From positions 1 through 46,952 of the forward strand of contig NZ_QWKI01000096.1 in assembly GCF_009911645.1 (NCBI RefSeq): 46,952 bases of DNA. Direction: 5' to 3'. The translations under genes were made by a program, and so were the position numbers. Origin of the DNA: Pseudoflavonifractor sp. 60 (GTDB lineage Bacteria; Bacillota; Clostridia; Oscillospirales; Oscillospiraceae). The notes below the pieces were generated by a model that saw only the letters and a program-made list of their open reading frames with translations, was not told the DNA's origin and ran no database searches. Below are positions 1 through 46,952 of the stretch, in pieces; position 1 is the first letter of the stretch, and every line of letters begins with the position of its first letter.

Positions 1-2
1 AA

Positions 3-44
3 TTAGGCTTTTTTTGATATGTACCTATCTATTTGCAATCGCAT
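3..44 (-). CDS. Possible 13-aa leader peptide
   Basis: A short frame on the minus strand reads MRLQIDRYISKKA and ends in TAA. It is preceded by a strong AGGAGG Shine-Dalgarno sequence 8 nt before the ATG, which is the main reason to take it seriously. It lies downstream of the terminator that closes the KTR/MATE transcription unit, so it may be the leader of a gene located before position 1. There is no homology evidence; it could also be a chance ORF. Confidence 0.3.
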   Translation of the reverse strand: MRLQIDRYISKKA

Positions 45-78
45 GGTGGCATCCTCCTGTTGCCGCCCAAGCGCAAAA

Positions 79-112
79 GAGCGGCGGCTCTGATTTCTCA
101 AAGCCGCCGCTC
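79..112 (-). terminator. Intrinsic terminator after the KTR gene
   Basis: An 11-bp perfect GC-rich stem (79-89 with 102-112) and a 12-nt loop are followed, on the minus strand, by a TTTT run at 75-78. It sits about 65 nt beyond the stop of the KTR-domain gene and so probably ends the MATE-KTR transcript. Confidence 0.7.
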
Positions 113-177
113 CTTATTTGACTTAGCCACGACTTTTCAAATGCAAAGCCGATAACTGTAGGGAAGGTTCCCATATG

Positions 178-384
178 TTATCGGCTCTGCGTCTGTGCGT
201 CTGGCTCTATGATTGACGTATTCAATTCTCGGACACTGATTAACATTTCCTGCTTGCACTTGGGACAATACAGCGGAAACCTTTCAAGAACCGTATCTTC
301 GTATACTTTTATTCGGGTCTTTCCGCCACAAGCAGGACAGCATATCCAGTGAGAACAATTTTGTGTTGCGTTCATTTGCGCCAC
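178..384 (-). CDS. Cysteine-rich KTR domain protein
   Basis: This 68-aa protein has two CxxC pairs: CCPACGG containing CPAC, followed directly by KTR, and a later CPKC. That is the pattern of the small cysteine-rich KTR family commonly encoded on Firmicute conjugative transposons. The four cysteines probably bind one zinc ion; the biological role of the family is unknown. The stop of the upstream MATE gene lies at 394, only 9 nt from this start, so the two genes are probably co-transcribed. The family assignment is from recognition of the motif; no function is inferred. Confidence 0.8.
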   Translation of the reverse strand: MAQMNATQNCSHWICCPACGGKTRIKVYEDTVLERFPLYCPKCKQEMLISVRELNTSIIEPDAQTQSR

Positions 385-393
385 CTTATGTTA

Positions 394-1770
394 TCAATGC
401 TCCTGGGATGGAATGGAAATATGGGTTCCTGTTATCCGCAATTCTCTGTGTAGCCGAACCGCCATAACTGCGGTGACAATAGCTGAAATAATGTCTGCCA
501 TCGGCTGTGCGTAGAGAATGCCACTTAATCCCCAAACCGTTGGAAGTATCAGAATAGCGGGGACAAAACAAATCCCCTGACGGCAAGCGCCGAGGATGCA
601 GCCCTCTGTGGCTTTTCCCATCACAAGGAACAGGAAGGTATAGACTGTGTAAAAACCAAAAAGGACAAAAGAGAGGCCGTTTGCCCGTAGCGCAATAGAA
701 CCGACACGAACCATCTCCGCATCTTCCTTTGTGAAAAGGGATACAATCTGCGTAGAGAATACAGCGGCAATAACACCAAAAATAACACAAAAGGCAGTAG
801 ACCAGAGGATAGCAGTTTTGATAGCCTCTTGCAGCCGGTCAAATTTTTTTGCCCCATAGCTAAATCCGGCGATTGGCTGAAATCCTTTCAGAAAGCCAAA
901 GACTATCAGTGTCCCCATGGACATGATTTTTGTGACCGGCCCCATTGCGGCCAGTGCGGAGCCTCCGTAATCCTTAGCGGCACTGTTTATCATGCTGATG
1001 GAAAGGCTGGTCAGAAGTTGGAAAATCAGCGTAGGAATACCGATTTTCAAAATTTCGGACATAATCTCTTTTGCAAAGCAACATTCTTTAATGCTGAAGC
1101 TGAACACGCTCTTTTTCCGGAGTATGTAACACACATAAACCAATGTGGAAACGATTTGGGAAATCGCTGTTGCAATCGCCGCGCCAGCTACGCCGAGGTT
1201 CAGCGCGTAGATGAAAACAGGGTCTAATATCACATTCAGCACCGCGCCAGCCATTAGCGCACACATAGCCGTTTTCGCCGCCCCCTCGCTGGAAACGATG
1301 TTGTTCATGGTGACATTGAACACATTAAAAATGGAGAACACGATATAGATTCGTGTGTAAGTGATTGCATAAGGCATCACACTTTCGATTGCGCCAGCTT
1401 GTTCCAAAATCGGTTCCAGAAAGATAATAGAGAACAGGATCATGACTGCCCCAATGGAAACGCCGCTGTATATGGCTGTACTTGCTACCTTGTTCGCCGT
1501 GTCCTTATCGCCCCGGCCCAGCAGCCTGGATAGATAGGCGGCAGCGCCATTTCCGAACAGCAGGCCCAGGCCAACAACAATCTGTCCCAGGGGAAAGGCA
1601 ACCGTGACCGCGCCCATCTGGTCGGTTCCCAGCCCGCCTACAAAATAGGTATCTACCAGATTGTAAAGGGCGTTAATGAGCATACCAATCATCGTTGGGA
1701 TGCCCAGCGCCAGGAGAGCTTTGGGAATTGGCGCACTCCCCAGAAGCGCCATTTTTTTGTTTCCGTCCAT
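394..1770 (-). CDS. MATE family multidrug/cation antiporter
   Basis: This 458-aa polytopic membrane protein has the typical MATE length and about 12 hydrophobic segments. The N-terminal pattern is MATE-like (a glycine/proline-rich first helix, PTMIGMLINALYNLVDTYFV, and the IGQ-like segment GAVTVAFPLGQIVVGLG). The family exports cationic drugs or metabolites in exchange for Na+ or H+. It is divergent from the PadR regulator at 1891, and the shared intergenic region carries two palindromes, so it is most likely the target repressed by that PadR protein. The substrate cannot be read from sequence. It lies in an integrative-element context and is a plausible accessory efflux gene. Confidence 0.9.
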   Translation of the reverse strand: MDGNKKMALLGSAPIPKALLALGIPTMIGMLINALYNLVDTYFVGGLGTDQMGAVTVAFPLGQIVVGLGLLFGNGAAAYLSRLLGRGDKDTANKVASTAIYSGVSIGAVMILFSIIFLEPILEQAGAIESVMPYAITYTRIYIVFSIFNVFNVTMNNIVSSEGAAKTAMCALMAGAVLNVILDPVFIYALNLGVAGAAIATAISQIVSTLVYVCYILRKKSVFSFSIKECCFAKEIMSEILKIGIPTLIFQLLTSLSISMINSAAKDYGGSALAAMGPVTKIMSMGTLIVFGFLKGFQPIAGFSYGAKKFDRLQEAIKTAILWSTAFCVIFGVIAAVFSTQIVSLFTKEDAEMVRVGSIALRANGLSFVLFGFYTVYTFLFLVMGKATEGCILGACRQGICFVPAILILPTVWGLSGILYAQPMADIISAIVTAVMAVRLHRELRITGTHISIPSQEH

Positions 1771-1786
1771 AAATTGCTCCTTTCTC

Positions 1787-1870
1787 TTGACAGCCAGTGT
1801 AATGCGAAGTAGTATACTTTATAGTAACTGCCAGTCAACACATACTACTATAATTTATAGTACTTGTCAA
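1787..1870. promoter_or_regulatory. Divergent MATE/padR promoters with two operators
   Basis: Two 17-bp sites of the same format occur 36 bp apart. TACTATAATTTATAGTA (1846-1862) is a perfect palindrome and TAGTATACTTTATAGTA (1810-1826) is an imperfect copy. They overlap near-consensus promoters. On the plus strand there is TTGACA (1787-1792), 17 bp, TAGTAT (1810-1815) toward padR. On the minus strand there is TTGACA (1870-1865), 17 bp, TAGTAT (1847-1842), plus TTGACT (1838-1833), 16 bp, TATACT (1816-1811) toward the MATE gene. The layout fits autorepression by PadR with joint control of the exporter. Confidence 0.7.
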
Positions 1871-1890
1871 GTGCGAAAGGGGAAATCTTC

Positions 1891-2415
1891 ATGGCAACAA
1901 TAGATTTGATTGTCCTTGGGATGCTTAAAAAGCAACCGTTGAGTGCCTACGACATTCAAAAGCTGGTGGAATACCGCAACATTTCAAAATGGGTAAAAAT
2001 CAGCACACCTTCCATCTATAAAAAGGTCATTCAGTTAGAAGAAAAGGGTCTGCTCCAGAGTGTCCTTGTGCGGGAGAATAATATGCCGGAAAAGGCGGTT
2101 TACTCGCTGACAGACAGCGGTGAACAGGAATTTGAACGGCTCATGAGAGAGCTTTCCGCCCAGCCTATCCGTATGTTTCTGGACTTTAATGCTGTGATTG
2201 TAAATCTGGACAGTGTTCCTTTGGAAATGCAAAAAACTTGCATTGACAGCATTGAAAAAAATGTGCAGGATTTGAAAACATATCTGGAAGAAAACCTTCG
2301 GGAAAAAGAAAATGCGCCGGAGGTTCCGGAAATCGGTATGGCGGTTTTGCGTCAGCAATTTGTCTTGGCTGAAACGATCGGAATTTGGATTGAGGAATTG
2401 AAAAAGCGATTTTAG
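1891..2415 (+). CDS. PadR family transcriptional regulator
   Basis: The 174-aa protein opens with the PadR winged-helix signature (DLIVLGMLKKQPLSAYDIQK), followed by a second helix region (STPSIYKKVIQLEEKGLL) and the PadR-type wing KAVYSLTDSG at about residues 65-75. The C-terminal half (about 90-174) is helical and probably forms the dimer interface (Vir-type tail). The ATG at 1891 was chosen because AAAGGGG lies 9 nt upstream; an upstream ATG in the same frame has no ribosome site. PadR proteins typically repress a divergent transporter and are released by its substrate. The MATE gene at 394-1770 is the obvious target. Confidence 0.88.
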   Translation: MATIDLIVLGMLKKQPLSAYDIQKLVEYRNISKWVKISTPSIYKKVIQLEEKGLLQSVLVRENNMPEKAVYSLTDSGEQEFERLMRELSAQPIRMFLDFNAVIVNLDSVPLEMQKTCIDSIEKNVQDLKTYLEENLREKENAPEVPEIGMAVLRQQFVLAETIGIWIEELKKRF

Positions 2416-2435
2416 AGGCTAATTCTCAAATGCGC

Positions 2436-2484
2436 AAAAGGGGCAGGAAACCACGCATTATTGTGGTTTCCTGCCCCTTTTTCT
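2436..2484 (+). terminator. Strong intrinsic terminator after padR
   Basis: A perfect 19-bp inverted repeat (2436-2454 with 2463-2481), an 8-nt loop and a T run lie 20 nt beyond the padR stop. Its presence inside the apparent open frame that begins at 2430 shows that this ATG is not the start of the following recombinase sequence. Confidence 0.85.
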
Positions 2485-2549
2485 GTTATTTCATAGTGCA
2501 AGTGCAAAATGTCAGCAGCCCGCTTCACAATTTAATTTGTGGTCTTGTC

Positions 2550-3944
2550 CATATCAGTGAAATTTACTTTCCAATGAAGAATGTCCGCTATATCGCGGTC
2601 AATGACTGCGTGGACACCGCCAACAAAAACAACGACATAGCGGCGCTGAAAAATGTTATGAACGAATTTTACAGCCGGGACAATTCCCGCAAAATCCGTT
2701 CGTCCATACGGGCCAGGGCAAAGGCGGGGCTTTATCGCTGTTCCTATGCTCCATTGGGGTATCGCAAGGCCCCGGATAACCACAATAAGCTGATTGTGGA
2801 CGAGGAAACGGCATGGATAATCAAGCGGATATTCGAGTATGCTAACGCTGGCATGGGGTCGCATAAAATCGCGTCTTCCTTGCGGAAAGAGCAAGTCCCC
2901 TGCCCCTCCTGGTGGCAGTACACCCGTGGCGAGAAAGACTATTCCCAGCGGTTTTCCGACCCCACCAATAAATATGAATGGTCGCATACTGTGATTCGGG
3001 GAATCATCGGGAACCCGGTCTATCTCGGCCACACCATCATGTGCAAGCATGAAACGGTGTTCAAGGTGGGGCTTTTGAAGAAAACCCCTGACGCTGACCG
3101 TATCAGGGTAGATAACACCCATAAGCCGTTGGTATCGCAAGAAATGTTCGACAACGCCAACGCCAAAATCCTGAGCAGGAAGCGGGAGGACACCAGCGGG
3201 AATGTGTCTATCTTCTCCGGCCTTATCAAGTGCGGCACCTGCGGCAAAGCTATGTGTCAGCGTTATTGGGGGAGGGACAGGCACCGTATCTTTGTCTGCA
3301 ACACCTACGCAAAGAACACCCAACGCTGTACCGACCACCGCATTTTTTACGACGATCTGTACGATGCGGTTCTGGCCGACATTCAGTACCACGCCCAACT
3401 TGCCTATGAGGACAGGGACAAGGCCGTTGCCCTGGCAATCAGGATGAACGACAAAGCGGAGGGCAGCAGGGCGAAAAGCAGCGAGGGCAAGCTGAAACAG
3501 GCCCGGAAACGCTACGATGAAGTGACCAGGATGTTTGACCGTCTGTATGAGGATTCCCTGTCCGGGCGTATCTCCAACGACAACTTCACCCGGCTGGTGG
3601 ACAAGTATCAGGCGGAGTAAGCCCAGCTTTTGGAGCAGATCGACGCGCTGGAGCGGGCTATGCAGGAGGTCAGGGACACCCGGCAGAATGCCGTACAGTG
3701 GGCCGACCTGATGGCGGGGTACGCCGGTATCCAGGAATTGACCGCCGAAAACCTCAATCTCCTTGTGGAGCGTATTGAGGTTTTTGACCGGGCGGCAACA
3801 GATGACGGAGTGGAGCAGACCATCCGTATCTGTTACCGCTTCGGCGGTTACATAGGAGAGCGGTGTTTCAGGGCAAAGGCTATGAAGCATGGTGGGCACA
3901 GACGGAAAGGGGCGAGCAATGAAAAAGCGTTACTTGTATCTTGA
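2550..3944 (+). pseudogene. Large serine recombinase remnant (TndX-like)
   Basis: From about 2550 the frame reads as the end of a resolvase catalytic domain (YFPMKNVRYIAVND), the arginine-rich helix (SRDNSRKIRSSIRARAKAG) and a Recombinase domain. A Zn ribbon (CGTCGKAMC, then C at the later CNTYA and RCTDHR positions) and a coiled coil follow. The first 90 or so residues, which would hold the catalytic serine, are absent; the frame runs upstream into the padR terminator. A TAA at 3618-3620 interrupts the coiled coil, and recombinase-like sequence continues in the same frame afterwards (EQIDALERAMQEV to the stop at 3944). Both lesions make it non-functional. The order with the two small genes and TnpV downstream is typical of Firmicute ICE modules. 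The left boundary is approximate. Confidence 0.85.
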
Positions 3945-4080
3945 TGAAGCGGAGTGGCGGCGGTTGGTGTTCTATCTGAATGAGTTCCGCAACAAGCTGA
4001 TCGCCCAAGGCCGCTATACTGACTGCGTGGATGAATTATTGGTAAAGACAGTCAACGCAAAAGCTGTGAAAATACGATGA
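3919..4080 (+). CDS. Small conserved ICE protein, unknown function
   Basis: A 53-aa protein starting MKKRYLYLDEAEWRRLVFYL, charged and with no membrane segment or cysteine motif. The ATG at 3919 follows AAAGGGG by 6 nt and overlaps the last codons of the recombinase remnant. Its stop overlaps the upstream side of the TnpV gene, which indicates translational coupling. Similar short proteins are familiar between serine recombinase and TnpV genes in clostridial elements, but no function is known. Confidence 0.65.
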   Translation: MKKRYLYLDEAEWRRLVFYLNEFRNKLIAQGRYTDCVDELLVKTVNAKAVKIR

Positions 4081-4094
4081 TGGAGGTATTCACA

Positions 4095-4466
4095 ATGGAA
4101 AAATCTATCTTTGAGCAGATGGGCGGTACATACGAAATGCGAGGCGATTACCGGCTCCCCTGCCTTGCTCTACCGGCTGAAAAAAAGCCGGCAGGGATAT
4201 GGGGCCAGCGGCACCTGCGGTACATCAGGCAGCACCGCAAGGCCCTCTACACCGCCCTCTGGATGGGAGGCAGGCTGAATGATTACCTTACCGACATTGA
4301 CCAGCAGGCGGAGGAAATGTTCTTTCAGCTGGTAAAAGATTACGCCCGGCAGCAGGGCATAACAGAGCGGTTAAAGGCCGAAAATCAGATGGAATGGGTG
4401 GGGCGGATGAATAACTGCAAGGCCCAGGCGGAGGAAGTTATTATGGCGGAATTGATTTGTGTTTAG
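4095..4466 (+). CDS. tnpV: TnpV family transposon-encoded protein
   Basis: The 123-aa product matches the TnpV family. It has an N-terminal IFEQMGGTYEMRGDYRLPCL segment, a GIWGQRHLRYIRQHRKALY core and a C-terminal helical part with NQMEWVGRMNNCKAQAEEVI. TnpV proteins accompany Tn4451-type and related elements moved by large serine recombinases; their role is unknown. The ATG at 4095 has GGAGG 9 nt upstream. An in-frame ATG at 4077 overlaps the previous stop but has no Shine-Dalgarno sequence. Family membership is by recognition. Confidence 0.82.
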   Translation: MEKSIFEQMGGTYEMRGDYRLPCLALPAEKKPAGIWGQRHLRYIRQHRKALYTALWMGGRLNDYLTDIDQQAEEMFFQLVKDYARQQGITERLKAENQMEWVGRMNNCKAQAEEVIMAELICV

Positions 4467-4476
4467 GGGGGGAGTT

Positions 4477-4776
4477 ATGTTGACATTTGAAAAGGTATTA
4501 GAGGTTTTCGGGGACTATCTTCAGCAAGACCCGCTTTATGAGGTCGTTACCACCAGCCACGGCTATACGCTGATGGCCTGGGAACCGAGAAGAAATGACT
4601 GGTATAAGGCAAGACATATGGCGACCCCGAAAATTTTAATGGATAGCCTGTTGGACACCTACGCAAACTTTATGGAAGATCAGATAACTGACAATGAGCG
4701 GGATTTGACCGAACAGGAAACCGCCGAGGTAAAAAGGCAATGTGATTTGCTCCGGGCCAAGTGCATGAGCAAATAG
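4477..4776 (+). CDS. Hypothetical ICE protein
   Basis: A 99-aa soluble protein beginning MLTFEKVLEVFGDYLQQDPL, with aromatic-rich segments (LMAWEPRRNDWYKARHM) and a charged helical C-terminus (DLTEQETAEVKRQCDLLRAK). The ATG at 4477 is preceded by a GGGGGGAG ribosome site 4 nt upstream and lies just after TnpV, so the genes are probably co-transcribed. I recognise it only as a recurring companion of TnpV-containing elements and assign no function. Confidence 0.65.
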   Translation: MLTFEKVLEVFGDYLQQDPLYEVVTTSHGYTLMAWEPRRNDWYKARHMATPKILMDSLLDTYANFMEDQITDNERDLTEQETAEVKRQCDLLRAKCMSK

Positions 4777-4802
4777 CGGCAGAGCGAAACAGGAGGGCGC
4801 GG

Positions 4803-5175
4803 TCAAGCGTCCTCCTGTCCGTTTGATTGGGCTTGCTCAATCTGCACGATTTCTTTTGCCGCTGCGGTAATGACCCGTATCCCATCATCACCCATATCAT
4901 CCAGTAAAACATCAAGCTGGCGGCGCTGGGTGTTCTTCCCTGTGGGCCGTTCCAAAAGGAATTGATCAACGGATATGTTGTAGCGCAGCATTAGCTCAAA
5001 GAAGATTTGTAGGCTTGGGTGCTGGCCCTTGTTCTCAATGTTGGCAAGATAGCGCGGGGATAAGTACATTTCATCACATACTTTTTTTCCGGCTCTCCTT
5101 ACGTCCCAGCCGCGCCGCCTTGATTGTCGCCCCAAAAGCCTTAAAATCATATCGTGGTACGGGCCTTTTTGCCAT
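4803..5175 (-). pseudogene. Xre-type HTH regulator, frameshifted
   Basis: From ATG 5175 the minus strand encodes MAKRPVPRYDFKAFGATIKA, AARLGRKESRKK and then stops at TGA. The rest of the protein (VCDEMYLSPRYLANIENKGQ, HPSLQIFFELMLRYNISVDQ) lies in another frame. The two parts join if one base is removed from a run of seven A (plus-strand T run 5092-5098). This gives a normal Xre/Cro HTH of about 123 aa with the recognition helix near YLSPRYLANIENKG. The start at 5175 has AGGGTGAT upstream. It faces away from the two-component operon and probably regulated element genes. The downstream frame alone opens at 5150 but would begin with an unrelated N-terminus. Confidence 0.75.
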
Positions 5176-5321
5176 ATTCATATCACCCTATTACATTTTA
5201 CAGTTCATCTCCCCGTTTGAATATGTCTATACAATTCTATTTGATTGCTTAAATAATTCCTACTGCTGGATGAATGACCCTAACCACATTTATTTGACTG
5301 TACATATTTTCACTGTTAGAA

Positions 5322-5354
5322 TTTCATATACATTCCACATTTGTATGTTACAAT
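5322..5354 (+). promoter_or_regulatory. Two-component operon promoter with 11-bp repeats
   Basis: Two adjacent 11-bp repeats, TTTCATATACA (5322-5332) and TTCCACATTTG (5333-5343), end exactly 5 nt before a -10 box TACAAT (5349-5354). There is no good -35 box, as expected when an activator binds there. The same arrangement is found at 7188-7231 and 9650-9693. An OmpR-type regulator binding tandem repeats one helical turn apart is the obvious reader, most likely the product of the gene it precedes. Confidence 0.7.
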
Positions 5355-5375
5355 GCTCCCCAAGGAGGTGGGCTA

Positions 5376-6041
5376 ATGGCAACATTACTAATTGTTGAGG
5401 ACGACCGCAAGACCAACGATGCGATTTGTGAATACCTAAAGCCCGCAGGCCACAAGGTTATCCCGGCCTATGATGGCGGGGAGGCGTTACAGCTTTTCCG
5501 TGAGAACAGCATCGACCTTGTTGTGCTGGACATCATGCTGCCCCATGTCAGCGGTCTGTCCATTTTGCATGAGATACGGCGGACAAGCACGACACCCGTT
5601 TTGATGCTTACGGCCATTGAGGACGAGTACACCCAAGTCAGGAGCTTTGACGAGCAGGCCGACGATTACATGACAAAGCCCTTTTCTATGGTATTGCTGG
5701 GGAGGCGGATCACCGCCCTCCTGCGGCGGAGCGGGCAGGCCCCGTTACCCCAAACGATCGCCTTTGGCGACGTGACTGTTGACTTCTCTGGCTATACCGC
5801 CAGCGACAGCGCCGGGAAAATCGACATCATGCCCAAGGAGATTGATCTGCTCCGGCTGCTGGTGGAGCATAGGGGGCTGGTGCTGACCCGTTCGCAGATT
5901 TTGGACGAGCTGTGGGGCGCTGACTATCCAATCATTGACCGAACCGTAGACACCTACATCAAAAATCTGCGGAAGAAGCTGCGGCTTGACTGTATCGTGA
6001 CAGTCAAGGGCATCGGCTACAAATACGAGGTACAGCCATGA
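5376..6041 (+). CDS. OmpR/PhoB family response regulator
   Basis: A 221-aa cytosolic regulator. Residues 1-115 are a receiver domain with acidic pocket E8-D9-D10, phosphoacceptor D52 (VVLDIML), a conserved T (LMLTA) and K (DYMTKPF). Residues 125-221 are a winged-helix DNA-binding domain (IMPKEIDLLRLL, DRTVDTYIKNLRKKL, VKGIGYKYE). AAGGAGG lies 7 nt before the ATG. The stop overlaps the kinase start (ATGA). With the kinase and the ABC transporter downstream it resembles BceRS/VanRS-type envelope-stress modules. The 11-bp repeats before its own promoter, before the ABC operon and before the leader ORF at 9753 are probably its binding sites. Confidence 0.93.
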   Translation: MATLLIVEDDRKTNDAICEYLKPAGHKVIPAYDGGEALQLFRENSIDLVVLDIMLPHVSGLSILHEIRRTSTTPVLMLTAIEDEYTQVRSFDEQADDYMTKPFSMVLLGRRITALLRRSGQAPLPQTIAFGDVTVDFSGYTASDSAGKIDIMPKEIDLLRLLVEHRGLVLTRSQILDELWGADYPIIDRTVDTYIKNLRKKLRLDCIVTVKGIGYKYEVQP

Positions 6042-7135
6042 AACGATTAAAACTGTTTCCGAAAATATTTCTCTATACCATGAGCATCATGCTCTTTGTC
6101 GTTGTTGTCACGCATGGGCTGATCTATCTGCTTGCCCCACAGATGCAGCTTGCATTGAGTGCCCAAGATGATGTTGTTGTCAGCATCAGACAGGAGCAGT
6201 TTGTGACCGAGGCAGTAGAAAAAGCCCTGCCCATCTCGTTAAGCTGTTCCCTGCTGATCTCCGTTGTCTGCTCACTCCTATTTTCCAAGGCGATTGCCGA
6301 CCCTATCAAGAAAATTTCTGCGTCAACCGAGCAGATGATGAAATTAGACCACGGGGCGAATTGTCCTATTCATGCAAAGGACGAAATTGGTACGCTGGCG
6401 CAGAATGTCAACGACCTATATTCCAATCTTCTTTCCACCATTGAACATTTAGAGCGGGAAAAGGACGCTGTGCGAGATATGGAGCGGGCCAAGGTGGACT
6501 TCCTGCGGGCGGCGTCTCATGAACTGAAAACACCTGTGACCGCATTGAACGTCACACTGGAAAACATGATTTTAGGCGTTGGAAAGTATCAGGACTACGC
6601 TGCCTATCTCCCGGAGTGCAAGGAAATGGTCGAGCAGCTTTCCGGGATGATACATGAAATTCTGGAAACCTCCAAGCTGAATTTGACCGCCGAACCGACA
6701 AAACAGGTTGATGTGTCTGAACTGCTGGCGGAACTGTGTGAACCATATCAACTGATTGCGGCGGCACATCAAATTACGTTCTCTCTTGACCTGCCGGAAC
6801 AATTTCCCGCTGTACTGCCTGTTGGTCCGTTCAGTAAGGCGGTGTCTAATGTCCTCGCAAATGCTGTCGCTTATACGGAGGCCGGGAAAACCGTTGCTGT
6901 CTATATGGATGAAAACCGTCTAATCATTGAAAACGAATGTGTCCCTATCCCTGACGATGAAATCCGCCGCCTGTTTGAACCATTCTACCGTCCAGACTTC
7001 TCCCGGAGCCGGGAGAGCGGCGGCAACGGCCTGGGCCTCTATATCGTGGACACGCTCTTGACCTCTATGAACATCCCCTATTCCTTTGCTCCCATGAAGT
7101 CCCCGCCTGGGATGTGTTTTACCATTCAACTATAA
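6038..7135 (+). CDS. Sensor histidine kinase
   Basis: This 365-aa membrane kinase has a first transmembrane helix at about residues 10-32 and a short (about 35-aa) external segment. A second helix lies at about 64-85, followed by a HAMP-like linker (KAIADPIKKISASTEQM). The DHp domain carries the phosphoaccepting histidine in RAASHELKTPVTAL at about residue 160, and the ATP-binding domain has an N box (NVLANAVAYTEAG) and a G box (GGNGLGLYIVDTL). The short sensor loop suggests intramembrane sensing, as in kinases working with an ABC permease. The start overlaps the response regulator stop by 4 nt. Confidence 0.92.
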   Translation: MKRLKLFPKIFLYTMSIMLFVVVVTHGLIYLLAPQMQLALSAQDDVVVSIRQEQFVTEAVEKALPISLSCSLLISVVCSLLFSKAIADPIKKISASTEQMMKLDHGANCPIHAKDEIGTLAQNVNDLYSNLLSTIEHLEREKDAVRDMERAKVDFLRAASHELKTPVTALNVTLENMILGVGKYQDYAAYLPECKEMVEQLSGMIHEILETSKLNLTAEPTKQVDVSELLAELCEPYQLIAAAHQITFSLDLPEQFPAVLPVGPFSKAVSNVLANAVAYTEAGKTVAVYMDENRLIIENECVPIPDDEIRRLFEPFYRPDFSRSRESGGNGLGLYIVDTLLTSMNIPYSFAPMKSPPGMCFTIQL

Positions 7136-7148
7136 ATGTGAAATGTGG

Positions 7149-7173
7149 AAAACTCCCCAGCCGGGGAGTTTTT
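7149..7173 (+). terminator. Intrinsic terminator after the kinase gene
   Basis: A 10-bp stem AAAACTCCCC/GGGGAGTTTT with a 4-nt loop and trailing T residues lies 14 nt after the kinase stop. It separates the regulator operon from the ABC operon, which has its own promoter at 7188-7231. Confidence 0.8.
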
Positions 7174-7187
7174 CATTTCTGCTCAAA

Positions 7188-7231
7188 TTCCATATACGTT
7201 TCATACCCATTCCACATTGGGATGCTATTCT
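7188..7231 (+). promoter_or_regulatory. ABC operon promoter with three 11-bp repeats
   Basis: Three contiguous 11-bp repeats (TTCCATATACG 7188-7198, TTTCATACCCA 7199-7209, TTCCACATTGG 7210-7220) are followed after 5 nt by a -10 box TATTCT (7226-7231) that also has an upstream TG. Format and spacing match the promoter at 5322-5354, so the same response regulator probably activates both. Confidence 0.75.
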
Positions 7232-7277
7232 GCGAGTGCGTTCGGAAGAACAGCATAACGATATGGAGGTATCAACC

Positions 7278-8714
7278 GTGAGCATTTTCAAAAGGGCGTT
7301 TTTATACGTCACGCGAAAACGGGGGAAAACCATTCTCCTGTTCGCCATCCTGCTGATTATGGCAACCTTTGTCCTGACGGGCCTTTCTATCTGGAAGGCG
7401 TCGGAGGCCGCGCAGCTTGACCTGCGGCAGAGTTTGGGCGGCAAATTTGATGTTTTTGTAGATTGGAGCAATAGCCCCTATGTCGTGAAAGAACCCGTCA
7501 AAGACGAAGTGGACGCGGAAACCGGCAAAACATCAAGCAGCTTTCTTATGTATTCCACCGTACAATTTACCCCGGAGAACATCGCCGCCATCAAAGGCGT
7601 TTCCGGGGTCAAGTATTGCAGCGCAAGGCAGGACAATCTTCTCCCATTTGACGGGCTTTCCCTGTTCCCTGGAACGATCTCAACCGATGCGAAGTATCAG
7701 GGCTACACAAAGACGCTGGGCGTCTGCAACACGGAGGACGATGAACTTTTCACCACTGGCACACTGACGCTGACAGAGGGGCGGCATATTTCCACCGATG
7801 ATACCCATGTGGCAATCATCAGCCAGGACTTGGCGGAGCGGAACGAGTTGAAGATCGGGGACTACCTCACCGCCCACAGTTACAGCGTGGAAGATCAGGG
7901 CTTTACCGGGCCGGAAATCAGGGTACAAATTATTGGACTGTTTATCCCTCATGCGGTGGAGCAGTTTGGGGAAACTGTCACCACCTACGACAAAATCCAG
8001 AACCGTGTATTTGTAGATTTGCAGTCCTCAAAAGAATTTGACGGCGGAGAAATCAACTACGGCTTTTCCGCACTCCACGTTACCATAGACGACCCGCAGG
8101 ACATGGCGCGGGTGGTGGCCGAAGTCAAGGCCCTGCCGGGAATCGACTGGAAAGCCTTTACCGTGGAGGTGGACAATGAAACCTACGAAAACGCCGCCGC
8201 TCCGTTGGCTACGCTGAATGAATTGGTCGTGGCCCTGCTGGTGGTGATCATCGTTGTCAGCGCCATCATTCTGGCCCTGATATTGACCCTTTGGACAAAG
8301 ACCCGTATTCACGAAATCGGCGTATTCCTGTCCGTGGGTATCAGGAAATCGGCCATCATCGGGCAGTATTTGATTGAGGTGCTGCTGATTGCCGTCCTCG
8401 CCTTTGGCCTGTCCTACTTCACCAGCAACGCCATAGCGGGGCAGATCGGCAACCACCTGTTGGAGCAGAGTATGCAGACCGAGCCGGAGGACGATAATGA
8501 TGTTGTAGTTGCCGCCGCTGCGGTTGATGTGGGTGCGGACAATCTGATTGAAAAGCCCCTGCCTACGGAGAACAGCATCCAAGTGTCCGTTGGGCTGGAT
8601 AACCTCGCCCAACTCTATTTGATTGGCCTTGCTATTATCATTGTGGCCGTCAGCGCATCGTCCATCACGGTCATGCGGCTGAAACCCCGCGAAATCCTGT
8701 CCAAAATGAGCTAA
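7278..8714 (+). CDS. ABC transporter permease, FtsX/MacB type
   Basis: The 478-aa protein has one N-terminal transmembrane helix (about residues 18-39) and a large extracellular domain of about 280 residues. Three C-terminal helices follow (around 315-340, 365-385 and 445-470), the standard four-helix MacB/FtsX plan. The GTG at 7278 was chosen because GGAGG lies 8 nt upstream; the frame is open to 7143 but that part covers the promoter repeats. It forms a transporter with the ATPase encoded 13 nt downstream. MacB-type permeases act as mechanotransmitters or peptide/antibiotic exporters rather than classic importers. The substrate is unknown; the linked two-component system suggests induction by an envelope-active compound. 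Confidence 0.88.
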   Translation: MSIFKRAFLYVTRKRGKTILLFAILLIMATFVLTGLSIWKASEAAQLDLRQSLGGKFDVFVDWSNSPYVVKEPVKDEVDAETGKTSSSFLMYSTVQFTPENIAAIKGVSGVKYCSARQDNLLPFDGLSLFPGTISTDAKYQGYTKTLGVCNTEDDELFTTGTLTLTEGRHISTDDTHVAIISQDLAERNELKIGDYLTAHSYSVEDQGFTGPEIRVQIIGLFIPHAVEQFGETVTTYDKIQNRVFVDLQSSKEFDGGEINYGFSALHVTIDDPQDMARVVAEVKALPGIDWKAFTVEVDNETYENAAAPLATLNELVVALLVVIIVVSAIILALILTLWTKTRIHEIGVFLSVGIRKSAIIGQYLIEVLLIAVLAFGLSYFTSNAIAGQIGNHLLEQSMQTEPEDDNDVVVAAAAVDVGADNLIEKPLPTENSIQVSVGLDNLAQLYLIGLAIIIVAVSASSITVMRLKPREILSKMS

Positions 8715-8727
8715 AGGAGGTACGATC

Positions 8728-9363
8728 ATGCCTAAACTGGAATTAAAAAATGTTTCTTACGCCTACAAAAAGGGCAAGGCGGTTTTGCAGAACGTCAGCG
8801 CGGAACTGGAAACCGGGAAGCTGTACGCCATCCTCGGCCCGTCCGGGTCGGGCAAGACCACGCTGCTGTCCCTGCTGGGCGGGCTGGATGTGCCAACGCA
8901 GGGAAGCGTTTTGTTTGACGGTGAGGACATTACGACAAAGGGCCTGGAACACCACCGCAGGAACCATATCTCGCTGATTTTCCAAAGCTATAACCTGATC
9001 GACTACATGACGCCCATCGAGAATGTACGGCTTACCGCCAAGCTGGACGCCGCCCCTATTTTGGAGCGGTTGGGGCTGGAGCAGGACGAGATCACCCGGA
9101 ATGTGCTGAAACTGTCCGGCGGACAGCAGCAGCGGGTGGCGATTGCGCGGGCGCTGGCCTCCAATGCCCCAGTCATTCTGGCGGACGAGCCGACCGGGAA
9201 CTTGGACGCCGACACGGCCGAGGAAATCACGGCAATTTTGAAAGAGAGCGCCCATACGTTCGGGAAGTGCGTGGTGGTCGTGACCCACTCTGGCGAGGTG
9301 GCAAAACAGGCGGATGTGGTGCTGGAAATCAAAAGGGGACATTTGAAAGAGAGGGAAATGTGA
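8728..9363 (+). CDS. ABC transporter ATP-binding protein (MacB/LolD type)
   Basis: A 211-aa ATPase with all nucleotide-binding motifs: Walker A GPSGSGKTTLL (about residues 37-47), Q loop (IFQSYNLIDYMTP), signature LSGGQQQRVAIARAL at about 130, Walker B VILADEPTGNLD at about 150, and H loop VVVVTHSGEVA. The LSGGQQQR and DEPTGNLD forms are those of the MacB/LolD subfamily that pairs with FtsX-type permeases. AAAGGAGG lies 7 nt before the ATG. The stop overlaps the lipoprotein start (TGATG), indicating coupled translation. Confidence 0.95.
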   Translation: MPKLELKNVSYAYKKGKAVLQNVSAELETGKLYAILGPSGSGKTTLLSLLGGLDVPTQGSVLFDGEDITTKGLEHHRRNHISLIFQSYNLIDYMTPIENVRLTAKLDAAPILERLGLEQDEITRNVLKLSGGQQQRVAIARALASNAPVILADEPTGNLDADTAEEITAILKESAHTFGKCVVVVTHSGEVAKQADVVLEIKRGHLKEREM

Positions 9364-9626
9364 TGAAGAAAATTACTGCTATTTTGGCGTGCGTGCTGAT
9401 CTGTTTCTCGCTGTTCACCGGCTGTACCAATCAGAAAAAGGATGTCGATCAGGACACGAACGTGGGAAACTCCATAGAAATTGATGATACGGATATTGAT
9501 GTTGACGCCGAAACAAAGCCGGGTGCCGAGGACAACTCTGACAGTGTTTCCCTGCCAGACGGCTACACATACAGTTTCAAAGACCCGGATAATGCTGACG
9601 GCATTGTAGTCACACCAAGGGAGTAA
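9363..9626 (+). CDS. Small lipoprotein of the ABC operon
   Basis: An 87-aa protein with a lipoprotein signal: MKK, a hydrophobic stretch and a lipobox-like LFTGC placing the lipidated cysteine at residue 21. The mature part is short and strongly acidic (IEIDDTDIDVDAET), with a C-terminal segment YTYSFKDPDNADGIVV. It starts within the ATPase stop codon. An extracytoplasmic accessory of the transporter or a ligand-binding sensor part is plausible; there is no recognisable domain. Confidence 0.75.
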   Translation: MKKITAILACVLICFSLFTGCTNQKKDVDQDTNVGNSIEIDDTDIDVDAETKPGAEDNSDSVSLPDGYTYSFKDPDNADGIVVTPRE

Positions 9627-9649
9627 CAAAAATTCCCGTTTCACACAGG

Positions 9650-9693
9650 TTCCATATTGGCTTTATATAGGTTCCACATGGCGGCGGTACTTT
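9650..9693 (+). promoter_or_regulatory. Third 11-bp-repeat promoter, upstream of leader ORF
   Basis: Three contiguous 11-bp units (TTCCATATTGG 9650-9660, CTTTATATAGG 9661-9671, TTCCACATGGC 9672-9682) are followed after exactly 5 nt by a -10-like TACTTT (9688-9693). The geometry is the same as at 5322 and 7188. A GC-rich hairpin (9680-9709) overlaps its downstream edge and may serve as the terminator of the ABC operon. Transcription from here would read the leader ORF at 9753 and the sigma-like genes. Confidence 0.6.
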
Positions 9694-9752
9694 GACAAGT
9701 GCCGCCGTCTATTTATTGAATTACTGCTGGCGGCTCTTAGGAGGTAGCCGCT

Positions 9753-9812
9753 GTGGAGCAAAGAATGTTTCCGCCATACCCAATGAGGATTGATTTATCA
9801 AAAAAACCCTGA
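9753..9812 (+). CDS. Putative 19-aa leader peptide
   Basis: GTG at 9753 has AGGAGG 8 nt upstream and encodes VEQRMFPPYPMRIDLSKKP followed by TGA. It lies between the third repeat promoter and two long hairpins, the second of which hides the ribosome site of the next gene. Position and signal strength suggest a regulatory leader whose translation influences the downstream hairpins. No homology is claimed. Confidence 0.5.
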   Translation: MEQRMFPPYPMRIDLSKKP

Positions 9813-9879
9813 CCGATACGAGAGAGCATTCGGATCATAGCTATGAACTGTCAAATCACATTGATACCTCTGGTGAAAC

Positions 9880-9925
9880 AACTGCACCTATCTTCCCTCT
9901 GAAGATAGGTGCAGTTAGTTGTTTT
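9880..9925 (+). terminator. Terminator-like hairpin in the leader
   Basis: A perfect 16-bp stem (9880-9895 with 9901-9916) and a 5-nt loop are followed by AGTTGTTTTT. It is upstream of the sigma-like gene and downstream of the leader ORF, so it may act as a conditional terminator (attenuator) rather than a simple end of transcript. Confidence 0.65.
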
Positions 9926-9943
9926 TCAGCGGGTTGCCGCAGC

Positions 9944-9980
9944 CCTCCCATCTGAATTTCAAAAAAATTCAGATGGGAGG
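9944..9980 (+). promoter_or_regulatory. Hairpin sequestering the next gene's ribosome site
   Basis: A perfect 16-bp stem (9944-9959 with 9965-9980) with a 5-nt CAAAA loop ends precisely with GGGAGG (9975-9980), the Shine-Dalgarno sequence of the ATG at 9989. When folded the ribosome site is fully paired, so translation of the sigma-like gene should need opening of the hairpin. Confidence 0.65.
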
Positions 9981-9988
9981 AAACGGCC

Positions 9989-10417
9989 ATGTCATACAAT
10001 CATGGCAAGGAAGAACGCAAATGGCAGCGTTGGAAACTGGCTGAAGAAAAGGTACTGCGGGCCTGCGGCATGGATGAAAGCACGATTGAACAGCTCCATC
10101 TTTGGGACAGGGCTATGTTCAATTCAGACAGGCGCTTTTATGAGAAGTTGCAGGACACGGGTACATATCTTGATAGTGTCACCGGGAACGAAACGCCACC
10201 CGAGATTTATACAGTGGAAAATCTGCTGAACGATATTGAAAATGCGGAATTGCTTAAAACCCTGCTGACAGTGGACAAGCTCACCTTGCAAATCTCTGTT
10301 TTAAAAATGAACGGGTATTCTACCAATGAAATAGCTGTACTTGTTCACCTGACCACGGATGCCATTTATAAGCGGATAGCTGTACTGAAAAAGAAATTGA
10401 AGAAATTTCAAAGGTAG
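9989..10417 (+). CDS. Sigma-70 region 4-like ICE regulator
   Basis: A 142-aa soluble protein. The C-terminal third (LTLQISVLKMNGYSTNEIAV, then LVHLTTDAIYKRIAVLKKKL) is an HTH of the sigma-70 region 4 type; the N-terminal two thirds is acidic and tryptophan-containing with no clear domain. Pairs of such proteins are usual on Tn916/Tn1549-like elements, where they are called sigma-like or Orf7/Orf8-like. It follows a leader ORF and an SD-masking hairpin, indicating post-initiation control. Its own terminator at 10445 separates it from the second sigma-like gene. Confidence 0.7.
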   Translation: MSYNHGKEERKWQRWKLAEEKVLRACGMDESTIEQLHLWDRAMFNSDRRFYEKLQDTGTYLDSVTGNETPPEIYTVENLLNDIENAELLKTLLTVDKLTLQISVLKMNGYSTNEIAVLVHLTTDAIYKRIAVLKKKLKKFQR

Positions 10418-10444
10418 CTCCAGAATTGCACGTCCCCACGGGCT

Positions 10445-10481
10445 GCTGGGTGAGAGGTCAAGTCCTCTCACCCAGCTTTTT
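10445..10481 (+). terminator. Intrinsic terminator between the sigma-like genes
   Basis: A perfect 13-bp stem GCTGGGTGAGAGG/CCTCTCACCCAGC with a 6-nt loop is followed directly by TTTTT. It lies 18 nt before the next ATG, so the second gene may be reached only by read-through. Confidence 0.8.
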
Positions 10482-10498
10482 CGTAGGAGGACGGGCGT

Positions 10499-10975
10499 AT
10501 GACGTTCATGGATAAGGTCTACACGCTTCGGACAGAAGTCCGTGGCGATGGTAAAACGGCATATTTTATTAGCTTTACGGATGGGCAAGGCGAGTTTTAC
10601 AATTTGGAGGTATCGGAAGCGTTCTATATAGAATTTCGGCAGATGGAGCGCAAAAACCGTAACCTCCAGCAATCCGATTGGCGGCACCAGGAAGCGTCAG
10701 ATTTGTGGGATGAAACGCTCTATAAGCGGGCGTTCAGAGTGCCCAAAAGCGTTGAGGAGTTGATCTTTGACGCAGAACAGCGGGAACTAATCAACAAAGC
10801 TATTGCCGCCCTCCCTGAAATCCAGCGACGGCGATTCCTGCTCTACCATGAGTATGACTTCAATTACCGTCAGATTGGAGAGATGGAGCATTGTAGGCCG
10901 CAATCAATCATGCACTCGGTCATTCGGGCCAGGGAGAAGATAAAGGCGGTAATAGAAAAATATCGGGCCGGGTAA
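10499..10975 (+). CDS. Sigma-70 family RNA polymerase sigma factor-like
   Basis: A 158-aa protein whose C-terminal part has a sigma region 4 HTH: INKAIAALPEIQRRRFLLYH, then YDFNYRQIGEMEHC and SIMHSVIRAREKIK. The N-terminal part (about 1-60) is a beta-rich segment seen in ICE sigma-like proteins. TAGGAGG lies 8 nt before the ATG. It probably controls transfer or excision genes of the element. Downstream the ICE-type sequence stops within about 55 nt, where the AT-rich island begins. Confidence 0.78.
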   Translation: MTFMDKVYTLRTEVRGDGKTAYFISFTDGQGEFYNLEVSEAFYIEFRQMERKNRNLQQSDWRHQEASDLWDETLYKRAFRVPKSVEELIFDAEQRELINKAIAALPEIQRRRFLLYHEYDFNYRQIGEMEHCRPQSIMHSVIRAREKIKAVIEKYRAG

Positions 10976-10980
10976 TATTG

Positions 10981-11014
10981 AGATACCCTCATATCTCTGG
11001 ATATGGGGGTATCT
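10981..11014 (+). terminator. Hairpin after the second sigma-like gene
   Basis: AGATACCCTCATATC pairs with GATATGGGGGTATCT (15 bp, one G-T pair, 4-nt loop). It has no strong T run, so its efficiency as a terminator is uncertain. It is the last element feature before the island junction near 11,030. Confidence 0.5.
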
Positions 11015-11030
11015 GCTAAATGTTCTCTAA

Positions 11031-11948
11031 TGGAATTTTACTGATATCAATGTAAAAGAAGTCAGGCGTTTTCAGGTAGGGACATTTGAGTGGTGGTATC
11101 TTTATGAAATCAGCAGCCAGCGTTTTTCTGAGCGAGCCGCCCAATTTTTCTTACAACGGTCAATTTTTCTCAGTGAAACTCCGTTAGATTTTTATCCTAT
11201 TTGGCCTGCCTATGTGGCGGACCCATATTTCATTTACCACGATCAAGAAGAGATATTCTTCTACCTGGCCGGGACTTATGCAGATTTGAAGTCCTATCCT
11301 ATCACATCTGAATATCCCGCACCAAAATCTGAACCTATCGAAGACGGGAGATTAGTCAAAATATTTGCATCTAGCAGAGAACAGTTATTGTCTTTAGGTG
11401 TTTCTGGTGCATTGGGCTTTTCATATTTACTTCAGCAAGACTTGAATATGCGTGGGACGGTTCCCTTAGTAACAGTTAAAGATTTTGAGGAAAACATACT
11501 AGAGCAAGACCTTTACACCAACATTCCCAAAAAGAAAGGTGTTTCTATTTCAGCTCCTTTCGATGGAAAGGTCATCCTTTTACAAAATGGGAAAGTTCAA
11601 AAGGAACTTCTGCTTGCCGGGGAAGGCGCAACGACTGTATATCCCATTTCTCTTGGCATGGAGATAAAAATTTATCAGGGCTGTGATTGCGTTCGCACAG
11701 TTACTTTTCAAAAAGAAACTCTATCTTGTGATAGTCGCATTGCAGATCAAGAGTTGATTGAAAAACTGAGTGCTTGCCATGACACCCCAATTTCCGTTTC
11801 GCATTCATTTGGAGCCATTGCGGAAAAGCTGAGAAACTATCCTAAAACAAAGCATTGGATATATAAAGCAATCCACAAAGGAGCATTGCCTCGCACAGCG
11901 TATAACCTTCTTATTAGATACGCAGAAACGATGGAAAGGAGAAACTGA
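11031..11948 (+). CDS. Druantia-like protein, 5'-truncated (DruB-like?)
   Basis: The frame is open from just after a stop at 11028-11030 and reads as coding from there (EVRRFQVGTFEWWYLYEISS, then SQRFSERAAQFFLQRSIFL). It contains no ATG, and the first usable start is GTG 11214, which has no ribosome site and lies mid-domain. I infer that the 5' end was lost at the island junction. The remaining 305 residues (244 from the GTG) have no recognised motif; the C-terminus is basic (KTKHWIYKAIHKGALPRTAY). AAAGGAG near its end serves the next gene. By position before a coiled-coil protein, a 345-aa protein and a DruE-like helicase it could correspond to DruB of type I Druantia; this rests on synteny and size only. 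Confidence 0.55.
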   Translation, partial: WNFTDINVKEVRRFQVGTFEWWYLYEISSQRFSERAAQFFLQRSIFLSETPLDFYPIWPAYVADPYFIYHDQEEIFFYLAGTYADLKSYPITSEYPAPKSEPIEDGRLVKIFASSREQLLSLGVSGALGFSYLLQQDLNMRGTVPLVTVKDFEENILEQDLYTNIPKKKGVSISAPFDGKVILLQNGKVQKELLLAGEGATTVYPISLGMEIKIYQGCDCVRTVTFQKETLSCDSRIADQELIEKLSACHDTPISVSHSFGAIAEKLRNYPKTKHWIYKAIHKGALPRTAYNLLIRYAETMERRN

Positions 11949-11950
11949 AA

Positions 11951-14010
11951 ATGTTTGCTGACCGTATGGACTTTACATCATATGCTATATTTCTGGCGAA
12001 CTCGATCAAAAGGGGAACCCTTGGTTAAGTAGAATTGCTGATGTAGAAGACGAGAAATTGGTATCACCGCGCAAGTCGGAACGGCCCACAAAGTATTTTG
12101 AAAATCGGGTTCGTATCTTCTGGAACGATGGCCCTACCCAAAAAGGCGAAATCGGCATTTGGGATTGGTTCACTTCTCCCAGCAAAAATGATTCCAGTGT
12201 TGACTTTATTGAATCGTACTACGTTCCAGACAGTTATCCAGTTCGGGTTATCACTATTCCAGAGGCAAAAACCATTGAATATATTCTCGAAAAATTAATG
12301 GCTGGAATTCAAGTAGAATCGCCCTTCAACTGTGACCTGTTTTTTTGCCTCAGGAAAAAAATGGGTTCTTTGAAATATTTTTGTGGGTTGCTATGCACCA
12401 AAAATGACCTGATTTTTTCTGGAAGCTCAGTAACAATCAGGGATAGTATATGTTCCCTTCCTCAGTATACATTTACTGATCAGGATATTTTTATTTGTTC
12501 AACTATCCCCGTTCAGTTCCTAAAGTCTCTTCATGTGGAAAGCCCTGAATGTTATGTATCGATCAATAGTGTTGATGACATAATTCGTTCAATTATTCTA
12601 TCCAAAATCACCTGGCCTACATATAGGGAAACTTTGAACCGTACAAGAAGAGAATGGAAAGATTGTCAACTGCTTTTAGAGCGGGTCTGTTCCGAGTCAA
12701 TATACGAAGAAGTGTCGATAAAAGCAGCATGTTCTTTAGAACAAGCGAAGCAAGCAGTTTCAGAATTCTGTGCACACGCAAATGATTTAATCGACCAAGG
12801 CGATATTGACTTAGAAATACTCTCTCAAATCGTAACATACCACGATGGCCTGCGATCTCAGTGCGAAGAAATTGCCGCTGAACAATGGAAGCAAAGTCAT
12901 CAAATTGAACTTTCATTAGCACAGTCTGAATTGCAGGAAGCTGAAGAAAAGAAATCACAGATTGAGCGAGAATTAAAGAATTTCCAAGACCAGATTACTT
13001 CCGCACAATCGCGGTTGGAAAAATTGAAGTCTGACATTGCTCACTATGAGGCGTTGGGAAATGATACATTGCAGGCCGTACAAAAGAAAATAGCTGATGC
13101 ACAAGAGGATGCGGCAGGTTTTATTGCTGAGCTGTCGATGTTTTTGCCGCAATCCACTGTTGCGGCCTCAACTGTAAGTTCGCTGTGTCATTATAAAATG
13201 GGAACTTCTGTATCTGAAGAAGATGAACCAGAAATTTGTGAGAGTTGGAAGGATGAACTTGCTCTTTTGCAAGGAAATTTAAGTTTCATGTCCTTTGCCT
13301 CTGATGAAAGCAGAGCTTTGAATAAACTGCTTTCCGCATTCCTTTATGCGGCCTATGTTCAAAATATCCCTCTGCTCATAGCGGGGCCTTATGCACATGA
13401 ATTTGCAGATGCGGTTTCGTTATCTGTTGCCGGACGCCATGCCGGTATCTTAGCACTGGATGGTCGATGTGATACAGACATCATCAAACACTTAGAAACC
13501 AGTGATGATACCGTGATCGTTGTCCAAAACGTCTTCGGAAAAGATTGGGATGACAATCTCCTTCAATCGCTGATGCGTTTGAACAAGTTTATTATTTGGA
13601 CACGTCCCTATACAGAAGATTTACTGATTGAGCCGAAAGGACTCTACAATTATGCACTGCCTCTATTCACAGAACACTTTGTTGAAACAAAGCCAACCAA
13701 TCAATTTATCCCTGGTATGCACTCGAAGAAGTTTTTCCAATACAAACTTCAAAAAACTTCCTTCAACAGAACCAAGGTATTGCAGCAACTAGGAGTGAGT
13801 AAGTTAGCAGCAAGCCGCTTGCATATGGTTTTATCTAACGCATCGGTTATGATTGATTTGAGGAATAAAGATTTAGAGTTCCTATTTGCAATACTGCCCT
13901 TTGCTGTTTTAACTGGACAAAAGGATTTCCTTGGAGAAATTCTTGATACCGAGAAGAATATTTCAAATACTGTAAAAGCCGAAATTAAGCATTACTTGGG
14001 TGAAGTTTAA
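11951..14010 (+). CDS. Druantia-like coiled-coil protein (DruC-like), N-terminal frameshift
   Basis: The well-placed start is ATG 11951 (AAAGGAG 9 nt upstream), but its frame ends at 12026-12028. The remaining 650 codons are in another frame, open from 11962 and coding-like before the nominal TTG start at 12058 (YIICYISGELDQKGNPWLSR). One lost base near 11960-11966 would restore MFAD plus this sequence. The protein has a predicted coiled coil (about residues 270-350 of the long frame) and a globular C-terminal half with PYAHEFADAVSLSVAGRHAG. The stop overlaps the next ATG (TAATG). The coiled coil and size suit DruC of type I Druantia; no catalytic motif is recognised. Confidence 0.6.
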
Positions 14011-15047
14011 TGCAGATGAAAGACCACCTTATTGCCACGATTGGACAACAGCTACATATTGCAAAGAGTGACGATGACGCTTGGATTTGTCATGCCATTT
14101 ACAGTTTGGCCGGAAAAATGGCGCTTGCTTCACTATGGGACCATGATGAGAGCAAAAATTTTGTTTCTCCTCAACATTTCAAGCAAAGAGCAGAACAGAT
14201 TTTTACAGCGTATACTACTGTTTACCCGCAAACACTCAGCTTGTTTCCTGCTAATCAAAATGACTTGATAGAAGATATTTACGCTGTTTATTTGCGCACA
14301 GGCCATATTTATCACTCCCCCTACAAGATTTCTCCAGCTTCTTTCATGCAGTCTGTATCTGAAAATGTTAGCTTGTATCGTGGGGTATCCCCAAATGCAA
14401 AATTTTCTATGAGCGGACTGGGATTTTATTCCCTCCACCCCAAAACGGCAAAAGCGGAAAACGCTCTTTCAATGGCCGAAATGTTTGGTTTGCAAACACA
14501 GACATTAAGCGAATATTTGAAAGAATTATTACACGATGATAACTGGACAGAAATCGAGTGGCCTTCAGATGCAGAATTTCTTCGATTAGAGCCGCCTTTT
14601 TCCAAAGGATATTGGCAGGAAACACCCCATAAAGATGGAAGAATTTCTCTGATGAGATATGGAAGTCCCAATAAGCTATATTCTTTCTATCAGTCCAGAC
14701 AAAGCAGAGTATTGCAAAAAAATTTACCAGAATGGCGAATTAGAGATATTCGTTCCAGCAGCCTTAACATCCCCAACGACTTCAGCGAATACCGCCGGAT
14801 TGCTGCAGCTCTTCTTGACTATTATGCAGTGTTACCATCTATCCGCGTGAAGTCAGACGGGATGACTATACAAGTTCGATTAGGCTACCGGCTGCCCCCA
14901 ACAGAAGAGGATTTTTTCAAGCTCTATAGCTGGCCCAACGAATATTATACCTCGTCGCAGGTTTTTTCCAGGAGAATGTCTGCGCCGGTATATCTGGCAT
15001 TTCGGCAACATTTGGAAGCTATCGGATATCAATTTGAGGAGGAATAA
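14010..15047 (+). CDS. Druantia-like protein of 345 aa (DruD-like)
   Basis: An intact 345-aa soluble protein that starts in the stop codon of the preceding gene and ends 5 nt before the helicase gene, whose GAGGAGG ribosome site lies inside this gene's last codons. This is a tight operon. No domain, membrane segment or metal motif is evident; there are aromatic-rich segments such as PYKISPASFMQSVSENVSLY and NEYYTSSQVF. Size and position immediately before the DUF1998-type helicase match DruD of type I Druantia, which is itself uncharacterised. The assignment is by synteny, not by motif. Confidence 0.6.
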   Translation: MQMKDHLIATIGQQLHIAKSDDDAWICHAIYSLAGKMALASLWDHDESKNFVSPQHFKQRAEQIFTAYTTVYPQTLSLFPANQNDLIEDIYAVYLRTGHIYHSPYKISPASFMQSVSENVSLYRGVSPNAKFSMSGLGFYSLHPKTAKAENALSMAEMFGLQTQTLSEYLKELLHDDNWTEIEWPSDAEFLRLEPPFSKGYWQETPHKDGRISLMRYGSPNKLYSFYQSRQSRVLQKNLPEWRIRDIRSSSLNIPNDFSEYRRIAAALLDYYAVLPSIRVKSDGMTIQVRLGYRLPPTEEDFFKLYSWPNEYYTSSQVFSRRMSAPVYLAFRQHLEAIGYQFEEE

Positions 15048-15052
15048 TCAAT

Positions 15053-18000
15053 ATGGCAACTGGTGCAAATTCAGTTCATATTCAGTTGCGAGAGGCGTTA
15101 TCAAATTATATCAAATCACAATATTTCGGAAAGACGCCTATCCTTCTTTCAGCTATGGAAGGACAGCTTGACCAAGAGGGAGTTCTCTACCAGAGACCAT
15201 ATATTGAGTCCTCTCCAGCGTATAAGACTGCCCCCGATGGTATCCAAAACTCCTCCAAATTACCTCAATGGATAAAAGACTATTTTCAGGCACTCTCTGA
15301 AGCTAAACTGGGCGTGTATCCAGCGCCTTTTTGTCATCAGGTGTCCGCACTGGAAGAAGCATATGGTGGAAACGATTTGTTTGTGTCAACTGGCACAGGA
15401 TCAGGCAAAACCGAATGTTTTATGTGGCCGCTGATGGCAAAGCTTGCATCTGAAGCGCGCAATCAGCCAGAAAGCTGGCAGATGCGAGGCGTAAGGGCGA
15501 TTGTTATGTACCCCATGAACGCCCTTGTTTCAGATCAAATCAGCCGTTTGCGCCGTTTGATTGGCGATCCAGAGCATAAATTTATACGTATTTTTAGAAA
15601 CATATGCGGTCAAAATGTAAGGCGTCCACAGTTTGGAATGTACACAGGGAGAACGCCATATGCCGGTAAAGAGCCTAGACGTGACGATGATCGGCAGCTT
15701 GAAGAGAAATATGCCGATATGCTCAATCCAGAAACCGAAGAGAAGCAAGTTTTCCTCCGAAAATTGATTGCAGATGGAAAATTTCCAGCCAAAGAGAATT
15801 ACCCGGCTTTTCTTGAAAAGCTGCATAATAGTAAGCACATTCCAGACGAAGAAGATGCTGAGTTAGTAACACGCTTTGAAATGCAGCAATTTTGTCCGGA
15901 TATCCTAATTACAAACTACTCAATGCTGGAATATATGCTTTTGCGACCCAGAGAAAATAAGATATGGGCGGATACGAAGGATTGGCTCAACGCTGATCCA
16001 GCAAACAAACTTCTATTCATTATTGATGAAGCACATATGTATCGCGGTTCTTCCGGTGGGGAAGTTTCGCTTTTAATTCGCCGGTTGTTTCATCGCCTTG
16101 GCATTGACCGCAATCGTGTGCAATTTATCCTAACTACTGCAAGTATGCCCAACAATGATGAAGCAGATAAACAAGCTGTACATCTATTTGCCAACACGCT
16201 TACTGCTTCTGATGACATTCGTCCGTTTATATACCTGAGAGGTGAGCGCGAGGAAATTGAAACAACGAACACAACTGATATTCCTCTTGCTAAATTTTCT
16301 CAAGCCATGCCTGAGCAGTTTGAAGGTGATGACCCTGCACGATTAAATGCAATCAATGCCTTTTGGGCTGACATATTTGGCAGTGATGCACCATTTTCTT
16401 CCTCAGAAAACGCATATCAATGGCTTTACGACCATCTTGCCGAGTATACTCCTTTTGGCCTGATGTTTCAACAGTGCCGGGGGACCGCTGTATCATTGCA
16501 AGAATTGGCAGAAACTATTTTTCCTGCCGTGGCTTTGGACGATGCACTTCACGCCGTTGAAGTAATGCTGGCGATTGCTCCATTAGCCAGAAGCAGCAAC
16601 GGCAGTGTTCTTTTCCCTGCACGTATGCACATGCTATTTCGAGGGATTAAGGGTGTCTACGCATGTACAAATTCTGATTGTAGCCACTCCCATACAGCCA
16701 ATGGACTGACATTAGGCGAAATTTATTTTTCTGACGGTCGAATGGTATGTTGTGAATGTGGCAGTTCTGTTTATGAATTATATAATGATCGACGTTGTGG
16801 TGCTATTTACTTTAAAGGATATGTTTTAAGTAAGGACTTTGAGCAACATAAACGCACATATTTATGGCACTATTCTGGCCGTGTAAATGATGATGAAGTT
16901 AAGGAAATTCATTTGTTCATTCCATCGGAAAAGGACTCCTTACCCAAGAGCAAAGGTGAAAACAAAATCCTCCCTTGCTACATGGACGTACAAAGTGGAT
17001 TTGTTGATTTTGGAGATGATTCTCTATCTGGAACACCAGGGGTTAGGACACTATATTACTCCTTCCCTGAAAAAAATCTTAAAAAAACAGGAAAGTCCTC
17101 AAGTATTTTGACCTTTTCTACCTGTCCCCATTGTATGTGTGAATTTTCTAAAACTCAATTGACGTCTTTCAGCACTCGTGGCAATCAATCATTCTTCAAT
17201 CTAATTAAGGCACAGTTTGATTCACAACCGGCTGTCCCAGAAAAATCAAACGATCCAGAACGACTGCCCAACGAGGGACGGAAAGTGCTGTTGTTTTCTG
17301 ATAGCCGCCAGCGGGCCGCCAAATTAGCTAGAGATATGTCTGAAGCATCCGATATGACAGCGGCAAGACAGTTAGCGATACTTGCTATTCAGAAGATGGA
17401 GCAGGAACCTACTGAGCAATCACTTAATGCGCTGTATGGATTTTTTGCCATGTCCGCAGCAGAGCATCACGTCCAAATTTTTCACGATCAGCAAAGGACA
17501 AAACTGTTGGAGGATGGTTCAGCTGAACTCAAAAGCTACCAAAGAAGTAAACGTCGAGGCTTTGCTTATTCGCCTAGGACAATGGATAATGCACCCAACC
17601 AGATGAAGGAACAGTTACTGCGATTTTATTGCGGGGGATACAATACACTGATTGACGCTGCGCTTAGTTGGATTGAGCCAATCAACACAAAAAAGTGGGA
17701 GGCTATTGATGCATTAGAGGATGACGGCATAGAAGTAAGCGAAGATGAATTTATGGAAATTTTCAATGCCTGGGTTCTTTCTGCCTGTGATACTTCTGTT
17801 GTTTTAGGCCATACGATTTCTGATGATATCAGATTAAAAGTACGTCCCAATTATGCCGGGTATGGAATGCAGAAGGACTGGAAGTTTTCTACGGTTATAA
17901 AAGATGTCCTGGGGTGGAGTGATAACGATGTAATTGTTCAGAAATGGACTCGCATTTTGCGGGAAACCTTCATGGATGAGGGCCAATCTGCTAACGAGAA

Positions 18001-20305
18001 GTATTATATTGATTTGTCACGAGTTAAGCCGTGCTTTGATTTGAGCCATACGTGGTATCGCTGTGAGCGTTGTTCAGAACTGACCCCATATCTATTGAAA
18101 AGCAGATGTCCCAGCTGCGGACATGAGCATATCCATCCCTTAACACAGGATGAAATTAACGCACTGGACTTTTGGCGCAAACCAATTGATGATGCTCTGC
18201 AAGGCGAACCTATTCGGGTGATTGACACAGAAGAACACACTGCACAGCTATCTCATAAAGATCAGCGCGATGAACTTTGGTCCAAAACTGAGCAATACGA
18301 GCTACGGTTTCAAGATTTTCTCCAAGCTGGTGAAACACCTGTTGATATCTTGAGCAGCACAACTACAATGGAAGTTGGCATTGACATTGGCTCTCTCGTT
18401 GCTGTTGGCCTTCGCAATATTCCTCCCATGAGGGAAAACTACCAGCAGCGTGCTGGCCGCCGTGGTTCAAGTTTATCAACTATTGTTACATTTTGTGAAG
18501 ATGGTCCCCACGACTCGTTGTACTTTTCTAATCCTGTCCCTATGTTTCGCGGCGATCCCCGCAGACCATGGGTGGATATCAATAGCGAGAAAATTGTTCA
18601 AAGACACCTTGGTATGGTTGCAATGCAATCCTACCTTCGGTTAAAATCTTTTAGCCTGGATGCAATCCCGGCAGCAGTGTTTTTGGATGAGCATCTTGCC
18701 CCATTCTTTGAATACTTAAATTCTTTTACCATTGCCAATGATGATATTCTTGTTCCAGCACATGCAACAGCAACTTTGAAAACATATAAACCTGCTCTGC
18801 AAAAAGCGCTTGGAGAATTAAAGAAAAAACGGGATGACCATCCTGAACTTTTCGATGCAGATAACAGCAACAGTTCTGGACAAAAAACACTTTTAGACGC
18901 CCTCTATGAGGAGGGGATTATTCCAACATACTCATTCCCCAAAAATGTTGTAAGTACATACATTTCAGGAACAAACGGAAAGATCAGATATCAAGTCGAA
19001 CGAGGATTGGATGTTGCGATTGGTGAATATGCTCCTGGTCGGTCTATTGTTGTTGATAAGACAACCTATCAGATTGGAGGTCTTTTCTATCCTGGTACGG
19101 AGCGCAGCGAACGGACAGCTGCCTCACCAGCAAGAGCGTTTATTCAAGATGCAAATTATCGAAAAAGCATCCTGGCATGTGATCGATGCGGTTGGTTTGG
19201 ACTGAGTGAAGATAACTATAATTCTTGTCCCTTCTGCGGAAATTCTTCTTTACGTGCTATGCTTCCTATGCTTCGGCCATGGGGGTTTGCGCCTAGGAAT
19301 GCCACATCTATAGAAACTGCTCAATTAGATGAAGAGTATACCGCTGCACAGCAACCGCTTTACTCAACATTACCAGAAGCCGATGATGTATCCAGTGTAG
19401 ATGGATGCGCCAATATACGAATGGCTGTCCGGCCTAACCAGAGGATCATTATGCTCAATAAAGGAATTGGCGGCAAAGGCTTTATGGTATGCTGTGACTG
19501 TGGAGCGGCAATGCCCGGAGATGATGAGAGTGTACTTAAAAATCTAATGCGTCCCTACCGCTCACGCTTCAATAAAGCGCGGTGCAAACATACGGATGCA
19601 CTCAATGTGAATTTAGGATATGATTTTGTAACTGACATGTTGGTCTTGGAATTTCGACTGGATCGCAATCTGGTTGATGTAGATACACAAGGCGGGTCGT
19701 GGATCAATCGTGCAGGGCAGTCTTTGGCTGAAGCCTTACGCTTGTCAGCCTGTCAAGAGATGGATATCGAATTTACAGAGCTAGTCACTGGCTATCGTAT
19801 TCGTGAGAGTGATACCGGCGATTTTATAGATATTTATCTGTATGACAGCCTTTCTAGCGGAGCTGGTTATGCGGTCAGTATGGAGAACTCTATTCCTCAA
19901 CTACTAAAAAAAGCGCGAGAATTATTAACAAATTGCTCTTGTGACAATGCTTGCTATAAATGTCTGAAACACTATCGCAATCAGTATGTTCATAGTGTTT
20001 TGGATAGGAATGCAGCCCTAAGTATATTGGATTGGGGAGAAGAAAATATTCGGACTCAAACCTTTTCTGTCCAGGAGCAAAGCCGATTGATTATGCCTAT
20101 GGCGCAAATCCTTCGTCTATCTGGTATACAATTATTTATGGATAATGATAACATCTGGGTTAAAGGCTCATCAGTAAAAAAGAAACTCAATATCTATCCT
20201 GCGATGTGGGCAAGGCACAAAACTGGCGGAACAATTTTTATAAGTGATATGCAGATCAAATACGCAAAACCGATTGCGCTAAAAATGATTTCTGACTGTC
20301 TGTGA
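15053..20305 (+). CDS. Large DEAH helicase with DUF1998, DruE-like
   Basis: A 1750-aa superfamily 2 helicase. Visible motifs are Walker A STGTGSGKTE (about residue 113), NYSMLEYMLLRP (about 290), and DEAH in FIIDEAHMYRGSSGGE (about 324). The second RecA domain has LLFSDSRQRAAKLARDM (about 750), SSTTTMEVGIDIGSL (about 1105) and QQRAGRRGSS (about 1130). Five or so CxxC-type Zn ribbons lie around 545-575, 690, 1005-1025, 1380-1400 and 1480. The C-terminal cluster CSCDNACYKC (about 1628) is the DUF1998 signature. This order and length fit DruE of Druantia; DISARM DrmA, Dpd helicases and MrfA are shorter or differently arranged. It likely remodels DNA or RNA of incoming phage. The gene is intact although the first two genes of the operon are damaged. 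Confidence 0.8.
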   Translation: MATGANSVHIQLREALSNYIKSQYFGKTPILLSAMEGQLDQEGVLYQRPYIESSPAYKTAPDGIQNSSKLPQWIKDYFQALSEAKLGVYPAPFCHQVSALEEAYGGNDLFVSTGTGSGKTECFMWPLMAKLASEARNQPESWQMRGVRAIVMYPMNALVSDQISRLRRLIGDPEHKFIRIFRNICGQNVRRPQFGMYTGRTPYAGKEPRRDDDRQLEEKYADMLNPETEEKQVFLRKLIADGKFPAKENYPAFLEKLHNSKHIPDEEDAELVTRFEMQQFCPDILITNYSMLEYMLLRPRENKIWADTKDWLNADPANKLLFIIDEAHMYRGSSGGEVSLLIRRLFHRLGIDRNRVQFILTTASMPNNDEADKQAVHLFANTLTASDDIRPFIYLRGEREEIETTNTTDIPLAKFSQAMPEQFEGDDPARLNAINAFWADIFGSDAPFSSSENAYQWLYDHLAEYTPFGLMFQQCRGTAVSLQELAETIFPAVALDDALHAVEVMLAIAPLARSSNGSVLFPARMHMLFRGIKGVYACTNSDCSHSHTANGLTLGEIYFSDGRMVCCECGSSVYELYNDRRCGAIYFKGYVLSKDFEQHKRTYLWHYSGRVNDDEVKEIHLFIPSEKDSLPKSKGENKILPCYMDVQSGFVDFGDDSLSGTPGVRTLYYSFPEKNLKKTGKSSSILTFSTCPHCMCEFSKTQLTSFSTRGNQSFFNLIKAQFDSQPAVPEKSNDPERLPNEGRKVLLFSDSRQRAAKLARDMSEASDMTAARQLAILAIQKMEQEPTEQSLNALYGFFAMSAAEHHVQIFHDQQRTKLLEDGSAELKSYQRSKRRGFAYSPRTMDNAPNQMKEQLLRFYCGGYNTLIDAALSWIEPINTKKWEAIDALEDDGIEVSEDEFMEIFNAWVLSACDTSVVLGHTISDDIRLKVRPNYAGYGMQKDWKFSTVIKDVLGWSDNDVIVQKWTRILRETFMDEGQSANEKYYIDLSRVKPCFDLSHTWYRCERCSELTPYLLKSRCPSCGHEHIHPLTQDEINALDFWRKPIDDALQGEPIRVIDTEEHTAQLSHKDQRDELWSKTEQYELRFQDFLQAGETPVDILSSTTTMEVGIDIGSLVAVGLRNIPPMRENYQQRAGRRGSSLSTIVTFCEDGPHDSLYFSNPVPMFRGDPRRPWVDINSEKIVQRHLGMVAMQSYLRLKSFSLDAIPAAVFLDEHLAPFFEYLNSFTIANDDILVPAHATATLKTYKPALQKALGELKKKRDDHPELFDADNSNSSGQKTLLDALYEEGIIPTYSFPKNVVSTYISGTNGKIRYQVERGLDVAIGEYAPGRSIVVDKTTYQIGGLFYPGTERSERTAASPARAFIQDANYRKSILACDRCGWFGLSEDNYNSCPFCGNSSLRAMLPMLRPWGFAPRNATSIETAQLDEEYTAAQQPLYSTLPEADDVSSVDGCANIRMAVRPNQRIIMLNKGIGGKGFMVCCDCGAAMPGDDESVLKNLMRPYRSRFNKARCKHTDALNVNLGYDFVTDMLVLEFRLDRNLVDVDTQGGSWINRAGQSLAEALRLSACQEMDIEFTELVTGYRIRESDTGDFIDIYLYDSLSSGAGYAVSMENSIPQLLKKARELLTNCSCDNACYKCLKHYRNQYVHSVLDRNAALSILDWGEENIRTQTFSVQEQSRLIMPMAQILRLSGIQLFMDNDNIWVKGSSVKKKLNIYPAMWARHKTGGTIFISDMQIKYAKPIALKMISDCL

Positions 20306-20313
20306 ACAAAACC

Positions 20314-20464
20314 GGCAAGCAGGGCAAAGTGGTACCCACTTTGCAAACTGGCAAGCAGGGCGTGTGTGACCACACGCCTGCTTGCCGCTTGTTGGGGCCA
20401 GCCCCAAACCCCGGAACGCACAATAAATTGTGCGGCTGCGCGTCCCCTTGGCGGGACGCTTTTT
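20314..20464 (+). repeat. Cluster of five palindromes; terminator, possible oriT remnant
   Basis: Five inverted repeats occupy 150 bp: GCAAAGTGG/CCACTTTGC (20324-20344), a 16-bp stem with one bulge (20350-20386), GGGGC/GCCCC (20394-20405), GCACAAT/ATTGTGC (20418-20433) and GCGTCCC/GGGACGC (20440-20459) followed by TTTTT. A 12-bp direct repeat GGCAAGCAGGGC occurs at 20314 and 20350. The last hairpin is a terminator for the helicase operon. The remainder resembles the palindrome-rich DNA near relaxase genes of mobilisable elements, but no relaxase is in the window. Confidence 0.6.
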
Positions 20465-20487
20465 AACAATGAAATTCAAATACAGAG

Positions 20488-20516
20488 TTGACAAAATCCC
20501 TTTTCTGAATTATGAT
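20488..20516 (+). promoter_or_regulatory. Promoter of the Xre-recombinase operon
   Basis: TTGACA (20488-20493), a 17-bp spacer and TATGAT (20511-20516) form a near-consensus sigma-A promoter 30 nt upstream of the Xre start codon. Confidence 0.75.
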
Positions 20517-20546
20517 ATGTTTATCAACTTTAAGGGGAGGGTAAAG

Positions 20547-20900
20547 ATGGTCTTAGTTGGACAGCGGCTTAAATTTTTACGGGAGAAAGCTCATTTGACA
20601 CAGGCAAAAATGGCAGAACTGTTGGGAGCAAGCCAACCTGCAATCAATCGTTATGAGCATGGGCAGACGGCGGCACCATTCTCGGTTTTACGAGGCTACG
20701 CAGATTATTTCGATGTATCGTTGGACTACATTTTCGGGCGGTGCGATGAACCACAGGGTAAGCTATACAAATACAGACCTGATCTTACCAGTGACCCGGA
20801 AATGCAAAAATTTGTGGAGATGTGCTTCGAACCTGGGTCGGCCATGAACGAAAAATTGAAGCAAACAGTCTTTGAAATGCTGGGGGAGGCGAGAGGATGA
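20547..20900 (+). CDS. Xre/Cro family HTH regulator of the element
   Basis: A 117-aa protein with a full HTH_3 domain at residues 5-60 (RLKFLREKAHLTQAKMAELL, GASQPAINRYEHGQ, YFDVSLDYIFGR). A short helical tail (residues 75-117) follows. ATG 20547 follows GGGGAGG by 6 nt; the open frame to 20430 lies over the terminator and promoter and is not coding. The stop overlaps the recombinase start by 4 nt, so it is translationally coupled to it and probably controls excision/integration. Confidence 0.88.
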   Translation: MVLVGQRLKFLREKAHLTQAKMAELLGASQPAINRYEHGQTAAPFSVLRGYADYFDVSLDYIFGRCDEPQGKLYKYRPDLTSDPEMQKFVEMCFEPGSAMNEKLKQTVFEMLGEARG

Positions 20901-22498
20901 AAGCCGTCATTTACGCCCGGTACTCCAGCGACAATCAGCGTGAAGAAAGCATCGAAGGGCAGATCAGAGAGTGTACCGCCTTTGCCGAGAAGAACGGCAT
21001 CACCGTCCTGCGTCATTACATTGACCGGGCTTTCTCCGCCAAGACCGACAACCGCCCGGAGTTTCAGAATATGATAAGGGACAGCGGCAAGCGGCTCTTT
21101 GACATGGTGATTGTCTGGAAACTAGACAGGTTTGCCCGGAACCGCTATGACAGCGCCCGATACAAGGCCACACTGAAAAAGAACGGGGTCAAGGTGGTAT
21201 CCGCCACTGGGGTGATCTCCGATGGAGCCGAGGGCATCATTCTGGAAAGTGTTCTGGAAGGGTATGCCGAATATTACTCTGCTGATCTCTCCGAAAAGGT
21301 AGTCCGGGGCATGACCGAGAATGCTCTGAAATCTAAGTACAACGGCGGGACGTTGCCCATCGGATACATGATTGACAGCGAGCAGTATTTCCAGCTTGAC
21401 CCGCTGACCGCTCCCTTTGTTTTGGAGGCTTTCAAGCAGTACGCTGAGGGTGCGACTATGAAGGAAATTCGGGACTATCTGAACGAGCAGGGTGTGAAGA
21501 ATACAAGGGGCCAGCCGCTGACCTACAACAGCGTCCAGCACCTTCTGAACAACCGCCGTTACATCGGGGAGTATACCTACCGGGACATTGTTGTGCCGGA
21601 TGGCATCCCCGCCATTGTTCCCCAAGACCTCTTTGAGCGAGTGCAGGAGCGTTTGGCAAAGAACAAAAAAGCCCCTGCCCGGCATAAGGCAGAGGAAGAT
21701 TATCTTCTGACAACGAAGCTGTTCTGTGGCTACTGTGGGGCCTACCTCTGCGGCGAAAGCGGCACCAGTCATACCGGGACTACCCACCGCTATTACAAGT
21801 GCGTGTCTGTTAAAAAGAAGCGGACGAACTGCCACAAAAAGTCCGTCAAGAAAGACTGGATCGAGGATTTGGTGGTCAGCGAAACCATGAAGATGGTGAT
21901 GGACGATAGCGCCATCGAAGCCATTGTCGCTATGCTCATGGAATTGCAGGAGCAGGAGAATGTCAATCTGCCACTGTACGAGCAGCAGCTGCGGGAGGCA
22001 GACTAGGGTATCCAGAATTTGCTCAACGCCATCCAACAGGGTATCCTTACCAAGTCCACGAAGGGTCGTCTGGAGGAACTGGAGGCCACGAAGGAAGAAC
22101 TGGAAACAAAGATCGCCTGCGAGAAGCTGGCGAAGCCCAAGGTCAGCGCTGAGTTTATGACCTTCTGGCTTCATCGTTTCCGCAAGCTGGACGCGCGGCA
22201 GAAGTCCCATCGGAAAATGTTGATTGACACGTTCGTCAACGCGATTTTCCTCTACGATGACAAGATGGTGATTACCTTCAACTACAAGGAGGGGACAGAC
22301 ACGATTACATTTGATGACCTCAAATCCTCCCCTGCTGCGGAAAAATCCGGTTCGGATATGGATTGCTTAACTGCACCACTTGGAATGACTGGGTTTCTCA
22401 GTTTTGAGAGGCCCGGTTTTTTCTTTGCTTTCGGCCAGTTCTCTCCTGAGTTCTCTCCTGTTACCATGGGCTGGCTTGAATCCCAGGAGCAATGCTAA
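20897..22498 (+). pseudogene. Large serine recombinase with premature amber codon
   Basis: The N-terminal catalytic domain is intact. AVIYARYSSDNQREESIEGQ has the nucleophilic serine in the YSS motif, followed by ALKKNGVKVVSATGVI-type residues. A Recombinase domain (GTLPIGYMID to RRYIGEYTYRD) and a Zn ribbon (CGYCGAYLC, CVSVKKKRTNC) follow. TAG at 22004-22006 ends the protein at 369 aa inside the coiled coil. Recombinase sequence continues in the same frame (IQNLLNAIQQGILTKSTKGR, then MLIDTFVNAIFLYDDKMVIT) to 22498. A single substitution, perhaps AAG to TAG, explains this. Without the coiled coil and C-terminus the product would be expected to fail in regulated recombination. Its 3' end overlaps the opposite integrase gene. 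Confidence 0.85.
22388..22422 (+). terminator. Hairpin with T run at the element's right end
   Basis: ACTGGGTTTCTCA pairs with TGAGAGGCCCGGT (three G-T pairs, 4-nt loop) and is followed by TTTTTT. It lies within the nominal tail of the recombinase frame, which suggests that the frame beyond about 22380 is not conserved recombinase sequence and that the element end is near here. Confidence 0.55.
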
Positions 22499-23666
22499 TT
22501 GCCTTGTCCATCTTCGCTGCGGATGTGTTTTTTGCGGCCGTATCCAGGTGTGCATAGGTGTTAGCTGTCGTAGAGAAGTTGCTGTGACCCAGCCACTCTT
22601 GAATCTCCTTCATAGATACCCCGTTTTTTAGCAGTAACGAGGCACAAGTGTGGCGAAGATCATGAAAGCGAATGACCCGAAGCCGGTTTTTCTCCAGGAG
22701 CGTCCTAAAATGCTGGGAGACAAAATTGGGCTGGTAGGGAGCACCCAGGTCATTGACGTAGATGTAGTCGCTTTCAATGTAGCAGTTTCCACACAGTTTC
22801 CGGCACTGTTCCTGTCGTTCCTTCATCCGGAGCAACAACTCCCGATACTGGGGAACAAGAGGAAGGGATCGACAGCTGGACACATTCTTTGTCCGGTCCT
22901 TCTGAACAACCCTGGTCTTACCTTTTGAGCGAAACTGGACAACCGTGTGGTCAATCATGATCGTATTCCCCACAAAGTCGATAGCCTGCCAGCGTAGGCC
23001 CATGATCTCGCTGCGGCGCAATCCATAAAACGCTGCCATCAGGATAGGAAACTCTACTGTGTCGCCCTTTGCTACTTGAAAAAGCTGCTCTAATTCAGTA
23101 ACTGAGTAGAATGAGCCGACAAACTTTTGACTTTTGGGCCGCTCCACTTTTTCCATTGGGTTGGAATCAATCAGGTTATGTTTAACAGCATACTTTAATG
23201 CCTTATGAAGATTTGCGTGGTAATGCTGTACTGTACTCCCCTTGATTCCCAGAGTGTCGAAGCAGTATTCGTAGAATCGCTCAATATCCAGCGCGGTCAG
23301 ATTTCCCAATGTCACGCCCATTTTACGGAAATATGGGACGATCCGCTTGGTTACAACACCTTCGTATCCCGCATAAGTAACTTCCTCCACAGAGTTTTTG
23401 ATGATAGACAACCAGTTCAGCATATAGTCAGCAAACAGAATTGTGTTGCTCATTCGGGCAGATTCCAGTTCCGCAGAGCGGATCACAGGCTCTTTGTAAC
23501 TGCAGCGGGTCTCCAGCAGCATATCCTGGGCTCTCTTTTCCTTTTTCTTCCCGACTGCCTGGATACCTGTTGGAAGCCATTTTGATTTTCTGCGTCCCTG
23601 TTCATCCTTTAGGTTGAGTACCATGTAGTAATAGTCTTTTTTGATTTGCAGGTGGCCCGCTACCAT
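22461..23666 (-). CDS. Tyrosine site-specific integrase (Tn916 Int-like)
   Basis: A 401-aa integrase. An N-terminal arm-binding region (about 1-60) and a core-binding SAM-like domain (TILFADYMLNWLSIIKNSVE onwards) precede the catalytic domain. The catalytic residues are Arg in YGLRRSEIMGLRW, a His-Leu-Arg-His box in RFHDLRHTCASLL, His in WLGHSNFSTT and Tyr in NTYAHLD. It mediates integration and excision of an element, together with the excisionase-like gene 128 nt upstream and a sigma-like gene further up. The last residues (GIQASPW) lie in DNA shared with the recombinase tail on the other strand. Confidence 0.93.
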   Translation of the reverse strand: MVAGHLQIKKDYYYMVLNLKDEQGRRKSKWLPTGIQAVGKKKEKRAQDMLLETRCSYKEPVIRSAELESARMSNTILFADYMLNWLSIIKNSVEEVTYAGYEGVVTKRIVPYFRKMGVTLGNLTALDIERFYEYCFDTLGIKGSTVQHYHANLHKALKYAVKHNLIDSNPMEKVERPKSQKFVGSFYSVTELEQLFQVAKGDTVEFPILMAAFYGLRRSEIMGLRWQAIDFVGNTIMIDHTVVQFRSKGKTRVVQKDRTKNVSSCRSLPLVPQYRELLLRMKERQEQCRKLCGNCYIESDYIYVNDLGAPYQPNFVSQHFRTLLEKNRLRVIRFHDLRHTCASLLLKNGVSMKEIQEWLGHSNFSTTANTYAHLDTAAKNTSAAKMDKAISIAPGIQASPW

Positions 23667-23794
23667 AGATTGAACGCCTCCTTACGAGCAGCGGCATAGT
23701 ATTTCCTGCCAATGACAGTACAATTATACCATGCCTAGCTGTTCTCTCCAACCACCCCGAAAACTTTATTTTTATATCTCAGCGCCGAAACTTT

Positions 23795-23992
23795 TTAGCC
23801 AAGCAGATATTCGACAATGCTGACTTTCGGAATCTTGAACGACTTTCCAATCTTTATGTAGCGAATTTCGCCGCTCTGAAGAAGACCATACGCTGTTTTC
23901 ATCCCAATCCCACCGAGCATTTCACACATCTGCTTGACATTGACAACATCGGGATATTCAGAAAACATCCGCTCCTTTGTTTGACTTTTCAC
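23795..23992 (-). CDS. Excisionase-like small HTH protein
   Basis: A 65-aa protein with a MerR/excisionase-type winged helix: VVNVKQMCEMLGGIGMKTAY, then GLLQSGEIRYIKIGKSFKIP and a C-terminal helix. GTG 23992 was chosen because GGGGG lies 6 nt upstream; a nearer ATG (23965) has a ribosome site at only 3 nt, and the frame further upstream runs through a terminator. Its location just before the integrase fits an Xis directing excision. Confidence 0.75.
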   Translation of the reverse strand: MKSQTKERMFSEYPDVVNVKQMCEMLGGIGMKTAYGLLQSGEIRYIKIGKSFKIPKVSIVEYLLG

Positions 23993-24019
23993 AAATATTC
24001 CCCCAAGATACAATAAAGG

Positions 24020-24056
24020 GAAGGCACCCCAGATCGTCTGGAGTGCCTTCTTTTTT
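24020..24056. terminator. Terminator between sigma-like and excisionase genes
   Basis: A 14-bp stem (24020-24033 with 24037-24050; one mismatch) has a TTTTTT run on the plus strand. On the minus strand, the direction of the surrounding genes, the stem is followed by CCTTTATTG. It most likely insulates the sigma-like gene from xis-int. Confidence 0.7.
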
Positions 24057-24154
24057 GGTAGCTTAATAATAGCACAGAATGATTGGACAAAGCAAGTACC
24101 ATCATGCGGACAATTTGCGGACATCGTCAACGCCTGGGTATACAACTGATTACA

Positions 24155-24649
24155 TTACTCCGCAAAGTCCTTTGCAAAGGAAAACATATCAACAAGTTTG
24201 TCCAAGGCCTCGTTTCTGATCCGCCGCACAGTACGGGGGACTACCGCCAATTCCGTGGCCACTTCATTCTGAGTGTGGCCTTCAAAATGGATGAGCCTGA
24301 TTACTTCGGCCTGCCGCTTTTCCAACAGAGAAACATAGTATTCCAGGCGCCGCTGTTCTTGCTCCAGCTCTACCAACTGTACCACGATTTCCTCCTTGAT
24401 ATCAGCGTTCAGTTTGTTGGCCTTGCTCTGGTAGTTGAGAGCGATGTAGAGGGTCTTGTCGGAGATACGGCCATCCATATGTCCGCCGCCGCTGCCATCA
24501 CCATGTCCCAGAGCCATCGCGCTGATCATCTCAGTCTCAGACGCATGGGCAGGGTGATCCAATTCATAGTGCGGCAGGGCGATTTTGCGCTGGCGCTCCT
24601 GGTAGGTTTCCAAGAGATAGGTCACACGGAGTTTCATATCGTTAACCAT
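24155..24649 (-). CDS. Sigma-70 region 4-like ICE regulator
   Basis: From ATG 24649 a 164-aa protein has a central charged helical region (ADIKEEIVVQLVELEQEQRR) and a C-terminal sigma region 4/LuxR-like HTH (LIHFEGHTQNEVATELAVVP, then RTVRRIRNEALDKLV). A glycine/histidine-rich loop (GHGDGSGGGH) sits at about residues 49-58. AAAGGA lies 11 nt upstream of the start. The frame is open upstream to 24982, but that part carries hairpins and reads less like protein. Such proteins precede xis-int in clostridial elements and probably control excision. Confidence 0.7.
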   Translation of the reverse strand: MVNDMKLRVTYLLETYQERQRKIALPHYELDHPAHASETEMISAMALGHGDGSGGGHMDGRISDKTLYIALNYQSKANKLNADIKEEIVVQLVELEQEQRRLEYYVSLLEKRQAEVIRLIHFEGHTQNEVATELAVVPRTVRRIRNEALDKLVDMFSFAKDFAE

Positions 24650-25010
24650 TATAAGATTTCCTTTCCAATCAAAGTTTATCGTTACACTGGGCAAACGAGA
24701 AATTTTGATTGGAGGGGAACGGCATCCGGGGTAATACCCACAGGTAGAAAAAGAGCGGCCGACTCCACAGAATCGTGGATACTCGGCCGCTTGGTACGCA
24801 TTGGGGTATTTCACCGATGTGACTGATCGGGCAGGCGGAGGTTCTGTCGGTTTTTTAACCGGCTCTCTTTTGTTCCTGCGGGAGAAACCGAGACAAGGGC
24901 GCCTAAATACGTTCAAGTAAGCGGTGTGTCCTGGCGCGTCATACCGGCAGATATCCTCAATACGATGGATCGTCCATCGCATAGGAACTCCTTCCGTTTA
25001 CGGCTGGCAC
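24650..25010 (-). other. Structured leader upstream of the sigma-like gene
   Basis: No convincing separate gene is seen. The stretch holds a 9-bp perfect stem AGCGGCCGA/TCGGCCGCT (24754-24791) with an inner CCAC/GTGG pairing and a CTTTTTC run on the minus strand, which is terminator-like in the sense of the downstream gene. A second stem CGGTT/AACCG lies at 24856-24870. An in-frame extension of the sigma-like ORF crosses it (Pro/Arg/Ser-rich). The layout suggests attenuation control, but a long N-terminal extension cannot be ruled out. Confidence 0.4.
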
Positions 25011-25212
25011 ACAGACGGCTTGTCTCCTCTTACCAAAAGGAACTGTGGCAGTATTCACTGCCGTCTGCCAAAGGGTGGTTTATTCTTTTGCCAAATATCA
25101 CTCTTTTTTCTGGACTGCCACTGGACAGAAGTATAGACTGTAAAAGTGGCACCCCCGTGGCATAACTAGGGCAAAAATCGGGCATCGTTCTGCTTTTTTC
25201 GACACAATTTAC

Positions 25213-25262
25213 AAAAAACAGCCGACAGAATTTGCCACAATATGCGGCATCCTGCCGGCTGT
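25213..25262 (-). terminator. Terminator after the orphan response regulator
   Basis: ACAGCCGACAG (25218-25228) pairs with CTGCCGGCTGT across a structured loop, and the minus strand continues into TTTTTT (25213-25218). It lies about 17 nt beyond the stop of the response regulator gene. The remaining intergenic DNA (25010-25212) contains an 8-bp inverted repeat CAGACGGC/GCCGTCTG and no recognisable gene. Confidence 0.65.
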
Positions 25263-25278
25263 CCAGTTCGGGTGGTGC

Positions 25279-25986
25279 TTAGCAATCTGATAAAACAAAT
25301 TTATATCCTACGCCCCACTCAGTCTGTATGTAATCTTTCCCGATTTGCGATAATTTTTTTCGCAACCTTTTGATCTGTGATTTTACGATATCGTCTACCG
25401 CAACCACTGAATCATCTCCCCAGACATGATTGTATAACTGTTCGCAAGTGAATACTTGCTTCGGGGAACTGGCAAGACAATGGAGTAAATCGAACTCTCT
25501 TCTGGTCAATGCCAGTGGTTTTCCATCAATCATGACCTGCCGGTATCGAGGACTTATCATAAATTCCGAGCCATGGACGACTGGTTTATACTGATTATGG
25601 TTGATATCCGACTCAATATAAAGTTTGATCATAGCGTTTGCCTGTGCGGCGCAGACCTCTATGTTTAGGGGCTTTTCCAGACAGGCGTCTGCCCCGGCAT
25701 GGAAAAGAGTGACGATATCCCCTGAGGTTAATGGATCAGTCAGCACTAAAATCGGTGTATGCTTTGTGTTCCTTATGGTTCGGAGCAATTCCACGCTATT
25801 CGTATCTGTGATCTGAACATCCAGAATAACAAGGCAATACTCATTTTTTATGTAGTCGGCCAGGGCTTCCATTGCTGATGTCATGTAGCATACAGTTGTA
25901 ACCTCATCCTCCATACTGTCACATATAGTCCGGCCTACAGCCAAATCCTCATTTACCACTAATATCTGTCTTTTTATATGGATCAC
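25279..25986 (-). CDS. Orphan OmpR family response regulator
   Basis: A 235-aa protein. The receiver domain (1-120) has phosphoacceptor Asp in LVILDVQITD (about residue 55), Thr in ILVLTDP and Lys in CLEKPLN. The acidic pocket reads VVNED, where Asn replaces the usual first acid. The C-terminal winged helix (about 135-235) includes LALTRREFDLLHCLA, VDDIVKSQIKRLRKKL and TEWGVGYKF. The frame opens at GTG 25986, with a GGGG run immediately before it but no well-spaced ribosome site, so the start is uncertain. No kinase gene is adjacent. It lies between the integrase module and the GH3 operon, and its partner is unknown. Confidence 0.88.
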   Translation of the reverse strand: MIHIKRQILVVNEDLAVGRTICDSMEDEVTTVCYMTSAMEALADYIKNEYCLVILDVQITDTNSVELLRTIRNTKHTPILVLTDPLTSGDIVTLFHAGADACLEKPLNIEVCAAQANAMIKLYIESDINHNQYKPVVHGSEFMISPRYRQVMIDGKPLALTRREFDLLHCLASSPKQVFTCEQLYNHVWGDDSVVAVDDIVKSQIKRLRKKLSQIGKDYIQTEWGVGYKFVLSDC

Positions 25987-26166
25987 CCCCGTTGAGTCAA
26001 ATGTTTTTGTTTACAGCAATCAGTTCCTCTCGAAAATCATATTCCCGCCTCCAGACCTCCAAAGTCACAGGTTCCTATTGCTTCTCTCCGGTGATTTGTA
26101 CTATCTTGGGTGTAACAGTCACGTTCAGCTTCTGTTCTTTCCACAGTAGAGTGTAGGGATTCTTCC

Positions 26167-26763
26167 TCATTTCTTCCCGAAGTTGGGAGCAAATATTTTG
26201 TTGTCTACGGCAAAGATGATAACCATAGCCACGCCGCCAGTGACCACAGTGGTAACAATGCTGCTTACCGTGTTGCGTACAGCCTCGTTGGAGATGAGCG
26301 CTACGGTGACGGGATTCCACACGCAGGTAAACAGATTCATCACCAGGAACACCGCGATGGTAGCCAGCAGGTGCAGCCCAATTTGAGAAGCCAGGGGGCC
26401 GTGGCTCTTAAAGGTCACATTGCGCTGGAGGGGAAAGTTAATGCACTCGCCGAAAAAGATAGCGGTCAGGTTGGCCAGGGTAAAAGCCAGACCACTGTTA
26501 ACCAAGTAAGCACCGTCTGTGCCAACCTCAAGGGCGTTGCCGATGATGGACAACTTGAAGTCGACCCCAAACAGCTCCACCGGGATGCCGGGGAACAGCC
26601 ACTCCCTGTCGCCCACCATGCCGTGGAACAAAGTGGGCAAGAACATAAGTATGACTGCTTTCAGTGCCGTGACTGCCCAACTGAAAATGAGGAATAATCC
26701 GCCTTTGCGGATCCATTCCGCTGCCTTGGGGTGCTTTTCCGCAAAACGATTCATAAAATTCAT
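26167..26763 (-). CDS. GtrA-like membrane protein
   Basis: A 198-aa protein with four hydrophobic helices (about residues 22-45, 85-105, 125-150 and 160-185). It has the GtrA-type motif INFPLQRNVTFKS after the second helix, resembling the NFxxxRxW/F pattern of GtrA/DPMS accessory proteins. These often help to move lipid-linked sugars or support glycosyltransferases. ATG 26763 has AAGGAGG 7 nt upstream, and the gene begins 12 nt after the GH3 gene, so they form an operon. The link to a glycosidase is unusual for GtrA, and the function is a guess. About 180 nt follow without a gene before the response regulator. Confidence 0.65.
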   Translation of the reverse strand: MNFMNRFAEKHPKAAEWIRKGGLFLIFSWAVTALKAVILMFLPTLFHGMVGDREWLFPGIPVELFGVDFKLSIIGNALEVGTDGAYLVNSGLAFTLANLTAIFFGECINFPLQRNVTFKSHGPLASQIGLHLLATIAVFLVMNLFTCVWNPVTVALISNEAVRNTVSSIVTTVVTGGVAMVIIFAVDNKIFAPNFGKK

Positions 26764-26775
26764 TCCCGCACCTCC

Positions 26776-29244
26776 TTATTTGTTCTCGAATCTATCTTCT
26801 TTGTAGTCCGCCATGTACTCCATCCGGTAGTTGGGGGAGCTGGCGGCCTTGCGCTTCTTGCCGGCCCGGAAAAAGCCACCGATGATCTGTCCAAGGCCCT
26901 TGAAAAAGTGTCCATTGACGATGATGAGGATGCCCTCAGCCATCTCCATGGTACACATGCCGCCGGTCATCTTAGCGATCCCTCGGAAGGGCATGTTGTA
27001 GTTGAACATCAGATTCAGATTGGGCTTGCCCTTCTCCATACTCTTGTTGATCATACTGGTCAGCCGCCGACAGACAACCCGGGCCAGGCCGCTCTTGGCA
27101 TAGTACATCTGGCACAGGGCGTCATTCATGGTGAGGGTGCCGCTCCAGCTTCCGTCCGGGATGGGGTGGCCAAGCAGATTTTCAAATTCCACATCAGGGA
27201 TGACTTTGATATTACCAGTATAATAGTCGGCGAGAATTTTTTTGTCGGAGGGATTGGGGGCGTTGGTGCCCGCCACGGTCACATTTCCGGACAGCTTGAT
27301 ATCTGTCACAGACGCGCCGATAAGCACCTGATACTCGCCACCCTCCACCTCAAATTTGTTTGTGTTGACGTTGAAGTACCGGAATGCCTTGTCGTCCAGG
27401 GAAATAGTGACGGTTTTGCTCTCACCGGCCTTGAGAAATACCTTTTGGAAACCCTTCAGCTCCTTGGCAGGACGGAACACCTCGCTGGACAGCTTAGAGA
27501 TATAGAGCTGAGCCACCTCTGCACCATCTATTGATCCGGTATTCTTGAGGGTGAATGTCGCTTCTTTGTCAGTGACAATGAGGTTGCTGTACTCGAAGGT
27601 GGTGTAGCTCAGGCCGTAGCCGAAGGGGAACAGGACGGGGACATTGGCCGTTTCATAGTAACGGTAACCGACATAGAGCCCCTCCCGGTACTCCGCCGTT
27701 CGCTGCTTGGAGGGGAAATAGGTGGCGGAGGATACATCCTCATACTTAACGGGGTAGCTCTCAGCCAGCTTGCCCGAGGGATTGATCTCGCCTAGGATAG
27801 CCTGGAGCATGGCCCCAGCCCCTGCCTGGCCGCAGAGATAACCGTGAATGACGGCTTTACACTTGTCCAGCCAGGACATTTCCACCGCTGACCCGGCGGA
27901 CATCACCGTCACCACATTGGGGTTAACAGCAGCGACAGCTTCAATCAAGTCCACCTGGCTCTGGGGCAGCTTCATGTGGGGCCGGTCCAGACCCTCGGAC
28001 TCGCTGATCTCATCCAGGCCGATGTAGAGCAGGATAATATCAGCTTTCTTTGCCAGTTCTACAGCCTTGACCTGCATGGTGGGGTCCCCTTCGCCGCTAC
28101 GGGGGTAACCGGCCTCAAAGCCGACCACGTCTAGGTCGAAATTGCCAATTACATCTATTGCGTTGTCCACCTTCGTGGCGTTGACCACCGAGGAGCCCGC
28201 CCCCTGATATCGGGCTTTCTGGGCAAACTCACCGATGACGGCGACTTTTGTGCATTTCTTCAACGGCAGGATGTTCCCCTCGTTTTTCAGCAGGACAATG
28301 GACTCCCCGGCGGCTTTCGCGGCCATCTTGTGGTGGACCTCGATATCGAAGGGCTTGCCCTCCAGCGGGACGATGGCGGCAGTAACAGGCAGGATCACGT
28401 CCAGAATTTCATCCACTCTCTGGTTGATAATTTCCTCGCTGATTTTCCCGTCCTTTACGGCCTGAACCAGCTCCAGGTCGGAGTCGCCGCCGGTGGTGGG
28501 CATCTCCAGGTGGGAGCCCGCCCGGACACCCTCAATGTGCTCGTTGGAGCCGCCCCAGTCTGAGACTACAAAGCCATCGAAGCCCCATTCATCTCGAAGG
28601 ATCTCCTGCAAGAGATGGTAGTTCTCGTTGGCGTAGGTGCCATTTACCCGATTGTAGGAGGACATGAGGGACTTCGCCTTCCCCTCTTTCACAGCAATCT
28701 CAAAGCCGGTGAGGTAGAGTTCCCGCAGGGTCCGCTCGTCCACCACTGAATCGGAGGCCATGCGGCGCAGCTCCTGGGAATTGCAGGCAAAGTGCTTGGG
28801 ACAGGCGGCCACGCCGTTTTTCTGGATACCCCGGATGTACCCGGCGGCCATCTTACCGGCCAGGTAGGGGTCCTCGGAGAAATACTCGAAGTTCCGGCCG
28901 CACAGGGGGCTGCGTTTGATGTTGAGTCCAGGACCCAGGAGGACACCTACGCCCTGAGAAGCGGCCTCCTCACCCAGGCACTCACCGATCTTCTCTCCCA
29001 GGTCTGGGTCCCAGGAGTTGGCGATAGTGGCGGCGGTGGGGAAGCAGGTGGCGGGCAGGGAGGGATTCAGCCCCAGCTGATCCCCGGAGCCGGCCTGCCG
29101 GCGCACCCCATGAGGGCCGTCTGAAAGCACCATGTTATGGATGCCCAGCCGTTCCACGCTCCTGGTCTGCCAGAAGTCCTTACCAGAGAGTAAAAAGCAT
29201 TTTTCCTCCAGCGTCATTTGGGAAACAATTTCCTGATGCTTCAC
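26776..29244 (-). CDS. GH3 family glycosidase (beta-glucosidase-like)
   Basis: An 822-aa cytoplasmic enzyme without a signal peptide, in the classic GH3 order. The TIM-barrel domain has SDGPHGVR, GRNFEYFSEDP, ACPKHFACNSQE and the nucleophile Asp in FVVSDWGGSNEH (about residue 230). The alpha/beta sandwich (VVLLKNEGNILPL-type IVLLKNEGNILPL, about 320-560) and an FnIII-like domain (LYISKLSSEVFRPAKELKGF) follow. About 110 extra C-terminal residues (hydrophobic, basic end) go beyond the usual architecture. GTG 29244 follows AGAGGAT. It hydrolyses terminal beta-linked glucose, xylose or similar; the exact substrate cannot be deduced. Confidence 0.92.
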   Translation of the reverse strand: MKHQEIVSQMTLEEKCFLLSGKDFWQTRSVERLGIHNMVLSDGPHGVRRQAGSGDQLGLNPSLPATCFPTAATIANSWDPDLGEKIGECLGEEAASQGVGVLLGPGLNIKRSPLCGRNFEYFSEDPYLAGKMAAGYIRGIQKNGVAACPKHFACNSQELRRMASDSVVDERTLRELYLTGFEIAVKEGKAKSLMSSYNRVNGTYANENYHLLQEILRDEWGFDGFVVSDWGGSNEHIEGVRAGSHLEMPTTGGDSDLELVQAVKDGKISEEIINQRVDEILDVILPVTAAIVPLEGKPFDIEVHHKMAAKAAGESIVLLKNEGNILPLKKCTKVAVIGEFAQKARYQGAGSSVVNATKVDNAIDVIGNFDLDVVGFEAGYPRSGEGDPTMQVKAVELAKKADIILLYIGLDEISESEGLDRPHMKLPQSQVDLIEAVAAVNPNVVTVMSAGSAVEMSWLDKCKAVIHGYLCGQAGAGAMLQAILGEINPSGKLAESYPVKYEDVSSATYFPSKQRTAEYREGLYVGYRYYETANVPVLFPFGYGLSYTTFEYSNLIVTDKEATFTLKNTGSIDGAEVAQLYISKLSSEVFRPAKELKGFQKVFLKAGESKTVTISLDDKAFRYFNVNTNKFEVEGGEYQVLIGASVTDIKLSGNVTVAGTNAPNPSDKKILADYYTGNIKVIPDVEFENLLGHPIPDGSWSGTLTMNDALCQMYYAKSGLARVVCRRLTSMINKSMEKGKPNLNLMFNYNMPFRGIAKMTGGMCTMEMAEGILIIVNGHFFKGLGQIIGGFFRAGKKRKAASSPNYRMEYMADYKEDRFENK

Positions 29245-29351
29245 AATCTCATCCTCTTTCTATACACAGGGGTAGCCTGCCCTGTCAGGCGAGCCATTCC
29301 TCTGTTTGTTATGTTGGGTCATCCGTTTTTTGTATGGAGCAATCTGTGCTT

Positions 29352-29840
29352 TCAGATTCCCGCCGTAGCGACAACAAAGCGCATGATAATCATGGCAATC
29401 GCCGCATCCAGAAGGGGAAGCAGAAAAAGGAAAGTATGCCACTTCCTGTTGGCTCCGGACACGATGATGATACGGGCATAGCCGCCGATCAGGGTACCCA
29501 TCAGCATACAGGCGGGCATCAGGATCGAGCAGTGGCCCAGGGTTAGGATACCCTCGGAGTACATCAGGGCAGCCATAGCGCAACCGGAGGCTTTAGCCAG
29601 AAAAGCGGCAACCAAAACGGTTACGGCCTCTCCGGGAAGGCCCAATATGCCCATAAAGGGACGGAACACCGTGCTGATGACATCCATAAGCCCGGAGAGC
29701 TGCAGAAACTGGATTATCACATAGCCCAGGACTAAAGCGGGCATGATAGAGTTGACGGACATATTGAAGCCGCGTCTACAGCCTGCTGTAAAGACTTCTA
29801 TCAGGCCCTTCTTTTGGACCGTTGAATTTTTCTCCGCCAT
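29352..29840 (-). CDS. YjiG/SpmB-type nucleoside-recognition membrane protein
   Basis: A 162-aa integral membrane protein with four or five hydrophobic segments and the Gate/nucleoside-recognition pattern (GFNMSVNSIMPALVLGYVII, FLAKASGCAMAALMY). It starts 6 nt after the stop of the partner gene at 29847, so the two form a pair like YjiH-YjiG or SpmA-SpmB. The family function is poorly defined; a transport role is likely. A gap of 107 nt separates it from the GH3 gene. Confidence 0.75.
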   Translation of the reverse strand: MAEKNSTVQKKGLIEVFTAGCRRGFNMSVNSIMPALVLGYVIIQFLQLSGLMDVISTVFRPFMGILGLPGEAVTVLVAAFLAKASGCAMAALMYSEGILTLGHCSILMPACMLMGTLIGGYARIIIVSGANRKWHTFLFLLPLLDAAIAMIIMRFVVATAGI

Positions 29841-29846
29841 AAGTTC

Positions 29847-30470
29847 TCAGCCTCTTTTCCTTGACATTGCAACAAGCGCACGGGTAATATTAGCGCCTAT
29901 GATCTTGCAAATCATGCAGATCATGAACATAAATCCAAAGGAGTAGGGAATGACGGTCATCAGGGCTGCACCAGTGGTCATCAGGTTGGCGATAAGCGCA
30001 GAGCCGGCGTTTTGATAGGCGACGAAAATGGCTGTCTCATCCTCATTGATGGCACCATTATCCAGTAGCTCATGTGTCATAACAGCACCCACATCCACGC
30101 TGGTGAAGGAAACCACCAGCGCCAGACCGGCGGAGCCAGGAATACCCATTAGTGGCTTGAGGACAAACCGAAACAGTTTGCTGGAGGCAGCCATGACTCC
30201 AAACTCCTGACACACGTCCATAATTCCACAAAAAAGAATAACCACAGGAGCAATATTCAGGGCCTGGAGGAAACCGTCTCTGGCGCCAGTGCCACCGGAA
30301 CCGAGAAAGTTCTTTTCGTCAGCAATTCCGCCGAAAGCGCCTGTCAGGTTGGTAAAATCGATTGCCCTTAAAGGACTCTCGGAATTCTTAAACAGACCCG
30401 AGACCATCAGAATCAAAATGGCTAAGGCCACCCAGGAGTACCACTTGATTTCCGCCTTTTCATCAACCAT
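29847..30470 (-). CDS. YjiH/SpmA-type nucleoside-recognition membrane protein
   Basis: From ATG 30470 a 207-aa polytopic protein has the Gate-domain features GFLQALNIAPVVILFCGIMD, GIPGSAGLALVVSFTSVDVG and TTGAALMTVIPYSFGFMFMI. With the following gene it forms a two-subunit membrane complex of the YjiH-YjiG kind. The upstream in-frame extension to 30635 is rejected because it crosses the hairpin at 30550-30590. Substrate unknown; proximity to SLC13 and GH3 genes suggests catabolic transport. Confidence 0.72.
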   Translation of the reverse strand: MVDEKAEIKWYSWVALAILILMVSGLFKNSESPLRAIDFTNLTGAFGGIADEKNFLGSGGTGARDGFLQALNIAPVVILFCGIMDVCQEFGVMAASSKLFRFVLKPLMGIPGSAGLALVVSFTSVDVGAVMTHELLDNGAINEDETAIFVAYQNAGSALIANLMTTGAALMTVIPYSFGFMFMICMICKIIGANITRALVAMSRKRG

Positions 30471-30549
30471 ATTGCATCCCCACTTTCTCTGTGTGCTCAA
30501 AATGAAATGTTGTCGGATTTTTCTGGGCAGTATAGACGCTTCTAACCCC

Positions 30550-30595
30550 AAAGGGATACAACGGCGGCGAACCGTCCATTGTATCCCTTTATTTG
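30550..30595. terminator. Hairpin between SLC13 and YjiH-like genes
   Basis: A perfect 12-bp stem AAAGGGATACAA/TTGTATCCCTTT (30550-30561 with 30579-30590) carries an inner CGG/CCG pairing. There are only weak T tracts on either side. It lies in the 170-nt gap after the SLC13 gene and probably terminates or attenuates the minus-strand transcript. Confidence 0.6.
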
Positions 30596-30640
30596 CTTTA
30601 TGGCAGAAATATGTTTTGCTGTCCTCCCAAATCAATCAAA

Positions 30641-31927
30641 TCAGTACAGCCAATTGAGTACAAGTGGAGCCCAGAGGACAAAAACGATCGTCATAAGCAC
30701 ACAGGGGAACCAGCCCATTTTTAAGTATTCTTTCATGGTAAAACCGGCGGCGGAATAAGCGTAGGCGGGTGCGGGAGCGGCCATCGGAGTCGCGAAGCAG
30801 ATCACCGAGCCTACGCCCACGCCTGCAAGGACGAGCCGGGGATCCATCCCCAGTGACACGGCCATTGATGCGGCGATCGGACCAAACACCGCCCACACAG
30901 CCAGGTTGCTCATAAACTGGGTGACGACCATACTGAGAACCGCAAAAGCTGTCGCAAGCACGACCGGATTCGTCAGAGACGGGAACATGGACTGCACCAA
31001 GCTTACGATCCAGTCGCTCATGCCGGAGGAATTGATTGCCGTCCCCAAGGGCAGTGTACCGGCGACCAGAAATACCGTTTGCCAGCTGATCGATTGGAAT
31101 GCTTCTTTCTCGTTGAGGTATCCCATGCCGACTACCACTGCCGCAAAGAACAGGCTGACCAGATAGGGCTCGACGATCTTTGTCATGCTAACAACGACCA
31201 TTAAAATAACATTTACAAAAAAAATCCCGACAATGATCTTTTCCTGCTGGGGTGTGTAACGTGACGGCTGAGCGTCATCCTTCAATTCTTCTACAGCGGC
31301 ATTGCTCTTGAGCTTCTGACCGCGGCTCATAAACAAATAGTAAGCGACCAGAACCAGCCACATAGGGAACTTGATAAATGTGAAGTCGAACGGGCCGTAG
31401 CGCAGATCGGTCCCGACTTGCTCCAGATAGGAATTGAACCACATCAGGTAGGCGATAGAACCGCCGATGGGAAACATCTGAACCGAGGCCCAGTTGCACA
31501 CATCTGCCGTGGGCTTAAGCAGCCTTTTGGCATCCATGCCAGTATCTTTGCAGATCTCCAGCAGTAGCGGACTCAGCAGTGCGATCGTACCGCCGGCGCT
31601 GGTCATCATGCCAATGACAGAGCAGGCGAGCAGAACAATCAGTGTGACACGCACTGAACTGCCCTTCGCATAGCGATTGACAAGGGTTCTGATCTTTTTT
31701 GTAAAAGAGGTTTTTGTAAAGGCACCGCCAATAATAAACAGTCCGTACCATGTGATGATCGTGGTGTTTGCAAAGCCTGCCCATGCCTGTGAGGCTGTGA
31801 GGATACCCGTCGCCTGAAGCATGACGGGAACCATGAGGGCTGTAAACGAAATCGGCAGTAATTCCGTAAAAAAACAGATCGACATGGCTAAGAGAATAAC
31901 AAGCAGTATCGCGACTTGTGTTGTCAT
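30641..31927 (-). CDS. SLC13/DASS family anion permease
   Basis: A 428-aa permease with 11-12 hydrophobic segments. The paired DASS motifs are visible: an SAGGTIALLSPLLLEI-type segment with the SNT-like MMTSAGGT in the N-terminal half, and VVTQFMSNLAVWAVFGPIAA followed by FATPMAAPAPAYAY in the C-terminal half. The family takes up di- or tricarboxylates or sulfate with Na+. ATG 31927 has AAAGGAG 9 nt upstream; a start 30 nt earlier lacks one. Carboxylate metabolism genes at 42-47 kb make a dicarboxylate-type substrate plausible, but the gene is not linked to them. Confidence 0.85.
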   Translation of the reverse strand: MTTQVAILLVILLAMSICFFTELLPISFTALMVPVMLQATGILTASQAWAGFANTTIITWYGLFIIGGAFTKTSFTKKIRTLVNRYAKGSSVRVTLIVLLACSVIGMMTSAGGTIALLSPLLLEICKDTGMDAKRLLKPTADVCNWASVQMFPIGGSIAYLMWFNSYLEQVGTDLRYGPFDFTFIKFPMWLVLVAYYLFMSRGQKLKSNAAVEELKDDAQPSRYTPQQEKIIVGIFFVNVILMVVVSMTKIVEPYLVSLFFAAVVVGMGYLNEKEAFQSISWQTVFLVAGTLPLGTAINSSGMSDWIVSLVQSMFPSLTNPVVLATAFAVLSMVVTQFMSNLAVWAVFGPIAASMAVSLGMDPRLVLAGVGVGSVICFATPMAAPAPAYAYSAAGFTMKEYLKMGWFPCVLMTIVFVLWAPLVLNWLY

Positions 31928-31975
31928 AGCGAGTATCTCCTTTATTTTCAATTTCAAATTAGTACGGGAAGTAGA

Positions 31976-32563
31976 TCAAACCCGGTCAGGCCAGTCCTTC
32001 AGCGCATTGTAAAGGAAACGCTCTTTGATAAACGCGCTGTCGCCGCCCAGAACATCCACCAGGGCAAAGGCGAAAGGCAGCACGGTGGCGGGGCCCCTAC
32101 TGGTGACCATGTGGTCGTCAAAGGTTACCGTGTCTGTGACATAGTTGGCCTCGGTAAAGAGCGGTTCCAGCTTGGGACCTGGGTAGGAGGTAACTCTGCG
32201 GCCCTTTGTGATACCCGCCTTGGCCAGCACGCCGGGAGCGGCGCACATAGCGGCCACATATTTCTCGGGCTGGGCATCATACCATTGCAGGAGCTGAGTC
32301 AGTTGCTGGTCGGCCGCCATATTGTCCGCGGCGCCCCAGCCCCCGGGCAGGACAATCATGTCATAGTCGTAGAACCCCTCCGTCTTATCTCCCATTACCC
32401 GGTCCGCAAACAGACGCATACCGTGGGTGCCGGTGACAATCTCCCCGCCATTGATGCTCACGCCGTCGGTTTCAAAATCAGCCCTTCGCAGGACGTCGAT
32501 AATGGTCGTGGTTTCGCCCTCCTCAAAGCCGTCCGCAAGGATAACCATTACTCTTTTGACCAT
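31976..32563 (-). CDS. DJ-1/PfpI family protein
   Basis: A 195-aa protein with the DJ-1/PfpI fold. It begins VMVILADGFEEGETTTIIDV, with the conserved Glu in the FEEGE turn, and has the nucleophile elbow AAMCAAPGVLAKAG with Cys at about residue 103 and the MIVLPGGWGAADNM loop. Members are deglycases, chaperones or glyoxalases; the specific activity cannot be assigned. AAAGGAAG lies 9 nt upstream of ATG 32563. It is the first gene of the minus-strand unit facing the large GH3 gene, with tandem operators between them. Confidence 0.88.
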   Translation of the reverse strand: MVKRVMVILADGFEEGETTTIIDVLRRADFETDGVSINGGEIVTGTHGMRLFADRVMGDKTEGFYDYDMIVLPGGWGAADNMAADQQLTQLLQWYDAQPEKYVAAMCAAPGVLAKAGITKGRRVTSYPGPKLEPLFTEANYVTDTVTFDDHMVTSRGPATVLPFAFALVDVLGGDSAFIKERFLYNALKDWPDRV

Positions 32564-32659
32564 GATATTCGCTTCCTTTCTGTTACTAAATTTGATTTGG
32601 TTGTTTTTCCGAATTATCTGCCCCGATATTGCCAGAATATTGGCGTTTGGTCAACGGAT

Positions 32660-32700
32660 TTTCAAATCTTGAAACAGTTTGGCCGTTTCAAAATTTGAAA
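32660..32700. promoter_or_regulatory. Tandem operators TTTCAA-N3-TTGAAA
   Basis: Two sites of identical format, TTTCAAATCTTGAAA (32660-32674) and TTTCAAAATTTGAAA (32686-32700), occur 26 bp apart. The second extends to a perfect 17-bp palindrome (32685-32701). They lie in the 290-nt region between the divergent DJ-1 gene and the large GH3 gene. The TTTCAA/TTGAAA half-site is compatible with an RpiR-family regulator, one of which is encoded at 37220-38008; that link is inference. Confidence 0.6.
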
Positions 32701-32855
32701 CAGAGCTTTTGTTTCATTTTTTGGAAATCTATTGTTTTTATGCTGATCTTTTGTTATTTTCGTGCAAAGGCTGTCAAGCAGCGGCGGACCGGTCCCGCTG
32801 CTGGACAGAATGACGGACGAACACCTAAATCTATATCAACAGGAGGAGCAGAACC

Positions 32856-35800
32856 ATGAAAAAGAAAATGAGTCCCAAAAAATTCGGCGGCATCTTTATC
32901 CCTCTGTGTAGTATCCTGCTGGTGCTGTCCCTTGTAGCCACCGGAGTCATGCAGTATTGGAGTACTGTCATGGATGCGGTATTTGGCAGTGCCCAAATTT
33001 CCATTACTCCCGCAACTGGCACAGAAAACTGGGATACCGATTACTACAAGCTGAATGCGGCGGGCATGCCCAAAGAGCAGACCGCTCTGGATGGCCAGGA
33101 AGTAGCCCGCCGAGCCGAGGGTGAGGGCATTGTCCTTCTGAAAAACCAAAATAACACCCTTCCTCTGACCAACAACGGCTCACCCCTCTCCAGCAACAAT
33201 ACCCTTACAGTCAATGGACTTGGTTGGTCTTTCTACTATCCCAGTTTAGGCGGCTCCGGTTCTGGTGCCGTGGGATCCAATGATCTTGTTTCTCCCACAG
33301 AGGCTCTGGCTGCTTCCAATATTCTGATCAACCAGGAACTTTCCGACTATTATATGGACTGGTCCAAGGTCCATTACACCGATTGGCAAATCACAAAGGC
33401 CAACGGTTATCCCGAAGATCATGACACCAACACTGAGCCCCAGCGTCCTTCTATGACCAACACGTTCCGGGCATCCTGGGATGTTCCCGAGCTCAATGCC
33501 CAGGAAATTGAAGAGGCCTGCGACCGCTCTAATGCTTCCGAAAATAAGGTACAGATCCTTTGGCTGGGCCGGGGCGGAGGTGAGTACCATGACGCTCCCC
33601 GTGTTATGACCAAAGAGGGTGGCAGTGTCAATAAGTACGGCGTCAACCCCGATAAACACTACCTGGAACTCACAGATGAAGAGGAGGCGGCACTGGCCAA
33701 GGCGAAGGAACTTCGTGGACAGGACGGTAAAATCGTTGTCATTATCAACGCCAACAATACCATGGAGCTGGGCAATCTCCAGGATGATCCGATGGTAGAC
33801 GCCATTCTTTTTGTTGGCGGCCCTGGCCAGCACGGTTTTTATGCGATTGGCGATGTGCTGTGCGGCACGGTGAATCCCTCCGGCCGTCTGGCAGATATTT
33901 ATCCCGCCGATCTGCTTACCTCCCCCGTGATGATGAACTTTGGCAGCGATGTCTATTATGATGCTGATGGAGAGTTCGACAATCAGTACGACACCATGAT
34001 CCCCTATCTTGATGGCGCTAAGGAACGGCCCATCATGTTTGTAGGTTATGAAGAAGGTATCTATATGGGCTACCGTTTCTATGAGACAGCGGCAGCAGAT
34101 GGATACTTTGGTACCCAGACTCCGGAAAACGATCCCTACTACAATCGTACCAATGGCGTGATTTATCCCTTCGGCTATGGCCTGTCCTACACTACATTCT
34201 CCCAAGCAATTACTCAGGCAGAATACAAGGACGGAACATTTACCTTTAATGTGGAGGTTACCAACACTGGCTCTGTTGCTGGTAAGGATGTCGTGGAACT
34301 CTATGTGGAGGCTCCCTACTATGAAAATGGTATCGAGAAAGCAAAGGTAATTCTGTGTGGCTTCGACAAGACACAGATTCTGGAGCCTGGTAAGAGTGAA
34401 ACAATGACCATTACTGTGGATCAGGAAGACATCGCCTCCTATGACGACACCGTGAATTGCTGTTATGTTTTGGATGCGGGCGACTATACCTTCTACCTGG
34501 GCACTGTGGACGAGACTGTTTATGGCAGTCACGCCTGGGCCTATGCCACACCCGCCGATTCCCAGGCTCTATCCGGTAGCGATAACGCTGTGATCTTTGC
34601 GCAGGCAAATGCCGTCAGCAAGACAATTATTTACAACGATGCGAACGATGGCCCTCGGGACAGTGAACGCTATGCTCACAACAGTGAGGGTACTGGCTAT
34701 ACTACCGCTGTTAATGCCTTTGAGCGGGAACTGACCGGCAGCAATTTGAAAGTTGCCAATGGCGACAAAACTATGAACCGCACCGCTGGCTTTGAGGCCT
34801 CCTGGCCCACCTCTCCTACTCCCGAGGACTGTGTGATGCCCGATGAACTGGAAGCTATCCTGATTGATAACGACTACTCCACCAGAGAAGCGACTCTGCT
34901 TCACGACGAGGATATTGATATGCCTGCCACGGGTGTGAATTCCGGACTCCAGTTGATTGACCTGCGGGGAGTGGACTTTGATGATCCCGCCTGGGATGCT
35001 TACATCCAGCAGTGGACCCCCGCTGAAATGGCCCTGCTTTTGGGAAAGGCTGGCTTCCAGACAGAAGCGTTCCCTGAATATGGCAAGCCCTCTACTTTGG
35101 ACAACGACGGCCCGCAGGCATTCCGTCACCAGGCTCTTGGGGAGGAGAACGCTCGAATCGACACCTACTACATGACCGCTTTCCCCTGCGAGGTACTGCT
35201 GGCCTGCACCTGGAATGAAGACCTGTTGGAGGAGATTGGCCAGGCCGTGGGTAAAGAAGGTGCTGTCAACGATATGTCTGGTTGGTACGCCCCCGGTCTG
35301 AATACCCATCGCAGCCCCTTCAGCGGACGTAACTTTGAGTATTTCTCCGAAGATCCGTTCCTGGCCGGCAAGCTGTGTGCCTGTGAGGTTTCCGGGGCAG
35401 CCGATTATGGCGTGTTCTGCTACATCAAGCACTTTGCAATGAATGACCAGGAGGCATTCGCTCGTTCCTGGAACTGTGGTACCCATATGCACGAGTCTAT
35501 GGATCGCTACCAGAATCCAGAGTGGATTCTGATGACCTGGGCCACCGAGCAGTCCATGCGCGAGATTTACCTGAAAGCATTCGAAATCGCAATTAAAGAA
35601 GCTACCACTGATTTGACCTATCTGGACAGCGAAGGCCAGGTACACACCATCGAAAACTTCCGCGCTGCCAGCGGTGTAATGGCCGCATTCAACTGCGTGG
35701 GCAATACTTGGTCCGGCGGCAACAATGCTCTGCTCCAAACCATTCTCCGGGACGAGTGGGGCCTCCACGGCACTGCCCTGACTGACTACGCTCTCCACGA

Positions 35801-36122
35801 TTTTATGTACCCGGATCAGTTGATTCGCAACGGTGGTACCGCTATTCTCCAGTCCAACCGGAAAGATTTTGTAGATCAGGACAATCCCAGTGCCACCACA
35901 GTGAAGTACCTCCAGAAGGCCACGAAAGATATGTGCTATATGGTCGCCAATTCCAATGCCATGAACGGCGTGGCACCTGGCTCTGTCATTAAGTATGGCC
36001 TGGCCCCCTGGGAAGCCGGCTGCATCGCGGCAGATATCATTACGGGCGCCTTGCTCCTTGTTGTGATCGGCGTCACGGTCTATAAGGTAAACGACAAGAA
36101 AAAGCAGCCTGAGCGTTACTAA
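32856..36122 (+). CDS. Membrane-anchored GH3 glycosidase with permuted domains
   Basis: An 1088-aa protein with transmembrane segments at both ends: an N-terminal anchor (about 14-36, IFIPLCSILLVLSLVATGV) and a C-terminal helix (about 1055-1077, IITGALLLVVIGVTVYKV) with a basic tail. Domain order is reversed relative to usual GH3. The alpha/beta sandwich (GIVLLKNQNNTLPL at about 90) and FnIII part (PFGYGLSYTTFS, LYVEAPYYENG at about 430-550) come first. The TIM barrel follows, with DGPQAFRHQ (about 750), GRNFEYFSEDP (about 830), CYIKHFAMNDQE (about 860) and the likely nucleophile Asp in TALTDYALHD (about 976, TDY instead of SDW). AGGAGG precedes the ATG. It probably acts on oligosaccharides outside the membrane. 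Confidence 0.88.
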   Translation: MKKKMSPKKFGGIFIPLCSILLVLSLVATGVMQYWSTVMDAVFGSAQISITPATGTENWDTDYYKLNAAGMPKEQTALDGQEVARRAEGEGIVLLKNQNNTLPLTNNGSPLSSNNTLTVNGLGWSFYYPSLGGSGSGAVGSNDLVSPTEALAASNILINQELSDYYMDWSKVHYTDWQITKANGYPEDHDTNTEPQRPSMTNTFRASWDVPELNAQEIEEACDRSNASENKVQILWLGRGGGEYHDAPRVMTKEGGSVNKYGVNPDKHYLELTDEEEAALAKAKELRGQDGKIVVIINANNTMELGNLQDDPMVDAILFVGGPGQHGFYAIGDVLCGTVNPSGRLADIYPADLLTSPVMMNFGSDVYYDADGEFDNQYDTMIPYLDGAKERPIMFVGYEEGIYMGYRFYETAAADGYFGTQTPENDPYYNRTNGVIYPFGYGLSYTTFSQAITQAEYKDGTFTFNVEVTNTGSVAGKDVVELYVEAPYYENGIEKAKVILCGFDKTQILEPGKSETMTITVDQEDIASYDDTVNCCYVLDAGDYTFYLGTVDETVYGSHAWAYATPADSQALSGSDNAVIFAQANAVSKTIIYNDANDGPRDSERYAHNSEGTGYTTAVNAFERELTGSNLKVANGDKTMNRTAGFEASWPTSPTPEDCVMPDELEAILIDNDYSTREATLLHDEDIDMPATGVNSGLQLIDLRGVDFDDPAWDAYIQQWTPAEMALLLGKAGFQTEAFPEYGKPSTLDNDGPQAFRHQALGEENARIDTYYMTAFPCEVLLACTWNEDLLEEIGQAVGKEGAVNDMSGWYAPGLNTHRSPFSGRNFEYFSEDPFLAGKLCACEVSGAADYGVFCYIKHFAMNDQEAFARSWNCGTHMHESMDRYQNPEWILMTWATEQSMREIYLKAFEIAIKEATTDLTYLDSEGQVHTIENFRAASGVMAAFNCVGNTWSGGNNALLQTILRDEWGLHGTALTDYALHDFMYPDQLIRNGGTAILQSNRKDFVDQDNPSATTVKYLQKATKDMCYMVANSNAMNGVAPGSVIKYGLAPWEAGCIAADIITGALLLVVIGVTVYKVNDKKKQPERY

Positions 36123-36132
36123 TCTTCTAAGA

Positions 36133-36168
36133 AACAGCTTGCTCCGGCTTGTGCTGGAGCAAACTGTT
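36133..36168 (+). terminator. Hairpin after the large GH3 gene
   Basis: TTGCTCCGGC pairs with GCTGGAGCAA (one G-T pair, 4-nt loop), with flanking AACAG/CTGTT pairing. It lacks a T run, so it may be a weak terminator or an RNA-stabilising structure allowing some read-through into the dehydrogenase gene. Confidence 0.45.
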
Positions 36169-36205
36169 AAATAACTACTTTGTTATGTAAGGAGTGTATT
36201 TACCT

Positions 36206-37147
36206 ATGAAATGTCTTATCATAGATGTCGTATCCCCTGCCATCGCTGAAGAACTGGGAAAGTATATGGAGGTGGACACCAAGATCCTCCCCACTCAGGA
36301 GGAATTGGCTGGTATGATCGGTGACTACGAGGTCCTTATTATGCGGGTGGACCCTGCTATCAATAAGACCATCCTGGACGCCGCAGAGAAACTGAAGGTC
36401 ATCGGCGTGTGCTCCGTGGGTCTGAACCACATCGACATGGATACCGCCAAGGCCAATGGAATCCAGGTCTTCAACGCTCCCGGCCTCAACGACAATGCCG
36501 TGGCCGAGTTGACCATTTCCAAGATGCTGGATATCTCCCGCCACACCATCGACGCCTGCAACGATGTAAAGGTGGGTAAGAACTGGGATAAATACAAGTT
36601 CATGGGCCGGGAGCTGCGGGGCAAGACTCTGGGCATTCTGGGCTTTGGCCGTGTGGGTCAGCGTGTGGCCAAATTAGCCCACGCATTCCAGATGTATGTG
36701 GTCGCTTACGACCCCTACCTCCCTGAGTATATCTTTGACCAGGAGGCCACCAAGGGCGTGTCCGTGGAGGAGCTGCTGAAGGTTTCCGACTTCGTCACCA
36801 TCCACATGCCCCTCACTCCCGAGACCAAAAACCTGTTCAACGCCAAGTCCATCGCCACCATGAAGGACGGTGCGGTGGTGCTGAACATGGCCCGGGGCGG
36901 CATTGTCAATGAGGAAGACATGTACGAGGCTCTGAAATCGGGCAAGCTGGGCGGCTTCGCCACCGACGTCATGGCCAACGAGCTGGCCGCCGGCGGGCTG
37001 ACTGAGGGTGCGGGCTTCGACTCCCCTCTGTTCGAGTGCGACAACTTTGTTGTCTCTCCTCACTTGGGTGCTCAAACAACAGATGCCGCCCGAAATATCG
37101 GCGCGCACATTATCAGCAAGATCAAGGTGGCCCTAAACTTAAAGTAA
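36206..37147 (+). CDS. D-isomer 2-hydroxyacid dehydrogenase (NAD)
   Basis: A 313-aa SerA/LdhA-like enzyme without the C-terminal ACT domain. The Rossmann motif is GILGFGRVGQRVAKLA (about residues 143-158). The catalytic Arg lies in NMARGGIVNEEDM (about 230) and the catalytic His in SPHLGAQTTDAA (about 287). The family reduces 2-oxoacids or oxidises D-2-hydroxyacids; hydroxypyruvate, phosphoglycerate or glyoxylate are all possible substrates. ATG 36206 has AAGGAG 11 nt upstream; the earlier GTG 36194 overlaps that ribosome site. A terminator follows. Confidence 0.87.
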   Translation: MKCLIIDVVSPAIAEELGKYMEVDTKILPTQEELAGMIGDYEVLIMRVDPAINKTILDAAEKLKVIGVCSVGLNHIDMDTAKANGIQVFNAPGLNDNAVAELTISKMLDISRHTIDACNDVKVGKNWDKYKFMGRELRGKTLGILGFGRVGQRVAKLAHAFQMYVVAYDPYLPEYIFDQEATKGVSVEELLKVSDFVTIHMPLTPETKNLFNAKSIATMKDGAVVLNMARGGIVNEEDMYEALKSGKLGGFATDVMANELAAGGLTEGAGFDSPLFECDNFVVSPHLGAQTTDAARNIGAHIISKIKVALNLK

Positions 37148-37172
37148 CTGCTCATTTCCATTATAAAGAAAA

Positions 37173-37205
37173 GTCCCGCTCCGGTTTCTGTTGGAGCGGG
37201 ACCCT
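37173..37205 (+). terminator. Terminator after the dehydrogenase gene
   Basis: GTCCCGCTCC pairs with GGAGCGGGAC (10 bp, loop of about 10 nt) and is followed by a CCTTATTTC tract. It is placed between convergent genes and may act in both directions. Confidence 0.7.
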
Positions 37206-37219
37206 TATTTCTATCTGTT

Positions 37220-38008
37220 CTATTGTTCCTGCGTTTGCTGGAGCAGATGGGCGTAGCATTGGGCAATCAGCCCACCGATCAGCTGGAGTTGATAGGGGTG
37301 AGACGCCTGGTCTTGCTTGGAATCAAACCAAATCACCTGGTCATGGGTGCCGCTTTGTTTTGCCTCTATATCACTGGTGATAAAATAAATTTTTGGTCGT
37401 TTGCTTTGCCGCTTAAGATGGCTTTGAGGCATTCCATAATCATAGTAGATTCCTGTAAAGCTGAAAATGATAATGAGATCATCAGCGTCTGCCGCAGAAA
37501 GATAGTCAATCTGCTCAGAAAAACGAACCTTTGTTGTTGAAACCTTCCCGAGCATAGTCAGGTCGCTCTGTAGGTTCATCGCCACTGTCTCGGCCTTTAG
37601 CATACCAAAAATAGCAACGTTCTTGTAGACGTAAATATCTTGTGCCAGCCGGTACAACAGCTCCATATCTAAACTGCTTCGGACTTTCTCCAGGCTTTCT
37701 TGCACTGCCGCTATGTAGTCCTCTTTCTGTCCCTGCGGTGTCGTGGCCTGTGAGCACACCTCGAAATTCAATGAGGTAGATGCGATCAGTTCCTTCAACT
37801 CCGTGTAGTCGCTTAGTCCAATATCTCTGCAAAATCGGCTGATAGAGCTGATTGACACATAGGTCTTTGCGGCCAAGTCCCGAATTGAGTCATTTTTGAT
37901 TTCATCCAAGTGTTCCAAGATATAAGCGGCGATCCGACCGTTGGTAGAATCCTGCTTGCTGCTGACCATTTCAGATAGAAACATGATGGGGAGTTTGCTA
38001 TAAAACAT
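37220..38008 (-). CDS. RpiR family (HTH-SIS) regulator
   Basis: A 262-aa regulator. The N-terminal RpiR HTH (about residues 12-90) shows GRIAAYILEHLDEIKNDSIR, then AAKTYVSISSISRFCRDIGL. A SIS phosphosugar-binding domain (about 120-255) follows with VAIFGMLKAETVAMNLQSDL and DLIIIFSFTGIYYD. RpiR proteins sense phosphosugars and control catabolic genes; this one is a good candidate to control the neighbouring GH3 genes via the TTTCAA-N3-TTGAAA sites at 32660-32700. The gene is convergent with the dehydrogenase. About 110 nt follow upstream with no gene. Confidence 0.88.
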   Translation of the reverse strand: MFYSKLPIMFLSEMVSSKQDSTNGRIAAYILEHLDEIKNDSIRDLAAKTYVSISSISRFCRDIGLSDYTELKELIASTSLNFEVCSQATTPQGQKEDYIAAVQESLEKVRSSLDMELLYRLAQDIYVYKNVAIFGMLKAETVAMNLQSDLTMLGKVSTTKVRFSEQIDYLSAADADDLIIIFSFTGIYYDYGMPQSHLKRQSKRPKIYFITSDIEAKQSGTHDQVIWFDSKQDQASHPYQLQLIGGLIAQCYAHLLQQTQEQ

Positions 38009-38119
38009 AAGCTTACCTCCTTATTTCATCTATTGTACCACAAAAGGATCAAAAAATCAGCGTAATTGCAAGATTTTGTAAATGTTTCAGCGAGAAACCA
38101 CCTATTCTGGCACAAAGCC

Positions 38120-38539
38120 CTAACTAAGCAAATCACTTTTATCTGCTTTAGAGAGATACAGGTACTTGCGGATTAGGAACAGCAGGCCGACAGAAATGAC
38201 AGTCAACAGATTTTCTAGCGGTGCAGTGTGCTCCACAATCATCTGCCGGGAAACCGCAAGAAGTATTACATCTACCACAGAATCAACAGAGTGGCTTGTA
38301 ATCATCATAATCAGTTCAATTCCGATAATAATAAGACAAACATTGGACAGCTGATATTGTAAGTAAGCGGTACTATGGAATAAACTTTTCACATTGACAC
38401 CAAATATCATTCCGATGGTGGAAATTAAGCAATAAACCAAAATGATTATACCAAGTGTCATCTCGATTACTTCCGCCGCACGAATCAGCTTATCCTGAAC
38501 ACTAAGACCCTTTAACTGCTCTATGTTCTTAATATTCAT
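38120..38539 (-). CDS. PsiE-like small membrane protein
   Basis: From ATG 38539 a 139-aa protein has four hydrophobic helices. The last part (AVSRQMIVEHTAPLENLLTV, then ISVGLLFLIRKYLY) resembles the PsiE (phosphate-starvation-inducible E) family signature. It overlaps the end of the hydrogenase gene by 11 nt on the same strand, indicating coupled translation. In the other direction the frame extends to 38614, inside the hydrogenase gene, without a ribosome site. The function of PsiE is unknown; association with a hydrogenase is not an established pattern. Confidence 0.6.
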   Translation of the reverse strand: MNIKNIEQLKGLSVQDKLIRAAEVIEMTLGIIILVYCLISTIGMIFGVNVKSLFHSTAYLQYQLSNVCLIIIGIELIMMITSHSVDSVVDVILLAVSRQMIVEHTAPLENLLTVISVGLLFLIRKYLYLSKADKSDLLS

Positions 38540-41219
38540 AATTGCGCACCATATAGCTGGTATGGAGAATTTTATGGGCCTTTTCACTGCCAGGTCTGCC
38601 CAGATACTCCTCATACACCTGTTTTACCAGCGGGTTGTCGTGACTCTTCCGCAGGGTCATGCTCTCGTCCTCGTCGTAGAGGGCCTTGGCCCGCAGCCCC
38701 TTCAAATCGGTGAAGTTGCGCATATCCGCCGGCTGGGAGGGCTGTCCGCCGCCGTTGACGCACCCACCGGGACAGGCCATGATCTCGATGAAGTCATAGT
38801 GTTTCTCTCCGAATTTTACCGCGTCCAACACCTGGGAGGCATTTTTGATCCCGCTGGCGCAGCACACCCGGACCAGCGCCCCGCCGATTTCGTACTCCGC
38901 CTCCTTGATGCCCCTGTCCGTGCCCCGGACTGCCTGGAACACCGGGTCGGCCAGTTCCTTGCCGGTGAGGGTCTCAGCGGCGGTGCGCAGAGCGGCTTCC
39001 ATCACTCCGCCTGTGACGCCGAACAGGTGTCCCGCGCCGCTGGCGATGCCCAGGGCCGGGTCAAACGCCTCATCGGGCATTTGCTCGAAGAGCAGGCCGG
39101 CCCGCTTAATCATGTTGCCCAGAGCCCGGGTGGTCAGGGCGATGTCCACATCGGGGATGCCCTCCCCGGCGGCGCACTCGTGGTCCCGTTTGAGCTCAAA
39201 CTTCTTGGCCGTGCAGGGCATGACGGAGATACAGACGATATCCCTGGGGTCCAGGCCCTTCTTTTCGGCGTAGTAGGTCTTGGCCAGAGCGCCGAACATC
39301 TGCTGGGGGCTCTTGCAGGAGGATAGGTTGGGCAGGAACTCCGGGTAGAACTCCTCACAGTACTTTACCCAGCCGGGACAGCAGCTGGTGATGATGGGCA
39401 GGTTCTCCCTGGTTTTCAGCCGCTCCATAAACTCGGTGGCCTCCTCCATGATGGTCATGTCGGCACCGAAGTCGGTGTCGTACACCCCGTCGAAGCCCAG
39501 ACGCCGCGGGGCGGCGGCCATTTTGCCCTCCACATTGGTGCCGGCGGGCATCCCGAAGGACTCGCCCAGAGTGGCCCGGACGCTGGGGGCGGTCTGGATG
39601 ATGACGTGCTTCTGGGGGTTGTCGATGGCGGCCCACACCTCGTCGGTCTCCACCACGGTGGTGATGGCCCCGGTGGGACAGGCCACGATGCACTGGCCGC
39701 AGTTGATGCAGGCGCTCTGCCCCAGCCCGCACAGGCTGTTCTCCTTGATAAAGGCGGCCAGCTCCTCGATGCGCTCCAGGTCCTCCATGGTGCCCCGCCC
39801 CTCAGTGATCTTGTTCAGCAGCTCCAGCAGACGCTTGGTACCCACCCGGCAGGGGGTACACTTGCCGCAGCTCTCATCCACCGTGAACTCCAGGAAGAAT
39901 TTGGCGATATCCACCATACAGGTGTCCTCATCCATGACGATGAGCCCTCCGGAGCCCATCATGGTACCGATGGAGATGAGGTTGTCGTAGTCGATAGGGG
40001 TGTCGATGAGAGAGGCGGGGATACAGCCGCCGGAGGGGCCGCCGGTCTGGGCGGCCTTGAACTTTTTCCCCTTGGGGATGCCGCCGCCGATGTCCTCCAC
40101 GATCTCCCGCAGGGTGGTGCCCATGGGGACCTCCACCAGGCCGGTGTTCCTGATCTTGCCTCCCAGGGCGAATACCTTGGTGCCCTTGCTCTTCTCGCTG
40201 CCGATGGCGGCAAACCACTCCGCCCCGTTGAGGATGATGGGACAGATGTTGGCATAGGTCTCCACGTTGTTCAGAATGGTGGGGCTCTCAAACAGCCCCT
40301 TTACCGCCGGGAAGGGCGGGCGGGGGTGGGGCTCGCCCCGCTTGCTGGAGGTCATGAGGGCGGTCTCCTCGCCGCAGACGAAGGCACCCGCACCCAGCTT
40401 GATCTCCAGGTCAAAGGAAAAGTTGGTGCTGAAAATATGTCTGCCCAGCAGGCCGCGCTCCTCGGCCTGCCGGATGGCTATGCCCAAGTGCTTTACCGCC
40501 ACAGGGTATTCCGCCCGTACATACACATAGCCCTTGTCCGCGCCGATGGCATAGGCGGCAATGGCCATAGCCTCTATAACGCTGTGGGGGTCGCCCTCCA
40601 GGACACTGCGGTCCATAAAGGCCCCCGGATCGCCCTCGTCCGCGTTGCAGCAGACATATTTCTGCACCTTCCCCCGATTTCCACTGGCAAATTTCCACTT
40701 CAGGCCCGTGGGAAAACCCGCACCGCCCCGGCCCCGCAGTCCGCTGGCCAGAATGGTTTCAATCACATCGTCCGGGGTCATATCAGTTAACGCTTTGTAC
40801 AGAGCGGCATAGCCGTCCCGGGCGATGTACTCCTCGATACTCTGAGGGTCGATCACGCCGCAGTTGCGCAGGGCGATACGGGTCTGTTTCTGGAAGAAGT
40901 CCGTCTCCTCCAGGCTCCGGACCGCGCCAGCGGCCTGATTCTCGTCGTAAAGCAGGTCTTCCACCCGACCGCCCTTGAGCAGGTGCTCGCTGACGATCCG
41001 GGCCGCGTCCTCATTTTGGACGTGGCTGTAGATGGTTCCCTCGGGGAAAATAATAACGTTTGGCCCGGAGCCGCACAGCCCCAGGCAGCCGCCCCGGATG
41101 ACCTGAATTTCCTTGCGCAGACCGGCCAGCTTGATCTGCACCTCAAATTCGTCCGCCAGACGGCCCGAGGTAACGCCGCAGTTGGGGCCAGAGCAGACCA
41201 TGATATATCCGCGATACAT
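38529..41219 (-). CDS. NADH-linked [FeFe] hydrogenase, HndC-HndD fusion
   Basis: An 896-aa fusion. The N-terminal thioredoxin-like [2Fe-2S] domain (about 1-85) has CSGPNC and GGCLGLCG. The NuoF-like FMN/NADH domain (about 130-430) has GRGGAGFPTGLKWKFA and GAGAFVCGEETALM. The N3-type [4Fe-4S] site SCGKCTPCRVG is at about 449, with its fourth Cys in SLCGLGQ. One ferredoxin cluster CINCGQCIVACP (about 501-512) follows. The H-cluster domain has TSCCPGW (about 610), MPCTAKKFE (about 666) and MACPGGCVNGGGQP (about 810). All three H-cluster motifs are intact. Normally HndC and HndD are separate; here the NuoG-like [2Fe-2S] part of HndD and the two C-terminal clusters of HndC are gone. It makes or uses H2 with NAD(P)H in the cytoplasm with the HndA and HndB products. 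Confidence 0.92.
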   Translation of the reverse strand: MYRGYIMVCSGPNCGVTSGRLADEFEVQIKLAGLRKEIQVIRGGCLGLCGSGPNVIIFPEGTIYSHVQNEDAARIVSEHLLKGGRVEDLLYDENQAAGAVRSLEETDFFQKQTRIALRNCGVIDPQSIEEYIARDGYAALYKALTDMTPDDVIETILASGLRGRGGAGFPTGLKWKFASGNRGKVQKYVCCNADEGDPGAFMDRSVLEGDPHSVIEAMAIAAYAIGADKGYVYVRAEYPVAVKHLGIAIRQAEERGLLGRHIFSTNFSFDLEIKLGAGAFVCGEETALMTSSKRGEPHPRPPFPAVKGLFESPTILNNVETYANICPIILNGAEWFAAIGSEKSKGTKVFALGGKIRNTGLVEVPMGTTLREIVEDIGGGIPKGKKFKAAQTGGPSGGCIPASLIDTPIDYDNLISIGTMMGSGGLIVMDEDTCMVDIAKFFLEFTVDESCGKCTPCRVGTKRLLELLNKITEGRGTMEDLERIEELAAFIKENSLCGLGQSACINCGQCIVACPTGAITTVVETDEVWAAIDNPQKHVIIQTAPSVRATLGESFGMPAGTNVEGKMAAAPRRLGFDGVYDTDFGADMTIMEEATEFMERLKTRENLPIITSCCPGWVKYCEEFYPEFLPNLSSCKSPQQMFGALAKTYYAEKKGLDPRDIVCISVMPCTAKKFELKRDHECAAGEGIPDVDIALTTRALGNMIKRAGLLFEQMPDEAFDPALGIASGAGHLFGVTGGVMEAALRTAAETLTGKELADPVFQAVRGTDRGIKEAEYEIGGALVRVCCASGIKNASQVLDAVKFGEKHYDFIEIMACPGGCVNGGGQPSQPADMRNFTDLKGLRAKALYDEDESMTLRKSHDNPLVKQVYEEYLGRPGSEKAHKILHTSYMVRNYEY

Positions 41220-41231
41220 GCTTCTCCCCCC

Positions 41232-41612
41232 TTACTGCCTGGCGCCGATGGTGTACTCGGCGATGGCGTTGCCGCCCAGAAGGTGCTGGTCTACCATCCG
41301 CACCGCCTTTTCCGGGGTCATGCGCACATAGGTCGTCTTGCCCTGATGGGGCAGATGGACCTCCACCACCGGCTCAAACTGACAGATACCGACGCAGCCG
41401 GTCCGGACCAGCAGCACGTCTGTCAGCCCCTGCTTCTCCAGCTCGGCTGCAATGGCATCGTAGACGCTTTGGGCCCCGGCAGCTACGCCGCAGGTGGCCA
41501 GGCCCACCACCACCCGAGGACTTCCGCCCACCTCCGGGTCCAGCCGGGGCAGAGCCCGCTCTTTGACCGCCCGCAGCATATCAAAATTTTGAACCATTCC
41601 CTTTTCATCCAT
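41232..41612 (-). CDS. hndB: HndB-like [2Fe-2S] thioredoxin-fold ferredoxin
   Basis: A 126-aa protein with a thioredoxin-like ferredoxin fold. The four cluster cysteines fall in VVGLATCGVAAGA and VRTGCVGICQFEP. It matches HndB of NADP-reducing hydrogenases in size and position between the NuoE-like and NuoF-like genes. GGAGGG precedes ATG 41612, and only 12 nt separate it from the fused catalytic gene. It probably relays electrons within the hydrogenase complex. Confidence 0.87.
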   Translation of the reverse strand: MDEKGMVQNFDMLRAVKERALPRLDPEVGGSPRVVVGLATCGVAAGAQSVYDAIAAELEKQGLTDVLLVRTGCVGICQFEPVVEVHLPHQGKTTYVRMTPEKAVRMVDQHLLGGNAIAEYTIGARQ

Positions 41613-41624
41613 TCTTCCGCCCTC

Positions 41625-42113
41625 CTACTGATACTTGTCCAGAATCGCGTCCAGTTCGTCTCCGGTGAGGCTTCCGTACACGTCGCTGTTCACCATGATC
41701 ACCGGGGCCATACCACAGCAGCCCAGGCACCGGCAGGCGTCCAGGCTGAACCGCCCGTCGGGGGTACAGCCACCGCCCTCAATGCCCAGCTTCTGCTGGA
41801 GCAGCTCATAGATGTGTCCGCCGCCCTTTACATAGCAGGCGGTACCCAGGCAGACGCTGATGTGGTTGCGGCCCTTGGGGGTGAGACTGAACATGGAGTA
41901 GAAGGTGGCGATGCCGTAGATCTCGCTCAGGGGCTTGTCCAACTCCCCCGCCACGATTCGCTGGGCCTCCACGGGCAGGAAGCCGTAGAGTTCTTGGGCC
42001 TTTTGAAGTGCTGGTAATGCAACGCCAGGTTCCTGTTTGTGCTGGATGATCCATTCTGTCAATTTTTGCTCCCGCGGGTCCTTTATTTCTTTACATTGAC
42101 AGGTTTTCTTCAT
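41625..42113 (-). CDS. hndA: HndA/NuoE-like [2Fe-2S] subunit
   Basis: A 162-aa NuoE-type subunit. It has an N-terminal helical bundle (GVALPALQKAQELYGFLP, GIATFYSMFSLTPKG) and a thioredoxin-like domain with the [2Fe-2S] ligands in SVCLGTACYVKGG and DACRCLGCCGMAP. ATG 42113 follows GGGGG by 7 nt. It is the first gene of the hndA-hndB-hnd(CD) operon. In bifurcating and NADP-reducing hydrogenases this subunit docks to the flavoprotein domain. Confidence 0.92.
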   Translation of the reverse strand: MKKTCQCKEIKDPREQKLTEWIIQHKQEPGVALPALQKAQELYGFLPVEAQRIVAGELDKPLSEIYGIATFYSMFSLTPKGRNHISVCLGTACYVKGGGHIYELLQQKLGIEGGGCTPDGRFSLDACRCLGCCGMAPVIMVNSDVYGSLTGDELDAILDKYQ

Positions 42114-42191
42114 TTTATTTCCCCCTTTCAAAAAATAAGAACGTTAACTGTGAAGCACTGAAAAGACTGCGGTGAGCTTAACATTTTGGGC

Positions 42192-43571
42192 TTATAAGGA
42201 AAGGTATCCCTCCTGTTCTAAGAAAAATATCATAAGGCTCAGTGCCAATAAGTCGGCACAGCCGCCAGGACTGAGGTTTTCTTTGATATACTGCTGATCC
42301 AGAGCACTCAGCCGGGGATAGAGATCGTCTTTGTCTATTTGGTTCAGCAATTCTTGAGCCTGGTTCTGACATTTTCGGGCCGTTTTCACTCCGCCGCGAT
42401 GGATCATATTCGTATCTGTGGTATTTGCCAGCAAGGCGATCAGGGTCATTGCGCCAGCGTCGTTCAGTGAGAAACCTTGCGCGGTCCGGCGGCGTAAGCT
42501 GGGAAGGCCGATATTCCTTATGGTTGGGAATCCCTGTGCTGCCTCTCCCCGTACTCCGGCAACCTGGTGGATACGGAAGCACCACAAACCATTTGATTCT
42601 GGTATGTTGTTGGCATTGAAGTCGGAAAGAGCACATTGCCCCAGCTCCTGACACAACTGGAATACGCGTTCCCTTGGGAGCGGAAATGGGTTTTCAGAAT
42701 GTACAGCTCCAAGTGCGCCGCATAATATTCCCAAAGAAAAAATCAGGCCTTTGTGGGTGTTAACGCCTTTTGTTGCAGAGAACATAGCTTGTTCAGCCTG
42801 TTTTCCTGCAAGACGCAGGCGGAAGAATAATGTTGATGCCTGTTGTCTGGCATTGGCCCATCCAATACAGAAAAACTCCCGAAACCAGGGAGACAGCGCT
42901 GCACTGCTGTCTAAAAAGGTAAAGAAGTTCATATCTTTGTGGGACCCGGAGTTTGCTCGATCCACCAACCCAGGCTTGGGTGTAGTGGATACCTCATAGA
43001 GCAAAGCACGAGTAGCGCACGCGGCACAGCGGTCTGCGGCTTGATTGCAAAAAAAGTCTGTGAGAAGTTGGGCGACAACAAAACGGACTGCTTCCAGAGA
43101 ATGAGCCTGACTGCGACCGCACAGCTTTGCATTTTTGCCGCACAACAAGCAACGGCGTAGAGGTAGTCCTAAAGCGATCCTGGAAATCGAGACGCCTTCA
43201 TGGTCTAACACGTCGATGTCAAAAAGACGACCAAGGGGGTGATATTCTTCCAGCGCGACGGTACACTGCTTGACCTGTTTTGGGGGGAGATCTACACAGA
43301 TCAGTGCCTCGTTTCCGGAAGTGCTTTCTGTCAGATTTTGGTCAATGATATGACCGCACAATTCCTGCCGGAGAAGCTCAAGTCCCACCTGAAAGGCCGC
43401 ATGAGCCAAAGAAAACTGTTTAACAGCTCCTGGAATGTTCATGGTGAAGCTGATCAGGCAGGGATGTCCCAGCTTCAGGAATTCCCGCTGGCGTTGACGC
43501 CGATCTGTCCGACTTTGCAGGACTTCTTCCGCCGTGAGAACCGTGCCGTCAAAAATGCGTTCAAGCTCCAT
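42192..43571 (-). CDS. citXG: CitXG fusion: prosthetic group synthase and transferase
   Basis: A 459-aa bifunctional protein. Residues 1-170 are CitX-like (apo-citrate lyase phosphoribosyl-dephospho-CoA transferase: CLISFTMNIPGAVKQ, RLFDIDV, GLPLRRCLLCG). Residues 180-459 are CitG-like (triphosphoribosyl-dephospho-CoA synthase: TTPKPGLVDRANSGSHKDMN, TKGVNTHKGLIFSLGILCG, DTNMIHRGG). It makes and attaches the prosthetic group of the citrate or citramalate lyase acyl-carrier subunit. It is third in an operon with the amidohydrolase and CitC genes. The lyase subunits (CitDEF) are not in the window. A 78-nt gap separates it from hndA. Confidence 0.92.
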   Translation of the reverse strand: MELERIFDGTVLTAEEVLQSRTDRRQRQREFLKLGHPCLISFTMNIPGAVKQFSLAHAAFQVGLELLRQELCGHIIDQNLTESTSGNEALICVDLPPKQVKQCTVALEEYHPLGRLFDIDVLDHEGVSISRIALGLPLRRCLLCGKNAKLCGRSQAHSLEAVRFVVAQLLTDFFCNQAADRCAACATRALLYEVSTTPKPGLVDRANSGSHKDMNFFTFLDSSAALSPWFREFFCIGWANARQQASTLFFRLRLAGKQAEQAMFSATKGVNTHKGLIFSLGILCGALGAVHSENPFPLPRERVFQLCQELGQCALSDFNANNIPESNGLWCFRIHQVAGVRGEAAQGFPTIRNIGLPSLRRRTAQGFSLNDAGAMTLIALLANTTDTNMIHRGGVKTARKCQNQAQELLNQIDKDDLYPRLSALDQQYIKENLSPGGCADLLALSLMIFFLEQEGYLSL

Positions 43572-43581
43572 ATCGCGCCCC

Positions 43582-44583
43582 CTAAAATGCCGTTTTCAAA
43601 TAAGCTCCGGTCGTCTCAGGCACCAGAGACAGGACCTCCTCACATACACCCTTTTCCCGCAGAAGCCGACGGACCCGAGAAGCGCTGATCACATCTTCTC
43701 CGAAACAAATACGAGGAATCTCACAAAACTCAACGCCGTATTGAGGCAATATCCGTTTCATCGCCTGATTATAGCGATTTGTGGTTGGATCCAAGGGTTC
43801 CTGTCCCGCAAAGCGTTTTGTGATATGGAGTGGGGGAGCGATACACTGCGCAAAAAGCGTGACGTCCAACTCACTCTGCAACGCGGCGGCATCCTCTCCA
43901 GCCTTCAGGAAGTAGGTGGGAAAGGTGGCGGAGGAGATCATGTAGTGTCCGCTGAGGTGGACCCGTACATTGGACAGATGGGCAGTTCCCTCGCGGACAA
44001 GGCGCAGGCGGACGTCCGTGGGGAAGTCAGATCGATTCTCCTCTACCACAAACAGGTACAGGATATCACAGTGAGACGCGGCATACTCCGCCAGCGCCCG
44101 GTGTCCAAGGGTAAAGGGGTTGCAGTTCATTACGATCGCGCCGGCTGTTTTTTCCTCATCCCCGGGCTGCCGCATAGGAGCAGTGAAGACCTGGGGGCCA
44201 TTGGGCCTGTTCTCCAAAAGGACAAGTTGTTCCGTGCGCACAACGGGAGAGAAACCGCAGTTGGAAAACATAGCCTCATTTTTGGCCCGAGTGATAATGA
44301 ACAGCTCATAGAATCCAGTGGCAAAGCGGTTCTGAACCAATGCGGAAACCAGCAGTCCCAGGATATTCTGTCCCCGAAGACTGGGCTCCACCGCAAAGCA
44401 TTTCAGAAGAGAACCGGCGGCGCAGCCGCAGGCTACCAGTGTGTCATTTTCATCAAAAACGCCGAACGCGGCCCGGATATCCGCCTCATAGGTCAGTTGA
44501 TTCTTCGCCAGAAAAGCAGCCAGAAGTTCCTTATCCTGGGGATATTGCAGCTGGAGTTGCGCCACACGATATTCTTCTCTCAT
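43582..44583 (-). CDS. citC: [Citrate (pro-3S)-lyase] ligase
   Basis: A 333-aa protein with an N-terminal GNAT-like domain (about 1-130: CFAVEPSLRGQNILGLLVSA) and a C-terminal nucleotidyltransferase domain. The latter has MNCNPFTLGHRALAEYAA at about 152 and the ISASRVRRLLREKG motif near 305. CitC acetylates the thiol of the lyase prosthetic group, activating citrate or citramalate lyase. ATG 44583 lies 12 nt after the amidohydrolase stop, and CitXG begins 10 nt after its own stop, so the three genes form one operon. Confidence 0.93.
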   Translation of the reverse strand: MREEYRVAQLQLQYPQDKELLAAFLAKNQLTYEADIRAAFGVFDENDTLVACGCAAGSLLKCFAVEPSLRGQNILGLLVSALVQNRFATGFYELFIITRAKNEAMFSNCGFSPVVRTEQLVLLENRPNGPQVFTAPMRQPGDEEKTAGAIVMNCNPFTLGHRALAEYAASHCDILYLFVVEENRSDFPTDVRLRLVREGTAHLSNVRVHLSGHYMISSATFPTYFLKAGEDAAALQSELDVTLFAQCIAPPLHITKRFAGQEPLDPTTNRYNQAMKRILPQYGVEFCEIPRICFGEDVISASRVRRLLREKGVCEEVLSLVPETTGAYLKTAF

Positions 44584-44595
44584 AGCGGGGACCTC

Positions 44596-45432
44596 TTACA
44601 CAAAGCCATACAGTTCTTTCGGATTGTCCGCCAGCGCCAGTTGGCGGGCTTTTTTTGTGGGAAGCCATGTAGCAATCATTTCGGTAAGGACCACCTCGTC
44701 CGGTTTGATCTTCTCGGTAACATGGGGGAAGTCGCTGCCCCACACCACCCGCTCAGGGGCAAACTCGGCGATAGCGACAGCGGTCCGGGTGGCGTCCTCC
44801 CAGGGCTCGCCGGTTTTGGTGTTGAGATAGGGGCCTGACAGCTTGACCCAGGTATTGCCCTTGTCGATCATCTCCTGGATGAAGGGGTAGGCCGGGTCCT
44901 TGACGCCCAGCGCCGGGTCCAGGCGGCCCATGTGGTCAATGACCACCTTGCAATCCAACCTGCGGATGATATCGGCCCACTTTACCAGCTGTGCGGCGCC
45001 CATGTGCAGCTGCATGTTCCAGTCCAAGTGCTTGACCCGCTCGCTCAGGGGGGCGCAATCGTCAAAGGAGACCACGGCGTTGTCAGGATTCCATACGCTG
45101 AAGCGCAAGCCCCGGACGCCGCCGTTGTGCAACTGCTCCAGCCCCTGGTCGGAAATGGTGTTGTTTACCACCGCAATACCGCGGGCGTTGTCCGGCCCGA
45201 ATTTTTGGATAGCATCCAGCAGACAGGCGTTGTCCAGTGCAAAGGGCTTGGCCTGGACAAAAACAGCCCGAGGCAAGCGGAGCTTGTTGACCAGAGCCTG
45301 ATAGGTTTCCACAGTCCCGATCTGGCTGGCGGCCTTGCCGTCATTAGGAAAGGCGGGATCAATGATGTGCAGATGAACGTTACAGGCGTCAGCAGGCATT
45401 TCAAACGGAAGAGAAACGGTTGTACAGTCCAT
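44596..45432 (-). CDS. Metal-dependent amidohydrolase (2-pyrone-4,6-dicarboxylate hydrolase-like)
   Basis: A 278-aa TIM-barrel amidohydrolase. It has an N-terminal CNVHLHIIDPAFP (the HxH metal site reads HLH), then QLHMGAAQLVKWADII, CKVVIDHMGRLDP with the conserved His-Met-Gly, and ERVVWGSDFPHV with the metal Asp. This is the pattern of the LigI/amidohydrolase-2 family that opens lactones of polycarboxylic acids. ATG 45432 follows AGAGGTG. It heads the operon with CitC and CitXG, and the aconitase-family gene is divergent, so a polycarboxylate lactone substrate is plausible. Confidence 0.83.
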   Translation of the reverse strand: MDCTTVSLPFEMPADACNVHLHIIDPAFPNDGKAASQIGTVETYQALVNKLRLPRAVFVQAKPFALDNACLLDAIQKFGPDNARGIAVVNNTISDQGLEQLHNGGVRGLRFSVWNPDNAVVSFDDCAPLSERVKHLDWNMQLHMGAAQLVKWADIIRRLDCKVVIDHMGRLDPALGVKDPAYPFIQEMIDKGNTWVKLSGPYLNTKTGEPWEDATRTAVAIAEFAPERVVWGSDFPHVTEKIKPDEVVLTEMIATWLPTKKARQLALADNPKELYGFV

Positions 45433-45513
45433 AAAAAGCACCTCTTTCTGCTAAAATAATACCTTCATTGTATCATTTCGCATTGTCCGTGAAAAGCATA
45501 GATATTGCGAAAA

Positions 45514-45556
45514 CCTGCAACTGATTGTTGCGGGCTGAACACTGATTTTCTGCAAC
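45514..45556. promoter_or_regulatory. CTGCAAC repeats in the divergent region
   Basis: An inverted repeat CCTGCAAC-N5-GTTGCGGG (45514-45534; one mismatch per arm pair) and a third half-site CTGCAAC (45550-45556) lie in the 264-nt region between the divergent amidohydrolase and aconitase-family genes. This looks like the operator of a shared regulator such as a LysR- or GntR-type protein, which is not in the window. AT-rich DNA at 45560-45640 probably holds the plus-strand promoter. Confidence 0.45.
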
Positions 45557-45696
45557 TAAAATGTTCATATATATAAAAATATAGTGCTTTTCTATTGCGG
45601 ATAATGAGAGTATATTTTGATATGAGCAAAAGAACGAAAGCTGACCATGTACAAACCTAAAAATTTTCTAAAACGACGAAACAAAGGAGAATGATT

Positions 45697-46952
45697 ATGG
45701 GGAAGACAGCGATCGTAAAAATTATGGAGCGGGCTGCCAGCCGCTCGGTCCAGGTGGGGGAACGGGTCTGGTGCAAGGTGGACCTGGCCTCCGCCCGGGA
45801 CTTCGGCGGGGCCAACTGCGTGCTACAGTTCGAGAAGGAGATGGGGATGGACGCCAAGGTCTGGGATCCGGACAAGGTGGCCTATACCTTTGACCTTCAG
45901 GCCCCCTCCCATTCGGAGAAAGTGTCCAACAACCAGAAAATCATCCGGGAGTTTGCCAAGCGCCAGGGAATCAAGCATGTCTTCGACATCAACCACGGCA
46001 TCGGCCAGCACGTTATGCTGGAGGCAGGATTGATTAAGCCGGGCGATGTGGTGCTGGGGACGGACAGCCACATGAACCTTCTGGGCGCGGTGGGCGCTTT
46101 CGCCACCGGCGTGGGCAACTCCGACGTGGCCGCCGCCTATATCAACGGCACCAGCTGGTTCCGAGTTCCCGAGACCATGAAGATCGTGGTAACCGGCAAG
46201 TTTCAGAAGGGCGTCTGTATGCGGGACCTGCTGACCAGGATCGTGGGCGACCTGGGGGCCGGCGGCATGGACTACCTGGCGGTGGAGTTTGCCGGCGAGA
46301 CCATCGACAGCGCCTCCCTGGCCGAGCGGATCACCCTGTGCTCCATGGTCACCGAGATGAGCGGAAAGGTCCCCCTCATCATGCCCAGCGGCGAAGTACT
46401 GGACTGGCTAGTGGAGCGGGCCGGCAATGAGGTGCTGGAACGGGTGAAGGCCCTGTCCGCCGACCCGGACGCGGAGTACTGCAAGGTGCTGAAGTACGAT
46501 GTCAGCGACCTGACACCCATGGCCTCCTGCCCCGACGCCCCGGACAATGTCAAGCCGGTCACCGAGGTAGCCGGGACCCATGTGGATCAGGTACATATCG
46601 GCTCCTGCTCCAACGGCCGCTACGAGGATATCAAGGCCGCCCATACCGTGCTGATGGCCGGCGGCGGTACGGTGAGCCCTACCTGCCGGACTATCATTAC
46701 CCCAAGCACTACCGAGGTGCAGATGCAATGCGTAAAGGAGGGGCTGGTCTTCGACTTCCTGGCCGCTGGTGTGGTGTTCACCAATCCCACCTGTGCCCTG
46801 TGTACCGCTGAACACTACGGGGCTCTCCCCGCTGGAGATGTGGGTGTGGCCACCAACAACCGCAACTTTATCGGTAAGGTGGGCAAGGGCAGCCACACCT
46901 ATTTGCTTTCTCCCATGGCCGCTATGGCCACTGCTATAAGAGGCTGCATTAC
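45697..46952 (+). CDS. Aconitase/IPM dehydratase family large subunit (partial)
   Basis: At least 418 residues; the gene runs off the right edge. It matches the 3-isopropylmalate dehydratase/homoaconitase large-subunit type: FDINHGIGQHVMLEAGLI, GTDSHMNLLGAVGAFATGVG, and the [4Fe-4S] cysteines in HIGSCSNGRYED (about residue 305) and NPTCALC (about 365). AAAGGAG lies 7 nt before ATG 45697; ATG 45691 is too close to it. Divergence from CitC/CitXG and a lactonase-like gene favours a catabolic hydratase (for example of the 2,3-dimethylmalate or citramalate/mesaconate kind) over leucine synthesis. A small subunit should follow outside the window. Confidence 0.85.
   Translation, partial: MGKTAIVKIMERAASRSVQVGERVWCKVDLASARDFGGANCVLQFEKEMGMDAKVWDPDKVAYTFDLQAPSHSEKVSNNQKIIREFAKRQGIKHVFDINHGIGQHVMLEAGLIKPGDVVLGTDSHMNLLGAVGAFATGVGNSDVAAAYINGTSWFRVPETMKIVVTGKFQKGVCMRDLLTRIVGDLGAGGMDYLAVEFAGETIDSASLAERITLCSMVTEMSGKVPLIMPSGEVLDWLVERAGNEVLERVKALSADPDAEYCKVLKYDVSDLTPMASCPDAPDNVKPVTEVAGTHVDQVHIGSCSNGRYEDIKAAHTVLMAGGGTVSPTCRTIITPSTTEVQMQCVKEGLVFDFLAAGVVFTNPTCALCTAEHYGALPAGDVGVATNNRNFIGKVGKGSHTYLLSPMAAMATAIRGCI

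Follow-up and report, generated by a model that had tools for sequence, protein, structure and literature searches.

A damaged, DruA-less operon related to type I Druantia as probable mobile-element cargo in Pseudoflavonifractor sp. 60

Type I Druantia has been described as a five-gene system (PMC13316683). The four consecutive genes at positions 11031-20305 of a contig from Pseudoflavonifractor sp. 60 (46,952 nucleotides, the whole of which is called the window here) raise the question of what a Druantia operon lacking druA represents. A first-pass annotation, made from the letters alone, had offered two readings, a remnant or a variant in Firmicute elements that lacks DruA. Our analysis indicates that the island is very probably a DruA-less operon related to type I Druantia, present in a damaged copy as mobile-element cargo; in related elements the same place is taken by restriction-modification (RM) genes.

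The four open reading frames all lie on the + strand and are homologues of type I DruB, DruC, DruD and DruE in canonical order: a druB 3' remnant (11031..11948, 305 codons, recognized through homology with relatives), a druC homologue (11962..14010), a druD homologue (14010..15047) and druE (15053..20305). Their place and common direction had been read correctly, as had the sizes of 650 (counted from a TTG at 12058), 345 and 1750 amino acids for genes 2 to 4. The claimed match in order to DruB-C-D-E stands, while that in size fails for gene 1, and the described overlap is confined to genes 2 and 3, which share one base.

The assignment to Druantia is anchored by the last two genes. The search with Dru profiles that had been proposed returned, for gene 4, the PADLOC profile DruE1 (PDLC00013) with 1724.2 bits, aligned over residues 2-1745 of the protein and positions 4-1769 of 1776 in the profile, and, for gene 3, DruD1 (PDLC00008) at 7.7e-11. 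DruE is a YprA-family SF2 helicase with Pfam matches to DEAD, Helicase_C and MZB; the latter we take to be the former DUF1998, which had also been spotted in this gene. Close relatives of the window DruE were not found in IMG/VR with six exact peptide patterns, and in a phage collection two records matched DruE, an 11.8-kb faecal 'Bacteriophage sp.' without annotation at 59% identity over 68% of the protein and another at 24% identity. That the locus belongs instead to DISARM, to Dpd or to the MrfA/YprA repair helicases, outcomes of the kind that would have refuted the initial reading, is extremely improbable. DruE does belong to the same helicase family and shows a partial match to DpdJ (70.7 bits), a score of 28.8 bits to DrmA and one of 51.3 bits to a YprA structure, limited to the DEAD region, but DruE1 reaches 1724 bits over the whole protein. 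Moreover, gene 3 is DruD-like, genes 1 and 2 hit no DISARM or Dpd profile, and the four genes contain neither a DrmB, DrmC or DrmM match nor any Dpd match beyond DpdJ.

Genes 1 and 2 match no Dru profile in PADLOC and are identified as DruB and DruC by homology, through their relatives. In two genomes, G022 and G092, the genes standing in the places of B, C and D are homologous to genes 1 to 3, and the window druC is also homologous to the druC of a second copy of the operon in its own genome. The available profiles reach DruA-less relatives unevenly: DruB1 is matched by the DruB of four of the seven scanned (L036, 0.0085; L084, 1.2e-9; L115, 1e-5; G450, 5.2e-246) and unmatched by those of the second copy, G022 and L111, and DruC1 is matched by one of five relatives' DruC (L087, 4.3e-10) and not by the window druC. 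DruC comprises a beta-rich part, then a long coiled coil and finally a domain that is weakly AAA-like and has no GK[S/T]. PADLOC hits to JetC, LmuB and PbeC, along with profile hits to solved coiled-coil proteins, were set aside as meaningless coiled-coil matches. The window druC keeps 13 of 14 strongly conserved columns, counted on 59 locus rows including L063 (an open reading frame after DruE, off the DruC position, which was kept in), and druD keeps 19 of 21.

The operon is cargo between mobile-element genes. On its left lie a sigma-like/HTH gene (9989..10417, + strand; weak Sigma70_ECF match at 0.019, below cut-off) with homologous DNA in G053 (93%) and G003 (85%), a Sigma70 region 4 gene kept in other elements (10499..10975, + strand; PF08281, 2.5e-7) and, near the end of the backbone, a 15-bp hairpin (10981..11014, + strand; z -5.85). 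At the left junction (11029..11044) backbone homology gives way to druB homology: matches of other elements stop at 11029, 11039 and 11044, and the first druB-homologous codon is at 11040. The right junction (20305..20307) is directly 3' of the druE stop codon; from 20305-20307 onwards the sequence is again homologous to other elements. It is followed by an XRE-family regulator (20430..20900, + strand; HTH_3, 2.9e-12) and a large serine recombinase (20897..22006, + strand) cut short by an in-frame stop codon (22004-22006), beyond which its frame continues to 22498. Further right are a tyrosine integrase (22461..23666, - strand; Phage_integrase, 2.2e-24), which adjoins the recombinase and may or may not belong to the same element, and an excisionase-like HTH_17 protein (23795..24145, - strand; 2.5e-8). 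The proposed location on an integrative element is borne out. The island is also AT-richer than both flanks, as had been remarked: the GC content of the 1-kb windows between 11 and 21 kb is 0.397-0.460, and that of the flanks 0.467-0.631, two flank windows at 0.447 (23-24 and 25-26 kb) being exceptions. Restriction(-modification) systems occupy the same flank position in other related elements, which marks it as a hot spot. No element joining both flanks without cargo was found, the left and right flanks of G053 lying on different contigs.

Three lesions mark the operon. The druB remnant corresponds only to the C-terminal part of the protein, residues 220-516 of a 519-residue DruB, with about 219 N-terminal codons missing at the backbone junction; there is no start codon at 11031, and none occurs in frame until a GTG at 11214. 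The missing part contains a zinc site (C40, C43, H61 and C70) that is invariant in 65/65 aligned full-length DruB. In druC, no in-frame ATG, GTG or TTG precedes the TTG at 12058, so that a start codon is missing where one is expected. The third lesion, which the first reading had missed, is in the motif VI region of druE (18443..18463, + strand), where three residues are lost: all 82 relatives covering this region have motif VI intact, and it is short in the window alone. In SF2 helicases generally, motif VI couples ATP hydrolysis to movement. The deletion keeps the frame and is located in a short repeat. It accounts for three of the five losses among 341 strongly conserved DruE columns, 336 of which are kept, and the damage looks recent because the rest of the protein is so well preserved. 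When the motif VI region was sought elsewhere in the genus, across 64 genomes, G022 and the genome's own second copy were the only matches in addition to the window, at 67-69% DNA identity; G045 was matched outside the region.

Since druB is without its zinc module and DruE without part of motif VI, the window operon is probably not functional and most likely no longer defends its host. Alternative starts, for instance, might leave it with some function, because the frames are otherwise open and conserved. A working shortened operon, which still defends or regulates with a truncated DruB, with druC translated from another start and with a DruE of unusual motif VI, is unlikely. The open frames and conserved columns of druC, druD and druE and the in-frame nature of the deletion speak for it, but the zinc residues and motif VI are kept without exception in the relatives, the break in druB coincides with the backbone junction, and the adjoining recombinase is interrupted too.

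It is similarly improbable that errors of assembly or sequencing explain the small breaks, at the druC start and in motif VI, and that the operon is less damaged than it appears. The source assembly consists of 394 contigs, all three lesions were read in this one assembly, and the repeat at the motif VI deletion fits such an error. A fragment of G045 that is 98.9% identical begins at window position 18759, i.e. 3' of the three lesions, and shares the window sequence up to 22652. Against an error, the loss from druB amounts to hundreds of bases and falls at the junction where the backbone homology of other elements stops, and the recombinase stop recurs in this second genome (G045:C97), open copies elsewhere encoding 498 and 527 amino acids.

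As first reported, there is no DUF4338 DruA gene: PF14236/DUF4338 is absent from the four window genes, unlike type I operons that include DruA, and a whole-genome search found a single DruA-domain protein, on another contig. The suggested survey of neighbouring genes revealed, by BLAST, B-C-D-E in order at 58 of 80 related loci, and PF14236, the DruA domain, in none of the 66 searched genomes of relatives; the same search detected it in 3/3 DruA-bearing plasmids used as positive control. The genome also holds a second, apparently intact DruBCDE. On these homologies a DruA-less form of type I-related Druantia exists, widespread and rare per genome, and both earlier alternatives, remnant and DruA-less variant, hold at once. 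It could be argued that the window operon descends from a canonical DruABCDE, its druA lost at the left junction, rather than from an ancestrally DruA-less group. Loss of druA is possible in this copy because that junction did remove 5' sequence, and the DruE tree is compatible with both DruA loss and original absence. Such an origin is nonetheless very unlikely, because the genomes of the seven nearest relatives (L036, L037, L038, L039, L064, L065 and L083) are all without PF14236; in the tree, moreover, five DruA-adjacent DruE are set apart from a group of 81 rows.

How an intact DruBCDE would act can be proposed from its parts. DruE would act on phage DNA intermediates and disrupt their replication, with DruB, DruC and DruD forming a recognition and loading complex for the helicase. 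To this complex, DruB would contribute a zinc site and Ig-like domains, and DruC a coiled coil and an AAA-like domain without the P-loop signature; the cutting itself might fall to nucleases of the host or, in one clade, to the restriction enzyme linked to the operon. DruB had been considered as a nuclease because its N-terminus resembles CoiA_N, a resemblance that is above cut-off in P. putida and weak, below cut-off, in L036 and L084. This role was rejected, as columns conserved in >70% of 65 DruB carry no acidic/lysine nuclease signature and the model of an intact relative's DruB matches Ig-like structures, though with low TM-scores (nine matches at E <=0.001, the best at 7.7e-5). An active NTPase role for DruC is likewise unsupported: GK[S/T] occurs at the P-loop-like stretch in 0/13 displayed sequences, and Foldseek with a DruC model returned nothing at E <=0.001 (best E 8.2e-3, not significant), the weak matches including AAA+ proteins (FlaI, Lon, MuB and BrxL, for example) alongside other folds.

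In one DruE clade, a cytosine methyltransferase precedes druB in 12 of 22 loci, ten of them also with a restriction enzyme; the one methyltransferase scanned with PADLOC matches DruM2 at 1.5e-90. It is conceivable, and we advance it only tentatively, that DruBCDE without DruA is a self-sufficient system, mainly of Bacillota, in which helicase-driven disruption proceeds via a zinc/Ig-like DruB and a coiled-coil, pseudo-AAA DruC, and that one branch recruited a methyltransferase and an exchangeable restriction enzyme at the place that DruA holds in Pseudomonadota, giving a type I/II/RM hybrid. DruA would then be an optional module outside the core.

The wide natural occurrence of a form lacking DruA points towards a reduced core made up of B, C, D and E. 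It also suggests that systems of this kind would be overlooked or given the wrong label under definitions that demand DruA. In one clade RM genes recur directly before druB, a connection of Druantia with DNA modification that can be put to the test. The window copy itself is of less importance: damaged in a genome that keeps a second, seemingly whole operon, it illustrates the turnover of defence cargo on mobile elements.

Among known systems, the closest is Druantia type I, as in E. coli druABCDE (L119) and P. putida pKF715A (L116), with which the locus shares a DruE1-class helicase, DruD, the order B-C-D-E, a coiled-coil DruC and, in relatives of the window copy, the N-terminal zinc site of DruB. 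It differs in lacking druA, in the far divergence of DruB, DruC and DruD and in its damage. In contrast to type III, the type I DruE is described as having a C-terminal Vsr domain, predicted to be inactivated, rather than PLD nucleases (PMC12458937). Likeness to Druantia type II or type IV CoCoNuT (DruM-F-G-E) lies in the methyltransferase before druB in one DruA-less clade, whereas the four window genes have no DruM, DruF or DruG match in PADLOC, and the DruE2 profile gives the window DruE 626.6 bits, compared with 1724.2 for DruE1. Druantia type III (DruH-DruE) shares a YprA-family DruE with an MrfA-like zinc module, but the window is without DruH; the type III DruE is presented as a helicase-nuclease engaging ssDNA-containing intermediates (PMC13192584). 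Finally, ARMADA, DISARM and Dpd share the helicase family and the DUF1998-type module (PMC12458937) and differ in their partner genes, with low scores for the DISARM and Dpd profiles and no ARMADA-named profile among the matches.

On the forward strand, four open frames occupy positions 11031-20305, where GC content (39.7-46.0% in 1-kb windows) is lower than in the flanks (46.7-63.1%, with two flank windows at 44.7%), as the first-pass annotation had described for this AT-richer four-gene island. Its proposal that the last gene encodes a DruE-type helicase rather than an MrfA, DISARM or Dpd protein is borne out, as the 1750-aa product of frame 4 matches the PADLOC profile DruE1 with 1724 bits over residues 2-1745, versus 626.6 bits for DruE2 and 567 bits for DruE4, the next-best profiles, and 70.7 and 28.8 bits for the profiles DpdJ and DrmA. 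Pfam DEAD and MZB domains were also identified in this protein, Helicase_C being slightly below the cut-off. Likewise, the DruA-E profile check suggested for the smaller genes returned a DruD1 match (7.7e-11) for frame 3 (345 aa). For frames 1 and 2, which had been assigned to DruB and DruC, none of the PADLOC Dru profiles matched; their identity is supported by homology to the genes standing in the place of druB and druC in two related genomes, G022 and G092, and, for frame 2, to the gene at the DruC position of a second operon in the same genome.

The expectation of a full-size DruB did not hold. Homology begins at position 11040, corresponding to residue 220 of the DruB from locus L036, and the N-terminal part is missing; homology to the mobile-element backbone stops at 11029-11044 (93% in genome G053, 85% in G003 and 84% in G030). 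The missing part includes C40, C43, F59, H61 and C70, which are 100% conserved in 65 full-length DruB (60 of the loci, L031, L032, L034, E. coli and P. putida) and invariant in a 46-row alignment. The earliest start codon of the remaining druB frame is a GTG at 11214, and the druC frame, open from 11962, contains no ATG, GTG or TTG until 12058, 32 codons in. In addition, motif VI of DruE is shortened by three residues; it is intact in 82 of 83 other proteins examined, the sole remaining one (L079) being cut before it. These lesions in druB, the druC start and motif VI are known from one assembly, because the overlapping fragment (G045:C97, from another species of the genus, 98.9% identical over 18759-22652) reaches neither motif VI nor the 5' end of the island. 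This fragment has in common with the window an in-frame stop in the serine recombinase gene beside the island, open copies of which encode 498 aa on contig C16 of the same genome and 527 aa in G053. Otherwise, DruE retains 336 of the 341 columns conserved at at least 95%, three of the five losses being the motif VI deletion, and with rank 58 of 81 for conserved columns kept it is unremarkable apart from this deletion. Since DruC (13/14 strongly conserved columns) and DruD (19/21) also keep nearly all of them, the damage to the operon looks recent.

The same genome carries a second, apparently intact DruBCDE operon (L031:7394-18018, contig C189), adjoined by a relaxase gene, in which DruB is full-length and motif VI is intact. 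Its DruE is 42% identical to that of the window and falls in a different tree branch, and BLAST at E 0.01 returned no match between frames 1 and 3 and its DruB and DruD.

An alignment of three DruE proteins served as query against 84,980 species genomes, and the best 80 of 537 candidate loci were taken as relatives, a set biased toward proteins resembling these queries. Among these 80, the order B-C-D-E was recovered by BLAST homology in 58. Thirteen of the remaining 22 are short of at least one gene, mostly at contig ends or through cut genes; in L096, L098, L099, L103, L105 and L115 the DruC position is taken by an ORF of suitable size without BLAST match, and in L108, L109 and L111 the ORF at the B position and the one at the C position are both unmatched. 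The latter three loci form one DruE branch, their B- and C-position genes encoding about 500-520 aa each, unlike other DruB and DruC by BLAST. Full-length sizes are 452-585 aa for DruB, mostly 650-1000 aa for DruC and 322-375 aa for DruD, with split genes in L039 (DruB), L048 (DruC) and L102 (DruD). Within the best 80 of 537, most hosts belong to the Bacillota; some are Pseudomonadota, Planctomycetota or Bacteroidota, and one record each comes from Mycoplasmatota, Actinomycetota and archaea. The nearest DruE (69-74% identity) include those of Candidatus Galloscillospira, Pseudoflavonifractor phocaeensis and Eubacterium pyruvativorans; the window itself probably derives from an Oscillospiraceae-like gut bacterium. 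DruE1 matches above 1700 bits were obtained in three of 398 genomes drawn from the phylum (the window's own genome, G426 and G450), and a survey of 99 close relatives yielded matches to long stretches of the window DruE at 42% identity or more in its own genome (two proteins), in G022 and G092 and, as a fragment, in G045. DruE1-class operons are thus widespread, yet infrequent per genome.

The absence of DruA had been read as the sign of either a remnant or a DruA-less variant. Both apply: the window copy is damaged, and DruA-less relatives exist, as PF14236, the DruA family, was found in 0 of 66 whole genomes behind the best-80 loci (39 + 27, several incomplete, with thirteen loci and L101 left out). 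In control searches, 3/3 DruA-bearing plasmids were positive and 14 control genomes negative. Whole-genome searches of G022, G045, G092 and G450 did not find PF14236 either; as the DruB of G450 matches PADLOC PDLC00003 end to end, the PADLOC profiles already accommodate one member of the DruA-less type. G426 does encode DruA, about 1.4 kb 3' of druE on the opposite strand (G426:C3:21921-22805, locus L120), that is, after druE instead of before druB and with a 391-aa gene in between. A 1195-aa protein of the window's own genome (L152:3257-6844, contig C49) combines a DruA domain with a following SspF/DndF-like region and belongs to no Dru operon that was seen. In a FastTree phylogeny of 86 DruE, the five DruA-adjacent proteins (E. 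coli, P. putida, Nitrosococcus, Haloplanus and G426) lie outside the other 81, which all lie on the same side of a branch supported at 100; because this is a quick method, several rows are long-branched and the root is a single archaeal row, gain and loss of DruA are indistinguishable on this tree.

DruB homologues are present at 68 places (64 of the best 80 of 537 loci, L031, L032, L034 and the window), 56 of which have at least 2.5 kb of upstream sequence. A C5 cytosine methyltransferase gene lies 0-2 kb before druB at 12 of these 56 (L086, L088, L091, L092, L094, L096, L097, L098, L099, L101, L102 and L103), all in one 26-row DruE clade with 22 such upstream regions, and at 0 of the 34 places outside it. 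The domain is Pfam-confirmed in 11 of the 12, L101 being assigned by BLAST. A restriction gene precedes druB by 16-51 bases in 10 of the 12 (not in L091 and L094) and likewise occurs in L090 and L105, which are cut by contig ends. All 12 restriction genes are Pfam-confirmed; five belong to the EcoO109I type and seven to the Eco47II type, the two families alternating at the same place directly before druB. This arrangement was not seen in the window's own clade.

Homology with other elements restarts at 20305-20307, right after the druE stop. On contig C16 of the same genome, the same right flank is adjoined by an MmeI-type restriction-modification gene; in G053 its neighbour is a type I restriction-modification operon accompanied by an IrrE-like gene, and in G589 a fused N6-methylase/specificity protein is encoded about 2 kb beyond it (these places were extracted as loci L147, L148 and L149). 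Judging from these three other examples, we regard the island as mobile-element cargo at a hot spot for defence systems that target DNA. The left flank in G053 is on another contig than the right one and is followed by genes presumably resembling VirB6, PrgI and VirB4; no cargo-free element with the two flanks joined was found. By eye, an imperfect inverted repeat begins at the right junction (20307-20400), short segments of this interval recurring in several related genomes, and a 15-bp hairpin (10981-11014, z -5.85) lies just 5' of the left junction. Remains of a further serine recombinase at 2430-3944 retain Recombinase and zinc-ribbon domains, the resolvase N-terminal domain being unmatched.

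In the model of an intact DruB, the zinc residues lie in the N-terminal part, and the beta-rich domains that come after it give Ig-like matches with low TM-scores. The window DruC, modeled with low confidence (pTM 0.45), starts with a beta-rich part, continues as a long helix and ends in a C-terminal domain whose AAA+ matches are not significant and in which GK[S/T] is absent. Structures have been solved for two large relatives (9tu7, 2108 aa; 9wae, 1970 aa) of the DruE encoded at 15053-20302 and may be useful as templates for modeling it. For Druantia III, DruE has been described as a helicase-nuclease whose substrates are ssDNA-containing intermediates, DruH being the likely sensor (PMC13192584); type I DruE is predicted to contain an inactivated Vsr nuclease (PMC12458937), and a review quoting a preprint reports evasion of type I Druantia through a phage protein promoting phage DNA methylation (PMC12904381). 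DruB, DruC and DruD may recognize foreign DNA or load onto it, DruE would drive strand separation or fork disruption and, without DruA, cleavage would depend on host enzymes or a linked restriction enzyme.

The name DruBCDE was not found in the literature searched, and no title or abstract beginning found on Druantia names a DruA-less type I, subscription journals, including that of the original 2018 description, lying outside this search. A Ralstonia survey mentions druBCD without family designation (PMC7251935). The first observation was sound and its interpretation right in outline. Because two defining features of Druantia type I, DruA and a full DruB, were looked for and are absent, the window copy is not classed as a member of this type. 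DruBCDE also differs from Druantia type IV, described for PADLOC as DruE and DruF with DruL (PMC8565338). The island is a damaged copy of a variant that is related to Druantia type I and has no DruA.
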